NCBI RefSeq assembly: GCF_902498785.1
Contig: NZ_LR701494.1
Location: 1,255,105-1,319,104, forward strand
Length of the DNA: 64,000 nucleotides
Source: Sphingomonas sp. EC-HK361
GTDB lineage: Bacteria; Pseudomonadota; Alphaproteobacteria; Sphingomonadales; Sphingomonadaceae
Reading direction: 5' to 3'
Shown piece after piece: positions 1-64,000 of this stretch. How positions within the stretch are numbered: the stretch's first letter is position 1; each line of letters opens with the position of its first letter. Under the pieces are notes generated by a model. The model saw nothing but the letters and a program-made list of their open reading frames with translations, made no database searches and was not told the origin of the DNA. The translations under genes were made by a program, and so were the position numbers.

Positions 1-2
1 TG

Positions 3-149
3 CGCGGGCCGGGCAAGGTGTGGGTGCAGTCGCTACCCTTCGCGCGGTTGGCGGGACGGATGCTGGCGGCGGCGGGCGGTCGTGGGGGGAACCGCGGCGA
101 GGGATCGGTGCTCGGCGGGCTGGGAGACTTCATCGGCGGGAATGAATGA
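3..149 (+). CDS. C-terminal end of an AIM24/TIGR00266-family protein (partial)
   Basis: The window opens inside this gene; only the last 48 residues are present before the TGA at 147-149. The readable peptide contains '[18 protein letters not shown]', the typical C-terminal signature of the AIM24/TIGR00266 family of small beta-rich proteins. It is followed by a Gly-rich tail and a short 'GLGDFIGG' end. The family has no firmly established bacterial role. The missing 5' part lies before the window. Assignment rests on that one motif and the open frame. Confidence 0.6.
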
Positions 150-277
150 CCGCCACGACCCAGTCTCGTGCAGAAGATGACAAAATTGTTAGATTTTCCA
201 ATCGGAACCAGTCGGGGTCAGGCGCTTTTTAGACATGGTCGCCGCACCCTGCGGGTCGGCCGTGTAAAGGAGCGATC

Positions 278-499
278 ATGAAAAAGCTTCTGTTGTTGGC
301 GGTGGCGATGGGTACGACCGTCGGGTCGGCTTCCGTCGCGGATGCCCGCCAGGGTTGTGGCGTCGGGTTTCATCGCGGACCGCGTGGTCACTGCGTGGTG
401 AACCGCGCGGGCGGCTTCTATCGTGGCTATGGCTGGTGGGATGGCCGTCGCTATTGGCAGCACCGCTACCGCTGGCACAATGGCTGGCGCTACCGCTAA
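278..499 (+). CDS. Small secreted GCG_CRPN-type protein
   Basis: Seventy-three residues. The N-terminus is a signal peptide (MKK, then a hydrophobic run to about residue 20, cleaved near 'SVADA'). The mature part starts with 'GCGVGFHRGPRGHC', which matches the GCG_CRPN prefix found in small cysteine-containing exported proteins of alphaproteobacteria. The rest is rich in Trp, Tyr, Arg and Gly. An 'aaggag' ribosome binding site lies 8-9 bases before the ATG. Function is unknown; it is probably periplasmic or surface-exposed and stands alone. Confidence 0.7.
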   Translation: MKKLLLLAVAMGTTVGSASVADARQGCGVGFHRGPRGHCVVNRAGGFYRGYGWWDGRRYWQHRYRWHNGWRYR

Positions 500-587
500 G
501 CCCAGGGGCGTGGGACTGACCAGGTCCCACTCCCGCGTGCCTTCGATCGATGGTGCGAGCGCTCGCTCCGAAGCGGCTAAGGCACCA

Positions 588-2651
<2,064 letters not shown>

Positions 2652-2748
2652 TTACCGAAATGCAACGTTTCCGGGCTTGATTGATCCACGTTGCATCCAA
2701 CCGGTCGTTGCAGGCGTTCCTAGCGCGCAATTCAACCGGGAGACGAAT

Positions 2749-3594
2749 ATGCGAACGACCCTGTATGCCGGCCTTGCCGGTGCGACCCTTTTTGCGCTTT
2801 CAACCCCAGCCTTTGCGCAGGATATGACCACCGACGAACCGTTCACCGGCATCTATGTCGGCGCGGCCGGTGGCTATGACGTCCAGCCGAACGATGTCGG
2901 ATCGGGCATCCTGTTCGACCGCAATCTCGACGGCAATTTCGGCGATACCGTGACGACCGCGGCGGGCGCCAACGCCTTTTCGCCGGGCTTCTGCAACGGC
3001 GCTGCGCGCGGCAATGCGCCTGCGGCCGGATGCCGCAACGACAAGGACGGCTGGGCCTATTACGGCCGCATCGGCGCCGACAAGCAGATGGGCAAGTTCG
3101 TCGTCGGCGTCGTCGGCGAGTTCGGCAAGTCGGACATCACCGACAGCGTCAGCGCCTTTTCGACGACCCCCGCCAGCTACACGATGACGCGCTCGCTCGA
3201 CTGGGAAGCCGGCGCGCGCGGGCGTGCGGGCTATGTCGCGGGCGATTCCACGCTGTTCTACGCGACCGGCGGCGTCGGCTATGCGCGGATCAACCATGAT
3301 TTCGCGACGACCAACACCGCGAATGCCTTCGGCCTGCGCGGCAAGCGCAACCAATGGGGCATCCAGGCCGGCGGCGGCATCGAGCAGAAGCTGGGGAGCA
3401 ACTTCTCGATCGGCATGGAATATCTCTACCACCGCTATGACGACGACGATTTCCGCGTGCGCGCGACGGCCGGCTCGGCTCCGGCGACGAACCCGTTCAT
3501 TCTGGCACCCAACACGACGGGCACCGACTTCGCACGCAGCGACCAGCGTTTCGGCTGGCATTCGATCCGTGCGACCGCGGCGTTCCGGTTCTGA
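2749..3594 (+). CDS. Outer-membrane beta-barrel protein
   Basis: 281 residues with a clear signal peptide ending 'STPAFA-QD'. The mature chain alternates Gly/aromatic beta strands such as 'GIYVGAAGGYDV' and 'LFYATGGVGYARI', and ends in 'RATAAFRF', a terminal Phe typical of BAM-inserted barrels. It resembles the OmpA/Omp25-31 small barrel family. A cysteine-bearing loop sits around residues 80-105. The start is chosen at the ATG after 'gggagacgaat'; a longer open frame runs upstream but lacks a signal peptide. Probably an abundant surface protein; no ligand can be inferred. Confidence 0.85.
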   Translation: MRTTLYAGLAGATLFALSTPAFAQDMTTDEPFTGIYVGAAGGYDVQPNDVGSGILFDRNLDGNFGDTVTTAAGANAFSPGFCNGAARGNAPAAGCRNDKDGWAYYGRIGADKQMGKFVVGVVGEFGKSDITDSVSAFSTTPASYTMTRSLDWEAGARGRAGYVAGDSTLFYATGGVGYARINHDFATTNTANAFGLRGKRNQWGIQAGGGIEQKLGSNFSIGMEYLYHRYDDDDFRVRATAGSAPATNPFILAPNTTGTDFARSDQRFGWHSIRATAAFRF

Positions 3595-5211
3595 TCAGGC
3601 AACGAGCACGGGGGTGCCACAGCGCAGCCCCGTGACCCGCACATCGGCTTGGCCGACATGGACGCCCAGCGCCCCTGTCGCCAGGCCGATGACCTGATCG
3701 AGCGCGGGGGCGACGAGCGAGAGCACGCTGCCCACGGTGCTGACGAGCGGGCCGATCGACAGCCCGCCGACGCGGATATCGATATCGGTCAGCAGCGACT
3801 GGGTGAGACTGGCAGTGAGCCGGTCGCCGGATACCGTCTGCACCGCGCGCGCATCGATCTGGTCCTGCGAGAAGCGCAAGGGCTGCCACGTCGCCGCGCT
3901 ACCCAGATCGATGACGCTCTTCGCGGTTACATCCACCAGCAGCAGACGCGCCAGACGCGCGCGCGACAGCGGCATCGGTGTCTTGAAATCGTCAAGCTTC
4001 GCTTCGTCGATCGCGGCGATCGCCGCCGTGCCCGGATCAGGCCGCGCCTCAACGGTCACGCCGCGCGGGGCGCCGCAATCGATCGCGCTCAGCCGCGCCT
4101 CGGCGCCCGCCAGCTCGATGAAGATCGGCAGATCGAGCCCGACGAGCCCGAGCGCCGGCGCGACCTTCGTCTCGATATAAAGGCGCGTCTGCGCGGTCCG
4201 GACGATCGGCGTGCCGAGATTGGTGATCGCGATCCAGGGGCTCTGGTTCGGCCGCTCGCCGATCGCGAGTTTTACGCTGGTCGAAGCAAGGCCCGGGATC
4301 GACGCGCCGATATCGAGCGACAGCTGCCGCGTCGGCGATGCCCCCTCCAGCAGCGCGGTGACGAGCGCCATCGCGTCGATATTGGCGATTCCCCCGCCGC
4401 CCGATGCTCGTCCGCCGAGCGGTCCGGCGTCGATGAGCTTGCCGAGCGACAGCTGTTGGCCCGTGAGGCCGTTCGCGAGCTTGCGGATCGCCGCCGCCGC
4501 GGAGGCGTTGTTGGTGCTGTCGAGCTGTGCCGCAACCGCCGCCAGGGCCTGCGCAGTCGTGACGTTGGTCGCGAGCAGATCGTCATAGCTTCCCGCCTCG
4601 ACATGCGCGGTCGTGCGCAGCGCATCGAGGAAGCCGAACAGGTCCACGTCCGCTCCGGCGAGCGCGTTGTAATCCATGACCGACAGCGAGACGGTGCTGC
4701 CGGTCAGCCCCGACAGCATGCCGTTGAGCAGCCCCCCGTCGAGCGCGGCGAGCCGCGAGCCGACCGAGAAGCTCGCCGCCCGCTCGCGCGCCGCGGTCGC
4801 GGTGCGCACGATCGTGACGTTGCGGACGCCGAAGATGCTGGCGAAAAATGTCGGCGACGCACTGGTCAGCGTGACCCGCGCCGCATCGCCGCCACTGGCG
4901 ACTGGGGTGAACCGGGCCGCGGGTGCGATCGACAGGCTGCCGCTGTAACTGCCCGCCGTCGTCGCGACCTGCACCGCGCGCGGCCAGGCAGCCGCCGCGA
5001 CGACCGCGCGCGCACCTTGATCGGCTTGCCCCGGATCGGCAGCGGCGGAGAGCGCGGCGGCATCGGCGATCCCCTGCAACCGCCGCGTTTCGAGCTGGAT
5101 CGATCCGATATCGACCGCAAAGGCGGTGCAGCCGAGGAGCAGCGGCAGCCCGGCAGCGACCATGATGCCGACACCCGCACGCCTATCGCGCAGCAGATGG
5201 CGCATGCTCAT
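3595..5211 (-). CDS. TadG-like pilus-assembly protein
   Basis: 538 residues. The N-terminal membrane segment and following helix ('VDIGSIQLETRRLQGIADAAAL') match the Tad/TadG domain shared by pseudopilin-like Flp assembly proteins. The rest is a long periplasmic region of low complexity without a von Willebrand motif that I can see. Translation is coupled to the upstream tadE-like gene by an ATGA overlap, and a 'ggaggg' Shine-Dalgarno precedes the ATG. No other tad genes (ATPase, TadB/C, secretin) are nearby, so the pair may act with a tad locus elsewhere. The opposite strand is also open for over 570 codons, a high-GC artefact. Confidence 0.75.
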   Translation of the reverse strand: MSMRHLLRDRRAGVGIMVAAGLPLLLGCTAFAVDIGSIQLETRRLQGIADAAALSAAADPGQADQGARAVVAAAAWPRAVQVATTAGSYSGSLSIAPAARFTPVASGGDAARVTLTSASPTFFASIFGVRNVTIVRTATAARERAASFSVGSRLAALDGGLLNGMLSGLTGSTVSLSVMDYNALAGADVDLFGFLDALRTTAHVEAGSYDDLLATNVTTAQALAAVAAQLDSTNNASAAAAIRKLANGLTGQQLSLGKLIDAGPLGGRASGGGGIANIDAMALVTALLEGASPTRQLSLDIGASIPGLASTSVKLAIGERPNQSPWIAITNLGTPIVRTAQTRLYIETKVAPALGLVGLDLPIFIELAGAEARLSAIDCGAPRGVTVEARPDPGTAAIAAIDEAKLDDFKTPMPLSRARLARLLLVDVTAKSVIDLGSAATWQPLRFSQDQIDARAVQTVSGDRLTASLTQSLLTDIDIRVGGLSIGPLVSTVGSVLSLVAPALDQVIGLATGALGVHVGQADVRVTGLRCGTPVLVA

Positions 5212-5618
5212 CCCTCCCCGCCCGGCCGCATCACCGCGCGGCGATCGATCGTTGACGGCGGCATCGGCAGCCATGTCATGCGCATCAGCGGCATCGTGCT
5301 CGCATCGATCCGCACGCGCACCGTCACGAGCTGCGCGGCCTCGGTCACGTCGGTGACGACCGCATAGCGACCGAATTCGGGCAGCGCGGTCAGCTCGCGC
5401 GTCACGCTCGCCCTCGCCAGCGTCTGGCGTTCCGCGTCCGAAAGCCCCGCGACCGTCGCGCGTGCGGCGTCGTTTGCGAGTTGCTGCGCGCTGTGGGCGA
5501 GCAGGAAATACTGGCCGTAGCCGAGCATCCCCAGAAGGACGAGCGCGAGCAGCGGGAACAGCAGCGCGAATTCGATGACGGCAGTGCCGCGTCGATCGTG
5601 CGGCAGGCGGGGCAGCAT
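5208..5618 (-). CDS. TadE-like pseudopilin family protein
   Basis: 136 residues. The segment 'DRRGTAVIEFALLFPLLALVLLG' is the classic TadE motif: RG.A.VEFAL followed by one transmembrane helix, with Glu at the pseudopilin cleavage position. The periplasmic part follows. It is first in a two-gene operon with the TadG-like gene (4-base overlap). Known TadE proteins are minor pseudopilins in Flp pilus assembly; whether that applies here depends on a full tad locus elsewhere. Confidence 0.82.
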   Translation of the reverse strand: MLPRLPHDRRGTAVIEFALLFPLLALVLLGMLGYGQYFLLAHSAQQLANDAARATVAGLSDAERQTLARASVTRELTALPEFGRYAVVTDVTEAAQLVTVRVRIDASTMPLMRMTWLPMPPSTIDRRAVMRPGGEG

Positions 5619-5762
5619 GGCGGAACTCCTTCGCCGCGCAGGCTAAGCCCGGCGACCGTTCCACCGCGCGCACGAAAAACGGCGCGAACCTGCGTGATTC
5701 ACGCCGTTTTCTGTCGATTCCCCGCCCGGATTAACCCCGAAACGGAGCGCAATTACGCAAAA

Positions 5763-6488
5763 TCAGCGCGCCCGCGGGCCACCAAAGGGGATCGGCGGCG
5801 CGCGCCGGTCCCGCCGCGGCAGCTGCGCCTGATAGGCATGGCCGCAATGATCGACGCAGTACGGGAAGCCCGGATTCACCTTTTCGCCGCAGAAATGGAA
5901 ATCGGGCTCGCCGGGGTGGCCGAGCGGCCACTTGCAGATCCGGTCGTTGAGATCGAGCAGCGAAGTCTTGTCCGCCATCTCCGGCGACGGCTTGGCAGGG
6001 ACCAGACGCCGCGGCGGCGCGGGCGTGCTCGGCGGCTGCTGTTCGCCCGGCGACTGGCGCAGGAACCCGCCCGGCCCGATCGAGCGCAGGATCGGCTGCT
6101 GCTTGACCGGCGGCATGCCGTCCGCAGCGGAAGCAGGAGGCGCAGGGGCGGCCGGAACCGCGGCGCGCGGCTCGGGGCGCGGCAGCGGCGCCTTCGCGGC
6201 GGGCGGGGCGACCGGTATGGGCTTGGCGACCGGCGCCGTAACGCGCGCCGGCGCGGCGGGTGCCGCAGGCTTTTCCGCCACCGGCTTGGCAACTTTCGCG
6301 ACCGGCGCGGCTTTTTCCGTATCCTTGGGGGTGACGGGCGAGGGGCGCGACTGCAGGCCAAGGCGGTGCGCCTTGCCGATCACCGCGTTACGGCTCACCC
6401 CGCCGAGCGCCTCGGCGATCTGCGAGGCGGTCTGGCCCTTTTCCCACATCGTCTTGAGCGTATCGATCCGCTCGTCGGTCCACGACAT
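5763..6488 (-). CDS. gcrA: GcrA cell-cycle regulator
   Basis: 241 residues. The N-terminal helix-turn-helix begins 'MSWTDERIDTLKTMW' and continues with 'QIAEALGGVSRNAVIGKAHR', the GcrA DNA-binding signature. A long Pro/Ala-rich linker (about residues 50-165) leads to the conserved C-terminal Cys/His block ('CKWPLGHPGEPDFHFCG', 'PYCVDHCGHAY'). GcrA partners with sigma-70 to activate cell-cycle promoters methylated by CcrM in Caulobacter; the family is essentially restricted to alphaproteobacteria. The linker is longer than in many orthologues, explaining the size. Confidence 0.95.
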   Translation of the reverse strand: MSWTDERIDTLKTMWEKGQTASQIAEALGGVSRNAVIGKAHRLGLQSRPSPVTPKDTEKAAPVAKVAKPVAEKPAAPAAPARVTAPVAKPIPVAPPAAKAPLPRPEPRAAVPAAPAPPASAADGMPPVKQQPILRSIGPGGFLRQSPGEQQPPSTPAPPRRLVPAKPSPEMADKTSLLDLNDRICKWPLGHPGEPDFHFCGEKVNPGFPYCVDHCGHAYQAQLPRRDRRAPPIPFGGPRAR

Positions 6489-6552
6489 TCCTGATCCAAT
6501 CTCTCACGCGCCGCCTTGCGGGGGGCATCGGCAGCGATTACCCGCTCATGCC

Positions 6553-7404
6553 ATGAGCAGCCAGCCCCCAATCGGCGAAATCCATTCGGCAATCCGGTCC
6601 GACCCGGGCGTTCCGGTGATCCGGAACGTCAATTGGGGCGGCCTTCGTGCCCTCTATGTGAAGGAGGTGCGGCGTTTCTTCAAGGTCCAGCTCCAGACGG
6701 TGTGGGCGCCGGCGATCACGACGCTGATGTATCTGGTCATCTTCACCGTCGCGCTCGGCGCACGCAGCGCGGTGCATGTCGGCGGTCAGGCCGTCGCGTT
6801 CGCCGATTTCGTGGCCCCCGGGCTGATCGTGATGGGGATGCTCAACAACGCGTTCGCCAATGCCAGCTTCTCGCTGCTGGTCGGCAAGATCCAGGGCACG
6901 ATCGTCGATTACCTGATGCCCCCTCTCTCCACGGCCGAGCTGCTCGCGGCGCTTGTCGGCGGCGCAGTGACGCGAGCGTTCTGCGTCGGCGGCGCGGTGT
7001 GGCTGGCGATGGCGATCTGGCCCGGCGTCCATGTGACGCCCGCGCATCTGGGGGCGATCCTCTGGTTCGGATTGCTCGGCTCGGTCTTCCTCGCGCTGAT
7101 CGGCGTGCTGACCTCGATCTGGGCGGAGAAGTTCGATCATGCCGCCGCGGTCACCAATTTCGTCGTCGCGCCGCTGACGCTGCTCTCGGGCACCTTCTAT
7201 TCTGTCGACAAGCTCGCCCCCGCCTTCCGCGCGATCAGCCATGCGAACCCGTTTTTCTACATCATCTCGGGCTTTCGCTACGGGTTTCTCGGCATCGCCG
7301 ATTCGCCGGTGCTGGTGGGCAGCATCGCGATCCTCGGTGCTGATATCGTCCTCGCGCTCGTCTGCTACACGCTGCTCAGGCGCGGCTGGAAGCTGAAGAG
7401 CTGA
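6553..7404 (+). CDS. ABC transporter permease (ABC-2 type)
   Basis: 283 residues with about six membrane segments and the ABC-2 membrane domain, including 'LLSGTFYSVDKLAPAFRAISHANPFFYIISGFRYG', which is typical of the YadH/NodJ-like permease family. The start is the ATG giving 'MSSQPPIG'; the longer upstream frame overlaps gcrA. No ATPase gene is adjacent, so the nucleotide-binding subunit must be elsewhere. The downstream gene starts on the stop codon (TGATG), so the two are co-translated. Substrate not deducible. Confidence 0.83.
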   Translation: MSSQPPIGEIHSAIRSDPGVPVIRNVNWGGLRALYVKEVRRFFKVQLQTVWAPAITTLMYLVIFTVALGARSAVHVGGQAVAFADFVAPGLIVMGMLNNAFANASFSLLVGKIQGTIVDYLMPPLSTAELLAALVGGAVTRAFCVGGAVWLAMAIWPGVHVTPAHLGAILWFGLLGSVFLALIGVLTSIWAEKFDHAAAVTNFVVAPLTLLSGTFYSVDKLAPAFRAISHANPFFYIISGFRYGFLGIADSPVLVGSIAILGADIVLALVCYTLLRRGWKLKS

Positions 7405-8681
7405 TGCAGCGCCTGTTGCTCGCGCTGGCTGCGATCGCGGCGTTGCTCGCGGGCGTGCCGGCGTCGGCACAGGTGCCCGCGGCCGACCCGTCGCTGACCC
7501 GCGCGATCGACGGGCTTGTCGCGGTGATGGACGGGGGCGGCGATTACGACGGCTATTTCGCGCCCGGCTTCAAGGCACAGGTTTCGCGCGCGCAGATCGA
7601 TTCGGTCGCCGCGCAACTGAAGGCGCAGCTCGGCGCCCCCAAGACGGCAACCGCGATCCGCCCGACCACACCCTTCGCCGCCGATCTGACGCTGACCTAC
7701 GAACGCGGCAGCGCCGCGATCCGGATCGCGGTCGATTCCGCCGAGCCGCACGCCGTCATCGGGCTGCTCGTCACCGGCACGACGCTTGCGGGCGACAGCG
7801 TCGACGGGCTGGTCGCCGACTTCAGGGCGCTGCCGGGGGCGGCGGGGTTCGGACTCTACACGCTTGGCGGCGCCGCGCCGAAACCCGTGGTCGAATGGCG
7901 CGGCGATGAATCTGCACCGATCGGGTCCGCCTTCAAGCTGTGGGTGCTTGCCGAAGCATCCGCGCAGGTGAAGGCGGGCAAGCGTCGCTGGAGCGACGTC
8001 ATCCCGCTTGGGCCCCCTTCGCTGCCGTCGGGCATCACGCAGAGCTGGCCGGCCGCGACGCCGATGACGCTGCAGAGCCTCGCCACGCTCATGATATCGA
8101 TCAGCGACAATACCGCCGCCGATACGTTGCTGATCGCGCTTGGCCGCGATGCGGTGGGCGCGCGGGCCACAGCGCTGGGCGCTGCGCCCGCGAGCCTGCC
8201 GATGCTCACCACGCGCGAGCTGTTCTACCTGAAGGCGCACCCGCCGCTCGCCGCGGAATGGGCGAAAGCGGATGCGCGTCAGCGCGCCGCGATGCTGAAG
8301 CGCGAGGCGGACGCGATCGCCACCGCGAAGCTCGACGCGTCGGCGTTCGGCGGAATGCCGATCGCGCCCGATACGGTCGAATGGTTCGCAAGTCCCGCCG
8401 AAATGGCGCGAGCGCTGGATGCGCTGCGGGGCGGTGACGCCGCCACCCGCGCCATCCTCGCGGCCAATCCCGGCACCGATGCTGCGACTGCGGCGCGCTT
8501 CGCCTATGTCGGGTTCAAGGGCGGTTCGGAGCCCGGCGTCGTCACGCTCAATTATCTGGTGCGCACGAAATCTGGCGTATGGCGCGCGGTCGTCGGCAAC
8601 TGGCACCGGACCGACGCGGACATCCCCGTCCTCACCTTCGCGTCGCTGATGAACCGGGCGCTCGCGCTGGCGGCCGATTGA
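7404..8681 (+). CDS. Secreted beta-lactamase-fold serine hydrolase
   Basis: 425 residues with a signal peptide ending 'VPASA-QV'. Residues ~25-130 form an N-terminal domain of the DUF3887-like type ('YFAPGFKAQVSRAQIDSVAAQL'). The C-terminal half has class-A beta-lactamase-type motifs: S-x-x-K in 'GSAFKLW', S-D-N in 'SISDNTAAD', and 'FKGG' in place of K-T/S-G. The Ser/Lys pair should make it an active acyl-enzyme hydrolase, but it is longer than a resistance enzyme and lacks a clear E166 motif, so penicillin-binding or esterase activity is as likely as beta-lactamase. Its 3' end overlaps the opposing GNAT gene by 50 bases. Confidence 0.8.
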   Translation: MQRLLLALAAIAALLAGVPASAQVPAADPSLTRAIDGLVAVMDGGGDYDGYFAPGFKAQVSRAQIDSVAAQLKAQLGAPKTATAIRPTTPFAADLTLTYERGSAAIRIAVDSAEPHAVIGLLVTGTTLAGDSVDGLVADFRALPGAAGFGLYTLGGAAPKPVVEWRGDESAPIGSAFKLWVLAEASAQVKAGKRRWSDVIPLGPPSLPSGITQSWPAATPMTLQSLATLMISISDNTAADTLLIALGRDAVGARATALGAAPASLPMLTTRELFYLKAHPPLAAEWAKADARQRAAMLKREADAIATAKLDASAFGGMPIAPDTVEWFASPAEMARALDALRGGDAATRAILAANPGTDAATAARFAYVGFKGGSEPGVVTLNYLVRTKSGVWRAVVGNWHRTDADIPVLTFASLMNRALALAAD

Positions 8682-9210
8682 CCCATTCGTCGCGCAACAG
8701 CCCGAAGATCAGGCTGTCGCGCACCCCGATATGCGTTTCCCATTCGCCGCGCAGCAGCCCCTCGCGCTGAAAGCCGAGCGATTCCATCAGGTGGATCGAT
8801 GCGGCATTGTCGGGATCGACATCGCCGTAGATGCGCCGGTGCCCTTCCGCGACCAGCGTGTCGATCAGCGCGGCGACCGCTTCGCGCGCATAGCCATGCC
8901 CCCAATAGGCGCGCACCAGCAGGTAGCCGATCTCCGCCACGCCCGATCGTCGCGTTACCGCCGCAACCGTTCCGATCGCGCGGTCGTCCCCCTTCAGCGT
9001 GATCGACCAGCCCCGCCAGTCGCCGTCATCGGCGTGCGGCGTCAGATAGGCGCGCGTCTCGCCGAGCGTCGCATGCGGCGCGCTGGACCAATACCGCATC
9101 AGGTCCTCGTCCTGATAGGCGGCGTGGAGCGCCTCCGCATCGTCCATCCGCTGGGTGCGCATGCGGAGCCGCGCGCTGTCGAACCCGACCGTTGTGTTCG
9201 CGCCGATCAT
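8632..9210 (-). CDS. GNAT family N-acetyltransferase (RimJ/RimL-like)
   Basis: 192 residues. The acetyl-CoA-binding loop reads 'LVRAYWGHGYAREAVAAL', followed by 'DVDPDNAASIHLMESLGF', both standard in the RimJ/RimL branch (GNAT type 3). The start is the ATG at 9210 ('MIGANTTVGF'). Substrate unknown: ribosomal protein N-termini, antibiotics or small molecules are all possible. Convergent with the serine hydrolase gene and overlapping its last 50 bases. Confidence 0.85.
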   Translation of the reverse strand: MIGANTTVGFDSARLRMRTQRMDDAEALHAAYQDEDLMRYWSSAPHATLGETRAYLTPHADDGDWRGWSITLKGDDRAIGTVAAVTRRSGVAEIGYLLVRAYWGHGYAREAVAALIDTLVAEGHRRIYGDVDPDNAASIHLMESLGFQREGLLRGEWETHIGVRDSLIFGLLRDEWVNRPPARAPGSSATRR

Positions 9211-9221
9211 CGCGGCCGCGC

Positions 9222-10013
9222 CTACCGCGTGAGGGCGTCGACGAGCGCCCTGACCTTCGCCTGGCGCCATTGCGGAAGCGGCGCGACGATCCAGTAGCCG
9301 CGTGGTGATGGCGCGGGATCGCCGACCACCCGCACCCGCCCTTCCGCGATATCGCGCGCGGCGAGCAGTTCCGGCACCACCGCGCGGCCAAGCCCCTGCG
9401 CGACCGCGTCGATCGCGAGACCGGCATCGCCGACGCGCACGAGCGGCGTTCCCTCACCCGGGGTCGCGCCGGGCCATGCGATCAGCGTCGCAGCGTCGCG
9501 GTCTGCGGGCGCGATCGTGACCATTCCGTCCGATTCGAGCGATTCGCCCTCATGCTCGCCCGGCCCGTCGCCCCAGCGCACCGCGAGATCGAGATTGGCT
9601 TCGGTGAAGTCGAGCGCCTCGTCCGCCACGATCAGCGCGAACCGCATCTCTCCATCCGCGCGCGCGATCTCGGCGAGGCGCGGCATGAGCCATTTCTCGG
9701 TCAGGTCGCGCGGCGCCGCGATCGTCAGCGACTTGGACGACTGCCCCGCCTGCATCGCGCGCACCGCGTCCTCGAACTGGAGAAAGCCCGCGCGCAGCGC
9801 CTCCAGCCCGGCTTCGCCTTCGGGCGTCAGCTCCAGCCCGCGCGTCGTCCGGCGGAACAGGACGACGCCGAGCGTGTCCTCGAGCGCGCGGATCTGCTGG
9901 CCCACCGCAGCGGGCGTCACGGCCAGCTCGTCCGCCGCGCGCGTGAACGACAGATGCCGCGCCGCCGCGTCGAGCACGCGCAAGCCGTTCAGGGGAAGGT
10001 GAGTGCGCTTCAT
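9222..10013 (-). CDS. LysR-family transcriptional regulator (GcvA-like)
   Basis: 263 residues. The N-terminal winged helix reads 'RHLSFTRAADELAVTPAAVG' and 'LEDTLGVVLFRRTTRGLELTPEG', the GcvA subgroup form. The effector-binding domain follows but is shorter than the usual ~300-residue LysR protein, so one subdomain is reduced. LysR genes often control a divergent neighbour; here the next gene upstream is apaG, in the same direction, so no target can be assigned. Confidence 0.85.
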   Translation of the reverse strand: MKRTHLPLNGLRVLDAAARHLSFTRAADELAVTPAAVGQQIRALEDTLGVVLFRRTTRGLELTPEGEAGLEALRAGFLQFEDAVRAMQAGQSSKSLTIAAPRDLTEKWLMPRLAEIARADGEMRFALIVADEALDFTEANLDLAVRWGDGPGEHEGESLESDGMVTIAPADRDAATLIAWPGATPGEGTPLVRVGDAGLAIDAVAQGLGRAVVPELLAARDIAEGRVRVVGDPAPSPRGYWIVAPLPQWRQAKVRALVDALTR

Positions 10014-10018
10014 TGTGT

Positions 10019-10114
10019 CGCCCTCACCCTTCCCACCCGGCTGCGCCGGGCGGGCCCCTTCCCTCTCCCAGCGGGAGAGGGAGGGAGCGGCGAAGCCGCG
10101 GAAGGGTGAGGGCG
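10019..10114. repeat. Intergenic palindrome with 15-bp perfect inverted ends
   Basis: The gap between the LysR gene and apaG has 'CGCCCTCACCCTTCC' at 10019-10033 and its exact complement at 10100-10114. Inside lie smaller stems (GC-rich, and 'ccctctcccagcgggagaggg'). This type of palindromic filler recurs in sphingomonad intergenic DNA; it may act as a weak terminator or REP-like element. Confidence 0.7.
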
Positions 10115-10125
10115 ACCCGCGCCCC

Positions 10126-10524
10126 TCACCCCGTCACCGCCGGCGCCAGCAGCGCGAATTTGGGGATGACCGCGTCGAAGGTCGCGCCATCCTGCGCGAT
10201 CATCTGATAGCTGCCGTGCATCGATCCGGTCGGCGTCGCGAGCGGGCAGCCCGAAACGTAATCATAGCTCGCACCCGGCGCGATCAGCGGCTGTTCGCCG
10301 ACCACCCCCTCGCCCTCGACCATATGGCGCGCGCCGCGGCCGTCGGTGATGACCCAGTGGCGGGTGAGCAGCTGCACCGCCTCGGCCCCGTCATTCTCGA
10401 TCCGGACGTGATACGCCCAGAACCACCGCCCGCGCGCCGGTTCGGACTGTTCGGGCAGGTAGCTGACCGACACGCGCACCGTCACGTCCCGCGTCGTCTC
10501 CGAGAGCGGGAACAGCGCCTTCAC
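10126..10524 (-). CDS. apaG: ApaG domain protein
   Basis: 132 residues, the family's usual length. Conserved stretches include 'FWAYHVRIENDGAEAVQLLTRHW' (shortened here), 'GEQPLIAPGASYDYVSGCPL' and 'GSMHGSYQM', all ApaG landmarks in a fibronectin-III-like fold. Starts at a GTG that overlaps the metZ stop (GTGA), so it is translationally coupled to metZ. The ApaG role is poorly defined (linked to cobalt resistance and diadenosine tetraphosphate metabolism in enterics). Confidence 0.9.
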   Translation of the reverse strand: MKALFPLSETTRDVTVRVSVSYLPEQSEPARGRWFWAYHVRIENDGAEAVQLLTRHWVITDGRGARHMVEGEGVVGEQPLIAPGASYDYVSGCPLATPTGSMHGSYQMIAQDGATFDAVIPKFALLAPAVTG

Positions 10525-11729
10525 AGCCCGACCTTCCCCAGCGCCTGATCGAGGTCGGCGATCACGTCCGCCGGGTCTTCCAGGCCAACATTGATGCGCA
10601 GCATCCCCTCGTCGATCCCCATCTCGCGCCGCACCTCTTCGCTGACGCCGGCATGCGTGGTCGAGGCGGGGTGGGTCATCAGCGAGCGCGAATCGCCGAT
10701 GTTGTTCGAGATATCGATGAGCTCCAGCGCGTCGAGCAGCCCATGCGCCTGTTCGCGCCCGCCATCGAGATGGACCGCGAAGATCGCGCCCGCCGCGTCC
10801 ATCTGCGCCATAGCGAGCGCGTGCTGCGGGTGGCTGGCAAGGCCCGGATGCAGGATGCGCGGCACGCGGCCTTCGAGGAAACGGCCAACCTGGAGCGCGT
10901 TCTCCGACTGGCGGCGAATGCGCAGGTCGAGCGTCTCCAGCCCCTTGAGCACGACCCACGCGTTGAACGCGCTGAGCGTCGGCCCGGTGTTGCGGGTGAA
11001 GGGCAGCAGCGTGTTGTCGATGAAGTCCTTCGTCCCGCACACCGCGCCCGCGAGCACGCGCCCCTGCCCGTCCATCATCTTCGTCGCGGAATAGGCGGTC
11101 ACATCCGCGCCGAACTCCATCGGTCGCTGGAGCGCCGGCGTCGCGAAGGCGTTGTCGACGACGCTCGTGATCCCGCGTTCGCGCGCGATCGCGCACACCG
11201 CCTTCAGGTCGACGATATCCATCGTCGGGTTGGCGGGGGTCTCGAAGAAGAACACCTTCGTCTCCGGCCGCGCTGCATCCTCGAACGCCTGCGCATCGCG
11301 CGCATCGACGATCGTCACGCCGATCCCGAATTTGGGGAGCAGCGTATCCGTGAGCCAGCGGCACGACCCGAACGCCGCGCGCCCGGCGACGACATGATCG
11401 CCGGTCTGCAGCTGGCACAGCAGCACCGCGGTCATCGCCGCCATGCCCGATGCCATCGTCCGGCAAGCCTCGGCGCCCTCCAGCAACGCGATCCGCTGCT
11501 CCAGCATCTCGACCGTCGGGTTCTGGAGGCGGCTATAGGTCATGCCGACCTGCTCGCCCGCGAACCGCGCCGCGGCGTCGCCCGCGCAGTCATAGGCATA
11601 GCCCGACGTCAGAAAGATCGCCTCGGACGTCTCGCCGAACTCCGACCGCGCCGTCCCGCCGCGGATCGCGCGCGTCGCCGGGCGCCAGCTCTGGGTGATC
11701 GACGGGTCCTGTCCAGTGCGGCGTTTCAT
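10521..11729 (-). CDS. metZ: O-succinylhomoserine sulfhydrylase
   Basis: 402 residues, a PLP-dependent Cys/Met-metabolism enzyme. The Lys that binds PLP lies in 'YSATKMMDGQGRVLAG'; 'QNPTVEMLEQRIALLEGAEA' and 'ASGMAAMTAV' are typical N-terminal family blocks. MetZ makes homocysteine from O-succinylhomoserine and sulfide. The choice over MetB (cystathionine gamma-synthase) rests on overall resemblance to alphaproteobacterial MetZ. First gene of a two-gene unit with apaG. Confidence 0.85.
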   Translation of the reverse strand: MKRRTGQDPSITQSWRPATRAIRGGTARSEFGETSEAIFLTSGYAYDCAGDAAARFAGEQVGMTYSRLQNPTVEMLEQRIALLEGAEACRTMASGMAAMTAVLLCQLQTGDHVVAGRAAFGSCRWLTDTLLPKFGIGVTIVDARDAQAFEDAARPETKVFFFETPANPTMDIVDLKAVCAIARERGITSVVDNAFATPALQRPMEFGADVTAYSATKMMDGQGRVLAGAVCGTKDFIDNTLLPFTRNTGPTLSAFNAWVVLKGLETLDLRIRRQSENALQVGRFLEGRVPRILHPGLASHPQHALAMAQMDAAGAIFAVHLDGGREQAHGLLDALELIDISNNIGDSRSLMTHPASTTHAGVSEEVRREMGIDEGMLRINVGLEDPADVIADLDQALGKVGL

Positions 11730-11828
11730 GGGTTGCGCATGTGCCGGTTGCGACCGCGCGTTACAAGCCCCGGTCCGTCCGATGCGCGCGCACGGTTACC
11801 GCGCTTGAGGGTCCTCGCAGAAGCAGGC

Positions 11829-13058
11829 ATGCCGCTGCCGATGCTTCGTCGCCCCGCGCCCGTCGCGATCCTGATCGCCTTGGTGGCGGAGGCACTGTTC
11901 CTCGTCCGCCTATCGGTGCCGCACAAGCTCGTCTTCGATGAAGTCCACTACGTTCCCGCGGCCCGCACGCTGCTGGCGCTGGCCGGGCCGGCCAATATCG
12001 AGCATCCGCTGCTTGCCAAGGCCTTCATCGCGCTCGGCATCCGGCTGTTCGGCGACACGCCCTATGGCTGGCGGGTCTTCTCGACGCTCGCCGCGGTCGT
12101 CGTCGTGCTGTCGGTATTCTCGCTCGCGTGGAGCTTCACCCGCGCGCTGCGGCCGTCGGCGGTCGCGGCCATCCTCGTCGTCCTCAACTTCACGCTCTTC
12201 GTCCAGGCGCGGATCGCGATGCTCGACGGCTATATGGCCGCGTTCACGCTCGCCGGGCTTGCGATGCTGGCACACGCGATGCGTGCGCGCGGACGCGGCT
12301 GGTGGGTCGGCGGCGCGGCGATGCTCGGGCTCGCGGTGGCATGCAAATGGACCGCCGCGCCCTATGTCGCCTTCGTCGCCGCGGCGTTCGTCTGGGCCAA
12401 GCGCGAGGATGGCGCGCGATGGCGCGATATCGGCATGATCGAGGGCATCGCGCTGCTCGGCGCCGTGTCAATCGCCGTCTATTTCGTCACTTTCGCGCCC
12501 GCCTTCTTCTACGCCGACGAGCCGATGACGCTCGCGCGCCTGCTGCCCTTTCAGTGGGAGATGTATCAGCGCCAGACGCAGGTGCTGCCGGCGCACACCT
12601 ATCAGTCGCCATGGTGGGGCTGGCCGCTGCCGCTGCGCCCGATCTGGTATCTCTACGAGCCCGCTGACGACGCGATGCGCGGTATATTGCTGATCGGCAA
12701 TCCGGCGGTGATGTGGGCAGGCGTCGCCGCGGTTCTCGCCTGCCTGTGGGGCTGGGTGAAGACGGGCGCGCCGCGGCTGATCGCGGTGGCGGGACTGTGG
12801 CTGTGCGCATGGCTGATCTGGGCGGTGATCCCGAAATCGCTCGGCTTCTATTACTATTATTATCTGCCGAGCCTCGTCCTGCCCGTCGTCATCGCCGTCG
12901 CGCTCGATCACTGGCGCGGCGCGACCCGGCATTGGGATGCGGCGATCGTCGCGCTTTCGGCGGCGCTCTTCGTCTATTTCCTGCCGATCCTCTCCGCCTG
13001 GGCGCTCCCCGATCCCGGCGCCTTTCACCGCTGGACCTGGCTCAGAAGCTGGATTTGA
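11829..13058 (+). CDS. GT39-like (PMT family) membrane glycosyltransferase
   Basis: 409 residues with roughly ten membrane helices. The first luminal loop has 'FDEVHYVPAARTLL' and 'NIEHPLLAKAFIALG', matching the D-E motif of PMT/ArnT-type glycosyltransferases; later 'PKSLGFYYYYYLPSL' fits the family. Such enzymes move a sugar from a polyprenyl-phosphate donor to protein or lipid in the periplasm. The downstream opposing gene is a GT2-GtrA fusion, the kind of enzyme that makes or flips such donors. The start at 11829 is chosen because the long upstream frame is antisense to metZ. Confidence 0.82.
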   Translation: MPLPMLRRPAPVAILIALVAEALFLVRLSVPHKLVFDEVHYVPAARTLLALAGPANIEHPLLAKAFIALGIRLFGDTPYGWRVFSTLAAVVVVLSVFSLAWSFTRALRPSAVAAILVVLNFTLFVQARIAMLDGYMAAFTLAGLAMLAHAMRARGRGWWVGGAAMLGLAVACKWTAAPYVAFVAAAFVWAKREDGARWRDIGMIEGIALLGAVSIAVYFVTFAPAFFYADEPMTLARLLPFQWEMYQRQTQVLPAHTYQSPWWGWPLPLRPIWYLYEPADDAMRGILLIGNPAVMWAGVAAVLACLWGWVKTGAPRLIAVAGLWLCAWLIWAVIPKSLGFYYYYYLPSLVLPVVIAVALDHWRGATRHWDAAIVALSAALFVYFLPILSAWALPDPGAFHRWTWLRSWI

Positions 13059-13065
13059 AACACGC

Positions 13066-13189
13066 AAATCCTCCCCTGAAAGGGGAGGTGGCAGCGCGGA
13101 GCGCTGACGGAGGGGTATCGCCCTCTCGATAGCGCGACACCCCTCCACCTGCTTCGCATGGCCCCCCCTTCCAGAGGAGGATTTGGAGT
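13066..13189. repeat. Intergenic REP-like palindromes
   Basis: The convergent gap between the two glycosyltransferase genes holds several stems, including 'ctcccctgaaaggggag', and ends that mirror each other ('aatcctcc...' near 13067 and '...ggaggatt' near 13180). Probably a bidirectional terminator or degenerate REP element; no gene seen. Confidence 0.55.
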
Positions 13190-14290
13190 TCAGTAGCGAC
13201 CCCAGGTGAATTTGGACGACAGCGCGTAGTTCCACACCGCGCCGATGAGCACGCCGACGAGAGCCGACGTGGCCCAGGCCCCGTCGCGCACGTCGTGGAG
13301 GAACCCAGCCACGCCCACATTCGCGACCGCGCCGACCGAGCAGACGACGCAGAAGGACACCCAGCCGTCGAGCATCTGGCGCCACCCCTTCAACCGCCGG
13401 TCGCGATAGGTCAGCGCGTTGTTCAGGAAGAAGTTGAAGGTCATCGCGGCGACGGTCGCCAGAATCTGGCCGAGCAGGAAGCTTGCACCCAGCCCGAGGT
13501 AGAAGAGCGACAACACTCCCATGTGCAACCCAGTGCCGATGACGCCGATCGCGGAGAACATCGCGAAACGCACCGGCACGACGCGCCCGAACTTTCGGTC
13601 GTAGAGCGCGATCAGATACTCCATCGCGACGACGTGATCGAGCTTGCTCTCGCCCTCGGTCCGCACGCGGAAGGTGTAGGGCAGTTCCGTGAAGCCGAGC
13701 GGGCGCGGGCTCGCGGTCATGATGTCGAGCAGGATTTTGAAGCCGATGCCGGCGAGATGCGGAACAAGGCCGCGCAGCACATCGCTGCGGATCATGAAGA
13801 AGCCGCTCATCGGGTCGCTGAGATCGGCCTTGAGCACCCGCCGCGACAGGTTGGTCGCGAACGCCGATTTGGCGACACGGTCGCGGTCCCACTCGCCCGT
13901 GCCGCCGCCCTCGACGAAGCGCGATCCGACGACGAGGTCGATCGCCGGATCACCCTGCAGCGCGGCGACCATCTTGGGCAGGATCGTCTCGTCATGCTGC
14001 AGGTCGCCGTCGATGACCGCGACCAGCGGCGCAGCGGTCGCACACATCCCCTCGATGCACGCGGTCGACAGCCCGCGCCGGCCGATCCGCTGGATGACCC
14101 GCACGCGCCGGTCGACGCGCCCGATCTCGCGCGCGGCCTGCGCGGTGCCGTCCGGGCTGTCGTCATCGACGAAGATCGCTTCCCAGGCGAGTCCGGCGAG
14201 CGCCTGGTCGAGCTTGGCGACGAGCGTCGGCACGTTCGCCTTTTCGTTGAAGGTCGGGATGACGACCGCGACGTCGAGCAGCTGGGTCAC
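13190..14290 (-). CDS. GT2 glycosyltransferase fused to a GtrA membrane domain
   Basis: 366 residues. Residues ~5-230 are a DPM1-like GT2 domain: '[16 protein letters not shown]', '[10 protein letters not shown]', '[10 protein letters not shown]' (metal-binding DxD-type) and '[12 protein letters not shown]'. Residues ~240-360 carry four membrane segments of the GtrA type. Enzymes with this layout transfer a sugar from a nucleotide donor to undecaprenyl phosphate and help translocate it. The start is a GTG overlapping the leuB stop (GTGA). It could supply the lipid-linked donor for the nearby GT39 enzyme (inference). Confidence 0.87.
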
Positions 14291-15339
14291 AGCGCCGCCA
14301 CGATCGCATCGCCCATCGCGCCCGTCGCGCAATCCCCGCCGAGATCGGCGGTGCGCTTGCCCTGCGCCAGCACGGCAGCGACCGCACGCTCGATCCGGTC
14401 GGCCGGTTCGCTCATCCCGAAGGAATGGCGCAGCATCATCGCCGCCGACAGGATCGCCGCGCACGGATTGGCCTTGCCGGCCCCCGCGATATCGGGCGCG
14501 GATCCGTGGATCGGTTCATACAGACCCTTGCCATGCTGATCGAGCGAGGCCGACGGCAGCATCCCGATCGACCCAACGCACATCGATGCCTGGTCGGACA
14601 GGATGTCGCCAAAGAGGTTGCCGGTGACGATGACGTCGAAATTCTGTGGCGCGCGCACCAGCTGCATCGCGGCATTATCGACGTACATGTGCGCGAGTTC
14701 GACCTCGGGAAAGTCGCGCGCCACCTCCTCGACGATCTCGCGCCACAGCTGCGAGGTTTCGAGGACGTTCGCCTTGTCCACCGAAACGAGCCGCCGCTTG
14801 CGCTTCATCGCGGTCTCGAAGCCGACCCGCGCGATCCGCGCGACCTCGACCTCGTCATAGCGCATCAGGTCATGCCCTTCGCGCAGACCCGTATGGGTGA
14901 TGCCACGCCCCTTGTCGCCGAAATAGACGTCGCCGGTCAGCTCGCGCACGATGACGAGATCGATCGCGCGCGCGATCTCGGGGCGGAGCGCGGACGCATC
15001 CTCCAGCCCTGGAAAAAGCCGTGCCGGGCGCAGATTGGCGAACAGCGCCAGCGATTTGCGCAGCCCGAGGATCGCCTGTTCGGGGCGCAGCGCGCGCTCC
15101 AGCCCGTCGAAATCGGGATCGCCGACCGCCCCGAACAGGATCGCATCGGCCCGCCGCGCAAGCGACAGCGTCTCCGGCGGCAGCGGATGCCCCGCCGCGC
15201 GGTATGCCGCACCACCGACGGGCGCTTCCTCGAACGCAAGCCCGAGCCCCAGCGCCTCCAGCACCCGCCGCGCCTGTGCGGTCACTTCCGGCCCGATCCC
15301 GTCCCCCGGCAGAATCGCGATCAGCGGCGCGTGCGTCAT
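14287..15339 (-). CDS. leuB: 3-isopropylmalate dehydrogenase
   Basis: 350 residues. The start '[19 protein letters not shown]' and the motifs '[14 protein letters not shown]' and '[16 protein letters not shown]' identify LeuB of the isocitrate/isopropylmalate dehydrogenase family. It catalyses oxidative decarboxylation in leucine synthesis, with NAD and Mg2+. No leuACD genes are adjacent in the window. Coupled by overlap to the downstream GT2-GtrA gene. Confidence 0.95.
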
Positions 15340-15385
15340 CCCCACTCCCCAAAACCCACACGCCGCCATGCCGAGCGCGCGCGCG

Positions 15386-16117
15386 TCACGCAACCGCCCT
15401 TTTCAGCCGCTCGACGAGCCGCTCGCGCGACGCCAGCACCTCGGCACGGCGATCGATGAGGATATCGCGCGCGAGGAAATGCCCGGTGATGGCGAGTCCC
15501 GCGAGCACATCGCCCCAGTCCGCCTGCCCGCCCTGGGTCAGAAACGGCGGCAGCGGCAGCAACCGCGCCTCGTAGCCCGCAGCCGCACCGCGCGAGACGG
15601 CGCCGCCGCTTTTCGGGCTGACGAAGGCGAGGTCGTCAGCCGCGCCAGTCGCCACGCACGCCGACAGATCGAGACCGAAGCCCATCTCGGCAAGCAGCAG
15701 CAATTCATAGCGTGCGAGGCTTCCCGCCCAGCCCCAGGCCGCCGGCGCCGCTTCGATCGCATCCAGCACACCCTCCAGCGCCGCATGGAGCCGCGGATAG
15801 GGTTGGCCCTCCGGCAGGGCGCTCGCGGTCAGCGTCGTCAGCCAGTCGAACGCCGCCGCCGGCAACGGCTCGCCGTGGAGCGCGGCGCGGCTGTGAATGA
15901 GTTCGACGGTCAGCGCCGCAAGCTGCTCCTCGGTGCGCGCGCGCCAATCCCCCAGCACGGTGTTCGCCGGCTGGAGGATCGGCCGCAGCCGCCGCGACCG
16001 GCCACCGCGAACATATCCCGCCTGCACCCCCGCCTCCGCAGTCAGCGCCCGCACGATCGCGCCATGCTCGCCATGCGCACGGATCGACAGGACGATGGCG
16101 GAGGCTGCGAGATGCAT
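15386..16117 (-). CDS. recO: DNA repair protein RecO
   Basis: 243 residues. The N-terminal OB fold begins '[22 protein letters not shown]', followed by '[21 protein letters not shown]', typical of alphaproteobacterial RecO; an all-helical C-terminal domain follows. RecO loads RecA at gaps together with RecR. The zinc-binding cysteines of some RecO proteins are not evident here. Confidence 0.93.
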
Positions 16118-16170
16118 AACGTCCTATTACCGGTCAGCAGACGGGACGCGAAGTGCTCTGCGGGCAACGA

Positions 16171-16194
16171 TGTGCTCCCGCGAAGGCGGGGATA
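16171..16194. repeat. Short REP-like palindrome
   Basis: 'gtgctcccgcgaaggcgggga' upstream of recO. The same core (CCCGCGAAGGCGGG) occurs at 23.77 kb, so it is a dispersed repeat family of this genome. Confidence 0.7.
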
Positions 16195-16198
16195 CGGC

Positions 16199-17092
16199 TC
16201 AGCGGCGCACCCGCTTCGCCAGGCAGTTCAGCGCCGGCATCTCGCTCCAGCGCTTGGCCATCGCCATCAAGGCGTCGAAGCCGCCGATCGCTGCTACCGT
16301 CGCCCGGTTCACCACCGTCGGGCGCAGCAGCAGCACATCGCAGCACGCGACCCCGCCGGTCGCAAAGCCGCGCTTGTGCTGCCCTTCACCTTCGGTGAAA
16401 TCGAACGCCGCGAAGCGATCCCCGAACAGATCGCCCAGCGCGCGCTCCATCAGGACCGTTCCCGGCGACAAGGCGCCATAGGCCGGATCATGCCCGACGA
16501 AATCGTAGCGCAGTGTCGTGCCGACCGCCTGACAGCACAAATACGCGATCGGCGCATCGTCCAGAAACAACAGCCAGGCGCGCACCTCGTCCGCCGCCGC
16601 TCGCGCGATCAGCTTGCCGGGATCGGCCGGCAGCCCCGAGTCCAGCAATCGCTCCTGATAGGTCGTTGCCGACACCGCGCGGGCCAACAGATGGAAGGCG
16701 GCGACTTCCTCTGCCGCGCGGTACCCGCGGATATCGAGCGTGCCGCCATTCGCCTGCGCAAGTTTCTTCGCCTTGCGTTTCAGCGTCGATCGCATCTGGC
16801 CGGAAAGCGCTGCCCGCCACGCACCCTCCCCCACAGCCAGATCGACGAAATAGCGCGTGTAGTGCTGCCGCACGAAAGTGATCATGCCGCGACGCGCGAG
16901 CGCCGGCAGCAGCGCTCCGGGGAGCGAAGTCACGAGATAGCCGTGCGCGCGCTCCTCGAGCGGCGGCAGGGCGGGGTCCGCGGACGCGAGCACATCGGTC
17001 AGCGCATAGGCCACACGAACGAGCCGCCGCGGAATCGCCACCAGCGTGCGCGCGCCGACCTGGAATTTCAGCGGGATGGCCGCCGCGCTCAC
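16199..17092 (-). CDS. FemAB/GNAT-type acyltransferase (BioF2-like)
   Basis: 297 residues. The core 'TLKRKAKKLAQANGG' followed by 'AWLLFLDDAPIAYLCC' and 'PGTVLMERALGDLF' fits the BioF2-like acetyltransferase (GNAT fold) family often found with polysaccharide loci. It begins at a GTG that overlaps the stop of the upstream deacetylase (GTGA), so the two are one translational unit, pointing to envelope or exopolysaccharide modification. Substrate unknown. Confidence 0.75.
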   Translation of the reverse strand: MSAAAIPLKFQVGARTLVAIPRRLVRVAYALTDVLASADPALPPLEERAHGYLVTSLPGALLPALARRGMITFVRQHYTRYFVDLAVGEGAWRAALSGQMRSTLKRKAKKLAQANGGTLDIRGYRAAEEVAAFHLLARAVSATTYQERLLDSGLPADPGKLIARAAADEVRAWLLFLDDAPIAYLCCQAVGTTLRYDFVGHDPAYGALSPGTVLMERALGDLFGDRFAAFDFTEGEGQHKRGFATGGVACCDVLLLRPTVVNRATVAAIGGFDALMAMAKRWSEMPALNCLAKRVRR

Positions 17093-18042
17093 GCCGCGCG
17101 CTCCTCCACCATGTTCGACCAGAGCTGCTCCGCCTGCCGCCAGCGCAACCGCAGGATGGATGGGCCGAGCGGCGCGTCGTCGCGGCCGAGCTGCAGCCGC
17201 GGCTCGTCGGCGAAGTGCATCGTCGGCAGCATCTCGCGCATCTCGCCCAGCATCGCGCACAACGCCTCGAACCGGCGGACATGCACCGCGTTCGCGCGCG
17301 TGCCGGCACGGTTGGCGAGTTCGAAGCTGTGGCCGACGATCGTCACTACGCCATGCTCATAGGCGACCGCATGTTCCAGCGCGGCGCGCATCTCGCCGCT
17401 CGACAGGGCGCAGATCTGGAAATTGCGCAGATGCCCCGGCTGGTCCTCGATGGTCGTCACGGGCACCTCGATGAGTCCGCAATGCCGCACCGGGGCGATC
17501 TGGCGCTGGGGAAGCGCGATCGCGCTGGGCCAGGGGTGACCGGCACCGTTGTGGCTGCTGTCGTAGCGCAGGCCGAGATCGGCGAGGGCGGCGAGCGTGT
17601 CGTCATTGGCGGAATAGCTGCCCGCCCGAAACGCGACGGGTCGCGGCGCACCGGCGGCGACCAGAAGGTCGATCGCACCCGCCAGCAGATCGCGCTGTTC
17701 GTCGCAGGCGAAGTCGATCAGCTCGAACCGGCCATGCGCCGCCCGGTCGTCCGCCTTCGCCCCGGCCCACTGCGCGTGCAGGTGAAGCTGGACGTCCTGC
17801 CCCGCCTCGAGGATCGCGCCGACGATCCGGCGGAAGGGATCGAGCCCGTAGATGAGCGCCGGCATCGGATCGACGAAGAACACTGCGCGCAGTGCATGGC
17901 GCGCCAGCGTCTCGAGCTGCCAGGCAAGTCCCACGCCGGCCGGTTCCAGCGACAGCGCGTGGATCGCCGACACATCGTTGCCGGCGCTATGGTGGCGCCA
18001 CGCGAATTCGGTATCGATGGTCAGGAAGACTGGGGTCGGCAT
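17089..18042 (-). CDS. Polysaccharide deacetylase-family protein (WalW-like)
   Basis: About 317 residues. It opens 'PVFLTIDTEFAWRHH', with the Asp typical of NodB/CE4-type folds, and later has 'YDSSHNGAG' and 'AFRAGSYSANDDTLAALADLG', the second conserved block with Arg and an aromatic. This layout matches the WalW-like branch rather than classical chitin deacetylases. Operon partner of the downstream acyltransferase. An alternative ATG lies three codons upstream. Confidence 0.78.
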   Translation of the reverse strand: MPTPVFLTIDTEFAWRHHSAGNDVSAIHALSLEPAGVGLAWQLETLARHALRAVFFVDPMPALIYGLDPFRRIVGAILEAGQDVQLHLHAQWAGAKADDRAAHGRFELIDFACDEQRDLLAGAIDLLVAAGAPRPVAFRAGSYSANDDTLAALADLGLRYDSSHNGAGHPWPSAIALPQRQIAPVRHCGLIEVPVTTIEDQPGHLRNFQICALSSGEMRAALEHAVAYEHGVVTIVGHSFELANRAGTRANAVHVRRFEALCAMLGEMREMLPTMHFADEPRLQLGRDDAPLGPSILRLRWRQAEQLWSNMVEERAA

Positions 18043-18103
18043 GCCCCCCATCTAGGCCGGCGTGGTGAAGAATTGGCAAAGCCCGATAAGGGCTGGAACA
18101 GGG

Positions 18104-21100
18104 CTAAAGCCGAAGACCGTATCCCGCAAACTGATCTTCGACACCCGGACTCGCCTTGCGCGCCGCAGCCTGATCGGCGGACGCCTTCGCCTTGTCGCCC
18201 TTGCGCGACCACGCGATTGCACGGCCGTAAAGCGACGCTGCCATGGTGGGCGCGCGTGACAATGCGCGGCCGTACATTGCAATCGCCTCATCGACCCGGC
18301 CCAGGCGCAGCAGCACCAGTCCTTTGCTGTCGAGAAAGCTCGGCGTATCGGGCGACTTGAGCAACGCGGCATCGCAATCGGCGAGCGCCGATTCCAGCTC
18401 GACGCCGGCAGTCGCCTTGTTCCAGCACAGATTGTTCAGTTCGCCCGGACCAGAGACGCCCGCGCGCGCCGCCGCAAAGTCCTTGCCGGAGCCTGTCATA
18501 TCTCCAGCCTTCGCACGAGCGATTCCGCGTCCGACCAACAAGTCGACCGATTTGGGATGATCGCCCAGCGCCACGGTGTAGAGCGAGGCTGCGCTCGCGA
18601 AATCGCCACCTTCAACCATGAGTCTCGCTTTTGCCGCCAAAGCTTCTTCGGACTTCGGTTCAAGCTTCAAGGCGGCGTCGATATCCGCCATACGTCCCGT
18701 CCGATCGGCTTTCGGCCGCCACCCAGCGCGGTTCACGTATATATACGCCTCTGGCTTGATCGCGATCGCACGGTCATATTCGCGCATGGCGTCGACTTTG
18801 CGCCCTGACGCGCCATAGAGACTGGCCGCCACGACATGCGCGTAAACATCTCCGGGATTTGCGCTCGCAAGCGCCGCAGCTTCGCTGGCAACCTCATCAG
18901 TCTTGCCAAGACCGCGCAGGATGTTGGCGCGCAACAGATACATGTCGACCCATGTCGGATAGGCGGCGATCGCGGTTGCGGCATCGGACAGCGCCAACGC
19001 GGCCTTGCCGTCGGCGCGATAGGCCGCTGCCCGCCTTCCGAGCGCGAAGGGGTTGTCAGGCTCCAGTTCAAGCGCTTTTGTGTAGGCAGCGATGGCGTCG
19101 GCAGGCTTTTCCTGCATATCGGCCAGCAACCCTCGTCCACGATAAGCGACCGCATTGCGCGGATCGACCGCGAGCGCGGCGTCGAAATCGCGAGCGCCTG
19201 CGGGCAAATCCTGCTTCCAGACCCTGGCCAGTCCACGATCCGCGAGGGCAACGGCGTTCTTGGGTTCGATCGCCAGCGCCGCCTCGAAATCCTTCAGCGC
19301 TTCGTCGAACCGCTGTCGATCCATCAGCGCATTGCCGCGATCCAGAAATGCCGCAGCGGTCTTCGGCGTCCCCTGCATGGCAACCACCATATCGGCGTCG
19401 GTCGGACGATAACTATCCGGGCGCCGAATATACACCGTGTCATCGGCAAATTCGCGCAATGCGATCTGCGCCGCCGCCGCGTCCTTGGCGGGAAATTCAG
19501 GCGCAATGCTCCGTTCGCTGGTTTCGACGCGGAACGTGCCATCGGTGAGGCGCACGCGGCGGTGATATTCGACGCCCGCCACGGTGCGGTCGATATCGTT
19601 CTTTACCCCGGTCTTGGTGTCGGGAAAGCCGGGCGGAAGGAGGATCGTCTCGACCGACATATTGTAATAGGGATAGGCAACCGCAAAAGGCGCGTCCCGA
19701 TCCGGCCCCTGATCGCGGCTGAAATCGGCCTTGTAGCCCAGCCCGGTGCCATCCGTTTCGTACCAGCCCGAACTCCAGTCCATCCGGGCCTTGCCCTCCA
19801 TCGTCATCCGCTCCTCTCCCGATTTGGGATCGAAGGTCGCGGTGGTCGTCGTCACCTCGACAGAGTCATACTGTCCTTTCCAATAGTCGCGTAGCGCACG
19901 GTCTCGCGCATCGCCGACAAGATTTGCCAAGCCGGCATTTGCCGCAGCAGCGGCATCGCCCCGAAAAATCGTTTCCACCTTTATCGGGGCAGGGGCTGTC
20001 AGCCCTGCCCTCGCGTCGATCGTGATCGATACGCTTTGCGCCGGTTTCTCCAGTGGTGACGGCATCATTCGGACCAGCGCGGCGCCGCTCGGGACTAGCG
20101 GCAATCCCCAGCCGAAGGCTGGAACGGTTAGCCGGTCCAGACTCGTATCCCCCTTTCGGGTGCCGTCCATCCAGTAGGAGCGCCCCGCGATCGTCGCGCG
20201 CACCAGCACATGATCGAACGCGCCGACGCGCGGTAACCGCTGATCCATGCCATCACCCAATACAGAGCTGACCGCGACCGGTTCGCCTTCGATACCGAGC
20301 GCTCGCAAGATGGCGAGCAACAGCACCGTTTTGCCCTTGCAGTCTCCGTAGCGGCGCGACCAGGTCGTAGCCGCATCGGCGGGCACCAGTCCCCCGGTCC
20401 CCATTGCCAGCGCGACATAGCGGACACGGTCCTGGACCAAGGTCAATGCCGCTTCGGCGCGCATTCCCGGATCGGTCGAGAGCGCCTTGATCCGCGCCAC
20501 TTCCTCTGCAAGCGGCCCCTGCGCCGGCAGCACGGCCGCCTTCTGGTACAATGGGGCAAGCAGGCTGCCGAGGTCCGCCCAGGATGTGAAGTCGGACAGC
20601 TCGATCAGGCGCCCGATCTGGTATCGCACGGGCGCGCCCTTGGGAGCGAGCACCGGTTGCAGATTGTCGAGCGAAAGCTCAAGGGTCGTCATGTCACCCG
20701 ATCGTATCGCTTTCATTGCGGGCAGCGACGCCGTCTGCCGAAAGCGCATCGGCACCGCCGACGGCCATTCGACGCGCAGGTGCGCGCGATCGACGGGAAC
20801 ACCGTTCCACGCACCCGCCAACGCTTCGACATGCCCCTGAATCACAGGATCGCTGGTCGTCATCGACATCGTGACCTGCAGCACATCGCCGACCTGCAGA
20901 CCTTCGGGTTGAATGTTGGCGGTCAGCACGCCATCGAGCGTCGCGCTTTCCAGGTTCGTCTCGCGCCGTACAACGGTGAACGTCTGGCCGGACGCCAACA
21001 CGTCGATCGTCTTGTCCCCGCGACGGATCAGCAGCTTGTGCACAGTCAGCTCGTCGGTGTCCGGTTTCCACGGAAACGAGATGTTGCCCGCCTCGAGGCC

Positions 21101-21343
21101 CTGCGGCGTCTGGATGCGAAACGCCATGTCGCTGTAAACCGTCTGTCGGCCGCGATCGAGATGCAGCTGCTGATCGGAAAAGATCATTCTGACCGGCGAA
21201 TCGTCGGGCTTGCCAGCCGTTGCTGCTGCGGAAAATCCCGTGGGTTTGACCCACGCCGGTGTGGGGCCGACAAGAACCTTGTCACCCGCCCGGGCAACCG
21301 CACTCGTTGCCAGCAGAGCGGCGAAAATCGCCAGATTGCGCAT
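18104..21343 (-). CDS. DUF3857 / transglutaminase-like / TPR protein
   Basis: 1,079 residues with a signal peptide ('MRNLAIFAALLATSAVARA'). Domains in order: a DUF3857 region (about 60-210); a transglutaminase-like core near 260-390 with the Cys in 'RYGDCKGKTVLLLAIL' and a His/Asp region 'FDHVLVRATIAGRSYWMDGT'; a beta-rich DUF2569/Tgm-tail region; and from ~690 onward many TPR units ('AYRGRGLLADMQEKPADAIAAYTKALELEP' type, shortened). Exported, probably periplasmic. Known relatives with this architecture have no settled function. The Cys-His-Asp triad appears intact, so protease or cross-linking activity is possible. Confidence 0.85.
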   Translation of the reverse strand: MRNLAIFAALLATSAVARAGDKVLVGPTPAWVKPTGFSAAATAGKPDDSPVRMIFSDQQLHLDRGRQTVYSDMAFRIQTPQGLEAGNISFPWKPDTDELTVHKLLIRRGDKTIDVLASGQTFTVVRRETNLESATLDGVLTANIQPEGLQVGDVLQVTMSMTTSDPVIQGHVEALAGAWNGVPVDRAHLRVEWPSAVPMRFRQTASLPAMKAIRSGDMTTLELSLDNLQPVLAPKGAPVRYQIGRLIELSDFTSWADLGSLLAPLYQKAAVLPAQGPLAEEVARIKALSTDPGMRAEAALTLVQDRVRYVALAMGTGGLVPADAATTWSRRYGDCKGKTVLLLAILRALGIEGEPVAVSSVLGDGMDQRLPRVGAFDHVLVRATIAGRSYWMDGTRKGDTSLDRLTVPAFGWGLPLVPSGAALVRMMPSPLEKPAQSVSITIDARAGLTAPAPIKVETIFRGDAAAAANAGLANLVGDARDRALRDYWKGQYDSVEVTTTTATFDPKSGEERMTMEGKARMDWSSGWYETDGTGLGYKADFSRDQGPDRDAPFAVAYPYYNMSVETILLPPGFPDTKTGVKNDIDRTVAGVEYHRRVRLTDGTFRVETSERSIAPEFPAKDAAAAQIALREFADDTVYIRRPDSYRPTDADMVVAMQGTPKTAAAFLDRGNALMDRQRFDEALKDFEAALAIEPKNAVALADRGLARVWKQDLPAGARDFDAALAVDPRNAVAYRGRGLLADMQEKPADAIAAYTKALELEPDNPFALGRRAAAYRADGKAALALSDAATAIAAYPTWVDMYLLRANILRGLGKTDEVASEAAALASANPGDVYAHVVAASLYGASGRKVDAMREYDRAIAIKPEAYIYVNRAGWRPKADRTGRMADIDAALKLEPKSEEALAAKARLMVEGGDFASAASLYTVALGDHPKSVDLLVGRGIARAKAGDMTGSGKDFAAARAGVSGPGELNNLCWNKATAGVELESALADCDAALLKSPDTPSFLDSKGLVLLRLGRVDEAIAMYGRALSRAPTMAASLYGRAIAWSRKGDKAKASADQAAARKASPGVEDQFAGYGLRL

Positions 21344-21411
21344 TGTCTTATCGTGCCCCCGGAACCATCCCCGCAGGCGATGATAGATGCGCGCGCGTCG
21401 CCCGCAAGGGG

Positions 21412-23337
21412 TCATTTGGCGTGGTAGAAGTCGTACACCTGCTGTGCCACCGCCGCCGAAACGCCGGGCGCTTTCCGGAGATCGGCAAGGCTCGCGTTAC
21501 GCACCGCGCGGCCGGTGCCGAAATGCATCAGCAGCGCCTTCTTGCGCGCGGGTCCGATGCCCGGAACCTCGTCGAGCGGGCTCGCGCCGATCGCCTTGGC
21601 GCGCTTCGCCCGGTGCGCGCCGATCGCGAAGCGGTGAACCTCGTCGCGCAGGCGCTGGAGATAGAACAGCACCGGCGAGTTGACCGGCAGCTGGAAGTCG
21701 CGCCCGTCAGCCAAGTGGAACACCTCCCGCCCGTCGCGGCCGTGGTGCGGCCCCTTGGCGATGCCGACAAGGCACACATCCTCGATGCCCAGCTCCTCCA
21801 GCGCGGCCTTGACCGCGTTCAGCTGCCCGCGTCCGCCATCGATCAGCACGAGATCGGGCCAGTCCCCCGAATCGCGATCGGGGTCGTCGGCCTGGGCGCG
21901 GGCAAAGCGACGCTGGAAGACCTCACGCATCATCGCGAAGTCGTCGCCGGGCTTCGTCTCCGCGCGCTTGATGTTGAACTTGCGATACTGGCCTTTGCGG
22001 AAACCCTCCGGCCCCGCGACGATCATCGCGCCCAGCGCGTTCGTGCCCTGGATGTGGCTGTTGTCGTAAACCTCGATCCGGTCGGGCGGCTCGGCGAGAT
22101 CGAACAGCTCCGCCACCTCGCGGTTGAGCTTGGCCTGCGTCGTCGATTCGGCGAGGCGCCGCTCCAGCGCCTCGGTCGCATTGCGCTTCGCCTGCTCCAT
22201 CAGCCGCCGGCGGTCGCCGCGCTGCGGCACCGACAGCGCGACCTTGTAGCCCGCCGCCTCGCCCAGCGCCTCGGCCAGCAGATCGCCCTCGGGCAGCGCC
22301 CGATCGAGCAGCACCTGTTTCGCCGGCGGCACCTCCTCGTAGAATTGCATCAGGAACTGCGACAGCACCTCGTCCTCGGGCACGTCGGCGGTGTGCGAGG
22401 GGAAGAAGCTGCGATGCCCCCAATTCTGCCCGCCGCGGATGAAGAAGGCCTGGATGCCCATCACCCCCTCGTGACACGCCAGCGCGAAGATATCGGCGTC
22501 GCCCACCCCTTCCGCGTTGATCGCCTGCGTGCCCTGGATGAAGGTCAGCGCTCGTAACCGGTCGCGCAGCACAGCCGCCAGCTCGAAGTCCATGCCCTCC
22601 GCCGCCGCCTGCATCTGCGCGCCGAGCTTCGCCTGCACCTGCGTGGCCTTGCCTGCGAGGAATGCCTTCGCTTCCTCGACCAGTTCGTCATACCCCGCTT
22701 CGTCGATTCGCCCGACGCACGGCGCGGAGCAGCGCTTGATCTGGTAGAGCAGGCACGGCCGGTCGCGGTTGCGGAAGAAGCTGTCGGTGCAGCTGCGCAG
22801 CAAGAACAGCTTCTGGAGCGCGTTGAGCGTGTTGTTGACGCTGCCGGCGCTCGCGAACGGCCCGTAATAATTGCCCTTCGCCCGCCGCGCGCCGCGATGC
22901 TTCTGGATGCGCGGAAAGGCGTGATCGGCGCGCAGCAGGATGAAGGGGAAGCTTTTGTCGTCGCGCAGCAGCACGTTGTAGGCGGGGCGGTAGCGCTTGA
23001 TCAGTTGCGCCTCGAGCAGCAGTGCCTCCGCTTCGTTGTTCGTCGTCACGATCGTCATCGACCGCGTCTGCGCGACCATCCGCTGCAACCGCTTGGGCAG
23101 CCGATCGACCTGGGTGTAGTTCGTCACCCGGCTCTTGAGCGCGCGCGCCTTGCCGACGTAGAGCACGTCGCCCCGCGCATCCTGCATCCGGTAGACGCCG
23201 GGCCGCGCGGGGAGCGTCTTGAGCACGTTGCGGATCGCGGCGACCCCCGCCTGCAGATCGGGCGCCTCGCCTCCACCGCGGACGGTGAAGGTCGACTTTT
23301 CCTCGTTGAACCGATCGGGGGCGTTGGGCGACGACAT
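21412..23337 (-). CDS. uvrC: Excinuclease ABC subunit C
   Basis: 641 residues. The GIY-YIG nuclease is at the N-terminus ('RPGVYRMQDARGDVLYVGKAR'), then the Cys cluster ('CLLYQIKRCSAPCVG'), the UVR domain that binds UvrB ('LGAQMQAAAEGMDFELAAVL'), the RNase H-like 3' nuclease ('VYDNSHIQGTNALGAMI') and C-terminal helix-hairpin-helix units ('LDEVPGIGPARKKALL'). All catalytic regions are present. UvrC makes both incisions in nucleotide excision repair. Confidence 0.96.
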   Translation of the reverse strand: MSSPNAPDRFNEEKSTFTVRGGGEAPDLQAGVAAIRNVLKTLPARPGVYRMQDARGDVLYVGKARALKSRVTNYTQVDRLPKRLQRMVAQTRSMTIVTTNNEAEALLLEAQLIKRYRPAYNVLLRDDKSFPFILLRADHAFPRIQKHRGARRAKGNYYGPFASAGSVNNTLNALQKLFLLRSCTDSFFRNRDRPCLLYQIKRCSAPCVGRIDEAGYDELVEEAKAFLAGKATQVQAKLGAQMQAAAEGMDFELAAVLRDRLRALTFIQGTQAINAEGVGDADIFALACHEGVMGIQAFFIRGGQNWGHRSFFPSHTADVPEDEVLSQFLMQFYEEVPPAKQVLLDRALPEGDLLAEALGEAAGYKVALSVPQRGDRRRLMEQAKRNATEALERRLAESTTQAKLNREVAELFDLAEPPDRIEVYDNSHIQGTNALGAMIVAGPEGFRKGQYRKFNIKRAETKPGDDFAMMREVFQRRFARAQADDPDRDSGDWPDLVLIDGGRGQLNAVKAALEELGIEDVCLVGIAKGPHHGRDGREVFHLADGRDFQLPVNSPVLFYLQRLRDEVHRFAIGAHRAKRAKAIGASPLDEVPGIGPARKKALLMHFGTGRAVRNASLADLRKAPGVSAAVAQQVYDFYHAK

Positions 23338-23381
23338 CGGCGCGAATCTAGGATTTCGTGCCAGCAGCGGCTAGCCCCGAC

Positions 23382-23702
23382 CTAACCCTGCGCGAAGAGC
23401 TTCGTGCCGACCACGCCGATGACGGTCAGCGCCATGAAGCAAGCCTGCACGGTGCTGACCTTGTCGCCGAACAGAAAAATCCCCCCGATAATCACCCCGA
23501 CCGCGCCGAGTCCCGTCCAGACCGCATAGGCCGTCCCCGCCGGCAGGCCGCGCATCGCGAGCGCGAGCAGCCCCATGTTCACAAAGCTGAGGATGATCGG
23601 CACGCTCGACGCCTGCCACGTCGCGACGGTCGCGGCCCATTTGAGGCTCAGCGCCCAGCAGATTTCGGTGACGACGGCAATGGCGAGGATGAGCCAGGAC
23701 AT
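23382..23702 (-). CDS. SMR-family exporter (SugE/Gdx-like)
   Basis: 106 residues with four membrane helices. The essential Glu is in 'VTEICWALSLKW' of helix 1, and 'GLPAGTAYAVWTGLGAVG' marks the SMR family. The sequence resembles the SugE/Gdx branch, which exports guanidinium in proton-coupled exchange; quaternary ammonium export is the alternative. Single gene; no guanidine riboswitch was recognised upstream. Confidence 0.85.
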   Translation of the reverse strand: MSWLILAIAVVTEICWALSLKWAATVATWQASSVPIILSFVNMGLLALAMRGLPAGTAYAVWTGLGAVGVIIGGIFLFGDKVSTVQACFMALTVIGVVGTKLFAQG

Positions 23703-23763
23703 GGTGTATCTCCCGGGCTCTGAAGATGAGACACGACCGGAAACCCGCAAGAGATCGTGTAAT

Positions 23764-23826
23764 GGAGATGTATCCCCGCGAAGGCGGGGATCCAGACTGG
23801 GCTCCCGCCTTCGCGGGAGCACATTA
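23764..23826. repeat. Paired REP-like palindromes
   Basis: Two mirrored stems, 'tccccgcgaaggcgggga' and 'gctcccgccttcgcgggagc', in the gap upstream of the SMR gene. Same family as the element at 16171-16194. Confidence 0.75.
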
Positions 23827-23827
23827 C

Positions 23828-24451
23828 TCAGTTCAGCCGGCCAAGCCCCGCGATCGTGCGGTCGACCAGCGCCTTGTCGCTGCCCGCGTCGAGCCGCTGC
23901 TCGATCAGCGCGCCTGCGGCCCTGGCCGCTGCATCGGCGGCCTTGGCGCGCACTTCGGCGAGCGCGGTACGCTCCGCCGCGGCGATCTTGTCCTCAGCCA
24001 TCTTGCCGCGACGCTCGACGAGGTCGGCGGCGTCGGTCTTCGCCTTGTCGACGATGACCGCCGCCTCGGCTTCGGCGTGCGCCATCATCTCGCCCGCGGT
24101 CTTTTCGGCATCGGCGATCTTGCGCGCATATTCATCGCGCAGCGCTTCGGCCTCTGCACGCAGCGACTTGGCATCGTCGAGCTGCTTGCGGATGTCCGCG
24201 ATCTGGCGATCGAGCCCGCCGGTGATCGCCCTGACTCCGCCCTTCGCAACGACGATGATGAGGAAGACCAGCATCGCGAGCGCCACCCAGGCGCCGCCAT
24301 TCAGCCCGAGCGCGGCGGGTTCGGCGTGATGCTCGGCCGTGCCGACTTCGGCGGTGTGCTTGCCCGCCTTGGGCATGCCCTCCATCTTGTCGGCATCCGC
24401 CAGATTGTGCGCCACGACGTTCGCTCCCGGATCGTAGGTCGGCTTAACCAT
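23828..24451 (-). CDS. atpF: ATP synthase Fo subunit b
   Basis: 207 residues: an N-terminal extension of about 50, one membrane helix ('GGAWVALAMLVFLIIVV'), then a long Ala/Glu/Lys/Arg-rich coiled coil that forms the peripheral stalk. Last gene of the leftward Fo operon; overlaps the b' gene by 8 bases. Alphaproteobacteria carry two different b-type subunits that form a heterodimer, as seen here. Confidence 0.92.
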   Translation of the reverse strand: MVKPTYDPGANVVAHNLADADKMEGMPKAGKHTAEVGTAEHHAEPAALGLNGGAWVALAMLVFLIIVVAKGGVRAITGGLDRQIADIRKQLDDAKSLRAEAEALRDEYARKIADAEKTAGEMMAHAEAEAAVIVDKAKTDAADLVERRGKMAEDKIAAAERTALAEVRAKAADAAARAAGALIEQRLDAGSDKALVDRTIAGLGRLN

Positions 24452-24938
24452 TGGCCAGCACCGCCTTGACCGCGCCCTGCGCCTCGTCGGCGCTCACCGA
24501 CAGGCCGGACACGCGCTGGACGATGTCCTGCGCCAGTTCGGCCGACAGCGCCTCGATCTCGGTCGTGGCACGCTGTGCCGCGGCGCCGATCTCGGCTTCA
24601 CCGGCCGCGACGCGCGTAGCCTGCTCCGCATTGGCCTTGGCCAGCGTCGCCTCGCTCGCCTTGGCAGCACGCGCGCGCGCCTCCGAAACGATGCCCTGCG
24701 CGCGCTCGCGGTTGGCGAGATCGCGCTGATGCCACTGCGCTTCCGCCGCGTCGGCCGCATCGCGCGCCGCCTTGGCAGCCGCAAGGTCAGCCGCGATCGA
24801 GCCGTCACGCTGGTCGATCGTCGCCTGCACCTTCGGCAGCATCCCGCGACCGACGACGAAGAAGACGACGCCGAAGGTCACGAGCAGCCAGAAGATCTGC
24901 GACGCGTAGGTGGCGGCAAGCTGGGAAATCTGAGGCAT
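24444..24938 (-). CDS. ATP synthase Fo subunit b'
   Basis: 164 residues with the membrane helix 'IFWLLVTFGVVFFVVGRGMLP' followed by 'QATIDQRDGSIAADLAAAK', a typical b' pattern, and a coiled coil to the end. It follows atpE and precedes the b gene, the standard alphaproteobacterial order. Symbols in use are atpG, atpX or atpF2, so none is given. Confidence 0.92.
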   Translation of the reverse strand: MPQISQLAATYASQIFWLLVTFGVVFFVVGRGMLPKVQATIDQRDGSIAADLAAAKAARDAADAAEAQWHQRDLANRERAQGIVSEARARAAKASEATLAKANAEQATRVAAGEAEIGAAAQRATTEIEALSAELAQDIVQRVSGLSVSADEAQGAVKAVLANG

Positions 24939-24998
24939 CGTATCCTCTCGCCGTCCGCCCCGCTGATCGGGACGGACGGAGTTGGGTGTTACCGCGTC

Positions 24999-25226
24999 TT
25001 AGGCGACGAAGATCAGGATCATCGCGACGACGAACGCGAGCAGGCCGAGAAGCTCGGCAGCCGCGAAGCCGATGAACAGGCGACCCTGCTGGCCATCGGC
25101 CGCACCCGGATTGCGCAGCGCGCCTTCGAGGAACGAGCCGAAGACGTTACCCACGCCGATGGCGGCCATACCGGCGCCGATCGCTGCGAGGCCGGCACCG
25201 ATGAGCTTGGCTGCGGTAGGATCCAT
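24999..25226 (-). CDS. atpE: ATP synthase Fo subunit c
   Basis: 75 residues forming a helical hairpin. Helix 1 has the Gly-rich '[19 protein letters not shown]'; the polar loop is '[11 protein letters not shown]'; helix 2 carries the proton-binding Glu in '[13 protein letters not shown]'. It forms the rotor ring. The start at 'MDPTAAKL' follows an 'aggga' ribosome binding site. No Na+-binding signature is seen, so it is proton-coupled. Confidence 0.95.
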
Positions 25227-25269
25227 GATGATTAACTCCCTAGAAAAGTCAGATGGTTGACGTGAAAAC

Positions 25270-26052
25270 TCAGTGAAGATTGACCGCGTCGTTGATATAC
25301 AGCGACGTGAGCAGCGCGAACACATAGGCCTGGATCGCAGCGACCAGCAGCTCCAGCGCGCAGATGCCGATCATCAGGATGAAGCTGGGGATGCCGACGC
25401 CGATGCCGAAGCCGGCGCCCGCATTCGTCGAGTTGATGACGAACCCCGACAGCACCTCGAGGAGGACGTGCCCCGCGGTCATCGCGACGAACAGTCGCAG
25501 GCCGAGCGAGAAGGGGCGCACCATGAACGAGACGAACTCGATCACCGGGATGAGCCAGATCAGCCACAGCGGGGTACCGTGCGGCACGAACAGGCTGAAG
25601 AAATGCAGGCCGTGGCGCCAGAAGCCGACGATGAGCACGATCGAGAAGCTCATCACCGCCAGCACGCCGGTTACGGTGAAGTGGCTGGTGAAGGTGAATG
25701 GATGGACACCGACCAACCCCAGCGGCAACAGCCCGAGCAGATTGGCGAACAGGATGAACATGAAGAGCGAGAAGACGTAGGGCACGTAGCGCTTGCCCTC
25801 CGGCCCGACATTGGCGCTGAGCATGTTGTCGACGAAGCGCGCCGAGCCCTCGACCATCATCTGCCAGCGATTGGGAACCAGCCGGCCGCTCAGCCCGCCC
25901 GCCATGAAGACGACGAGCGCGACGACCGCCAGGCACATCCACAGCGCCGAATTGGTGAACGCGATCTGATGCCCGCCGAGATTGAATCCCTGCCAGAGCG
26001 TCTGCACCTCGAACTGGTGCATCGGATCGATCTTGCCGCCGCCTGCCGCCAC
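25270..26052 (-). CDS. atpB: ATP synthase Fo subunit a
   Basis: 260 residues. The essential Arg lies in '[21 protein letters not shown]', with the downstream Gln/Glu helix '[17 protein letters not shown]'. I prefer the GTG at 26052 ('[14 protein letters not shown]') because 'aggggaa' sits about ten bases upstream and orthologues start there; a TTG seven codons earlier is possible. Subunit a forms the proton half-channels. Confidence 0.94.
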
Positions 26053-26085
26053 GTGAACTGTTCCCCTAACCAAAACGCCCGAAGA

Positions 26086-26403
26086 TCACTTCGAGCGCCG
26101 GTTCGAAATCCGAATGATGTTCCTGAACGCGACGACGATCCCGAGGGCGAGCATCACGAGCAGTCCCCAGGGCTTCGTGCCCGCGACCAGGTCGATGACC
26201 CAGCCGATGAGCGCGCCGCCGATCATTCCCCCCAGCAGTTCGGCGAGCACGCGGTTGCCGAGACGATAGCCATCGTCGGTCACCGCCTTGCCCGAACCGG
26301 TTCGATCCGCCTCCTGACGCTCGGCAGCACGCAGCCGTGCATCGAGCGAAGTCAGTCGCGCATCGTCGCCATGGGGGTCTGGTCCGGACTTGTCTTCGGC
26401 CAT
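26086..26403 (-). CDS. atpI: ATP synthase accessory protein AtpI
   Basis: 105 residues. A charged N-terminal half is followed by two membrane segments ('ELLGGMIGGALIGWVIDLV' and 'GLLVMLALGIVVAF'), as in AtpI/AtpQ, which helps c-ring assembly or Mg2+ supply. First gene of the Fo operon; the start is the ATG after 'aaaggggg'. Confidence 0.88.
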   Translation of the reverse strand: MAEDKSGPDPHGDDARLTSLDARLRAAERQEADRTGSGKAVTDDGYRLGNRVLAELLGGMIGGALIGWVIDLVAGTKPWGLLVMLALGIVVAFRNIIRISNRRSK

Positions 26404-26539
26404 CGGCCTGCCCCCTTTTATCTTCGTTGGGCAGGCAGAAGGATAGCCGAGCGGCAAGCCCGCCAAGGCGCCGCCCGTTTAGGAACGGGTTGTCATCAAG
26501 TCAACATCGGGTGGAGTCCGCTTCCGGCTGCCGCCGCGC

Positions 26540-26624
26540 CATCCCTGCGCAGGCAGGGATCCCTGTCTGTCTGCTAGGCGCGCTACGGCCAGACATTGGC
26601 CCCTGCCTGCGCAGGGGCGACAGA
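26540..26624. repeat. REP-like repeats upstream of atpI
   Basis: 'ccctgcgcaggcaggg' near 26543 and the mirrored 'cccctgcctgcgcaggggcga' near 26600 form an inverted pair around a short spacer. They separate the atp operon from the ydbL-like gene. The 26404-26539 stretch between them and atpI must hold the atp promoter; I cannot point to its -35/-10 boxes. Confidence 0.65.
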
Positions 26625-27008
26625 CTAGACGCAGCGCGAATCGCGGTCCGGCGCCGCCGCAGTGCGCGTCTTCCACACCCCCGACGGCGTCTGGTATTTC
26701 TCGCCGGCGGACGTGCTCGCGATCAGGTTGCAACCGCTGGTGAAGGCCATCTGCTCCACCGTCGCCCCGCTCGCGCTGGCCTTCTGCGTATAAGCCGCCT
26801 TGCGCTTGATGTTGATGTCGCCGACCAGCGCGCGCAGGTCAGGCGACGCCGCGCCAACGATGCCGATATAGCCATCAGGCTGCTCGCCGATCTGCCCGGC
26901 CGAGCGGGCGGCGGCATAGGCCGGATCGCGCTGCGCGAACGCCGCCGTCGCGCCAAGGGCGACGAGGCCGATCGCGGCGGCTGCGGTGAGAATCGTTGTC
27001 GTCTTCAT
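26625..27008 (-). CDS. YdbL-like DUF1318 protein
   Basis: 127 residues with a signal peptide ('LVALGATAAFA-QRDPAY'). The mature region 'AYAAARSAGQIGEQPDGYIGIV' and 'LRALVGDINIKRKAAYTQKA' is the DUF1318/YdbL pattern. In E. coli YdbL is made from an operon with YnbE and YdbH, where it helps control YdbH-YnbE lipid transport between the membranes. The same order is found here. Confidence 0.85.
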   Translation of the reverse strand: MKTTTILTAAAAIGLVALGATAAFAQRDPAYAAARSAGQIGEQPDGYIGIVGAASPDLRALVGDINIKRKAAYTQKASASGATVEQMAFTSGCNLIASTSAGEKYQTPSGVWKTRTAAAPDRDSRCV

Positions 27009-27009
27009 C

Positions 27010-27234
27010 TCAGAATATCCCCGGATTCGACTGGATCAGCGCCTTCGCATCGCCGTCGAGGCGATAGACCACTTCCTGCGTCACCTTGATGTTGAGGTTG
27101 ATCTCGATCGGCTTGTCGGGGGCCGAGACGTTCACGCACGCCGTCGTCCATCCCAGCAGGCCCATCGCGATCATCCGCTTCATCACCACAAAGGTCGTGA
27201 TCCTGATCCTCCTCGTCAATCCTGTTTCGCTCAT
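27010..27234 (-). CDS. YnbE-like lipoprotein
   Basis: 74 residues. A hydrophobic stretch ending 'GWTTAC' gives a plausible, slightly atypical lipobox, followed by 'APDKPIEINLNIKVTQEV', the YnbE family core. It starts on the ydbH stop (ATGA); an internal ATG 17 codons later would give a more usual lipoprotein signal. In E. coli YnbE is the outer-membrane partner of YdbH. One base separates it from the ydbL-like gene. Confidence 0.82.
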   Translation of the reverse strand: MSETGLTRRIRITTFVVMKRMIAMGLLGWTTACVNVSAPDKPIEINLNIKVTQEVVYRLDGDAKALIQSNPGIF

Positions 27235-30200
27235 GGCAGGTTCTCGCTTGCGGGGGGCTGAATGGATGGGTTTGCAGGGGTCGCCGGCGGCGCAGCGCGC
27301 TTCTCCTGCTCCTCGATCAACGGCTTCAGATTGCGCTCGATCAGCCGCTTGGGATCGTAGAAGGACTGGGCGGTGTCGATGAGGCCGCGGAAGGGCGCGG
27401 CGATGCGGATGTTGAAGACGAAGGGCAGTTTCTGCAGGCGGCGGATCAGGAAGTTCGATTTTGCGCCTTCGCCCTGGCTGATGCCGGCAAACCGCACCTC
27501 GGTCACCATTTCGCCCGCGAGCGGCCCGTTCATCACGATGTCGAGGCTGCGGTAGCGCAGCGATCGTAGCGCCTGGAAGGCGAGGTTGCCCCAGGTGCCG
27601 AGGTCCTTTTCGGTCAGGTCGCCGACATAGGCGAGCGTGCCGCCGCCGGGACGCACGATCAGGTGACCGCCCTCGATCCGCCCGCCGCTCGCGTCGAACA
27701 GCATCGGCAGCGTGCCGTCGAAGGTGCCGGTCGCGTTGATGTTCTTGAAATCGAACTGCTGGAGAAATTGCCCCGCGTCCATGCCCGCGACCTGGAAGGT
27801 CATCCGCCGGGTGGTGGGCGACGAGAAATCGAGCAGCGTCGGGTCGAGCGACAGCGTGCCGCCCGCAAACGGCCATTTGCCGCCGTTCACCAGCACGCGT
27901 GCGCCGGCATAGGTCTGATAGACGATGCGCCCGTCCTCGACCGCGATGCCGGGGTTGATGGTCTTCACCGTGGCGACCTGCCCGGGTGCGCTTTCGAGCG
28001 CGAGGAGATCGGTGAAGTGAATCTTGCCCGCGATCCCCGTCACCGGCCCGAAGGCGGCGGCAAGATCGGTACCGTCGGTCGCGAAATCGCCGCTGCTGGT
28101 GACGCCGCCGGGCGTCCAGTCGATCCGCCCGGCACCATGGACCTCGCCGCGCACATCCGCGATCACGCCGAACGTCAGCCGGGTGAGGAGCGGCGGCTGG
28201 AAGTCCTTGTCGAAGGTGATGCCGGGCACCGCAAGGTCTGCCGATCCGTTGCCGGACGACAGATCGTGCGCCAGGGTGACGTCGGCGACCTTGCGGCCTT
28301 GCGTCGGTTCGAAGAGCGTCCCCGCGGCGGCGATCCTGCCGTTCTTAAGCGTCAAGGTCACGGCGCGGCCGTCGAGTTGCTCGAACCGCGGCTGGTCCGC
28401 CGCATCCGCGACCTTCAGCGCCCCGCTCAGCGCCAGCGTGCCCTTCGCAAAACGCCAGTCGCCGCCCACGTTGGAGAGGATAAGCGGCACCTTGCCGATC
28501 TGTCCGCCGGCATCGCCGAAGCGACCGGCCACGCCCCCATCGGCCAGCCGTCCGTCAAGCGACGCGATATCGAGCCGCGTCTGGCGATCCGCCGCCCCCA
28601 GCCGCGCCTCGACACCGGTCAGATCGAACAGCCCCCCTGCAAGCGACAGCCGCGCCGTGCGTGCGCCGAGCGTCAAGGGCGATCCGCCGAGCGTGCCGGC
28701 CAGCTGCAAGGAATCGACCCCCGCGCCGCCGGACACCGCCCCGTTCGACAGGCGCAGCAGTGCGCCCTCGGTCGCGCAGAGCGGCAGCCGTGCCGGCGCG
28801 AGTGACAGGCTCGAAATGCGCAGCGACGACCACGCCACCGGCACGCAGCCCCGATCGACGACCAGCGTCCCGCGCCCGTCCCAGCGCGCGTCGATCGGCA
28901 GCGTCAGCCCCTCGACCCGGCCATCGCCGACCGGCCCGTCGAGCCGGATCACCGTGCGGATCGCGGTTCGGCCGCCGGGCGTCGCCGCAAAGCTGACCCG
29001 CGACAAAGCGAGCCGCGCACCGCCGGCGGCGTAGGGCGCGATCTCCGCGGTTCCGGTCATCGGCGCGCCGGGCGCCGTCTGCGCGACCGAAATCCGCGCA
29101 TCGGGCAATCCGCCGCCGCCAGTATCGAGCGTGCCGTCGATCCGCACGCCCGCCCGCGTAAAGGCAATCCCGCCCCCGCCGTCAAAGGCCATCCGCGCGC
29201 CCGTCACGCCGCGCAGAGCGGCTTGGGAAATCATTACCCCCGCAGGCGACGCGGCAAGCTGGCTGTCCACCGTCAACCCGCGCGCTACCGCCGCATCGAT
29301 CGCGCCCGCGAGCCGCCGAACGAGCGGGCCCGCAGGAGTCGCATCGGCAGACGCCGCCATTCCGCGAACGCGCGCGCGCCAGCCATCGGGCACGCGGACG
29401 CCGTCTCCTCCGATGCGCCCCACAAAGGAGGGCGCGCCATCCTTCACCGCGTATCGCCCGACTGCGCGCAGGCTTGCCGCGCGTCCGCCAAGCGCGGAGG
29501 CATCGCCGCTCGCAAGATCGACCGTGCCGATCGTTCCCTTGGCGGTGCCGTCGAAGCCGATCGTTCCGCCGACCCGCCGCACGGAAGCCCCGGCCGCGGC
29601 GACGCTCGTCACCGCCAGCTTCGCGCCGCCCCGCCAGCGATCCAGCGCCGGCGACAGGCGGGCATCGACATCGGCGCGAAGACTCTGCGCTTGGCCCCCC
29701 GCACAGCGCAGCGCAGCAACGCGCACCGGTCCGGTGACCTGCGGGGCGCGGTTCACGATCCGCAAGGCGAGGACCGCATCGGGCCGCGTCGCTTCGCAGC
29801 CAGCCACGCGGTAGTCGAGCGCCGTCAATGCAGCGCTGCCCCGGAAGCCATCGTCGAGACGGCCCTTGCCGGCGATCTTCACGCCGACGACCCCACCCGG
29901 CGTCTCGACCCGCAGGCGAACGTCCTGCGCATCCACTGCGATCGCCGGCAGCGCGAACGGGCCACCAGACGGCGCGGGCAGCAGCCGGTCGATGGCACCG
30001 AGCGACAGTCGTCCGTTCACAAGCCGCGCTCGCGCACGCACATGACCGAGCCGGACCCCGGTGACGGTCGCGCCCGTCAGGCCGATATCGGTCTGCGTCT
30101 CGATCCAGTCGGCGACGAGATCGGGATGCGCCGGATCGCCGATGACGACACCGGTCAGTCGCTGGCGCCCCAGCCCCAGGTCCGCGATCCGATACCGCGC

Positions 30201-30401
30201 GGGCACGCTCTTTGCGCGAAACGTCCGATCGACGACCCCCGTCGCGATCGGCACGCGGACCAGCCACAGCGCCGCAAGGACCCCGATGAGGAGCACCGCC
30301 AGCCAACCCGCCGCGCGGCGCTTGCGGCGGCGGCGGGGTGTATCTGGCGGATCGGCGGCGGGCGTCGTCTCGTCCTCCACCGCTGCCACGCTACGCTCCA
30401 T
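27231..30401 (-). CDS. YdbH-like AsmA-family inter-membrane lipid transport protein
   Basis: About 1,056 residues. One N-terminal membrane anchor ('AGWLAVLLIGVLAALWLV') precedes a very long beta-rich periplasmic part of repeating strands, as in AsmA-like proteins. The C-terminal block ('GQFLQQFDFKNINATGTFDG', 'GGTLAYVGDL', 'LKPLIEEQEK') is the YdbH/dicarboxylate-like tail. In E. coli, YdbH is one of three partly redundant proteins (with TamB and YhdP) that carry phospholipids to the outer membrane. It is first in the operon ydbH-ynbE-ydbL. An ATG six codons upstream is an alternative start. Confidence 0.87.
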   Translation of the reverse strand: MERSVAAVEDETTPAADPPDTPRRRRKRRAAGWLAVLLIGVLAALWLVRVPIATGVVDRTFRAKSVPARYRIADLGLGRQRLTGVVIGDPAHPDLVADWIETQTDIGLTGATVTGVRLGHVRARARLVNGRLSLGAIDRLLPAPSGGPFALPAIAVDAQDVRLRVETPGGVVGVKIAGKGRLDDGFRGSAALTALDYRVAGCEATRPDAVLALRIVNRAPQVTGPVRVAALRCAGGQAQSLRADVDARLSPALDRWRGGAKLAVTSVAAAGASVRRVGGTIGFDGTAKGTIGTVDLASGDASALGGRAASLRAVGRYAVKDGAPSFVGRIGGDGVRVPDGWRARVRGMAASADATPAGPLVRRLAGAIDAAVARGLTVDSQLAASPAGVMISQAALRGVTGARMAFDGGGGIAFTRAGVRIDGTLDTGGGGLPDARISVAQTAPGAPMTGTAEIAPYAAGGARLALSRVSFAATPGGRTAIRTVIRLDGPVGDGRVEGLTLPIDARWDGRGTLVVDRGCVPVAWSSLRISSLSLAPARLPLCATEGALLRLSNGAVSGGAGVDSLQLAGTLGGSPLTLGARTARLSLAGGLFDLTGVEARLGAADRQTRLDIASLDGRLADGGVAGRFGDAGGQIGKVPLILSNVGGDWRFAKGTLALSGALKVADAADQPRFEQLDGRAVTLTLKNGRIAAAGTLFEPTQGRKVADVTLAHDLSSGNGSADLAVPGITFDKDFQPPLLTRLTFGVIADVRGEVHGAGRIDWTPGGVTSSGDFATDGTDLAAAFGPVTGIAGKIHFTDLLALESAPGQVATVKTINPGIAVEDGRIVYQTYAGARVLVNGGKWPFAGGTLSLDPTLLDFSSPTTRRMTFQVAGMDAGQFLQQFDFKNINATGTFDGTLPMLFDASGGRIEGGHLIVRPGGGTLAYVGDLTEKDLGTWGNLAFQALRSLRYRSLDIVMNGPLAGEMVTEVRFAGISQGEGAKSNFLIRRLQKLPFVFNIRIAAPFRGLIDTAQSFYDPKRLIERNLKPLIEEQEKRAAPPATPANPSIQPPASENLP

Positions 30402-30523
30402 TACGCCCCAGTAAGTCACGCGCCATTAGCGCGATCCCGAACGCACGACATAGGCGGGCGATGCACAGGCTGGCAAATCGGCGGCTGGCAATTGGCGGCC
30501 CCTTTGCCTAGCCTCCCCGCCCT

Positions 30524-31084
30524 ATGGCCGATGGCGACCCACCCCTTTCCGACAATCACGGCCACCGGGCGCGGCTGCGCGAGCGGTTGCTCGGCAAGGG
30601 CGGCGATGCGCTGCTCGACCACGAACTGATCGAATATCTCCTCGCGCTCGCGATTCCGCGGCGCGATACGAAGCCGCTTGCAAAGGCGCTGCTGCGCGAA
30701 TTTGGCGGGATCGGCGGGCTGCTGACCGCGGATGCGGAGGCGCTCGCGCGCGTACCCGGTATGGGCGATACGGCATCGGCGGCGATCAAGATCGCACATG
30801 CGGCGGCGATCCGGCTGCTGCAATCGGAGGTGCAGGCGCGCCCGATCCTCGCCAACTGGCAGGCGCTGACCGATTATCTCCACGCCGACATGGCGCATCA
30901 CGCGATCGAGCGGGTGCGCGTCCTCCACCTCAACACCCGCAACATGCTGATCCGCGACGAGGTGGTGAGCGAAGGCTCGATCGACAGCGCGCAGGTGCAT
31001 GTCCGCGAAGTCATCCGCCGTGCGATCGACTTGGGATCGGCCGCGATCATCCTCGTCCACAACCACCCCACTTGGTCATTTTGA
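30524..31084 (+). pseudogene. radC: radC interrupted by island integration (5' part)
   Basis: 186 residues of RadC: N-terminal helix-hairpin-helix/UPF0758 region ('GHRARLRERLLGKGGDALLDHELIE'-type, shortened) and most of the MPN/JAMM-like domain, including 'RDEVVSEGSID'. The frame stops right after 'ILVHNHP' with the foreign residues 'TWSF', so the usual continuation 'SGDPTPS' and about 40 C-terminal residues, with the last metal ligands, are missing. The remainder is expected at the far end of the island, outside the window. Best read as an integration target disrupted at the attachment site. Confidence 0.85.
31058..31084. other. Candidate left attachment site of the island
   Basis: Homology to RadC ends within 'cacaaccacccc', followed at once by unrelated DNA and, 155 bases on, by a tyrosine integrase pointing away from radC. 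The exact core cannot be fixed without the right end; a direct copy of part of this segment should appear at the distal junction. Confidence 0.6.
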
Positions 31085-31107
31085 CCCCAGCACACCCTAG
31101 CGCATTA

Positions 31108-31129
31108 CCGCGCATTTTCGCGGTTTTTT
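31108..31129 (+). terminator. Rho-independent terminator after truncated radC
   Basis: Stem CCGCG (31108-31112), six-base loop, CGCGG (31119-31123), then six T residues. It would insulate the integrase promoter region from radC transcription. Short stem, but the T-run is unusual in this GC-rich DNA. Confidence 0.7.
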
Positions 31130-31238
31130 ATCTCTATTGACAGGGGACGGTTATGTGGCAATTCTTGGGGGTATGGACGTTAACCGCCCCCACTTTACGG
31201 CCCCAGTTTTAGAGCCGTCCCCAGCGTAGGAATGACCC

Positions 31239-32480
31239 GTGGTAGCTTTGACAGATGGCGAGATCAGACAGGCGATTAAACTTGCCGAAGCCAATCGAAG
31301 AGAGAGGAGCCTCCCTGACGGGGAGGGCCACGGCACAGGTCGGTTGACGCTGATTCTCAAGCCGATGCCAAAGCGCGTTACAGCGGTCTGGTACGCGGTC
31401 CAGTGGAGGGACAAAAAGCGCATCAAGTCGAAGGTCGGCGAGTACCCGTCGCTTTCGCTGGCAAATGCGCGCAAGATTTTCGAGCGAGACTATGCGCTTC
31501 CGATCCAGCGGGGCAGCAGCATCAAGGTCGCAGGCGACTCCCGACCCGGGACGGTGGCCGACCTGTTCGAAGCTTATACGGATGCGTTGAAGGACGCTGG
31601 AAAGCCATCTTGGAAGGAAGCCAAAAAGGGGCTGAACAAGATCGCGGATACGCTCGGGCGAAATCGGCTAGCTCGGGAAATCCTGCCGGAGGATGTGTTA
31701 GGAGTGATCCGACCCATCTATGATCGAGGAAAGCGATCGATGGCGGACCATGTCCGCAGCTACATCCGCTCGGCGTTCTCCTGGGGTTTGAAATCTGAAA
31801 ACGATTATCGAAGCGCCTCGCCACGTCGCTTTCGCCTGACCTTTAATCCGGCTGCAGACATCCCGACTGAGCCGAAGGTGGTTGGTACGAGGTGGCTGAC
31901 CGAGGAGGAATACGTGCGCCTCTACAAATGGCTGGAATGTCCCGATGCACCTGTGCATCCCCCATATCTCAGAGCGGTCCGCTTGCTCATGCTGACCGGC
32001 CAGCGCGTCGAGGAGATCGCTCGGCTCCATGTCAGTCAGTATGATCGAAAGGAGCAAATCCTCGATTGGTCAAAGACCAAGAACACGAAGGCGCACGCAA
32101 TCCCGCTTCCCTCGATCGCGGTCGAGCTGCTGGAAAGCATCACGCCTAACGAATACGGCTGGTTTTTTCCTTCGGCAACCGACCCGAGCAAACCAGTCGC
32201 ACATGGTACTCTCTATTCGTTTATGTGGCGAGTGCGAGAGCGCGGCGTCATTCCCGACGTGACCAATCGCGACCTCAGGCGAACCTGGAAGACATTGGCG
32301 GGTAAGGCTGGCGTCTCCAAGGAAATCCGCGACCGGCTTCAAAATCACACGCTTCAGGACGTGAGCTCGAAGAGCTACGATCGCTGGAATTATATGCCTG
32401 AAAAGCGTGCCGGAATGAAAAGATGGGATAAGTTCGTGACGGCGCTTCTCGCTCGCAAGGCGCTCCGGCTGGCAGCCTGA
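31239..32480 (+). CDS. P4-type tyrosine integrase of the island
   Basis: 413 residues from a GTG start with 'agg' eight bases upstream. Residues 1-100 form the DUF4102-type arm-binding domain ('VGEYPSLSLANARK'). The C-terminal catalytic domain has Arg256 ('TGQRVEEI'), His370 in 'LQNHTLQDVSSKSYDRW' and nucleophile Tyr380. The usual 'HDLRR' box reads 'RDLRR', so the first His of that box is replaced. It lies at the radC junction, as expected of the enzyme that integrated the island. Base composition is less GC-rich than the chromosome to its left. Confidence 0.92.
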   Translation: MVALTDGEIRQAIKLAEANRRERSLPDGEGHGTGRLTLILKPMPKRVTAVWYAVQWRDKKRIKSKVGEYPSLSLANARKIFERDYALPIQRGSSIKVAGDSRPGTVADLFEAYTDALKDAGKPSWKEAKKGLNKIADTLGRNRLAREILPEDVLGVIRPIYDRGKRSMADHVRSYIRSAFSWGLKSENDYRSASPRRFRLTFNPAADIPTEPKVVGTRWLTEEEYVRLYKWLECPDAPVHPPYLRAVRLLMLTGQRVEEIARLHVSQYDRKEQILDWSKTKNTKAHAIPLPSIAVELLESITPNEYGWFFPSATDPSKPVAHGTLYSFMWRVRERGVIPDVTNRDLRRTWKTLAGKAGVSKEIRDRLQNHTLQDVSSKSYDRWNYMPEKRAGMKRWDKFVTALLARKALRLAA

Positions 32481-32530
32481 AAGGCTCCCGCTGCCGGGGC
32501 GCTTCCACACAGATCAGTAGTTAGGAGCCC

Positions 32531-33040
32531 TCACTCGAAGGCATCATCCCCGAAACGCACTCTCAACTTGATCGCAACGCTATTCGCATATCTCCGCTGA
32601 CGCCATTCGGTAGGGCTGTGGTAGATGCCAATGGCCTTCCAGTAGTCGTTCGATAATCTGAGAGCAGAGAGGAAGATCCAGCGCGCGGCCTGCACATTGA
32701 AGCACGGATCGCTTTTGAGCCAGCCTCTCACCTGCTCCGGTGGTCGCCCGGTCAGTCTCGAGAGCTTCGGCACCCAGAAGCTGTTGACCTGGAGTGGTCC
32801 AAGATCATGGGTGCCGTTGCCGTTCGGCACTTGCGCCCCGATCCAGCCCCCTTCTTGGTCGCGCAGTCCCCAAAGGGTTTTCTCAAGCCAGGCGCGACCT
32901 CCCGCTGCCTGCCGGATGCATTGCCCGAGGCGCGCCTCGTGATCGGCCGACGGTGTACCTCTGGCGTCTGCATGGCCTGCTGATGCCAGGAGGATCGCGA
33001 GCGGTAGCAAGCGCCGGGCTGGTTTTAGATCAACGGTCAT
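32531..33040 (-). CDS. VirB1-like lytic transglycosylase
   Basis: 169 residues. A signal peptide ends near 'AGHADA'. Catalytic Glu63 is in 'RDQEGGW', with 'HDLGPLQVNSFWVPKL' as the SLT substrate motif. Enzymes of this kind open peptidoglycan for conjugation machinery. The start 'MTVDLKPA' overlaps the 3' end of traA by 11 bases, making it the last gene of the transfer operon. Confidence 0.85.
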   Translation of the reverse strand: MTVDLKPARRLLPLAILLASAGHADARGTPSADHEARLGQCIRQAAGGRAWLEKTLWGLRDQEGGWIGAQVPNGNGTHDLGPLQVNSFWVPKLSRLTGRPPEQVRGWLKSDPCFNVQAARWIFLSALRLSNDYWKAIGIYHSPTEWRQRRYANSVAIKLRVRFGDDAFE

Positions 33041-36008
33041 GCCCGCCTCCGTGATCCCGAGCGGGGGCGTGCTGAGGCTCGGGTGGCGGCTGTTGGGCTG
33101 AGGACGGCTGCTGCGGCCCCTGCTCGCGGTCGTCTCCCCTGCCCGAACTCCGCTCGAGCAGAGAGATAATCCACCGATCGAGGAAGCTCGCTGCCGATTG
33201 CGCCCGCCCCGCGATATAGGAAGAAAGGCCGTTAGCCCTGGCCACTTCCGGCTGTGTTTGGGCCGTCGAGAGACGGTCCTTGCGGGCCTGCCGCTCGACG
33301 CGCTGTTCGTCGCGCAGCCGATCCCAGCGCTCCCCATGGAGCGCGGTGCGCCCTTTCACGCTGTCCTTCTCGATCCGACCCAACCCCTGGAGTGAGGATG
33401 TCTTCTCGCCCGACCGGAGGGTCAGTTTTTCTACGAGCCGCTCGCGGTCCTCGGTCCAGAGACTCGCACCGAACCGGGCGCGGGTGATCGCTGTGTAGTA
33501 ATTCTGACCGGTCACCAACGGCGAGTTCACCGGCGCGAGAACATAGACTCGATCGTAGGTCTTGGACTGCGCTGAGTAGACGGTCTCCCCATAGCCATGG
33601 TCCCAGTTCTTGTGGCGGGAGAGGTCGATCTCCTGCGCCTTCCCGTCCCGATCCCAGCGGATCGTAGCGATCATGCCGTCGAGCCGTTCGACCGTTCCGC
33701 GCTCGGCATTCTTCAGTCCGAGTTCCTTGTTGACCAGACGCCACTGGATCCGGTCGCCCTCGGCGAGGTCGCGCTTCTCGTCCTTGAAAACGTTGATCTG
33801 CGACGCTCGGCCAAGGCGAGGATCCCACTGGATGGTCCGCCCATGCTCATCGACGATGTTGACCATCTGCCGGCCACGAGCATCGCGCCCGACGCCCACC
33901 ACCTTATATTCGGCATCCCGTGCGATGCCGAGGCCGGCATTGTCACGCGAGAACACCACCACCTGCCCACGCGAGTAGAAGCGCGCAAAATGCTTCTCCT
34001 GATCGGTCATGCCCGAGGGCGACAGGATCGAGAGCCGCGCATCCTCGGCGGCGACGGCGCCCTCCACCTTCAGGGCTTCGCGCACTTTGGTGTTGACGAT
34101 CAGTCGGGTCGCGTTTTCGAGGACGAGGATGTTGGTCCTGTCCCGGGTTTCGGGGGGTAGCCGCGTCCAGTCGGCGACCAGCGCGACCGCGAGCTTCTCC
34201 GCGCTGTCGCCGCTGATCACCTTGTCGAGCGCGCCGAGCGATCCATCATAGTTCTGGAGCCGCGCCAGGCGGACCGCCTGGGTGATCTTGTCAGCCTCCT
34301 GTCGTACCGTCTCCCGCAGTTCCGCCTTGGGTAGGCCGAGGCGCTGCATCAGCCAGAAGGGCTTGCCCTGCTCGATCGCCCCCGTCTGGCGGGTGTCGCC
34401 GAGCAGGATCAGCCGCGCGCCGGTGGTCCGGCTGATCTCGAGCAGGCGGACCGCCTGCCGATTGCCGAGCTGCCCGGCCTCATCGACGACGAGGACATGG
34501 CCGTCGTCGAGTTTGGCGCCGCCAGAGGCGAGCAGGCTGGCGACCGTGCGCGATTCGATGTCCGCCTTCTTGCCGAGTTCGCCGGCGGCTGATGAGGTGG
34601 GAGCGAGCGCGATGAGGGTCGCTTCCTCCCCCGCTGCCTCGCGAAGCGCGCCGATGATCGTCGACTTGCCTGAGCCCGCGACACCATGGACGCCGACCAC
34701 CCGGTCGGAGGAAAGCCCCAGATGCAGAAGAGCCGTCCGTTGGTCAGGCTTCAGTCCGTGCGCGATCCCCGCATCACGCAGGCTCTCGACCGAGGCGAGC
34801 GGCTTCGCGTCTCCCAGCGCCAAAGCCAGATGGTCCGCAAGGGCCATTTCAAGGCGCGCGGTCTTGCGTGACGTCCGGCCACGTGTGTGGACTTCGTCGC
34901 CGGTCGGATGCCGCGTTTCGAGGAGCTTGGCGCGCGCCTGGTGCTCCTCGACGATCGGCCTGACGTCCGACAGCCGAACTTCGCCCACATGGGAGGCCAG
35001 AGCCGTCTGCAGCAACCGGCCGAGATTGTTGACGGCTTCCTTCCCTTCCGACTGCCGGAGCCCGAAGAGCATCGCCCGGGCCGCGACCGGCTGGGGCACC
35101 TCGATGTCGCGCGCGCCCGCTTTCTCGGCATCGGCCCGCGTGTCATGCACGGCTTCGGCATGCTTTCCGAGGCGACCTTCCCAGCTCTCGTGGAGAGCTT
35201 CGAGGGACATTTTCTGCTTGGGCCCGCGCGTCACATAGAAGGAATGCTGACGCGCAGCCTGCCCGGTCAGCCCGTGCTCCTTCGCATGGGCGTCGATCTG
35301 CTCGGCGCGCTGCGACATGTCGATGATCAGAGCCTTGGGGACACCCCGGATCTCGAACAGCCCCTTGCGCGGGTCGAACTCGACATCGTAGCCGCGCTCG
35401 CGCAGGAGATGCGCGAGTTCGTTGCGATAGACCTGACCAGCTGTCATCTGCTCGGCAAACATGGCGCGGGTTTCGAGACTGACTTTCTTCTCACCGTCCC
35501 GCTCGTCGGTGATGTTCATGACGACGACATGGGTGTGGAGGTGGGGATCGAGTTCGCGTGAGGCATGCTCGGTGAAGCGCGCGTAGATCAGCCGCCCGGT
35601 CGTCTTCTCGGTGACCTCGCCATCGACGCGGTGGCGCATCGTGGCATGTTCCTCGAGATAGGAGAGCGCGACGCTAACGGCCTGCTCATGCGCCTCGACG
35701 ATCCGCTGATCACCGGCGACCAGCGCCATGATCGACACCGACTTGGGGGCGTTGACAGCGAAATCCCAACCCGGATGGTGCTGGATTTCTCCGTTGGCCC
35801 GGCGCCGGCCCAATTGCTGGTCCTCGACCTTTCCGGCTAGCAGTTCCTTGAACATGACCGGATCGACCTTGCCATCCAGGCCGAGTTCAGCGGCGATCTT
35901 GCCACCCCATTCGGAATGCTCGTCGGCGCCTTTGGTGTAATAGTCGCCGACCGTGTAATAGCGAGCGATATTGGCGGGCTTGCCCTTTAGGCGGATGGGA
36001 TTGATCAT
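33030..36008 (-). CDS. traA: MobF-family conjugative relaxase-helicase (TraA/TrwC-like)
   Basis: 992 residues. The N-terminal TrwC relaxase domain has tandem Tyr pairs (Y17/Y18, Y23/Y24) as candidate nicking residues and the His triad at H156, H158 and H160 ('LDPHLHTH'), plus 'HHPGWDFAVNAPKS'. From about residue 420 there is a RecD-like helicase: Walker A 'GVAGSGKST', Walker B 'VLVVDEAGQLG' and the late 'VYSAQSKTYDRVYVL' motif. It would nick oriT, stay bound to the strand, and unwind it. Its start overlaps the traD stop by 4 bases. The Pro/Gln/His-rich tail is probably disordered. Confidence 0.93.
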   Translation of the reverse strand: MINPIRLKGKPANIARYYTVGDYYTKGADEHSEWGGKIAAELGLDGKVDPVMFKELLAGKVEDQQLGRRRANGEIQHHPGWDFAVNAPKSVSIMALVAGDQRIVEAHEQAVSVALSYLEEHATMRHRVDGEVTEKTTGRLIYARFTEHASRELDPHLHTHVVVMNITDERDGEKKVSLETRAMFAEQMTAGQVYRNELAHLLRERGYDVEFDPRKGLFEIRGVPKALIIDMSQRAEQIDAHAKEHGLTGQAARQHSFYVTRGPKQKMSLEALHESWEGRLGKHAEAVHDTRADAEKAGARDIEVPQPVAARAMLFGLRQSEGKEAVNNLGRLLQTALASHVGEVRLSDVRPIVEEHQARAKLLETRHPTGDEVHTRGRTSRKTARLEMALADHLALALGDAKPLASVESLRDAGIAHGLKPDQRTALLHLGLSSDRVVGVHGVAGSGKSTIIGALREAAGEEATLIALAPTSSAAGELGKKADIESRTVASLLASGGAKLDDGHVLVVDEAGQLGNRQAVRLLEISRTTGARLILLGDTRQTGAIEQGKPFWLMQRLGLPKAELRETVRQEADKITQAVRLARLQNYDGSLGALDKVISGDSAEKLAVALVADWTRLPPETRDRTNILVLENATRLIVNTKVREALKVEGAVAAEDARLSILSPSGMTDQEKHFARFYSRGQVVVFSRDNAGLGIARDAEYKVVGVGRDARGRQMVNIVDEHGRTIQWDPRLGRASQINVFKDEKRDLAEGDRIQWRLVNKELGLKNAERGTVERLDGMIATIRWDRDGKAQEIDLSRHKNWDHGYGETVYSAQSKTYDRVYVLAPVNSPLVTGQNYYTAITRARFGASLWTEDRERLVEKLTLRSGEKTSSLQGLGRIEKDSVKGRTALHGERWDRLRDEQRVERQARKDRLSTAQTQPEVARANGLSSYIAGRAQSAASFLDRWIISLLERSSGRGDDREQGPQQPSSAQQPPPEPQHAPARDHGGGHDR

Positions 36009-38053
36009 GCCGGCCTCGCTTTGTTGCGGGCGCCGTCACGACGACCGTGCTGCTCAAGGCGGAAGCCTGCAGGCTTGCCGAACAATTCGAGGCGAGGGCG
36101 TGGAGCCTGCTGTTCTCCCCCTCCAGGCGGATCGGCGGGCGGTGGCATAGGACTCTCGCTCGAGGCGTCCACGGGCGCGGTCGGCGGTTCATGCGGTTGC
36201 GGGAGCGGAAGCTCGGCAGGTTGCTCTTCGGAGCCAGCCCGCCGCCGCTTCGGAGGGGAAGATTTGGGCCTGGTCGGCGAGGATGAGGCCAGCGGTGCCG
36301 GGGGGAATTCGACGACCGGCCCAGCCAGCCTGATGGGAGTGGTTGTCCGCTCCTCGAACGCCTCGGCGACCGACGCCACCTTGTTGTAGCTGTCCTCGAA
36401 GCGGACCACCGGCAGACTGCGACCGAACCTCAGGTAGCCCATGAGGTTCGGCAGGTTGGTGACCTCGGTGTGCATGACCAGCGGCCGGGTGACCTGCATG
36501 CGCGAGAGGTTCACACCATCGCGCATGTCGTTCACGCCGTAGGACATGCCCTCATTGGCTTCGACCTGCTCGACCTGCCCGAGATTCTCGCTGACATGCT
36601 TGGCGGTGGGGGTGTCGTTGGCGCGGAGAGCCACCCAGGTCGAGCAATAGCCGGTGATCGCCGCGGCATCCTGAATGCCGTAGGTCGCCTCGAGCTGGGG
36701 GTAGCTCTGGAAGCCGAGGATGCCGCAGCCGCCATATTTGCGGGCACGGGCGAGGAAGTCGCCGAGCGAGGGCAGCTTCTGGAGCGTCGGCAGCTCATCG
36801 ATGACACAATAGAGGCGCCGGTTGCGATCGGGCGTCATGCTCATGATCGCGCTGATCGCGATGTCGAGCCACACCGTGATCAGGGGTCGGAGTGAGGGAA
36901 GCTGGTCAGCCTTTACAGTGATGAACAGCCAGCTGTCGTCCTTCTCATTGGCGACCCAGTCGCGGATCGAGAACCCGTCGGCGGTGTCGTCGAGATAGGA
37001 GAAGCTGCGCATCACGGAGGCGAGCTCCGCCTGGATGCCGGCACTGGTGCGCTCACCCTCGGTCGATATGAACGCCGCCGCATCGGTGCCTGCGGCGAAG
37101 GCGGCGAGATCCTTCAGCTTGGAGCGGAGCAGCGTGTCGAGCAGGATCGAGACGAGGGTACGTTCCTGCTTCGCCAATTTCCGGAGCACGGCGACCAGCG
37201 TGCCCCGCGCAGCCTTCGCCCAGAAAGGATCGCCCGTCTTGTCGGGGATCGTGGACTCCGCGATCTGGTCGTAATGATAGTCGCGCGGCACATCGACCCA
37301 GGGCGACCATGAGTCTGCGCGCGCATCGAGCGGGTTGAGCAGGGCGTCGATGCCGGGCCGGTAGAATTTCTCCACGAAGGTGCCGGCGGTGTCGTAGACG
37401 ATCGCCCGGCGCTTCCGCTTGCGGATCCCGTCGAGCATCTTGACGATGATGTTGGTCTTTCCCGTTCCAGGAGCACCGCAGATCAGGATGTGCTCCGGTT
37501 CGAAAGCGTCGGGCACATTGACGCCGCCAATCTGGAAGCTGCCCTTGGCCTGACGCCAGAGCGCGCGGCGAACCTGCTTGACGGTGCCGAACCGCGCCCC
37601 GCGCAGAAACTGATTGGAGCCGAGCCCCCTCCCCGTCCGGGTGAAGTAGAACCATGCCCAGAACAGCATTGCGAGGGCGAACAGACCGGCAAGCAAAGCT
37701 CCGTGGAGGAGATAGGTTTCGAAGGCCGCGAGCGTCTTATGGGCGACGCCCGAACTGACGAGGCTCTTGGGAGTGGTCCAATATTGTTTGCCGGCCGGTG
37801 TCTTGAACAGGATCGGTGTCGCGTTACCGGGCAGCGTATCACCCATGAAATAGGCCTGGGTGATCTTGAGCATCACGAAGCGTTCGTATTCGGACGACTT
37901 TTCGAGTGCGTACCAGATGATGCCGCCGATCCAGATCACCAGCCCCGCGAGGAAGGTCTGGTAGAAGACCTGGGTGGTCATGCGGACATTGTGGACGATG
38001 GCCTGGCCGCCACGCGTCCAGGAGCCAAGCGTGTCATGGCGGAAGATGCTCAC
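36005..38053 (-). CDS. traD: Type IV coupling protein (TraD/VirD4/TrwB-like)
   Basis: 682 residues. Membrane helices lie at about 30-50 and 113-137. The AAA+ ATPase has Walker A at 193-200 ('GAPGTGKT') and Walker B 'RLYCVIDELPTLQKLPS', with 'RKYGGCGILGFQSYPQLE' as the usual following motif; the C-terminal ~120 residues are Pro/Ser-rich. Coupling proteins hand the relaxase-DNA complex to the type IV secretion channel. ATGA overlaps on both sides make it part of the rhh-traD-traA-transglycosylase operon. Confidence 0.93.
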   Translation of the reverse strand: MSIFRHDTLGSWTRGGQAIVHNVRMTTQVFYQTFLAGLVIWIGGIIWYALEKSSEYERFVMLKITQAYFMGDTLPGNATPILFKTPAGKQYWTTPKSLVSSGVAHKTLAAFETYLLHGALLAGLFALAMLFWAWFYFTRTGRGLGSNQFLRGARFGTVKQVRRALWRQAKGSFQIGGVNVPDAFEPEHILICGAPGTGKTNIIVKMLDGIRKRKRRAIVYDTAGTFVEKFYRPGIDALLNPLDARADSWSPWVDVPRDYHYDQIAESTIPDKTGDPFWAKAARGTLVAVLRKLAKQERTLVSILLDTLLRSKLKDLAAFAAGTDAAAFISTEGERTSAGIQAELASVMRSFSYLDDTADGFSIRDWVANEKDDSWLFITVKADQLPSLRPLITVWLDIAISAIMSMTPDRNRRLYCVIDELPTLQKLPSLGDFLARARKYGGCGILGFQSYPQLEATYGIQDAAAITGYCSTWVALRANDTPTAKHVSENLGQVEQVEANEGMSYGVNDMRDGVNLSRMQVTRPLVMHTEVTNLPNLMGYLRFGRSLPVVRFEDSYNKVASVAEAFEERTTTPIRLAGPVVEFPPAPLASSSPTRPKSSPPKRRRAGSEEQPAELPLPQPHEPPTAPVDASSESPMPPPADPPGGGEQQAPRPRLELFGKPAGFRLEQHGRRDGARNKARPA

Positions 38054-38352
38054 GGCCGGTCCTGCTCGGGATCGAGCAGCCCCCTTTCGCGGAGGAGCCG
38101 GCGCGCTTCACCCAGTCCCTTCTGGAGAATGTCCGGCGAGCGCTCTCCGACCGAAGTAGCGAGGATCGCGAACGCCTGGATGACGGTCGCGTGGAGTTCG
38201 TCGAAGCGGGCATGATAGCCCGAAGGATCACTGCCTTCGAAGCGTTCGAGGATGTCGCGACAATAGGTCGCGGCGCCGAGACCTGCGTTGCGCGCCTGGA
38301 CAGAAAGGCGCGCATAGAGGTCATCGTCAATGCGGATTGTGATGCGTGCCAA
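38050..38352 (-). CDS. Ribbon-helix-helix relaxosome accessory protein
   Basis: 100 residues. The start 'MARITIRIDDDLYARLSVQA' is a ribbon-helix-helix DNA-binding strand and helix. First gene of the leftward transfer operon, next to a repeat-bearing non-coding region. By position it matches TrwA/TraM-like accessory factors that bind oriT and repress the operon, though the sequence alone shows only the fold. Confidence 0.78.
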   Translation of the reverse strand: MARITIRIDDDLYARLSVQARNAGLGAATYCRDILERFEGSDPSGYHARFDELHATVIQAFAILATSVGERSPDILQKGLGEARRLLRERGLLDPEQDRP

Positions 38353-38818
38353 GCGGCGGACTCCTTGTCCGACACGCCAGCAACGTGGTGAAGCGCAGCC
38401 TTTATAGCCGATTTACACCGCGATCTCAACAATTTATCGAAACTGCCGCTGGCAGCCACTAAGTGCCAAGGCAGATCAATCCCTTAGGGTAAGAAGCGAC
38501 AGGACATGGCTGCCACCGGCAGCCGATCAGTGCCAGATCGACAGCCGCTTTGTGCCGACGAAAAGTGGCGGAAATCCAGGCGATTCGCGCCCGCAGCACC
38601 CGTGCGTGGGGTGCATTACATCCGCCTCCGGCGTGCGTCCCTCCTCCGCAGCGCGCTTGCCCGCTGCGCCCGTCGACTCGACCGTGGGCGGGTCTCCCCG
38701 GTTGGGTGCGTTTGCGGGCGTGATCGCATTCCGATCGCGGGGAAGGCATTGCATGGCGGTGGTCCTTGGTGGATAGTCGAGGGCGGCGGGCAGACCTCCT
38801 TGAGCAAGGAGTCTAAGA
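38353..38818. other. Candidate oriT and divergent promoter region
   Basis: 466 non-coding bases between the leftward transfer operon and the rightward TraC-like gene. The half next to the RHH gene is AT-richer ('tttatagccgatttacacc', 'caatttatcg'), fitting a promoter or melting zone. It holds two 28-base direct repeats (38443 and 38510), each with an internal short palindrome, and the perfect 'ccctaaggg'-type dyad 'cccttaggg' at 38481-38489. Location and repeats fit an origin of transfer; the nick site is not identified. Confidence 0.55.
38443..38537. repeat. Two 28-base direct repeats in the candidate oriT
   Basis: 38443-38470 and 38510-38537 match at 21 of 28 positions; shared core 'CTGCC...GGCAGCC....AGTGCCA'. 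Each copy contains an inverted CTGCC/GGCAG arm around a three-base centre, so they could bind a dimeric RHH protein. Confidence 0.75.
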
Positions 38819-39145
38819 ATGCCCAAGATGACGGAACGCGAACGGCTGGCGAAGATCGAGGCCGATCAGCAAAATCTCGCGCGGGAAGCCGAGACGGTGC
38901 GGCGTGGATTGCGCGCCCATTATGGGAAGCTGGCGACGGAATTGCCGGTCGAACGCTTAAGCGAGCGCGAATTTCGCGACGTGCTGAGCCAAGCGATTCG
39001 GGTCGGCGGCGGCGTGGCGATTGCCGCGCTCAAGGGGCTGACGGCACAAGGCGTCCAGGCGGAACCGTCTGCTGGGTCGGCTCGCAAGCGCGCGGTTGTT
39101 CCCCCGGCTGGCGGTGATGACGCCTCAACGGCTGTGCATCTTTAG
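38819..39145 (+). CDS. TraC-like small conjugation-associated protein
   Basis: 108 residues. A charged N-terminal helix ('TERERLAKIEADQQNLAREAETVRR') likely forms a coiled coil, then 'AIRVGGGVAIAALKG'. This is the look of small TraC/DUF6437-type proteins coded next to oriT on alphaproteobacterial plasmids. A good 'aaggag' site is seven bases before the ATG. Divergent from the transfer operon. Family name held with moderate confidence. Confidence 0.6.
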   Translation: MPKMTERERLAKIEADQQNLAREAETVRRGLRAHYGKLATELPVERLSEREFRDVLSQAIRVGGGVAIAALKGLTAQGVQAEPSAGSARKRAVVPPAGGDDASTAVHL

Positions 39146-39245
39146 CGGAAAGGGGAGCGACGTTGGCGGGCGGCACGCCCGGCAAAAGGAGCGGCGCGGG
39201 GAAAACCGTTCGGGTTTCCCCCGCTCGTGCCAAAGGCACGACAAG

Positions 39246-39281
39246 GGGCCGGGAGCGGTTGCCCGCCCCGGCCCTTCTCTT
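39246..39281. terminator. Likely bidirectional terminator
   Basis: GGGCCGGG (39246-39253) pairs with CCCGGCCC (39267-39274) and is followed by 'ttctctt'. It lies between the ends of the convergent TraC-like and DUF2493 genes, where a shared terminator is expected. Confidence 0.6.
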
Positions 39282-39294
39282 GGTGGCTTCGCGA

Positions 39295-40308
39295 TCAGGC
39301 CGCTATGACGCGGCGCTTCTTTTTGATCGGGACATCGGGCGCCTGATCTGCCCGCATGAAAACATGGGTCGGGACGCGGTGGCCCTTCTCCGGGTTGAAC
39401 AGGTCATAGAGGCTGGACTGGATGCCCGACCCTTCGCATAGCAACGCCTCGACGGGCATAAGCTCGGCAATGTTGCGATTGCGCCGGAAGGCTTTGCCGT
39501 TGCCGCGCCCATAGAGGCCGAACGCGATGCAGACCACGCCCCGCTGTGCGGCCCATGCTGCGGCGGCTGCATCCACCCCAAGGCGCTGCCCGGTGGTGAC
39601 AAGCACCATGTGAGGAATGCGCGTTCTGATCTGGTCGAGCCGTCCCCAGATAATCCGCCAATCGTGCCAGTCGGAAGGGCCGGACACGACCACGACGGGG
39701 CCTTGCGGGTCGTATCGGTCACGCTTCCGTTCGGACCTTGCGCGCAGGAAGTCGAGCGCCGAAATCTGGCTGGCGGTGGTGACATGGGACGCGCGCGAAC
39801 CCTTTGCGGGCGACCATGGGCGACCGGCATAGGCACGATACATTGCCGCCGCATAGTCGCGCATGGCTTCCATGGCGGCGCGCTGTTCCGCGACCGACTG
39901 GCATTCAAGCTGGGTGTCTTCCAGTTCCTTGTTGAACACCTCGCCCGGTTCCAGACGGCGGGCCATATCGCGAATGGTATCGGCCAGCCTGTCCTCGCGG
40001 CCTTCCAGCTTGTTTGCGACGAAATGGAAGCTGTTTACGAAGCCCCATGCGAGTTCCGGGGCAAGCGGGTCCAGTCGGGTATCGCCTAGCAGGTCGAAGA
40101 TGGCGGCGATGATGCCGCCGCATTCCGCCTGTGCCGCGAGCGGATCGGGCATGAAATGTTCGGCCGGTTCCTCGTCCGGCTCGATGATGGTGAGGGGCAA
40201 GGGGTCGCCGAAGGATGCCACGAAATCGGGCGTGGCGATGGCTTCGGCATAGAGTTCCGGCAGGTCGGCAAAGCTGCTAACGCTGCGCAAGGCCGTTGGC
40301 TTGCTCAT
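39295..40308 (-). CDS. DUF2493 (SLOG-like) protein
   Basis: 337 residues. The N-terminal ~180 form a helical region of no known family. From about 205, 'GPVVVVSGPSDWHDWRII' and 'TTGQRLGVDAAAAAWAAQRG' followed by 'GNGKAFRRNRNI' is the DUF2493 domain, a Rossmann-like SLOG fold proposed to bind nucleotides or sugars. Common on conjugative plasmids and ICEs of this group, always of unknown function. The next gene upstream, DUF736, points the same way about 80 bases away. Confidence 0.8.
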   Translation of the reverse strand: MSKPTALRSVSSFADLPELYAEAIATPDFVASFGDPLPLTIIEPDEEPAEHFMPDPLAAQAECGGIIAAIFDLLGDTRLDPLAPELAWGFVNSFHFVANKLEGREDRLADTIRDMARRLEPGEVFNKELEDTQLECQSVAEQRAAMEAMRDYAAAMYRAYAGRPWSPAKGSRASHVTTASQISALDFLRARSERKRDRYDPQGPVVVVSGPSDWHDWRIIWGRLDQIRTRIPHMVLVTTGQRLGVDAAAAAWAAQRGVVCIAFGLYGRGNGKAFRRNRNIAELMPVEALLCEGSGIQSSLYDLFNPEKGHRVPTHVFMRADQAPDVPIKKKRRVIAA

Positions 40309-40389
40309 GGGATGGGTTCCTTTGGTCGGGTGACGGTTCAGGGTCCGGGGAAGCGTTCCAGCGCTCCCCCGGCCCGCCTTTGGTGCCGC

Positions 40390-40881
40390 TTAGAAGGGCA
40401 CCTCATCGTCAAGGCTGCGTCCGCCGCCGGTATATCCGCCGTCCGGTCCTGCGGTGCTGCCGCCGGAGAAACCGCCGCCGGTCCGTCCGCCGAAACTGCC
40501 CGACCGCTGACCGCCGCCATTGCGCCCGCCAAAGCTGCCGCCCTGCGCCTCGCGCTCGCGTTCGCGCCGCCACTGGACATCGAAGCCGTTCGTCTCGTCC
40601 CCGAAAAGGGCGATGGGCAGCGGCTCGCGGAAGCTCGGATCGTCCACCATGCCGGACAGGAACACCTCGTCATTGGACTTCATGCGGCGTTCCCAGACCA
40701 CGCCGATCTGGATTTCGTCGCCAGCGCGGTTCGTCTCGTAAATCTCATAGACGGGGGCACTGTCGCTCTGTCGATCCTCGACGCGGCGCATGATGAGGTA
40801 AGGAAAGCGCATTTCGCGGGTGGCGATCTTGCCGATAATGTCGCTGGCGCGCTCGTCGAACTTGAAGCTACCGATCTTCAT
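40390..40881 (-). CDS. DUF736 protein with SSB-like acidic C-terminal tip
   Basis: 163 residues. Residues 1-~110 are a DUF736 domain (starts 'MKIGSFKFD'; 'GDEIQIGVVWERR'; 'LSGMVDDPSFREPLPIALF'), a small beta-barrel-like family found near plasmid transfer genes. The rest is a Gly/Arg/Ser-rich linker with repeated 'GSFGGR' units ending 'SLDDEVPF'. That end closely resembles the SSB tail ('DDDIPF') that recruits repair and replication proteins. I infer a single-stranded-DNA-binding or SSB-mimicking role in transfer or establishment. The start is the ATG at 40881, matching family N-termini. Confidence 0.82.
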   Translation of the reverse strand: MKIGSFKFDERASDIIGKIATREMRFPYLIMRRVEDRQSDSAPVYEIYETNRAGDEIQIGVVWERRMKSNDEVFLSGMVDDPSFREPLPIALFGDETNGFDVQWRREREREAQGGSFGGRNGGGQRSGSFGGRTGGGFSGGSTAGPDGGYTGGGRSLDDEVPF

Positions 40882-41695
40882 GACTTCATCCTTTCTCTGT
40901 GCTGTGGCTCGTTTCTCTTTCCCGGCCACATCTGAACCCTACTCCCTCCCCTCCATTACTTCCATGGCATTGATTTCTTGACAGAAATCCATCGTACCTG
41001 GTGAGCCTGAGCAAGAAACAGCCGCGCAGCGGCCAACAGACACAAAGACGCACCGGCCGCGTCAGCGGACGGTTCTGCTTGAATGGGAAGGGAGCGTGGA
41101 CCGGCTGACAAGTCATCGCACCCGGAGCCGCCTTCGCAGGTCCGAAGGCGCAGGGCGGGGCTCTTGTCCGCAAGAAGCACGGGAGGGGCTCTAGCGAAGC
41201 TTGGCGAAAAGGGGCCGGCGCTTCTGTTGAAAACAGACAAACATCGCCGGCCCCTTTTCGCCTAGCGTAGCTTTGCCCCGACGCAATTCTTGCGGACGAA
41301 ACCCGTCCTGCAACGCACGGATCCTGCGAGGGCGGCGAAGGGGGTGATGGCTTGTCTGCTGGCTCCACGATCCGCATCGCGCGACTAGCGCGATTCCTTA
41401 GGCGAAGCCTGCATTGCGATGGACGTGCCGGGCATTCTGGCGTTTCGGGAAGAATGCCTCCCTGCCCGGCATCCCCGCGGAAGGGATCGTTACGGCGTCA
41501 GCCGCCAAGACCCCAAAGGGGGCTTGGTCGGAGCGGAGCGGAGATAGAGCCCGGTGCCCGCTTCAGCGGGCATCCGCCCGACCTCGGGACGCTTATCCTG
41601 TCGTCTATCGCTCGGAGTGCAATCCCGGAATGCCCCGCTTTCACGACAAACCGGAGGCTTGACCTAGTGCAATCCGCCGGATCGTGGTTGCCGGA
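40882..41695. other. 814-bp non-coding, palindrome-rich region
   Basis: No convincing gene on either strand; open frames here have no family resemblance and poor starts. The middle holds a ~265-base imperfect palindrome (listed separately). The right part has stems such as 'tgcccgcttcagcgggca' near 41560 and 'tgccgggcattct...agaatgcc' near 41430. The DUF736 promoter should lie at the left edge. A replication or regulatory role is possible, unproven. Confidence 0.6.
41101..41365. repeat. Large imperfect palindrome with an 18-bp perfect core
   Basis: The core arms GGCGAAAAGGGGCCGGCG (41203-41220) and its exact complement (41245-41262) flank a 24-base loop that itself holds TCTGTT-GAA-AACAGA. 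Outward, the arms keep matching with gaps: 'tgtccgcaagaa' at 41165 against its mirror near 41288, and 'gacaagtcatc' at 41107 against 'gatggcttgtc' near 41346. It looks like two diverged ~115-base units in head-to-head orientation. Confidence 0.8.
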
Positions 41696-42601
41696 TCATC
41701 GCCCCGTGCTGAGCTTGCGCCATCGGGCACCATGGGTCGTGGACCGCTCGAAGCCATAGCCGGCCAACATAAGGTCGTCATCAAGATAGGGGTCGTTGGC
41801 GAGGAGGTAGCGAACCGTCATGCTGTTGCCATGCTGGACCAGATATTGCTGGTTGATCATGCGGGCGGCGTCAGGCGGCAGGGTGGAATTGCTGAAGCCC
41901 GGTGGGCCACCGGCGATGATGAAGGCGCCACAATATCGATCGAGCGTGAGCCACCAGGTTCGCAGGTCGTTGAAGAAGGCGCCGAAGATGGATTGATGGC
42001 CCGGCGCCGAGATCATCAGCGTGGGGTTCGTCGATGTCCGCAAAGGGATCGGCGAATGGCAGACCATCACGTTGATGGCGTCGGCGTCCTCGGGGATATT
42101 CATGTCCATCGCGCCCTCGCGAAACAGGGCGTGCGCATTGTCCGCGGACGCCGCGATCCATGTGTGCATCTCCTGTTCGTCCTCGCTCAAGTTGCCGTCG
42201 AGCGCGCCATCCGCGAAGCGGGCGGACTCAGCCTCGATGAAGCGCAAGGTCTCAAGGTTGCGACGTTGGAGGTGACGGGCGAACCCATAGATCGGGATCT
42301 TGTCGGTCTCGGCGAGACTGGTGCCGGCACCCTCGACGATCTTCCTCCAGGTCGCACTGTTGGAGAAAGGCGTCTCGATCATATGGTTGATCGGGCCTTC
42401 GATCGACCTTTCGACACCGTCCGCGACATAGTCGTGGAGGGAGTCCTCATAGCCGATGCGATCGATGGATTTGCGGTCGATGGCGAGGATATCGCCATGT
42501 CGTTCGACCACGCGAACCTTGTTCGCGTCGTCCGGGCAGGCAAAGCGACGGAGGTAGAATTGCGGCACATAATGATGCCGCCTGGGCTTCTCGGCGGTCA
42601 T
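41696..42601 (-). CDS. DUF4238 protein
   Basis: 301 residues. The N-terminus 'RRHHYVPQFYLRRFACPD' is the DUF4238 hallmark, with paired His and an aromatic-rich motif. The middle 'RHLQRRNLETLRFIE' and the end 'MINQQYLVQHGNSMTVRYLL' also fit. The family is widespread, often in islands, and has no proven activity. It overlaps the upstream HEPN-like gene by 4 bases, so the two are co-expressed and divergent from the neighbouring nuclease operon. Confidence 0.82.
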   Translation of the reverse strand: MTAEKPRRHHYVPQFYLRRFACPDDANKVRVVERHGDILAIDRKSIDRIGYEDSLHDYVADGVERSIEGPINHMIETPFSNSATWRKIVEGAGTSLAETDKIPIYGFARHLQRRNLETLRFIEAESARFADGALDGNLSEDEQEMHTWIAASADNAHALFREGAMDMNIPEDADAINVMVCHSPIPLRTSTNPTLMISAPGHQSIFGAFFNDLRTWWLTLDRYCGAFIIAGGPPGFSNSTLPPDAARMINQQYLVQHGNSMTVRYLLANDPYLDDDLMLAGYGFERSTTHGARWRKLSTGR

Positions 42602-43161
42602 TCTGGCGTTCCCTCGGCAGGGGGCGCAGCCCTGACCGATGCGGCCTGTGCGTCGATATCAAAGCCGTCGATCGAGAGGCCGACGATCATGTTGATGAAG
42701 GTCTTGGCCACCGCGATCACCGCCTCGGCCTCCTCCTTGTTGCTGAAGGAACCTTGGTGGACGACGGCGTTGCGGACGGTGTTGATCTTGCCCGCCGAGC
42801 TGATCAGGGCGCGTGCCGTTGGGCTTGTCCGGGGGGTCGCGAAGAAAACGGGTACGAACAGGCGCTCGACCTTCAGTGGGAGACTATTTGCCCAACGGAG
42901 GAACTGGTCGACGATGGCTGCATCGAACTGGGTCTTCTTGCCCCACTCGGTGCGTACCGCATAATTGGCGGCGATTTCCGCAGCCGTGGCGCAACGCACG
43001 ATCGCTGCGGATGGTTCATCGCGCCCATGGAGCCCCGACAATTTGGTCCACTGGGACTGGAGTTTCTCAAGGTCGGTGCGCTCATTATAGGGCTTCCGCG
43101 AAGATTTTCGGTGGGCATCGCCTTTGGCACTCTTCACGCATTCCCCTGTGTCTGATTGCAC
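42598..43161 (-). CDS. HEPN-like helical protein
   Basis: 187 residues, mostly helical. Near residue 130 'INTVRNAVVHQG' fits the Rx4-6H motif of HEPN nucleases (R130, H135), preceded by a long two-helix region. I do not recognise a named family. HEPN proteins are often toxins or RNases in defence loci; here it is operonic with a DUF4238 gene. The first ~25 residues may be non-native, since other starts are possible downstream. Confidence 0.6.
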   Translation of the reverse strand: MQSDTGECVKSAKGDAHRKSSRKPYNERTDLEKLQSQWTKLSGLHGRDEPSAAIVRCATAAEIAANYAVRTEWGKKTQFDAAIVDQFLRWANSLPLKVERLFVPVFFATPRTSPTARALISSAGKINTVRNAVVHQGSFSNKEEAEAVIAVAKTFINMIVGLSIDGFDIDAQAASVRAAPPAEGTPE

Positions 43162-43269
43162 GCAACTCTATCGCATCGTCCGTCACCACGGCGAGGTTTT
43201 GATGACTTGCAACTATGGGAGAAAGCTTCACCTTTTGGGACGCGCGAGGAAGCGCGCAAGAGGATTGCG
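43162..43269. promoter_or_regulatory. Divergent promoter region between two cargo operons
   Basis: 108 bases separate the start of the leftward HEPN-like/DUF4238 pair from the start of the rightward three-gene operon. Both promoters must lie here or overlap the leftward gene's 5' end. It includes an AT-richer stretch ('cgcaactctatcgcatcg'). No operator is clear. Confidence 0.45.
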
Positions 43270-43905
43270 ATGATGTCGACGGCGGAGCAGTTACCCAGGA
43301 TCTTTCAGGCAAATCTCGGGCGGTTCTTCGATCGCGTGATCTTGCCCGTCATGGACAAGCTGCCGTCCCATGCGGAGCTTGAGACCGGGGAGACCGATAG
43401 CCTTGATCAGTTTCTCGATCGGGCGGCGGCGCAGGTCGACAATTATACTGCCAATGAGGCGGCCAAGGCGTTTGTCCTTACCCTCGCCGGTTTGTTCGAG
43501 CGACAAATGAGCCGCTGGGCGCGCGCGATACAGGATGCTGGGGGTTCCGATATGGGCAAGCTCAACGGCTTTGAAGCACTGCTCGCCGGCTGTGCCGAGC
43601 GCGCCGGTATCGACCTTATGCTTGAGCCTCTTGGAGAGGCTCTGACGGAGATGTTCGTGGTTGCCAATGTCGTGCGTCATGGAGAGGGGCGATCCTGCGA
43701 AAGGCTGCGCGCGCTTGCCCCGCACCTCTGGGATGAGGAATCTGTCGACTATCACGATCTCCTCCCCGGAACGCCGGTGGCAAGTGAACATGTGCGCATC
43801 CGGCAAGCGGACCTTGAGCGCTATATCCGGGCCACCACGCGGTTCTGGGGCTTGGCCGATCCCCTTCCCCTGGCGGTGAAGAATCCGCCTTATGGGAGCC
43901 TATGA
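43270..43905 (+). CDS. Unknown helical protein with an RHGxG motif (cargo operon gene 1)
   Basis: 211 residues from the ATG at 43270, which follows 'agagga'; a longer frame begins at 43156 but has no better site. The protein is alpha-helical and contains 'VANVVRHGEGRSCERL' near residue 136, a motif like the 'RHGxG' turn of some HEPN/abortive-infection proteins. I cannot assign a family. It is the first gene of a rightward operon whose third gene looks like a nuclease, so it may be a regulator, toxin or scaffold. Confidence 0.6.
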   Translation: MMSTAEQLPRIFQANLGRFFDRVILPVMDKLPSHAELETGETDSLDQFLDRAAAQVDNYTANEAAKAFVLTLAGLFERQMSRWARAIQDAGGSDMGKLNGFEALLAGCAERAGIDLMLEPLGEALTEMFVVANVVRHGEGRSCERLRALAPHLWDEESVDYHDLLPGTPVASEHVRIRQADLERYIRATTRFWGLADPLPLAVKNPPYGSL

Positions 43906-44695
43906 CGGCGTGCCGGAGATGTTCGAACCGGAGGACGAAGAGCCACGCTATCGTCGGGTGTCCGACATCGGGCGGAGCGATCTTTTCGAGGCGCTGAAGT
44001 CGCTGGCCGGCTTTGCCGAGAACCCGTTTCTCGTGATGCAGGCGAGCCAGCTTTGCCATGTCGATAATCTGCTGAACGGCCTTGAAGAGCAGGTCCTGCA
44101 ACAGATGGCGGAGGATGATCCGCCACGATCGACCATGGCCATGGTGCAGGCGCTTTCGCCGATGTGGATCTTCGCTGCCTATGAATTGCTGCGCACGTGG
44201 CGGCAGCGCTGTGAAGAGGTCATCAAACTGGCCGAAAATGGTGGGTTCGACCAGAAGGCGAGCCATCTCGAGCGCGAGCTTGGGTACCGTCATTATGACC
44301 GGGAGCTTCGCGCGCAGCAGTTGCGTGATGCGCAGGAACGCCCGGAACTGGTGGATCAGATGCGAGTCGATCTGCGCCGCACGGAAATGGGGTTCACCAC
44401 GCTGGAGTTCATCCGGGTTGCGCTCGCCAAGCATGAGGTCAGCAAGAAGGGCAACAAGAAGCCCATCGCCTTTGCTCCGGGGCTGGCCCTTCCCAATCGC
44501 CATACCGGGTCGATGGACTATGAGATGAGCAATGGCGGCTCGATTATCGGCTATGTCTCCCGTCGCGACATTGCGGAGACGATCCGGTTTTTCCCTGAGG
44601 CGGACAATCCAAGCGATGAGGATCTGACCGGATTTCGGCACTATATGAACCCGCACGATGTCGAGCCACCAGGTTCGAACGGGAGCACGCCATGA
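43892..44695 (+). CDS. Unknown protein (cargo operon gene 2)
   Basis: 267 residues. Mainly helical, with 'SPMWIFAAYELLRTWRQRCEEV' and a long basic/acidic helix after it. No signal peptide, membrane segment or known motif. The start at 43892 lies inside the end of gene 1 (14-base overlap); a later ATG at 43919 ('MFEPEDEE') is possible. The gene overlaps gene 3 by 4 bases (ATGA). Its position between gene 1 and the nuclease-like gene suggests a shared complex. Confidence 0.7.
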   Translation: MGAYDGVPEMFEPEDEEPRYRRVSDIGRSDLFEALKSLAGFAENPFLVMQASQLCHVDNLLNGLEEQVLQQMAEDDPPRSTMAMVQALSPMWIFAAYELLRTWRQRCEEVIKLAENGGFDQKASHLERELGYRHYDRELRAQQLRDAQERPELVDQMRVDLRRTEMGFTTLEFIRVALAKHEVSKKGNKKPIAFAPGLALPNRHTGSMDYEMSNGGSIIGYVSRRDIAETIRFFPEADNPSDEDLTGFRHYMNPHDVEPPGSNGSTP

Positions 44696-45762
44696 CCAAG
44701 GGCATGCCTGCGCAAACCCAGCCGAAGGCGTTTGATCTGCTGGCGTCGCTGGCAGCCTTTGCGCAGCGTGAAGGCGTCGCCCTCAACGATCCGACGCTAA
44801 TCGACAGGTTCATGACCGATGCTCGACCGAGGCTGGAAATGGCGTTGTCCGACGCGGCCCTGATCCATGGCTCACGGATCGAACGGCTGTTCGAGGCGAC
44901 GGTTCTGACCCTTGGACGCTATCGGATGCTGAAGACCGAGGACATCGGCCGTGTTCATGGCAGCGGGGCATCGCGTGCGCCGGATTTCCGGGTTGTTCTC
45001 GACGACGGCGCGCAATGGCTGGTCGAGGTCAAGAATGTCCGTAGCGATAAGCCGCTCAGGCAGCGCACCTCCATGTCGGCGGCTTATCTCAACTCGCTGC
45101 AGTGCTATGCCGACATGGTCGGCACGCCGCTCAGGCTGGCGATCTTCTGGTCGCTCTGGAACATCTGGACGATCATTCCACCGGAGCGTTTTCGCCGTTC
45201 CGATGGCGGCCTGCGTGTGACTATGCAGGAGGCTGTGATGGCGAATGAGTTCGGCAGGCTCGGCGAGGTGATCATCATGACGCGGCCACCGCTCCGCCTG
45301 GTGCTCGACGCCGACCGGAAAATGCCGAGAAAGTTGAGCCCGGAGGGGTTGGCGGAGTTCATGATCGGCGCCGCGCGCATGTATAGTGGGGACACAGAAC
45401 TCACCGATCCTCGGGATCGCAGGCTGGCGCAGATTCTCTTCCTGTTCGGGGATTGGACCGTGGGCGAGCCGATCGCACGGATGGATGGTGTCGAGATCGG
45501 AGGTGTCGAGTTCGTGGCGCAGCCTGAGGAGCCATCGGACCAGGGCTTTGACGGGATCGGCTGGGCCAGCCGGATTTTCAGCCGCTATTATGCCGCGCAG
45601 ACGGTCGACGGCGATCAGGTGATCCAGCTCCATGGTAAGGCGGTGCCCGAATGGTTTGCACCGCTTGGGGCGTGGGACTTCAAGAACAGCCGGCTCCCTT
45701 TATGGCTGGGGCACATCGAGCCGAACAGCGATCGGATCAAGGCCGAGCCTGGTCCCGATTGA
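44692..45762 (+). CDS. PD-(D/E)xK-like nuclease candidate (cargo operon gene 3)
   Basis: 356 residues. The segment 'APDFRVVLDDGAQWLVEVKN' places Asp98, Glu112 and Lys114 in PD-(D/E)xK spacing, with a preceding helix carrying Glu65/Glu68 ('RIERLFEAT') as in restriction-like nucleases. A following strand-helix ('PLRLAIFWSLWNIWTII') would complete the core. The remaining ~180 residues are unassigned. Last gene of the rightward operon; its last 63 bases are antisense to the end of the PLD gene. A restriction or abortive role is inferred from the motif and setting. Confidence 0.65.
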   Translation: MTKGMPAQTQPKAFDLLASLAAFAQREGVALNDPTLIDRFMTDARPRLEMALSDAALIHGSRIERLFEATVLTLGRYRMLKTEDIGRVHGSGASRAPDFRVVLDDGAQWLVEVKNVRSDKPLRQRTSMSAAYLNSLQCYADMVGTPLRLAIFWSLWNIWTIIPPERFRRSDGGLRVTMQEAVMANEFGRLGEVIIMTRPPLRLVLDADRKMPRKLSPEGLAEFMIGAARMYSGDTELTDPRDRRLAQILFLFGDWTVGEPIARMDGVEIGGVEFVAQPEEPSDQGFDGIGWASRIFSRYYAAQTVDGDQVIQLHGKAVPEWFAPLGAWDFKNSRLPLWLGHIEPNSDRIKAEPGPD

Positions 45763-48048
45763 CTCGTCGAGTCCCGCACGAATGGCGGCGGCGATATCGC
45801 CATTCAGTTCATCGGGTCTCAGACCGAGAAGGGAAATCACGCGGCGGCGCAGCTCGGGAATATATTTCAGGAATTCGCGGTCCTTGCGCTGGTTCGCCAA
45901 CAGCGTCTCGATCGCCTCAAGACTCCATAATATGGTGATCCAGCATTCCATGAAATCGACCGGCATGGCCTCGAAATCGCGTGCGAGCATGACGCGCCGT
46001 ATTGCGGGCTTGCCGCCGCAGAAAAAGGCGACAAGGACACGCACGACGAAGCGTGGCCAGCCAAGGAGGGCACTGGATGTATCCAGGCCCTTCGGCAGAT
46101 CAGGGCATCGGGCCTTGTAGAGGAGGAACAGGATCCAGTAGCGCAGCCGCAGCACGTCGCTGGGACCGAGCGCCTCTTCGTCGCCTTTGAGTCCTTCGGT
46201 ATAGCCAAGAATATGCCGCTCATAGAGCCGGGCGTCGACCGGCGCGGGCGCGAGCGATGGCTTGCCAGTATCGCGATGTTCAACGCTTTCATCGGCCGGG
46301 TCATCCTCACGGTCGGTGTCGGCCTTTTCGTCCGAGAGGTCGTCGAAAGCTGTGTCGTCTTCGGCGGATTGATCTGCTTGAGGGCCGCGGCCGGAGAGCA
46401 GATTGAGGAAGTCGCGAATCGTGTCGCTATATGTGCCGGCAAGACTGTTATCGCCCTCGCCGCCCGAGCGGCCGGCGCCGGAGCGCGCCTGGGTGAACTC
46501 CTCATAGCTCAATGAAACGGGGGCCGCCGGCTCGTCCACGCTTTTGCGCTCTTGCGGCCGGGCGGCCGACAGGGCGCGCGGCTGGGTCACGGCCTCGAAA
46601 TCTGCGCGCACAAGGGTCTCGAATGCCTGGTGCATCCAGAGATCGAAATCAGCGCCATCGGTGAAGGGCGCGAGCGCCCGGGCCACGCTGCCGGTCGCTA
46701 CCTCCCGACGTCGGGCGCGCAATATCTCGCGATGCGTGATGTGCGCGAGGGTCGAGACGATATCGCCGGTGACCAGTCGAGCGAAGCAGAGGGACTTGTG
46801 CAATGCGGGCTCTACCGGTGCGCGCCGCCGATTATCGATCTGGACGAAGGATCGCACCGGGATCGTCCCGATCAGGCGTGCAGACCGGTCGAGCAGCTCG
46901 ATGTCTCCATCTGCCACATCCGCTTTCGCGGTTGTCCAGATGAGCTGGCCCTGGTCGAGTTCGAAGATGCCGGGCTGTCGGGCTTCGATGGTATCGAGCG
47001 GGATCGGGGATGTCACAATCGGCGGTGACAGGTCGGAGAGCTTGATCGGCGTGGCATCGATCCAGCGTTCGAGGCCCAACGCTTGCCGCGCTGCGCCGGC
47101 GGGAAGCCTGCGATAGATGCAGGCTTCGGCATTGGCGCCTGGCATCCCGGCTGATCCGAGGGCGGCACTGGTACAGTTGGCGCTGCCGAAGAGGATATGG
47201 TCGTGATCAATGGTCGAGGCGATGATGATCTTGGCGTGCGTGAAGCGCCGGGATGGCCACTGAAGATCGACGATCGTCGCCTTTTTGGCAAAGCGTGCAT
47301 CGACCGGAAATTCATGATGGCTGCGGTTGATCGGGAGGATGATCCGGGTCGGGGAGAGGCGCTGCGAGAGATCGGCCAGCGCAGCGAGATCATGGTCCCA
47401 ATAGGGACTGATTACCGTCAGACTCTGGACCTTCGCGCCCTGGATCAGCGACACGAACCGGTCTGCGATTCCCGTGTCGCCGGGCCCATGGAGGAAAGCG
47501 ATGCCAGTTCCATCCAGTTCGTGCACGGCATCCCCTGCTGGCCCGCCGAGCCAGGTCGCACGCTCTTGTGTCCAACGCAGCGCATCGCGCGCCGGAGAAG
47601 GGGCGGCGGGCACGAGTGCGTCGAGATAGCGCCAGATAGAGCGAATGATGTCCTGCTCGGGGCTTGGCGTATTCTTGCATTCGATTTCGACCGCGACCTC
47701 GGCGTTACCGGCAAGGCCTGATGCGGTGAGGTTGGCGGAACTGACGATCGCCCGGGCGCTTTCCCGGCCAATTTGCAGGATGATTTTTGGATGGAAAATG
47801 CCGTTGGCGGCTGGCGGGCTGTAGAGTGCATAGTCGCGACCGAGGGCGGCCGGAAGGGTTGAGCCGTCCGCAAGCGCGAGCGCGGTCATGCGCGCGTCAG
47901 TCAGAAGGAGGAGGTTCGTGGCGCCGCTGGCCATGAGCTGGGGCAGCAGGATTTCCTCGACCGCAGCGAACTCCAGGGCGAAGCTGGTGGCGATCGCACT
48001 ATGGAAAGGGCGGCCGCTGCGGCGACCCAGACGATCGGGGAGCTTCAT
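45700..48048 (-). CDS. Phospholipase D-like nuclease with two HKD motifs
   Basis: 782 residues. Two PLD half-sites are visible: His86/Lys88 with Ser104/Asn106 ('FHPKIILQIG', 'SSANLT'), and His271/Lys273 with Ser289/Asn291 ('THAKIIIAS', 'GSANCT'). Together they make one complete active site, as in nuclease-type PLD proteins. Residues ~480-600 are acidic and probably disordered. The C-terminal ~180 residues are helical and unknown. It is coupled (ATGA) to the 504-residue protein upstream. PLD nucleases occur in several defence systems, such as DISARM DrmC, but no helicase or methyltransferase is next to this one. Confidence 0.82.
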   Translation of the reverse strand: MKLPDRLGRRSGRPFHSAIATSFALEFAAVEEILLPQLMASGATNLLLLTDARMTALALADGSTLPAALGRDYALYSPPAANGIFHPKIILQIGRESARAIVSSANLTASGLAGNAEVAVEIECKNTPSPEQDIIRSIWRYLDALVPAAPSPARDALRWTQERATWLGGPAGDAVHELDGTGIAFLHGPGDTGIADRFVSLIQGAKVQSLTVISPYWDHDLAALADLSQRLSPTRIILPINRSHHEFPVDARFAKKATIVDLQWPSRRFTHAKIIIASTIDHDHILFGSANCTSAALGSAGMPGANAEACIYRRLPAGAARQALGLERWIDATPIKLSDLSPPIVTSPIPLDTIEARQPGIFELDQGQLIWTTAKADVADGDIELLDRSARLIGTIPVRSFVQIDNRRRAPVEPALHKSLCFARLVTGDIVSTLAHITHREILRARRREVATGSVARALAPFTDGADFDLWMHQAFETLVRADFEAVTQPRALSAARPQERKSVDEPAAPVSLSYEEFTQARSGAGRSGGEGDNSLAGTYSDTIRDFLNLLSGRGPQADQSAEDDTAFDDLSDEKADTDREDDPADESVEHRDTGKPSLAPAPVDARLYERHILGYTEGLKGDEEALGPSDVLRLRYWILFLLYKARCPDLPKGLDTSSALLGWPRFVVRVLVAFFCGGKPAIRRVMLARDFEAMPVDFMECWITILWSLEAIETLLANQRKDREFLKYIPELRRRVISLLGLRPDELNGDIAAAIRAGLDESIGTRLGLDPIAVRLDVPQP

Positions 48049-49559
48049 CGGCCAGCATCCCGCGCCGCCAGACCAAGCGACGTCAGGCCATCATCATCAA
48101 GGAGATGGATGTCGGCGAGAAACTGGATTGCGGATGCCAGCCGCGGCGTGGTGGCGACCGGCTGGTAGGCGGCGAGATAGACGAAACGTCCCTCGCGCTG
48201 TTCGAACAGGAACGTATAATCGCCCTGTCGCCGCAGTTTTTGCATGGCGACATGGCTGTGCCGTCTGATGACGCGCTCGATCATATAGTCGGCGATGAGC
48301 GTGGCGATGCGCTCCCCTTCCCTGCCTTCGAGCCATGATATTTCTGTCCGTAGCGAGTGCGCCATCCCGCGTTCGGGCAGACCTTGCGCCGCGGCGGCAG
48401 CCAGATCGGGACGGTCAAGGAGCCTCTGATGGAGCGCGGCTATCAGCAGGAGTGCGCTGACGGCCTTGTCGGCGGCTGCGCCGCGTGCGCCGGTGAGTTC
48501 GTCCCACATCTCGGCATAATCGAAGGTACGTGGATCGAGGCCGAGTCGCAGCGCGCGCCAACTCAGGTCTGGATGGGGCTCATCCAGCGTTTCCAGATGG
48601 GTGAGGATATCAGCGCGGATCTCAGTAAGCGACTTGCCTTGAGCCTCGGCGTTGATGATCTTTATGCCCCATGCGAGCAGTGCGGCGCATGCTACCTGCA
48701 TCATGTCCTGGCATTGATAGGCTTCCCAGGCGAGCCGCTGGGTTTCGAGGCTGGGAGGAAGGGCCGGCTCGGGTGGATCGAAAAGATGCCAGCGGACCTG
48801 TTCGGGGCTTGGCCACTCCTCTTGCGTGAAGGCGGTTTCGAGGATGAGGTCGAGCGATGCCGCGCGGCTCGGCCCTGACTTGCTCGCGTCATCGGACCGG
48901 GCGAAGAGCAGTGTTTCGTAGAAAGTCCGCTCCTCGCTTTCTTCCGCGATCTGCGAAGGTGCGATGGGTTGAAGCCGGTCGAGTTCACGCAGGCTTACCT
49001 TAGCGTCGACGATCTTCTGTCGCAGGAGTCTGGCGAGGTCCGGTCCGATGGCATCGGCGAACAGGGAGGCCGCGCGACGGCCGAGATCCTTGGTGGCGAC
49101 CTGGATGCCGTGGCGGTTTTCGGTGAAGAGGTTCATTTCAGCCATCTGGCTGTAATAGGCGCCCCCGAAGACCCCGAGCGATTGGCGAAGGTACCGTTCC
49201 TGCGCGGGATCGGTCGAGGCGGCGGCTTCAAAGTCGATCACGCGTCCCGAGGTCGCGAGGCGGCGATTGGCCCACTCGATACCGCCGACGCCGGTCTCAC
49301 CCGTCCGTGCTGACACGAGGGCGTAGAGTGCCTCGGCGCGGCGCACCCAGATGCGCCAGGCTTCGAAGTCGCTGGTCGCGCCCCGGCGGGCATAGGTTTC
49401 GCTCACCCAGCAATAATAGCCATAGTAGCGCATGCGCAGCGTGACGTTGCTGATGCCCGGGAGCAGTGACTGATAGAGCAGCACGCCGCTATTCTGCATG
49501 CCGAGCGGGTCGAGCCCGCGCTTTTCGGCTTTTTCGGTCCATTGTGGCAGCAGGTTCAT
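48045..49559 (-). CDS. Unknown 504-aa partner of the PLD protein
   Basis: 504 residues, predicted helical. It starts 'MNLLPQWTEKAEKRGLDPLG' and has an aromatic segment 'LRMRYYGYYCWVSETYARRG' that looks conserved. No catalytic signature, signal peptide or membrane helix is seen. First gene of a two-gene operon with the PLD protein, overlapping it by 4 bases; such tight pairing suggests a sensor or regulatory subunit. I do not recognise the family. Confidence 0.75.
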   Translation of the reverse strand: MNLLPQWTEKAEKRGLDPLGMQNSGVLLYQSLLPGISNVTLRMRYYGYYCWVSETYARRGATSDFEAWRIWVRRAEALYALVSARTGETGVGGIEWANRRLATSGRVIDFEAAASTDPAQERYLRQSLGVFGGAYYSQMAEMNLFTENRHGIQVATKDLGRRAASLFADAIGPDLARLLRQKIVDAKVSLRELDRLQPIAPSQIAEESEERTFYETLLFARSDDASKSGPSRAASLDLILETAFTQEEWPSPEQVRWHLFDPPEPALPPSLETQRLAWEAYQCQDMMQVACAALLAWGIKIINAEAQGKSLTEIRADILTHLETLDEPHPDLSWRALRLGLDPRTFDYAEMWDELTGARGAAADKAVSALLLIAALHQRLLDRPDLAAAAAQGLPERGMAHSLRTEISWLEGREGERIATLIADYMIERVIRRHSHVAMQKLRRQGDYTFLFEQREGRFVYLAAYQPVATTPRLASAIQFLADIHLLDDDGLTSLGLAARDAGR

Positions 49560-49628
49560 CGGCCCTCGGTGACTGTTCGGGCCGGCGGCCTCATTTCGCC
49601 ATAGTAACGAGCGATGAAGTAATGGTGA

Positions 49629-50366
49629 TCAATCGAGCGGATCATTTTGCGGGACGATCTGGCCGGCACGTCGCATCGAGGTTGCCGCAATGGCTGCGAG
49701 AACCAGGCCTGCAATCACGAAACAGAGGTCGCCGACGATGCGCCACGCCAGCACCCCCGCGACTCCGCCGAGCAGGAAGGACAGCACCGTACCCGTGTGA
49801 AGGCTCAATCGGGTTGTAATCTCCCCGCGATCCGCGGGGCCAGCCTTACCGCGAAGGATATCGAGCATCCTGGCGAGTCCGATGCCGATGTCAGTGGCCA
49901 TGCCCGATACATGGGTGGTGCGCACCCGCGCGTTTGAAATATGGGTAACGATGGCGTTCTGCTGCCCCATGAGGAAAGCGAGGCCGATGATCAGCATCGG
50001 CACCCCTGCGGAGCGATCGAGCGCCATCCGCGCAAGACCGAGCGCGGCAAGAAGAGCGGCTTCGACCAGGATTACGCGGGCGTAGATGGTGCCGATCCCG
50101 CGCCGCAGGCCTGAGCCGATTGCGAGCGTCGAAACCAAGGAACCGATGATGAAGGACAAGACTATGGCGAGATAGCCAAGAGCATGCCCCCATTGTCCCA
50201 TCGCGAGCAGGCTGGAGAGGGCGGACACATTTCCGGTCATGTTGGCGGAGAAGAAGCCGACCTCGTGAAACGCCGCCGCATTGAGTCCGCCCGCCACCCA
50301 CGCCAGCGCGAAGGCAAGCTTGCGGTCCAGCCGACTGTCGCGTGCGTCGCCCTGGCGGATCAGCAT
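49629..50366 (-). CDS. DUF1275 (YoaK-like) membrane protein
   Basis: 245 residues with about six membrane segments. 'WVAGGLNAAAFHEVGFFSANMTGNVSAL' is the DUF1275 signature, here abbreviated, and 'GQQNAIVTHISNARVRTTHVSG' is the second family block. Transport-like proteins of unknown substrate, common on mobile elements of proteobacteria. The start is the ATG at 50366, close behind the DUF167 gene. Confidence 0.88.
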   Translation of the reverse strand: MLIRQGDARDSRLDRKLAFALAWVAGGLNAAAFHEVGFFSANMTGNVSALSSLLAMGQWGHALGYLAIVLSFIIGSLVSTLAIGSGLRRGIGTIYARVILVEAALLAALGLARMALDRSAGVPMLIIGLAFLMGQQNAIVTHISNARVRTTHVSGMATDIGIGLARMLDILRGKAGPADRGEITTRLSLHTGTVLSFLLGGVAGVLAWRIVGDLCFVIAGLVLAAIAATSMRRAGQIVPQNDPLD

Positions 50367-50373
50367 TCCGCGA

Positions 50374-50676
50374 TCATCCGCGCGGCTGCCCGATGCGCAC
50401 GACTTTGGTGCGGCCTGTCTCGCCGCGAACGATCTGGATCGAAGAGACGGGCTGGCCCAGGGCGTGGGCGAGAAGGCGCAGGATCGCTTCATTGGCCTTG
50501 CCGCCCTCGGCTGTGGCCGTTGTGCGTACAAGAAGTTCCAGGCTCCCGGCTTGCGATGGCAAAAGGATTGCGTCGGCCGAAGCATTTGGCGTGGCGCGCA
50601 GCGCGAGACGTCCTTCGCGATCCGCCAGCGCGCGGATTTCGATCGCAGAGGGCATCGGTATCCGGCGTCGCGCCAT
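50374..50676 (-). CDS. DUF167 (YggU-like) protein
   Basis: 100 residues. 'RATPNASADAIL' and 'TATAEGGKANEAILRLLAHALG' followed by 'SSIQIVRGETGRTKVVRI' are DUF167 blocks. Small RNA- or nucleotide-binding-like fold, function unknown. The start overlaps the stop of the PhnA-like gene; an internal Met at residue 8 is an alternative. Confidence 0.85.
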   Translation of the reverse strand: MARRRIPMPSAIEIRALADREGRLALRATPNASADAILLPSQAGSLELLVRTTATAEGGKANEAILRLLAHALGQPVSSIQIVRGETGRTKVVRIGQPRG

Positions 50677-50984
50677 CAGCGCTTGCGAACGAACTCGGCG
50701 CGCAGCACGAGGCCTTTGATGCCGTCGAACTTGCAATCGATTTTCTGTGCGTCACCGGTCAGGCGGATCGCCTTGATGAGCGTTCCGCGCTTGAGCGTCT
50801 GACCAGCGCCTTTGACGTCCAGATCCTTGATGAGTGTCACCTGATCGCCGTCGGCGAGAAGGTTGCCGACAGCATCCCGGACTTCTGGCTGAACGGCGGC
50901 GTGCTGGCGCTGGGCAAGTTCGGAAGCTGGCAACCACTCGCCGCTTTCCTCATCATAGACATAATCTTGGTTGCTATCGGTCAT
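50676..50984 (-). CDS. PhnA/YjdM-like zinc-ribbon-family protein
   Basis: 102 residues. 'NLLADGDQVTLIKDLDVKGAGQTLKRGT' in shortened form and 'KIDCKFDGIKGLVLRAEFVRK' match the PhnA C-terminal domain. The N-terminal zinc ribbon of full PhnA is reduced to 'YVYDEESGEWLPA' without its Cys pairs. The name comes from phosphonate-linked operons, but the role is unproven. Confidence 0.85.
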   Translation of the reverse strand: MTDSNQDYVYDEESGEWLPASELAQRQHAAVQPEVRDAVGNLLADGDQVTLIKDLDVKGAGQTLKRGTLIKAIRLTGDAQKIDCKFDGIKGLVLRAEFVRKR

Positions 50985-51005
50985 CTGTCCTTGTCCCTTG
51001 GTCAG

Positions 51006-51269
51006 TCACTGTTGGCCGGCGACAGCCTGGCGCAAGCGCACACCGCGTCCCCCGGTCTGGCTGGTCGCATTCTCGCCGATCAGCTCGACACCTGCGCGTT
51101 CAAGCGCTGTGACGACCTTGACCAGCGTTTCCACGACACCCCGCACCTGTCCGTCCGACGCTTCCATCCGCTGGATCGTGGGAAGCGATACGTTTGCCAG
51201 TTCCGCCAGTCGCTTCTGGTCGATGCCGAGCAAGGCTCGCGCCGCGCGCATCTGCTGAGAGGTGATCAT
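51006..51269 (-). CDS. XRE-family helix-turn-helix regulator
   Basis: 87 residues. 'QQMRAARALLGIDQKRLAELANVSLPTIQRMEA' (abbreviated here) is a standard Cro/CI-type HTH; 'LERAGVELIGEN' is the usual ending of this small group. Sits upstream of the PhnA-like, DUF167 and DUF1275 genes and may regulate that run or itself. Confidence 0.88.
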   Translation of the reverse strand: MITSQQMRAARALLGIDQKRLAELANVSLPTIQRMEASDGQVRGVVETLVKVVTALERAGVELIGENATSQTGGRGVRLRQAVAGQQ

Positions 51270-51437
51270 GCTGCGCTTATGACGTGTAAGACATCATATT
51301 TCAATCTTACACCATCACTGTCCATATGTTATACCCATGCCAACCGGAAATTTGGAATATGGCAGACGTGATCTCGTGATGCACATCGCAATGACGCGGA
51401 TCGACCGATTCGGCGGCGCTCGGCGCATCGTGGTGCG

Positions 51438-51656
51438 ATGAAGACGGGCAAGCGGATCAGGGGCTTTTTCCTCCTCCAGAATATGATGCTGAAGGATTTC
51501 GTCCGGGAGGCAAGCGCGCGGCAGGCGCTTGGGCGGGAGGAGGTCGACCGACTTTGCCGGCTCGAGGCGCTCAACGCTGCCGAGCTTGAGAGATGGGAGC
51601 AGGATCTCTTCATGGCCGGTGACCAGCCGACGTTTCGGCAGAGAGGCGGCGGGTAA
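51438..51656 (+). CDS. Small hypothetical protein
   Basis: 72 residues, basic at the start ('MKTGKRIRGFFLLQ') and helical. No recognised family, and no clear ribosome site beyond 'gtgcgatg'. The opposite strand is also open. Listed because it is the only plausible gene between the XRE regulator and the DUF5818 gene; it may not be real. Confidence 0.35.
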   Translation: MKTGKRIRGFFLLQNMMLKDFVREASARQALGREEVDRLCRLEALNAAELERWEQDLFMAGDQPTFRQRGGG

Positions 51657-51781
51657 GGAGGCCTGTTCATATCGCGCGAACGAACCCGGCGCTGTCCTGC
51701 TCGCTTGCCGTCCGTAAGCCATTTCAGAGGCGGTTACAGGTTCGGGCTGATTTGAGGCATAGTTCCCCCCTTACCCGGCCA

Positions 51782-51985
51782 TCAGGCCGGACCGATCCAC
51801 AGCAATTCGAGGATGCTTGCTCCGCGCTGCCAGGCCTCGACCCGAACCCGTCGATCCTGATGCGTCCGAAGATCCGAGTCTGTCTGAAGGCGCCAGAGAG
51901 GCCCCTCCTCGACCTCCAGAAAAGGGCCACGCTCGTTGAGGCGCAGTATCCCGTGCAATCGCAGCGGCGCCTTGCTGTCAGTCAT
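51782..51985 (-). CDS. DUF5818-like small protein
   Basis: 67 residues. 'LRLHGILRLNERGPFLEVEEGPLWRL' (shortened) and 'RVRVEAWQRGASILELLWIGP' look like a short OB-type beta fold of the DUF5818 group found in sphingomonads. Cytosolic. Function unknown. Confidence 0.65.
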   Translation of the reverse strand: MTDSKAPLRLHGILRLNERGPFLEVEEGPLWRLQTDSDLRTHQDRRVRVEAWQRGASILELLWIGPA

Positions 51986-52128
51986 GGGCGAGTGCCTCCG
52001 GAATGGAGACTGTCCGGGGCGAGCGGGATGAAAAAGACAGAACAGACATTACCTCCGCATGGCATAAGCGTGTTCAGACTTGCAATCTTGTTCATTTTAT
52101 GTTCTCAGGCACACTGAGGAGCCATGCC

Positions 52129-52524
52129 ATGATCCGCGATTATCTCGCCAGCTATGATTATAACTTGCCGCTGGACGATGCGGCGGTCGATCCTGATCTG
52201 CCACTGGTTCGCCGCCGGCTGGCGAGCCTCGCGGCGAGCGAAGGTCTGGATGGCGGCTATTACGAGGCCCAGGAGATGGCCGAGGCGTTTCTCGATGCTG
52301 CCCGAGAGGCGAATGCGGGCATCGAGGAGGAGGACAGCCCTGCCCGTGTTCTCCTGCGTGATATTCTGGATCGCGACCTTGCCTATCAGCATGAGCTATT
52401 CGATGAAGTTTGCCAACTGCCGTTGGCGGACGCAGCCGCGCATCTGGCCTGGCTTGCCGATTTGATGAAGCGGCGGGCAGATATGGCGCGGCCAATCGCG
52501 GCCGACCTCGGTTATCGCCACTGA
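52129..52524 (+). CDS. Hypothetical helical protein
   Basis: 131 residues. The start ATG follows 'tgagga' with good spacing; a longer frame from 52003 lacks such a site. Acidic, helical, no motif that I recognise ('QEMAEAFLDAAREANAGIEEED'-like central region). One of few rightward genes in this part of the island. Confidence 0.65.
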   Translation: MIRDYLASYDYNLPLDDAAVDPDLPLVRRRLASLAASEGLDGGYYEAQEMAEAFLDAAREANAGIEEEDSPARVLLRDILDRDLAYQHELFDEVCQLPLADAAAHLAWLADLMKRRADMARPIAADLGYRH

Positions 52525-52611
52525 CGCGGCCACCTTCGGTACAATCAAGCCTTTTGCCGCCCTTCATCTTCGACATGCGTGCGTGCATTGGCATGGCCTG
52601 ATGCGTGACTT

Positions 52612-53181
52612 TCAGGCATTTCCCAGGCGGGTTGCCACCGAGCGAACGATGCGCGCTTGCTCGGGTCCGAGCGTAGCGAGAAGCTTAAGCTCAGCGTCTG
52701 TGAGTTCTTCCTCGGTGGAATAGGCATCGATGGTATAGCTGCCCCGCGCGAAGGTGTCGGCGGAAGGCAGCACCATGGCGGTGTAGGATTGTGGCCAGAA
52801 GCAGATGAGCAGCCAGGGCCAGTTCGGTATCTGAGGCTCATAGCGAGCGAAGATGATGTCACGGGTGCGCAAGGCAGACGGGCGCCGGTCGAGAAGAGCG
52901 GGCGCTACCGGGGTCGTCCGCGGCTCGCACAAAAATGCCTCGAATTCGTGCATTTCTGCGAGGCTTTCGAGGATCACGGGGTAGTAGCGGCCGAGTGCCA
53001 GACCTCCGCCCGAAAAGCGAGGTGGGATGTCGATCAGCAGGATATCCGGCAATGTCGGGAGTGGCCGGTGATAATAGAGCCTCGCGGCGGCCAGGTCATC
53101 GATAAGTCGCATGAAGAGAGTTTTTCGGTGAAGCCGTTTGGCAGTCAACAACAGTCGCAGACAGATTGACGGTATCGTCAT
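52612..53181 (-). CDS. Hypothetical protein coupled to a PP-loop ATPase
   Basis: 189 residues. Contains a Trp-rich stretch 'IPNWPWLLICFWPQSYTAM' and an acidic helical end. No known family recognised. Its start overlaps the stop of the upstream PP-loop gene by 4 bases, so it is translated with it and may share its pathway. An internal start at 'MRLIDDLAAAR' would shorten it to 166 residues. Confidence 0.65.
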   Translation of the reverse strand: MTIPSICLRLLLTAKRLHRKTLFMRLIDDLAAARLYYHRPLPTLPDILLIDIPPRFSGGGLALGRYYPVILESLAEMHEFEAFLCEPRTTPVAPALLDRRPSALRTRDIIFARYEPQIPNWPWLLICFWPQSYTAMVLPSADTFARGSYTIDAYSTEEELTDAELKLLATLGPEQARIVRSVATRLGNA

Positions 53182-54146
53182 GCCGCGAGCCGTTCGACAC
53201 CCGCATTGAACCGATCGATCCAGTCCCGCATCGTCGGTCGTTCGGCGAGTGGGATCTGGGCCGCGACCCGTTGGAAGTCGATCAGATCAACCGGTGCGCC
53301 GGCAATGATCGCGTCTATTTCGGAAGCAGGCAGCAGAGCGCGTTCGCGGATGAAGTGGGTCATCGAGCCGGGGCGCTCACGCGTCGACTTGCGCCACAGA
53401 CCCTCGACCGTCACAAGGCGCGGAGCGGCGCGAGCCTCCACCAATATGATCAGGCGGAGGCACCAGCCTGGAAGGGTGATCAACTCGCCCGTTTTCTGCG
53501 CGAGACAAAGCCAGCAAGCCGATTTGATCGGCACGGGCAGGCCTTCGGCACGGATCCGCGCGATGCAGGCGTCTCGATCCCAACCCCAGGCGCGCAGCGG
53601 ATAATGATAGTCGTACAGGTCGCTGATATGGCCTTCGCGATGGGCATAGCGGCGACTATCGGCGGGCGAGCTGTCGTAGCCGATGAGCTTGACAACCTTG
53701 CCACCTTCAGCCCATATTTTCTGCGCCGGCGCCCATGAATTAACCCATTGATCTTGGGGCTGTATTTTCCATTTCTGGCTGCAACTGTGGCGGCCGAAGC
53801 TGATCGACGGCAGTGTCGCGTTGGTGAGGCAGTTCTCCAGGAGCGAGAAATAGGGCGGCCAGTGCTTGAAGCGCTTCGGCACATAGCGGACGACATGATG
53901 CTCGATATGATGCCGGTCCATCCAGCGCTGGAAGATCGGCAGAAAGGCATAGGTTTCCTCGCGCTCGACCCCGGTGTCGGCTGTGAGGACGGCGGACAGG
54001 GGCAGCCCCCGCGCGACCCATTCGATGATCATCGCGGTGCTGTCGACGCCCATGCCCCATGCGGCAATCACAGGGACGCCGGATAGGACAGTAAGGCAAG
54101 CGTCGTCGTTCGCCGCCGCGGTCGGCGGTCGCTTCGGATCGTACAT
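53178..54146 (-). CDS. PP-loop ATPase, PAPS-reductase-like (first copy)
   Basis: 322 residues. The PP-loop is a variant, 'AWGMGVDSTAM' (31-37) in place of SGGKDS. 'TADTGVEREETY' follows as the usual second motif. Cys122 ('HSCSQKWK') and Cys211-x-x-Cys214 ('SACWLCLAQ') resemble the Cys pattern of PAPS/APS reductases and some sulfur-transfer enzymes that bind an Fe-S cluster. It would adenylate or reduce a substrate, unknown here. The start at 'MYDPKRPP' follows 'ggag'. Coupled to the unknown 189-residue protein. A second such enzyme lies at 61.4-62.5 kb. Confidence 0.8.
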   Translation of the reverse strand: MYDPKRPPTAAANDDACLTVLSGVPVIAAWGMGVDSTAMIIEWVARGLPLSAVLTADTGVEREETYAFLPIFQRWMDRHHIEHHVVRYVPKRFKHWPPYFSLLENCLTNATLPSISFGRHSCSQKWKIQPQDQWVNSWAPAQKIWAEGGKVVKLIGYDSSPADSRRYAHREGHISDLYDYHYPLRAWGWDRDACIARIRAEGLPVPIKSACWLCLAQKTGELITLPGWCLRLIILVEARAAPRLVTVEGLWRKSTRERPGSMTHFIRERALLPASEIDAIIAGAPVDLIDFQRVAAQIPLAERPTMRDWIDRFNAGVERLAA

Positions 54147-54284
54147 GGCTGATCTCCAGGAAGGAGGTCGGGAGCCGATAAGGGACGTCGCCGTGACGGT
54201 TGGCGCCTGATCCCGGAGGCCGGGCGGCCGGAATGCGACGATCAATTGGCTCCCGAGGCCCCGAGAGACGGGAGGAGTGGCCGC

Positions 54285-54641
54285 TTAGAAGTCGAGTGGC
54301 ACACTCACCATCGTATCGGGGGGACATGGCTGCTCGGTCAGGAGATAGCCGAGGCGATTGACGGCGTGCATGCCATCGGTGATCTCGAGACCGTCGTCGC
54401 CCTCGATCATCGTCCAGACATTTGCCGCAGGTTGCGAGCGGATGAATTTGAGGTCCGGGCCGGAGGCTTCGAACAGGCATCCGCCCCGGCCGAAGTCGAA
54501 CCCCGCCGTTGCGAGGAGATGATTGGGCACTGGCTGGAACCTGTCCACAAACTCATCTTCGGTGAGGTCCAGATATTGGATGGCAGGCGGTGGCGCGTCG
54601 CAGGCCTCATTTGCGGACTGACGCAATATTCCATCGTTCAT
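54285..54641 (-). CDS. Hypothetical island protein
   Basis: 118 residues. Ends 'PPDTMVSVPLDF'; middle 'GDDGLEITDGMHAVNRLGYLLTE' suggests a small alpha/beta fold. No family recognised, but small genes of this style accompany DUF736 and DUF5983 genes on alphaproteobacterial plasmids. Start at 'MNDGILRQ'. Confidence 0.65.
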   Translation of the reverse strand: MNDGILRQSANEACDAPPPAIQYLDLTEDEFVDRFQPVPNHLLATAGFDFGRGGCLFEASGPDLKFIRSQPAANVWTMIEGDDGLEITDGMHAVNRLGYLLTEQPCPPDTMVSVPLDF

Positions 54642-54691
54642 GTGGTTGTCCTCGTTAAAGAGAGCCGTTGCCGGCACGTGCAGGCGCCGGA

Positions 54692-54898
54692 TCAGGCGAC
54701 GAGCGTCATCAGCGCCTGACGGTGCTGTGGCCCCGTGCTGGAGACGCGAAACGGCTGGAGCGGATCACCGGTGCGCAGCACGAATTGGGGGCGGCCCGTC
54801 TCGTGCCGCATCCGGAGCGCGACGGCATAGGCATGATCGAAGGACGCAAGTGCTGCGCGTTTGGACGAACAGGGTTGCATCGAGCAGAGGTCCGTCAT
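54692..54898 (-). CDS. Small hypothetical protein
   Basis: 68 residues, overlapping the next gene upstream by 4 bases (ATGA), which supports it being real. Sequence 'YAVALRMRHETGRPQFVLRT' has no recognised motif. Cytosolic; function unknown. Confidence 0.55.
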   Translation of the reverse strand: MTDLCSMQPCSSKRAALASFDHAYAVALRMRHETGRPQFVLRTGDPLQPFRVSSTGPQHRQALMTLVA

Positions 54899-55239
54899 GA
54901 CTGGTGCTCCTCGGGCTGGTTGGGGTCCGCGAAGATGGGCAGTTCGGAGCAGGTGGGTTCGTCGCGGTCGAACAGGACCCAGGAGGCATCCCTGTCGAAT
55001 GCCGAACTCAGGATCGCCCAGAACTCCTGGCTGATGTCGGGCGCCTCACCGCCGCACCCGACGACGCTGGTGTGGACGAAAAAGCCGTAGGCATAGGGCT
55101 CGATCACCAGATCGAGATGGCCGACCTCGACACGTCCGTCCGGCCCGCGTGGCGCGACGGCGATGAGGTGATCGATGTGACGACGCTCGGCGACAGGCAA
55201 ATGAGCGGTCGAGCAGACAAAGAGTGTGGCATGGCGCAT
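54895..55239 (-). CDS. DUF5983-like protein
   Basis: 114 residues. Reads 'HATLFVCSTAHLPVAERRHI', then 'YAYGFFVHTSV', then 'SWVLFDRDEPTCSELPIF'. The same order of landmarks (S-T-x-H-[LI], YG[WF]FV, W-[VL]-L-[FL]-D-R-D) occurs in the protein at 63.1-63.7 kb, so both share one domain, probably DUF5983. Function unknown; typical of plasmid/ICE accessory strings. Confidence 0.68.
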   Translation of the reverse strand: MRHATLFVCSTAHLPVAERRHIDHLIAVAPRGPDGRVEVGHLDLVIEPYAYGFFVHTSVVGCGGEAPDISQEFWAILSSAFDRDASWVLFDRDEPTCSELPIFADPNQPEEHQS

Positions 55240-55285
55240 CAGGGATCTCCTTCGAGATGGTTTGGTTACGGCTGGAGCGACGGGC

Positions 55286-56863
55286 TCAGGCCGCTTGATC
55301 CAGCGAAAGCGAGATCGTCGTCCTGTCGCCGGAGATGGTCAGGCTGCGGTTGTCGGGAATGAGCCACTGAACGTGCTCGAAGACCGCGTCGCGCAATTGG
55401 GCGAGAAGCGCCTCGTCCTCACCCAGCAGCAACAGGTTGGCGAGATTTCGCGCTTCATGCTCGAACGCGAGCGATTGCGTATCCCAGCTATCGTGCCCGC
55501 AATCGTCAGAATAGCAGAACAAACTGGCGTGCATCAGGTCGGCAAGCGCGTGCGGCTGCACATTGGCCTTGCCGTCAAAGAGGATGGTCGCCTCGTCGAG
55601 CGTCCAGCAGGCATTGTTGCAGACCAGCATGTCCGTGGGCACGCGGTAGATGGTTGGTTCTGCCGGCGACGGGCCGCCGGACCGCAGAAGGATTTCGGCG
55701 GAGATATTCTCGACCGGTCCGGACTCAAATTCTTCGGGCAGGGCGATATCGTCGGCATAGCGATGAAGGACGCCATCGCGCTGCACGGTGAAACTGCAGG
55801 ACAGGAGACGCGGCAATTCGTCATACCAGCGATAGTCCTCGAAATCGCGGTTCTCGTGAACCAGGGGACCACCGAGCGGTGTTTCGTTCGCAAGTGCGCG
55901 GGCAAGCGCTTGCTCGATGTCGGGTTCGTGGTCGGACATGATGATCATAGGGCCCGATCGAATGGCCGCGCCCTGGTATCGGTTGGACGTGTCGGCAATG
56001 TTCGGCGTCCAGGCATTGAGCCAGCGGTCGGCTTCGGGAAGAGCAATCCCAAGGTCGCGGGCACGCGCCCAGGCCTCGTAGGAGAGCCGATGAGATTTCT
56101 CGCGGCAGATGGCGCGGTAAAGCGCGATTTCGGCCGCTTCCCTGAGCCGGCACAGCGCGTCGTTCTCGACCATTTCCTTGCGCGCGGGGAGCACGAGCTG
56201 GAGCGCCGGCGCATCGACGATATCGACCCGCACTCGCCAGTTAAGAGGCTTTTCGATTTCGCTCAGGGCGGGAAGTCTGGAAGCGACCGTCACGCCGTGG
56301 AAATTGATCCGGGGGGTATGGACTGCCTCCATGGTACCGTCATGGAAGATGCCGATACGACAGCCTTCCCATTCCTCGATCTGGTCGGCGCCGGCCAGAA
56401 AGTCCTCGCGCGGAAGCTGCGCGCCCTCGAAATGAACGGGGAGCGGGAAATATTGGGCCGCGAGGCGCAGCGCCGACCCAAGCTGCTCATCCCAGGCGGG
56501 CGGCAGCATGATCTGGATCTCGGTGCCGTGCACGATCCCGCACGACTGGATCGCGAGCGGCACACCCCCTTCCCAGCCGTCAGCCGGGATATGGACCGCC
56601 CAACCCCGTCCCGCCGCCTTCGACCATGAGCGGACAACCACATCCCGGCCGGCGAGGCTGAATACCCCCATGCCGGCGGGATCCTCGCGCGTCCGAATAT
56701 CCTCCTGCCAGCCCGAATCGCCGAGGCTCAGGAGGTTGGCCGGATCGTCGATCCCGGAGCCGTCATCGTAGATGGACAGTGCGGTGCCGGCTGGGAGATT
56801 GTAAACCGCGACATGGATCGCGCGGGCACCGGCGCGACGGCTATTCTGGAAAAGTTCGTTATG
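55286..56863 (-). pseudogene. HSP90-type GHKL ATPase, 3' part (split by transposon)
   Basis: 526 codons remain open from the element junction to the stop at 55286. The junction-proximal end reads 'NELFQNSRRAGA' (N-box with Glu/Asn), then 'IYDDGSGIDDPANLLSLGDSG' (ATP lid start) and 'DPAGMGVFSLAGRDV', the GHKL ATP-binding motifs. It lacks its first ~31 codons, found at 60308-60400 on the far side of the transposon in the same orientation. An internal ATG ('MGVFSLAG') could still start translation but would lose the ATP site. Intact relatives are HSP90-like island proteins of unknown role. Confidence 0.85.
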
Positions 56864-56902
56864 TTATTTGGAATTCGTGGCTTGGCGTGAGAAGCTAAGA
56901 CC

Positions 56903-56976
56903 TACGAGTCACGCGTTTTCTTGAGGTTTTCTGGGCCTTTTGCCGCAGCTCGGCCGGGGTCGGACCGGACGGGGTA
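56903..56976 (+). repeat. Left terminal inverted repeat of the transposon
   Basis: 74 bases beginning TACGAGTCACGCG and ending GGACGGGGTA; complement of 60220-60293 with one mismatch (C versus T within 'cagctcgg'/'cagcttgg'). Confidence 0.93.
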
Positions 56977-56981
56977 CTCAC

Positions 56982-58046
56982 ATGACCGCTGTGAATATCC
57001 GATGGCAACTTTTTCCGCTTTCCTTCGGGCATCCCCAGGGGAAAGAGTGGCTCGATATTCAGCACATGCTCGGGTTGGCTTTCAATACCGTGGAGGCCTA
57101 TGGCCGCGGTCTCGAGCAGTTCCTACGATGGTGCGAGGACAACGAGGTTGCGGCGATCTCTGCAACCCGGCCCGACATTGCCAACTACGTGGGTCATCTG
57201 CGGATGCTTCCCGGCGCCAGGATGTCGGTACAGGACGCAACGCAATCTACATCCGGCCTTTCCAGCGCCACGCTGCAACAGCGGCTTACAGCCATTCGTC
57301 TGTTCTTCGACTACCTCGTTGAAGAGGGCATCCGTACGAACAATCCGGTTGGACGTGGCCGGTTTGTCCCGAACAGGCCGTTCAGTTCAAAGCGCGACCG
57401 CGGTCTGATCCGGCGGCACAAGCGTTTACCGTGGATCCCTTCGGATGAAGAATGGCAGCGGTTTCTCCTGTGCGCCAAAGGTGAACCTATCCGTAATCGA
57501 TGCATGCTGGCGATCGCATATGATGCCGCGCTGCGACGCGAGGAACTTTGCGCCATTGAGACGCGCGACATCGATCCGGCACATCGTCTGATCCTGATCC
57601 GGGGCGAAACCAGCAAGAGCAACAGAGACCGTATTGTTCCCTACTCGGAAACCGCCGGTGTTTTGTTTTCCGCCTATCTTGAGCATCGACGTCGGGTGGG
57701 CCGTGATCGCGGCAGGCTCTTCCTTTCTGAATCGCGTCGAAATTACGGAAAGCCCATCACGCTGTGGACCTGGTCAAAGGTGATCAGGCGCATCGCGGTC
57801 GCGGCCGACCTCGATAAGTTTTCGACCCACACATTGCGCCATCTTTGTCTGACCGATCTGGCTCGCGTAGGTTGGGACATACATGAGATCGCCCAGCTCG
57901 CCGGACACCGGAACCTCGCATCCACACAGCAGTATATCCACCTCTCTGGCAGGGATCTCTCCAGAAAACTGGCCGGCTCCATGGAGCAGATCCACGCATG
58001 GCGAACGCGCATGTTGGTCGAAAGCAGCCCGGAGCGCGGCCAATGA
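56982..58046 (+). CDS. Tyrosine recombinase 1 (TnpA/XerC-like)
   Basis: 354 residues from the ATG at 56982, just inside the left repeat. N-terminal SAM-like core-binding domain (about 20-120). Catalytic residues: Arg185 ('AALRREEL'), Lys212, His283 and Arg286 ('HTLRHL'), His309 ('LAGHR') and Tyr318 ('TQQYIHLS'). The full set is present, so the enzyme should be active. It overlaps the next recombinase (ATGA). Length and pairing match Tn554 TnpA. Confidence 0.93.
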   Translation: MTAVNIRWQLFPLSFGHPQGKEWLDIQHMLGLAFNTVEAYGRGLEQFLRWCEDNEVAAISATRPDIANYVGHLRMLPGARMSVQDATQSTSGLSSATLQQRLTAIRLFFDYLVEEGIRTNNPVGRGRFVPNRPFSSKRDRGLIRRHKRLPWIPSDEEWQRFLLCAKGEPIRNRCMLAIAYDAALRREELCAIETRDIDPAHRLILIRGETSKSNRDRIVPYSETAGVLFSAYLEHRRRVGRDRGRLFLSESRRNYGKPITLWTWSKVIRRIAVAADLDKFSTHTLRHLCLTDLARVGWDIHEIAQLAGHRNLASTQQYIHLSGRDLSRKLAGSMEQIHAWRTRMLVESSPERGQ

Positions 58047-60304
58047 ATCCGCAGACAATGGACGATCCCGAGCCCGCTACGCGGCATTGGCCGAATCCAC
58101 TCGCAACGGCCGAATATGATCGATCGCCGAAGCTCACCGTGGGAGAGCGTTCAGCCATTCAAGCGTGGCTGAAAAAGCGCGTGCTGGGCCAATGGAGCCG
58201 CTTTGAATATCGCACGCAGGAGCGGGAGCAGCTCCTACGTCTGATGAAACCAATCGAAGACGCGCTCGCTATCATTGGATCGGAGGCGGCGGCCCCAAAC
58301 GATGCAATGATGGTGCTCCTGAGAGAGTGCCTCTTGTTGAATCGTACATATTGGGGCTGGAAGGAACAGCATTGGGCAAAAGTGCTCGGCCGCACAACGC
58401 ACGATTTCTTCGACAGAAATAAGAGGAAGGTAGCTACTGGCGTCCGTGTGGACATCGCAGCGATCGCCTATCTCCACAACTGGTTCACCAGCTATTCGAC
58501 GTTGGCCTCAACACACAGGAAATCGTTGGCTAACCGAATTTTTGGTAGCGCGTCGGTGGCATCTGCGATCGAGCGGCTTACGACGCCTCTCGTCCGGTGG
58601 GGCTATCGTATCGATCCGAAATACATGAAGTTGTTCGTGTCATCGGTTCTGCTCGTGAATCGAAGCCCGCGCCTCGAAGATTTGAATCCGGAGATTCTGG
58701 AATTTTATCGCGCCGAGGGATCAAACGTGGAGCGGCGCTATTATTACGCGATTTCTAAAGTCTTGGCCAATCAAGGCATCCTTGAACAGCCGCTCGAGCG
58801 TGCGCCGCCGAGAACGAAACAAATAGAAAGCATACACATCGGTGTGGCAGACGAATGGTGCGGTTGGATTGAACGCTGGACGCAAACGACAACTATCGAA
58901 ACCCGTCGAGGTCATCGAACCACACTCTATAAGGTTGGGCGCTGGCTGGCTGCCCATCATCCTGAGATCGTATCGCCCGCACAATGGACGCGCACAGTTG
59001 CGGCAGAATTCGTATCAGCGATGGCCAAATTGCGCGTCGGTCAATATGTGGCACCGGCAGCGCCGCACCCGCGGGCGGGTGAAGCGGTGAAAGCAAGCAC
59101 GATCGCAGGCTTGATTTGCCAGGTCCGTGGCTTTTTCTATGATTGTCAGGAATGGGGTTGGATTGAACGCTCCTTCGATCCGGGCCGCAGTTTTGCGATA
59201 CCGCAAAGTATCCGCGCTAAACTCGGCCCCAAGCCCCGAGTGATTGCCGATGATCTGTGGGCGCGTCTGCTTTGGGCCGGCCTCAATCTCGAGAAGTCCG
59301 ATGTTCCTCGCGCTAACAGCAGCGGCCTGCTTTTCGACGTGGAATATATACGCGCGATAGCGGTCGTGTGGCTGTTCGCAGCGCTGAGAAACAACGAAAT
59401 CCGTCGGTTGCGGCTTGGTTGCATCCGCTGGCAGCCCATGGATTCCGGCAAGGGCCCGCCGATCTGTTTGTTGGACGTTCCCGATCACAAAACCGGAAAT
59501 TGCTATACCAAGCCTGTTGACCCGGCTGTCGGCGAGGCGATTGAAGCATGGCAGGCCATACGTCCGGTCCAACCGGCATACCCTGATCCTAAAACTGGCG
59601 ACCTTGTCCAATTCCTGTTCCAATTTCGAGCCATCCCGATGGCCAACGGCTTCATAAATGTCCGACTGATTCCAATTCTATGTAGAAAGGCCGGCATCCC
59701 CGATCATGATGTTCGGGGCAAACTCACCAGTCATCGCGCACGGGCCACCATTGCCAGCCAGCTGTTCAACAGTGAAGAACCGATGACGCTCTCGGAACTT
59801 CAGGAGTGGCTTGGCCATAGGTCGCCGCATTCGACGCAGCATTACGTGAAGATCACGCCGACGAAGCTGGCCAAGGCGTATACCGACGCAGGGTATTTCG
59901 AGCGCAACGCTCGCGTGGTCAAAGTTTTGATCGACCGCGATCAGATGAAAAATCCGCAGGAGGGTGTCCCCTGGCTTCACTATGATCTCGGACATGGTTG
60001 GTGCAGCTTCGAGTTCTTCGACAGGTGCCCGCATCGGATGGCATGCGCGCGATGCGACTTCTACATTCCAAAAGCATCGTCGCGAGGACAGCTCCTGGAA
60101 GCAAAGGACAACGTCGATCACTTCCTGAAGGCAATCCCTGTCACTGCCGAAGAGCAACAAGCCGCCGATGGCGATCGCATTGCTATCGATCGTTTGCTGG
60201 CGCGTCTCGATGATGAACCTACCCCGTCCGGTCCGACCCCGGCCAAGCTGCGGCAAAAGGCCCAGAAAACCTCAAGAAAACGCGTGACTCGTAATTCCAC
60301 ATAA
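58043..60304 (+). CDS. Tyrosine recombinase 2 (large, TnpB-like)
   Basis: 753 residues, long for the family. The first ~380 residues are an extended N-terminal region. The catalytic domain has Arg449 ('FAALRNNEIRRL'), Lys483 ('DHKTGN'), His564/Arg567 ('SHRARAT'), His592 ('WLGHRS') and Tyr601 ('TQHYVK'). A Cys cluster follows ('DRCPHRMACARCDFY'), probably zinc-binding and typical of TnpB-type recombinases. The last ~25 codons run through the right inverted repeat, and the stop falls just beyond it, so the final residues come from the flank. Confidence 0.92.
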   Translation: MNPQTMDDPEPATRHWPNPLATAEYDRSPKLTVGERSAIQAWLKKRVLGQWSRFEYRTQEREQLLRLMKPIEDALAIIGSEAAAPNDAMMVLLRECLLLNRTYWGWKEQHWAKVLGRTTHDFFDRNKRKVATGVRVDIAAIAYLHNWFTSYSTLASTHRKSLANRIFGSASVASAIERLTTPLVRWGYRIDPKYMKLFVSSVLLVNRSPRLEDLNPEILEFYRAEGSNVERRYYYAISKVLANQGILEQPLERAPPRTKQIESIHIGVADEWCGWIERWTQTTTIETRRGHRTTLYKVGRWLAAHHPEIVSPAQWTRTVAAEFVSAMAKLRVGQYVAPAAPHPRAGEAVKASTIAGLICQVRGFFYDCQEWGWIERSFDPGRSFAIPQSIRAKLGPKPRVIADDLWARLLWAGLNLEKSDVPRANSSGLLFDVEYIRAIAVVWLFAALRNNEIRRLRLGCIRWQPMDSGKGPPICLLDVPDHKTGNCYTKPVDPAVGEAIEAWQAIRPVQPAYPDPKTGDLVQFLFQFRAIPMANGFINVRLIPILCRKAGIPDHDVRGKLTSHRARATIASQLFNSEEPMTLSELQEWLGHRSPHSTQHYVKITPTKLAKAYTDAGYFERNARVVKVLIDRDQMKNPQEGVPWLHYDLGHGWCSFEFFDRCPHRMACARCDFYIPKASSRGQLLEAKDNVDHFLKAIPVTAEEQQAADGDRIAIDRLLARLDDEPTPSGPTPAKLRQKAQKTSRKRVTRNST
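60220..60293 (-). repeat. Right terminal inverted repeat of the transposon
   Basis: Mirror of 56903-56976. It also encodes the basic C-terminal tail of recombinase 2 ('AKLRQKAQKTSRKRV'). Confidence 0.93.
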
Positions 60305-60307
60305 CTG

Positions 60308-60400
60308 AAGCACGTCGCCGAGCGTGCCGTTGAACAGGCGCGAGACCTTGGTGATGAGCGACTGGCCGACCTCGGGCCGGATGATGGCGGGAAAGGACAT
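60308..60400 (-). pseudogene. HSP90-type GHKL ATPase, 5' part
   Basis: 31 codons from the ATG at 60400: 'MSFPAIIRPEVGQSLITKVS' then 'RLFNGTLGDVL'. This is the expected N-terminal helix before the N-box of the fragment at 55286-56863. The frame then runs eleven foreign codons into the transposon repeat and stops at 60272. Confidence 0.85.
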
Positions 60401-60449
60401 GGGATGCGACTCCTGTCTGGCGGAGACCAATTCCCCGCCACATGAGCCC

Positions 60450-60770
60450 TCATCCCCCTCCCCTTTGGATCACGGCGGGATGGAACGGATCGGTCCAGTC
60501 GATGTGGTCGATGATCCAGTCGGGAACGAAATCCCAGTCGAAGCAGAGTGGATAATCGTTCTGGACCTCGCGCCAGGCAGCCTCGACGGCATCGGCCCAG
60601 CCAATCACCGTTAGTCGCAGCGCCGCGGTTCCTAGCGCATCGAACGACTTGCCGATCGCGGGAGCCAAGCCGATCGCATCGGGATCGGTGATCGGCCTGG
60701 TGCGTAAGGTCAGAACTGCCTCCCAGAGGCAGGCGGCGGTCTCGAGACTGGCTTGGGAATATTGAGCCAT
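60450..60770 (-). CDS. Hypothetical island protein
   Basis: 106 residues starting 'MAQYSQASLETAACLWEAV'. Helical, with a Trp/Asp-rich end 'FDWDFVPDWIIDHIDWTDPF'. No known family recognised. Upstream neighbour of the interrupted ATPase gene and read in the same direction. Confidence 0.65.
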   Translation of the reverse strand: MAQYSQASLETAACLWEAVLTLRTRPITDPDAIGLAPAIGKSFDALGTAALRLTVIGWADAVEAAWREVQNDYPLCFDWDFVPDWIIDHIDWTDPFHPAVIQRGGG

Positions 60771-60787
60771 GACGGGTCCTTTCAATG

Positions 60788-61249
60788 TCAGGCGGCGCGC
60801 AGGTCGCAGCCCTGGTAGAGTCCGAGATCGGCTGCCATCAGCGTGTCGATGCCGGGCGCGAACCGGTCGAAGGCTGCGTTCAGATCGGCGACGGCGACGC
60901 GGTAGCTGGCCTCGCCGGGATCGAAGTCCAGGGCGAGCATCAGGGGGGGCAACCGAGCGGTCATCTCGGGAAAGACGGTGTGGATGATGAGCGCCTCGAT
61001 TCGCCGCGCGACCAGGTTGAGCCGCGCGGCAAGGCCCAGGGGCGTGGCCAACTCACGTTCATACCAGGTAGCGGGCGCTACGACGTCGGCGATGCGGGTC
61101 GAGGGCACCCGGCCATTGCCGATCTGGGCCTGGATGACGACGCAGCGCGGGCGCCGCCGGGCCGCGACCTCGGTGAGCGGCACGAGGGCGCGATAGTGGT
61201 AGGTCGAGGCGGTGCCCGGGGTGCGGGACCGAGAGACGATGACGTCCAT
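60788..61249 (-). CDS. Hypothetical island protein
   Basis: 153 residues from 'MDVIVSRSRTPGTASTYHYR'. Contains 'RCVVIQAQIGNGRVPSTRIADVV' and a long helical C-terminal half. No motif recognised. Its start is the ATG at 61249, preceded by 'aaagga'; a longer frame upstream has poor composition. Confidence 0.65.
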   Translation of the reverse strand: MDVIVSRSRTPGTASTYHYRALVPLTEVAARRRPRCVVIQAQIGNGRVPSTRIADVVAPATWYERELATPLGLAARLNLVARRIEALIIHTVFPEMTARLPPLMLALDFDPGEASYRVAVADLNAAFDRFAPGIDTLMAADLGLYQGCDLRAA

Positions 61250-61359
61250 TGGTTGTTCCTTTGATGGTGGAGGCTTGGGGCTGCGCGTTCGGCAGCAGGG
61301 AGATCGCCGAGCGAAATTCGCCCGACGCCCCTTCAAAAAAAGTCCTCCCCTCCGGCTCG

Positions 61360-62493
61360 TTAGCGGGACCGTTCGGACTTCACGGCGAGGAGGTCTGCGA
61401 ACCGGGCCTGGACCGCGGCAGCGTCAGGGAAATGGTCAGGAAGGCCGTGATGGGCCAGGATCGGCGCGCGGGCCTTCGCGATCAGCGAGGCCTCGGCCAT
61501 GCTCGGCATGCGGGGTGGCCAGCCCTTCACATAGCGCAACTGCGGGGGCATGGCCGCTTCGAGCGCCCTGCGTTCCTGGGCTCGCAGTTTGGCACGCGCG
61601 ACCTCGTGAAGACGTGCGGCCGACAGCCATCGAGGCGAAACATCGGCGAGCCATCGTTGAGGCTGAAAGGAGAAGGTCGAGTCCGCCTCGATCGCCACCA
61701 GATGGCGGTAGAGATCGAAGTTGCCAGGGGCGGCAGCGGAGGCAGCTAGGTCGTGCGCCGATGCAAGCACGCAGAAAGCACAGGACAGCCGGGTTGTCCG
61801 GTATTGGACATAGGCTTCGTGCAACGGCAGCCCGTGGCGCTTATGAATGCCGAACACATCGTTGGCACTCCAGTCGACGGCCGGATGCCAGCTGAGCATG
61901 CGCGTGCCGGCGGCGTTGCCCGGCTTTGCGAAGCGTTCGTCGGCACGGGAGACCGGCGTGGCACGACGGCTCGGGCTTTCATCGCGGCGCAGGCCGATGA
62001 CCGAAACGATGGTTTCGCCCCGATAGCGGCGTGCGAGGTCAGGGCCGATCACCTGGACTTTCAGCTCGGACGTGCAGAAGCGCAGCGATGCCGAGGACCA
62101 GGGTCCGATGAGATTGTAGGTTTCGAGCGCCTCGTAGCGGCGCTTGCCCGACAGGAAGCGTTGCTCCCAGCGGCTCACCATGTCGCCTGCCGATCGGCTG
62201 ACCACCAGCAAGGGCAGCCCAAGCCTGTCGGCGATTGCTGCGACCATCGCCGGGGTCGAGCGCCATTCCGCCCGGCCGAGGTCAGCGTGAATCGCGATCC
62301 GGCGATCACGCGGATGGCCCAGGGCGTTGAGCAGCGCGAGTCCGGCATGGGCCGAGGCGGTGGAATCCTTGCCGCCCGAGAGATTGAAGGCGAACCAGGC
62401 TCCGCGCCGCGCGGCGGCTATGACCCTATCGTCGATCGCAGGCAAAGGATCATCAGGCGCGGCAAGCAAGCCGCGCGCAAGAGCTGCGCCCAT
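61360..62493 (-). CDS. PP-loop ATPase, PAPS-reductase-like (second copy)
   Basis: 377 residues. The canonical PP-loop 'NLSGGKDSTAS' is at 39-44, followed by 'IHADLGRAEW', as in PAPS reductases. Cys140 ('RFCTSELK') and Cys238-x-x-Cys241 ('SCAFCVLA') repeat the Cys pattern of the copy at 53.2-54.1 kb. 'GLRRDESPSR' is a further family motif. The start is the ATG at 62493 with 'aggag' eight bases upstream; a GTG five codons earlier is less likely. Substrate unknown; not adjacent to cysteine-synthesis genes, so assimilation of sulfate is unlikely. Confidence 0.83.
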   Translation of the reverse strand: MGAALARGLLAAPDDPLPAIDDRVIAAARRGAWFAFNLSGGKDSTASAHAGLALLNALGHPRDRRIAIHADLGRAEWRSTPAMVAAIADRLGLPLLVVSRSAGDMVSRWEQRFLSGKRRYEALETYNLIGPWSSASLRFCTSELKVQVIGPDLARRYRGETIVSVIGLRRDESPSRRATPVSRADERFAKPGNAAGTRMLSWHPAVDWSANDVFGIHKRHGLPLHEAYVQYRTTRLSCAFCVLASAHDLAASAAAPGNFDLYRHLVAIEADSTFSFQPQRWLADVSPRWLSAARLHEVARAKLRAQERRALEAAMPPQLRYVKGWPPRMPSMAEASLIAKARAPILAHHGLPDHFPDAAAVQARFADLLAVKSERSR

Positions 62494-62534
62494 GCGGTGT
62501 CTCCTCACGGTGGATCGGCGCGACTGCGCGCCAG

Positions 62535-63047
62535 TCAGTGTCCGGCAGGCAACCTGTTGTCGTAGAGGGGCTCCGTGCCGGGCTCCCAGTCGCCGGGCAT
62601 CCAGATCCGGCCGTTATAGCTGATTCGCCCCACAGGCGTTTCGGCCACCAACAGCAGCGCCTCGGGGTACATGCTGGCGCCCAGACCCAATCGGTCGCGG
62701 CGCTCGCAATAGAGGTCGGAGGCTTCCTTCCAGCTCGCTGCGGCAAGCTCGGCATAGCCTTTTTGGGCGATGCGAAAGGGTTTGCGCGAAGCACCCCGTT
62801 GCCGGATCCCGCCGAGGACCCGGGCGACATGTCCGGCATAGACGGCAACGGTAGCCCAGTAGGCAGCGACAAACACCTTGCGGCTCTCCCAGCTCGATCG
62901 CGAACGGTGGCGCGCGTCGGCGGCAAGGTCGAGCAGCAGCACTGCGAGCAAGGTGCGGGTATCGGCTGGCATAGCCTGGAGGAGGCGTGCGGCGGGAAGG
63001 CCGAGGACCGGATTGCGAACCTCGGCCCTGGAGGAGCGGCAGGTCAT
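62535..63047 (-). CDS. Hypothetical island protein
   Basis: 170 residues. Helical first half and a beta-type end 'YNGRIWMPGDWEPGTEPLYD'. Starts just past the stop of the DUF5983-like gene; GTG codons overlapping that stop are alternative starts. No family recognised; the shape suggests an accessory protein of the conjugative module. Confidence 0.62.
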   Translation of the reverse strand: MTCRSSRAEVRNPVLGLPAARLLQAMPADTRTLLAVLLLDLAADARHRSRSSWESRKVFVAAYWATVAVYAGHVARVLGGIRQRGASRKPFRIAQKGYAELAAASWKEASDLYCERRDRLGLGASMYPEALLLVAETPVGRISYNGRIWMPGDWEPGTEPLYDNRLPAGH

Positions 63048-63058
63048 CGCAGGGGCCC

Positions 63059-63745
63059 TCACCACTCGAAGGTCTCAAGACCGTCGATGCAATCCGCGTC
63101 GCGGTCGAGAAGAAGCCAGCGGCAGCCCTGCGCGCGCGCGAATTCGATGGCGGCCCAAAGCTCGTTTGGGACCATCTCCCGTTCCAGGCCGTCGAGCGGA
63201 TCGGTGAGGACGAACCAGCCATAGCCGGCCTCGGCGACACCAAGCGGGCGCGATTCCGGGACCATCGGCGCCCATTGGTCGAGAAGGTCGGCGGTGGCGG
63301 GACGGATATGGCTGGTGCTGATCACGAGATGGCGACCGACGCGTAATGCCTTCGGCGAGCCGATCGGCGGCGCGTCGACCGAGATGCGCTCGGTCCAGAG
63401 ATATTCTTCTTCGTGCGCGTCGAAGTAGATCGACCCTGCGTCTTCATCAGGGAGCGTCGCGGGATCGCGCGTGTCGCGTATCTCCGACCACCATTCTCGG
63501 CAGAATGAGGCGACCTCTGCCATTAACGCCTCGCGGGTGAAGGCGGCATAGAGATCGCCTCCATGACGATGGTCGATGAACGCGACGTGGATATCCGCCG
63601 ACCAGGGAACTACGTGGTTTTCCACGAGCCGTTCGGCCTGTGCCAATTCGTCGCACAGGATATGTCCTGCCGGGTTTGCGTCGGCGATCGCAGTGCGAGC
63701 GCGGGCCAGCAGGCGCGCAAAATCGTGCCTTGTCGTCTGGGTCAT
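63059..63745 (-). CDS. Protein with C-terminal DUF5983-like domain
   Basis: 228 residues. The N-terminal ~110 residues are helical and unassigned. The C-terminal half has 'HLVISTSHIRPATADLLDQWAP', 'YGWFVLTDPLDG' and 'GCRWLLLDRDADCIDGL', the DUF5983 landmarks. A shorter relative is at 54.9-55.2 kb. Unknown role, typical of plasmid and ICE accessory regions. Confidence 0.72.
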   Translation of the reverse strand: MTQTTRHDFARLLARARTAIADANPAGHILCDELAQAERLVENHVVPWSADIHVAFIDHRHGGDLYAAFTREALMAEVASFCREWWSEIRDTRDPATLPDEDAGSIYFDAHEEEYLWTERISVDAPPIGSPKALRVGRHLVISTSHIRPATADLLDQWAPMVPESRPLGVAEAGYGWFVLTDPLDGLEREMVPNELWAAIEFARAQGCRWLLLDRDADCIDGLETFEW

Positions 63746-63802
63746 GATTCTTTCCTTGGGATGTGTCGAGTGCGCGGCGGGGCGTCCGACCGGAGCGTGT
63801 CA

Positions 63803-64000
63803 TCAGCGCCGGTCGAGCGCCCGGCTGATGGCGACGAGCGCGTCGGCGATATGCTGCTCGACCTCGTGCGTGGTGATGCCGAGGCGCGCCGCGATCGCGG
63901 TAAAATCTTCGTCGCCTAGTAGATCGGCCATGAAAACCTGGCGGGTGATCTCTGGCAGTGCGGTAAACGCGCTGGCGTATCGGTCGATCTGCGCGGCACC
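63803..64000 (-). CDS. Sigma-70 region 4-like protein (partial, 3' end)
   Basis: The last 65 residues before the stop at 63803: 'ALPEITRQVFMADLLGDEDFTAIAARLGITTHEVEQHI' (abbreviated) is a sigma-factor region 4-type helix-turn-helix, as in ECF sigma factors. The 5' end lies beyond the window. It could also be a small HTH protein of the same fold. Confidence 0.6.
   Translation of the reverse strand, partial: GAAQIDRYASAFTALPEITRQVFMADLLGDEDFTAIAARLGITTHEVEQHIADALVAISRALDRR

Follow-up and report, generated by a model that had tools for sequence, protein, structure and literature searches.

A minimal two-gene tyrosine recombinase element in Sphingomonas that probably transposes site-specifically, with one hexamer carried and another left at the target

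Within the 64,000-nt stretch of Sphingomonas sp. EC-HK361 DNA analysed here (the window), we found a 3447-bp insertion (56858-60304) encoding two tyrosine recombinases. Read against empty and filled sites of its relatives, it is probably the product of a minimal, site-specific, circle-mediated transposition carried out by its own pair of recombinases, with exchange fixed on one strand. The boundaries were given by the empty sister site L065, which blastn aligned to both flanks in contiguous matches ending at 60305 (596 nt, 96.5%) and 56857 (658 nt, 92.7%), and which joins 56857 directly to 60305 in a letter-by-letter alignment. The inserted DNA consists of GTTATG plus 3441 bp core to core and lies precisely between the left flank of the target and the hexamer CTGAAG, with no target bases lost and none duplicated relative to L065. 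The comparison of empty and filled sites suggested by a first-pass annotation thus established the boundaries, the target hexamer and the absence of duplication, and corrected the extent of 56855..60310 which that annotation had given. L066 has the same codons at the target, with CTTCAG on the gene strand. From its ELFQNSRRAGA motif, we take the interrupted gene to encode a GHKL-type ATP-binding protein. The features are as follows.

55286..56857, minus strand: interrupted host gene, 3' part (relatives annotated 'ATP-binding protein')
56858..56863, plus strand: carried (left) hexamer GTTATG, brought in by the element and missing from L065
56864..56875, plus strand: left core TTATTTGGAATT, the tnpA-side recombinase core (match to motif TTANNTGGAAT)
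56876..56902, no strand: left-end spacer, 27 nt from core to arm (from the sequence)
56903..56976, plus strand: left inverted arm, 74 nt, putative inverted copy of the tnpB 3' end
56982..58046, plus strand: tnpA, 354-aa tyrosine recombinase (ORF, PF00589, alignment)
58043..60304, plus strand: tnpB, 753-aa tyrosine recombinase with a long N-terminal part and a C-terminal Cys cluster (ORF, PF00589, alignment)
60220..60293, minus strand: right inverted arm, 74 nt, within the tnpB coding sequence, holding most of the PTPxGPTP stretch common to relatives
60293..60304, minus strand: right core AATTCCACATAA (minus strand, TTATGTGGAATT), holding the last tnpB codons and the stop
60305..60310, no strand: target hexamer CTGAAG, host-gene sequence kept at the right end and contiguous with the left flank in L065
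60305..60400, minus strand: interrupted host gene, 5' part (flank comparison with L065)

The real ends of the element are the 12-bp inverted cores, which lie outside the 74-bp arms. The two genes overlap by 4 nt, and the phage-integrase catalytic domain (Pfam PF00589) was detected in TnpA (E 6.8e-33) and TnpB (E 4.8e-8). In an alignment of 14 sequences, R185, K212, H283, R286, H309 and Y318 of TnpA and R449, K483, H564, R567, H592 and Y601 of TnpB were invariant, and we take these residues to be the catalytic positions of tyrosine recombinases; the Cys cluster of TnpB (C654, C662, C668, C671) was also invariant. A PDB profile search gave no match. These results bore out the initial description of two overlapping tyrosine recombinase genes (354 and 753 residues) with complete catalytic sets. 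The view of a minimal element with two recombinases and nothing else was likewise upheld, the insert having no third gene and, besides the pair, just small overlapping ORFs.

Relatives of TnpB were present in 603 of 72,556 plasmid records, many of them enterobacterial, and 411 of the 603 covered at least 80% of TnpB; those examined here are a hand-picked part of the 603 records. Of 22 loci, 21 have the motif TTANNTGGAAT (at most 1 mismatch) on the tnpA side, and in 16 of those 21 the core was measured 49-225 bp before the annotated tnpA. The distance core to core was 3275-3490 bp in 8 of 11 elements, with the same kind of cores; these short elements, from Alphaproteobacteria, Actinobacteria and one viral-collection contig, were such that, apart from the pair, the ORFs of at least 90 aa on the forward strand were all smaller, and the remaining three had extra DNA after tnpB. 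The possibility, raised in the first-pass annotation, of a third gene in homologues was looked at in the same set of 11, where the forward-strand ORFs of at least 90 aa listed from core to core included no third recombinase. tnpB is broken in several relatives (L011, L014), and L049 may not be intact either. Query P0002 had no match in phage records and, as a single sequence, found no relative in viral contigs, where alignment A1 found 7 loci.

Sequence comparison indicated that insertion is site-specific and without target duplication, and that it follows what looks like a new rule, by which a clade-conserved hexamer would stand at one end and the target hexamer would be left at the other. 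The rule agrees with three targets having empty alleles and with four cases of codon restoration; empty alleles are limited to those three targets, the other support being codon reading, in part via characteristic motifs. On R. opacus pROB01, four copies, two in each orientation, have TATTAG as left and TGGCCA as right hexamer, and the empty site of R. jostii pRHL1 reads TTGTTCT-TGGCCA-CGGTGATC. The TGGCCA target is palindromic, and the element is found there in both orientations; the R. opacus copies may have spread by duplication instead of transposition. The third target, an ISL3 transposase in Rhodococcus, is empty in L121 (hexamer GGATCA) and filled in L014 and L123, whose target hexamer GAATCA is one base off that of L121; in L122 it is filled in the opposite orientation, with one end found. 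These three copies all carry TGATAG at a TTACGTGG core and have their carrier end on the tnpB side, so the rule tracks the core type and not the gene order.

Codon or junction reading of 10 elements was uninformative in three (L114, and L011 and L049, which were weakly consistent). With the right hexamer, the umuC/rulB-type insertions L041, L116 and L119 read LYGD, LYGD and LYDD, the left hexamer giving a stop, and L015 reads DVLNELLQN. For the Klebsiella-type copy L009, the comparison covers the left junction only, with TATATG facing TCAGCA in the empty umuC of L094, and a near search for the empty site of a Skermanella copy returned only that copy itself. Hexamers of the NNTANG type adjoin the left core in most relatives listed; among 20 chosen elements, the carried hexamer had T at position 3 in 19 and G at position 6 in all 20. 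This set excludes L013, which is near L008, L014, whose carrier is on the opposite side, and the broken L040, together with L037, L038, L114 and L115; L122 and L123 also lie outside it. The 9 right hexamers collected count L049 and L114 among them, but not L014. Since carried and target hexamers share their position-1 letter in 7 of the 8 elements with both (the element of the window being the exception), the true edge may lie one base away in some elements. The same product structure recurs in relatives inserted elsewhere, whichever way round they lie.

These observations are consistent with a circle intermediate whose junction would read AATTCCACATAA-GTTATG-TTATTTGGAATT, that is, a Xer-like core dyad in which a 6-bp spacer would separate the two opposed 12-bp cores and to which TnpA and TnpB would bind. 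The products suggest that exchange is always fixed at the same hexamer edge, for which single-strand exchange and subsequent replication would be the simplest route; GTTATG would therefore stay with one end for ever and the target hexamer with the opposite end, and reversing the same cut would regenerate the empty site exactly. In a relay such as that of Tn554 and of the strand-biased circularizing integrative elements (SE), which pass a hexamer from the left to the right flank according to the available sections of PMC10214605, the circle would instead take the hexamer left of the tnpA/intA end, the target hexamer would go there and the brought one opposite, and the hexamer would change at every jump. 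The short and long pair, the 6-bp spacer and the lack of target duplication are all as in SE and Tn554 in those sections, but the target hexamer lies at the tnpB end in the window, R. opacus, L015, L041, L116 and L119, the reverse of the SE rule, and at the tnpA end only in the L014 group. A mirrored relay would predict varying carrier hexamers, yet these were alike within groups across different targets (TATTAG in 4 of 4 R. opacus copies), and we regard a relay of the Tn554/SE type as quite unlikely. Loss of a gene from a three-gene element, Tn554-like with tnpC or a RIT, is conceivable in that many Tn554-related actinobacterial elements have a TnpC gene (PMC3414803, available parts). However, the tnpB of the window ends inside the right core, and such an origin appears extremely improbable because eight of the 11 elements, from both Actinobacteria and Proteobacteria, are 3.3-3.5 kb long with the same cores and no third gene.

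The 74-base inverted repeats with one mismatch were confirmed, 56903-56976 and 60220-60293 being complementary at 73 of 74 nt; the longest inverted pair with at most 1 mismatch in 60 random sequences (order-1 Markov, built from 55500-62000) was 21 nt, versus the 74 nt observed. They had been taken as the ends of the element but are subterminal, the left arm beginning 45 bp and the right arm stopping 11 bp inside the inserted segment, with the right arm within tnpB and the tnpB stop within the right core. Self-comparison of 25 loci (best four inverted pairs per locus; some loci are copies from one record) revealed long arms around the gene pair only in L015. The carriers are the element of the window, a near-identical (99.96%) locus of Sphingobium phenoxybenzoativorans SC_3 and one 90%-identical element (L015, a Sphingomonas MAG). 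The arms are no class feature but are confined to one lineage, and the expectation that other copies would share these end repeats failed. A 28-nt inverted pair (89%) encloses the genes in L014; we read it as the two termini of the ISL3 element that serves as host.

The L015 element sits at the same codon as that of the window, in a host gene 45.8% identical in protein; both elements are 3441 bp long and align with 0 gaps and 3094/3441 identical positions, core plus spacer (39 nt) showing 1 difference. The arms of L015 are perfect although the element is ~10% diverged, and two positions have changed alike in both arms. Because the arms changed in step between the two elements, near-perfect repeats give no sign of recent movement, as had been read from them at first. 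Over the 28 codons from the right arm to the stop, the same comparison showed three nonsynonymous codon changes and no synonymous one, whereas the other 726 codons had 164 synonymous and 52 nonsynonymous changes; stretches of 25 codons free of synonymous change numbered 4 of 701. We dropped low divergence at the nucleotide level as a sign of constraint on the arms, 3-4 differences per 74 nt not being rare in this pair (544 of 3146 74-nt windows have at most 3). The case for constraint on the arms at the DNA level is mixed: the one notable feature is the absence of synonymous changes, in a single pair of elements.

We infer that the arms arose as an inverted duplication of the tnpB 3' end, set ahead of tnpA in this lineage; their likeness may be maintained by conversion or inversion between them, and DNA-level constraint on them is conceivable, for instance if they serve as additional binding sites for the recombinases. 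It is very improbable that they act as the ends in transposition, in the manner of DDE insertion sequences or RIT elements, and so define a new class: the window and L015 have them almost perfect and the coding copy lacks synonymous changes, but the insertion boundaries were mapped beyond them, by 45 bp on the left and 11 bp on the right, the 24 loci other than L015 have no such arms (best four inverted pairs each), all but one of 22 loci have the core motif on the tnpA side, and the right arm is tnpB coding sequence partly common to arm-less relatives. As class-wide ends, they are contradicted by boundaries, arm-less relatives and conserved cores. An inversion switch flipping both genes within fixed outer ends would account for the concerted changes, and the carrier core on the tnpB side in L014, L123 and L122 indicates that gene order relative to the cores did change in evolution. 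However, the elements of the window, SC_3 and L015 share gene orientation relative to the host gene, with no flipped copy among the three, and the inner sequence next to each core of L014 still resembles, by eye, the same gene end as in L012, so that a clean flip of the gene block is not evident there; we consider a switch, or else a functionless relic, unlikely. Our preferred reading of one-strand exchange at a fixed edge can be extended, as a tentative idea that we hold less probable than not, to the whole two-gene clade of Actinobacteria and Proteobacteria, with the same single-strand exchange both ways, a heritable hexamer and full reversibility, the Sphingomonad right-end copy being a second recombinase-binding arm kept identical by ongoing conversion.

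The two-recombinase design itself is not new, since related pairs have already been published. As early as 2012, Van Houdt et al. (PMC3414803, available parts) reported Tn554-related pairs of a short and a long recombinase without TnpC, and the Famint36/41 pairs of that study resemble the element of the window in having adjacent short (~350 aa) and long (611-828 aa) recombinases and no TnpC, on plasmids; the available parts give neither end sequences nor an insertion rule. Phrase searches of a paper collection for tandem recombinase transposons listed no description of the clade's ends or insertion rule. Of the 'undescribed minimal class' initially proposed, the generality of the layout stood (8 of 11 elements), but 'undescribed' did not, in view of the pairs of 2012 and of the published rulB insertion that L041 fits (see below). 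Matches of TnpB to Famint41 records were weak (pREL1, E 9e-4; Arthrobacter FB24 plasmid 1, E 3e-5; pNOCA01, E 2e-3), pRHL2 gave one 37% partial and one weak match, and pNL1, a Tn554-related record of the same study, none at E 0.01. With weak matches in three records and a 37% partial one in a fourth, identity of the clade with Famint41 was dropped.

Tn554, whose termini are imperfect inverted repeats and not devoid of inverted ends as first stated (PMC10214605, available sections), shares with the element of the window the adjacent short and long genes with complete catalytic residues and the site-specific insertion without target duplication. According to those sections, Tn554 needs TnpC and passes a 6-bp flank on from its left to its right side; compared by description, the element of the window has neither, lacking tnpC and, judging from the end products, a donor left-flank hexamer at the new right junction, and membership of Tn554 was rejected on these two defining features. 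SE elements are described in the same sections as having a four-gene core of intA, tfp, intB and srap and as placing the target hexamer at their intA end, whereas the element of the window has two genes and an apparently fixed carried hexamer; its 12-bp cores, each bordered by a hexamer, would match the 6-bp spacer of SE. Tn554 and SE thus offer a natural comparison, with the same type of recombinase pair and spacer and the target hexamer on the opposite side, so that which strand is exchanged, and whether the third protein (TnpC/Srap) decides it, becomes directly testable. Because two genes suffice and both orientations occur at a palindromic hexamer, the element would provide a compact model for Xer-like transposition, and the analysis supplies this widespread, poorly described group of mobile elements with precisely placed ends, a rule for the target and a predicted junction.

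RIT elements likewise consist only of recombinase genes between inverted repeats and span ~3.5 kb (PMC3414803 and PMC10214605, available parts), but they have three recombinases (ritA, ritB, ritC) and ~34-bp repeats described as terminal, whereas the element of the window has two genes, a 12-bp core and long arms that are subterminal and restricted to one lineage. The FH1/FH4/FH5 integron-like elements (ILEs) of Pseudomonas rulB (PMC4542609), which contain three recombinase ORFs and for which a GAT repeat of 3 bp is reported, were set apart by description. L041, on a plasmid of P. syringae pv. pisi PP1, is 4238 bp core to core, lies in rulB and includes an annotated type III effector gene as cargo; its TnpA and TnpB are 44% and 36% identical to those of the window, and it fits, on size and place only, the 4.3-kb avrPpiA1 insertion in rulB cited in the available part of PMC4542609.

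The ends of the element were fixed by comparing its filled site with an empty one, the sister site L065 of genome G165, which belongs to the same family as the window organism. Both window flanks aligned contiguously to L065, their matches ending at 60305 (96.5% identity) and 56857 (92.7%), and the net insert is therefore 56858-60304, in which the hexamer GTTATG precedes a 3441-bp stretch running from one core to the other, with the target hexamer CTGAAG intact at the element's right. The first-pass annotation had set the extent at 56855..60310, with the 74-bp repeats as the ends; both points had to be corrected. A pair of inverted 12-bp cores lies outward of these repeats, here called arms. 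The features are:

55286-56857 and 60305-60400, the two parts of the host gene, split by the element
56864-56875, left core TTATTTGGAATT, found reading outward from the left arm
56903-56976 and 60220-60293, left and right arm, an inverted pair of 74 nt with 1 mismatch
56982-58046, tnpA, 354 aa
58043-60304, tnpB, 753 aa
60293-60304, right core AATTCCACATAA, found reading outward from the right arm

The annotation was right about the inverted pair around two recombinase genes: no such pair exceeded 21 nt in 60 random sequences from an order-1 Markov model, and Pfam assigned a phage-integrase domain to TnpA and to TnpB, for which NCBIfam returned only Xer-, integron- and invertase-type models, each under its cut-off. 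Both genes sit between the arms and partly within them. The element is a real two-gene site-specific transposon.

The product of the interrupted gene is annotated in relatives as an ATP-binding protein, which we take to be of GHKL type, going by one of its motifs. It was present in 24 of 298 family genomes (E <= 1e-30), and the relative L066 has identical codons at the insertion point. The protein was also found on 92 plasmid records, and a 47%-identical paralogue (open frame of 574 aa, contig C48) occurs in G001, the nearest genome among those searched, with which the window has 52% of its sampled 31-letter words in common. Scanning genome contigs for the element gave two distinct loci. That of Sphingobium phenoxybenzoativorans SC_3 (L016) was 99.96% identical to the window over 5201 bases, with TnpB 100% identical; the SC_3 contig matches window 56000-61200 at 99.96%. 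The other, from a Sphingomonas MAG (L015), holds an element of the same length, 3441 bp, alignable without gaps (3094/3441 identical), inserted at the corresponding codon, in a host gene whose protein is only 45.8% identical to the window's over 520 aligned residues. The simplest reading of these two elements is independent insertion into one and the same codon. L015 has GCTATG as its left hexamer and GTTGAG as its right, the latter restoring the reading DVLNELLQN, and the relatives L070 and L071 read DVLNEL.

The part of the finding worth testing is the fixed hexamer rule, in which one hexamer would travel with the carrier core and the other is the host's own. All four copies on R. opacus pROB01, each 3489 bp core to core, have TATTAG on the left and TGGCCA on the right, and the empty site on R. 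jostii pRHL1 has TGGCCA alone; with respect to the flanks, two copies point one way and two the other, which the palindromic target TGGCCA would explain. At a Rhodococcus ISL3 transposase target, the empty allele (L121) has the hexamer GGATCA; the filled loci L014 and L123 have GAATCA, one base off this allele, on the tnpA side and TGATAG on the tnpB side, and in L122, which is oppositely oriented and of which one end was not found, TGATAG again stands on the tnpB side. Because TGATAG stands on the tnpB side in these three, the rule tracks core type and not gene order: TTACGTGG is the carrier, and TTATGTGG or TTCTGTGG marks the target side. The inner sequences of these elements seem to keep their gene ends, and in this group of Rhodococcus plasmids the terminal cores may have been swapped between ends. 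In the umuC/rulB type, the right hexamer reads LYGD (L041 and L116) or LYDD (L119), and the left one (AGTAAG or ATTAAG) would read as a stop; L009, whose right end was not found, has TATATG on the left versus TCAGCA in the empty umuC of L094. Among 10 elements read at their junctions, the target hexamer was on the tnpB side in six and on the tnpA side in one (L014), while three (L011, L049 and L114) were uninformative, the first two being weakly consistent. In 20 selected elements, position 3 of the carried hexamer is T in 19 and position 6 is G in all 20, the pattern that inheritance with the element would produce; among the 9 right hexamers listed, 7 likewise end in G. Where both hexamers are listed (8 elements), they agree at position 1 in every case but the window, which may reflect a need for homology or an uncertainty of one base.

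Allowing at most one mismatch, 21 of 22 loci (L042 being the exception) have the core motif TTANNTGGAAT on the tnpA side; this tolerance also admits chance matches elsewhere in the loci. The motif lies 49-225 bp ahead of an annotated or translated tnpA in 16 of these; in the other five (L037, L038, L040, L046 and L049) tnpA is broken or unannotated.

From the observed products and ends we infer a circle with the junction AATTCCACATAA-GTTATG-TTATTTGGAATT, which TnpA and TnpB would bind, and an exchange that would be fixed at one hexamer edge, most simply by one-strand exchange plus replication. Top-strand exchange is the model of circle formation in PMC10214605 for SE, the strand-biased circularizing integrative elements, which are described there as receiving the target hexamer next to intA, with the spacer at the opposite end. 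In the elements considered here, by contrast, the two lie the other way round and the carried hexamer would stay with its element; these elements lack a third protein (TnpC, Srap), which may or may not be the cause of the difference.

The 74-nt repeats, expected to recur as ends in other copies, are a quirk of this lineage: in a self-comparison of 25 loci (several being copies from one record, four best pairs per locus), long arms surrounded the gene pair only in L015. The inverted pairs of L042 and L040 do not enclose tnpB, and a 28-nt pair enclosing the genes in L014 was interpreted as the termini of the ISL3 element that hosts the insertion. PTPxGPTP, encoded at the right arm's inner end, also occurs in relatives without arms (L012 and L010, for example), so we take the right arm as ancestral and the left as its probable inverted copy. 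Between the window and L015, two positions changed alike in both arms, and one further difference affects only the window's right arm, plus an edge position. The left arm differs at 3 of 74 nt and the right at 4, compared with 101/1065 in tnpA and 238/2177 in the rest of tnpB; such low divergence alone is not exceptional (544 of the element's 3146 windows of 74 nt have <=3 differences). Over the right arm and on to the stop codon (28 codons), however, there are 0 synonymous and 3 nonsynonymous changes, versus a mean of 5.7 synonymous changes in 25-codon windows (none in 4/701). This one pair of elements suggests conversion between arms and some DNA-level role. Given the changes common to both arms, near-identical arms are uninformative on recency, and the recent movement read from them loses its basis.

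A tblastn search of 72,556 plasmid records found TnpB relatives, all below 60% identity, on 603; in 411 of these the match spanned 80% or more of the query. None of 50,697 phage records had one. Matches at E <= 1e-20 occurred in 1/385 class and 3/398 phylum genomes, both counts including G001, and 17/298 family genomes had a match at E <= 0.001, full-length in G001 only; these low counts may reflect sensitivity, because whole-genome searches score few candidates per genome. Among the records examined, two recombinase genes are annotated side by side in those of Streptomyces, Rhodococcus, Paraburkholderia, Skermanella, Pseudochrobactrum, Paracoccus, Acetobacter (first gene short), Pseudomonas, Raoultella, Klebsiella, E. 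coli and Pantoea. A Citrobacter record has tnpB alone annotated, one Streptomyces record has no annotation, and L011, L014 and L040 are among the broken copies. Identity to the window was 40-92% for TnpA and 32-93% for TnpB (alignments of 14 sequences each). L009 and L048, both copies on enterobacterial plasmids, are located within umuC or next to umuD; sequence matching the left flank of L009 occurs on 1892 plasmid records, and 24 of the 30 matches listed fall in a gene annotated as Y-family polymerase or DNA polymerase IV.

An "undescribed minimal class" had been proposed, should the layout prove general; the two-gene layout is real, but the design belongs to a known kind, Tn554-related pairs without TnpC being described in PMC3414803, and the fixed hexamer rule is a variant feature. 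The element's clade is near those pairs but probably not the same, because the records tested from that paper's table gave weak TnpB matches or none, apart from pRHL2 with a 37% partial one. Further comparison material came from parts of PMC10214605, PMC5385486, PMC8138268 and PMC5424326, and the literature searched, with most subscription papers outside it, did not describe these cores or the fixed hexamer. Integron-like elements (ILEs) in rulB are described in PMC4542609, which cites a 4.3-kb insertion with avrPpiA1 (Arnold 2001); L041 fits this insertion in size and place. L041, a member of the same recombinase family in P. syringae rulB, has an annotated type III effector gene (5381-6211) as its cargo, placed after tnpB and ahead of the right core. 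Elsewhere, the window also codes for proteins resembling GyrB, UvrC and YdbH, and at 33030-36008 (-) for a TrwC-type relaxase with a helicase domain, so that a conjugative or mobilizable element may form part of the neighbourhood.
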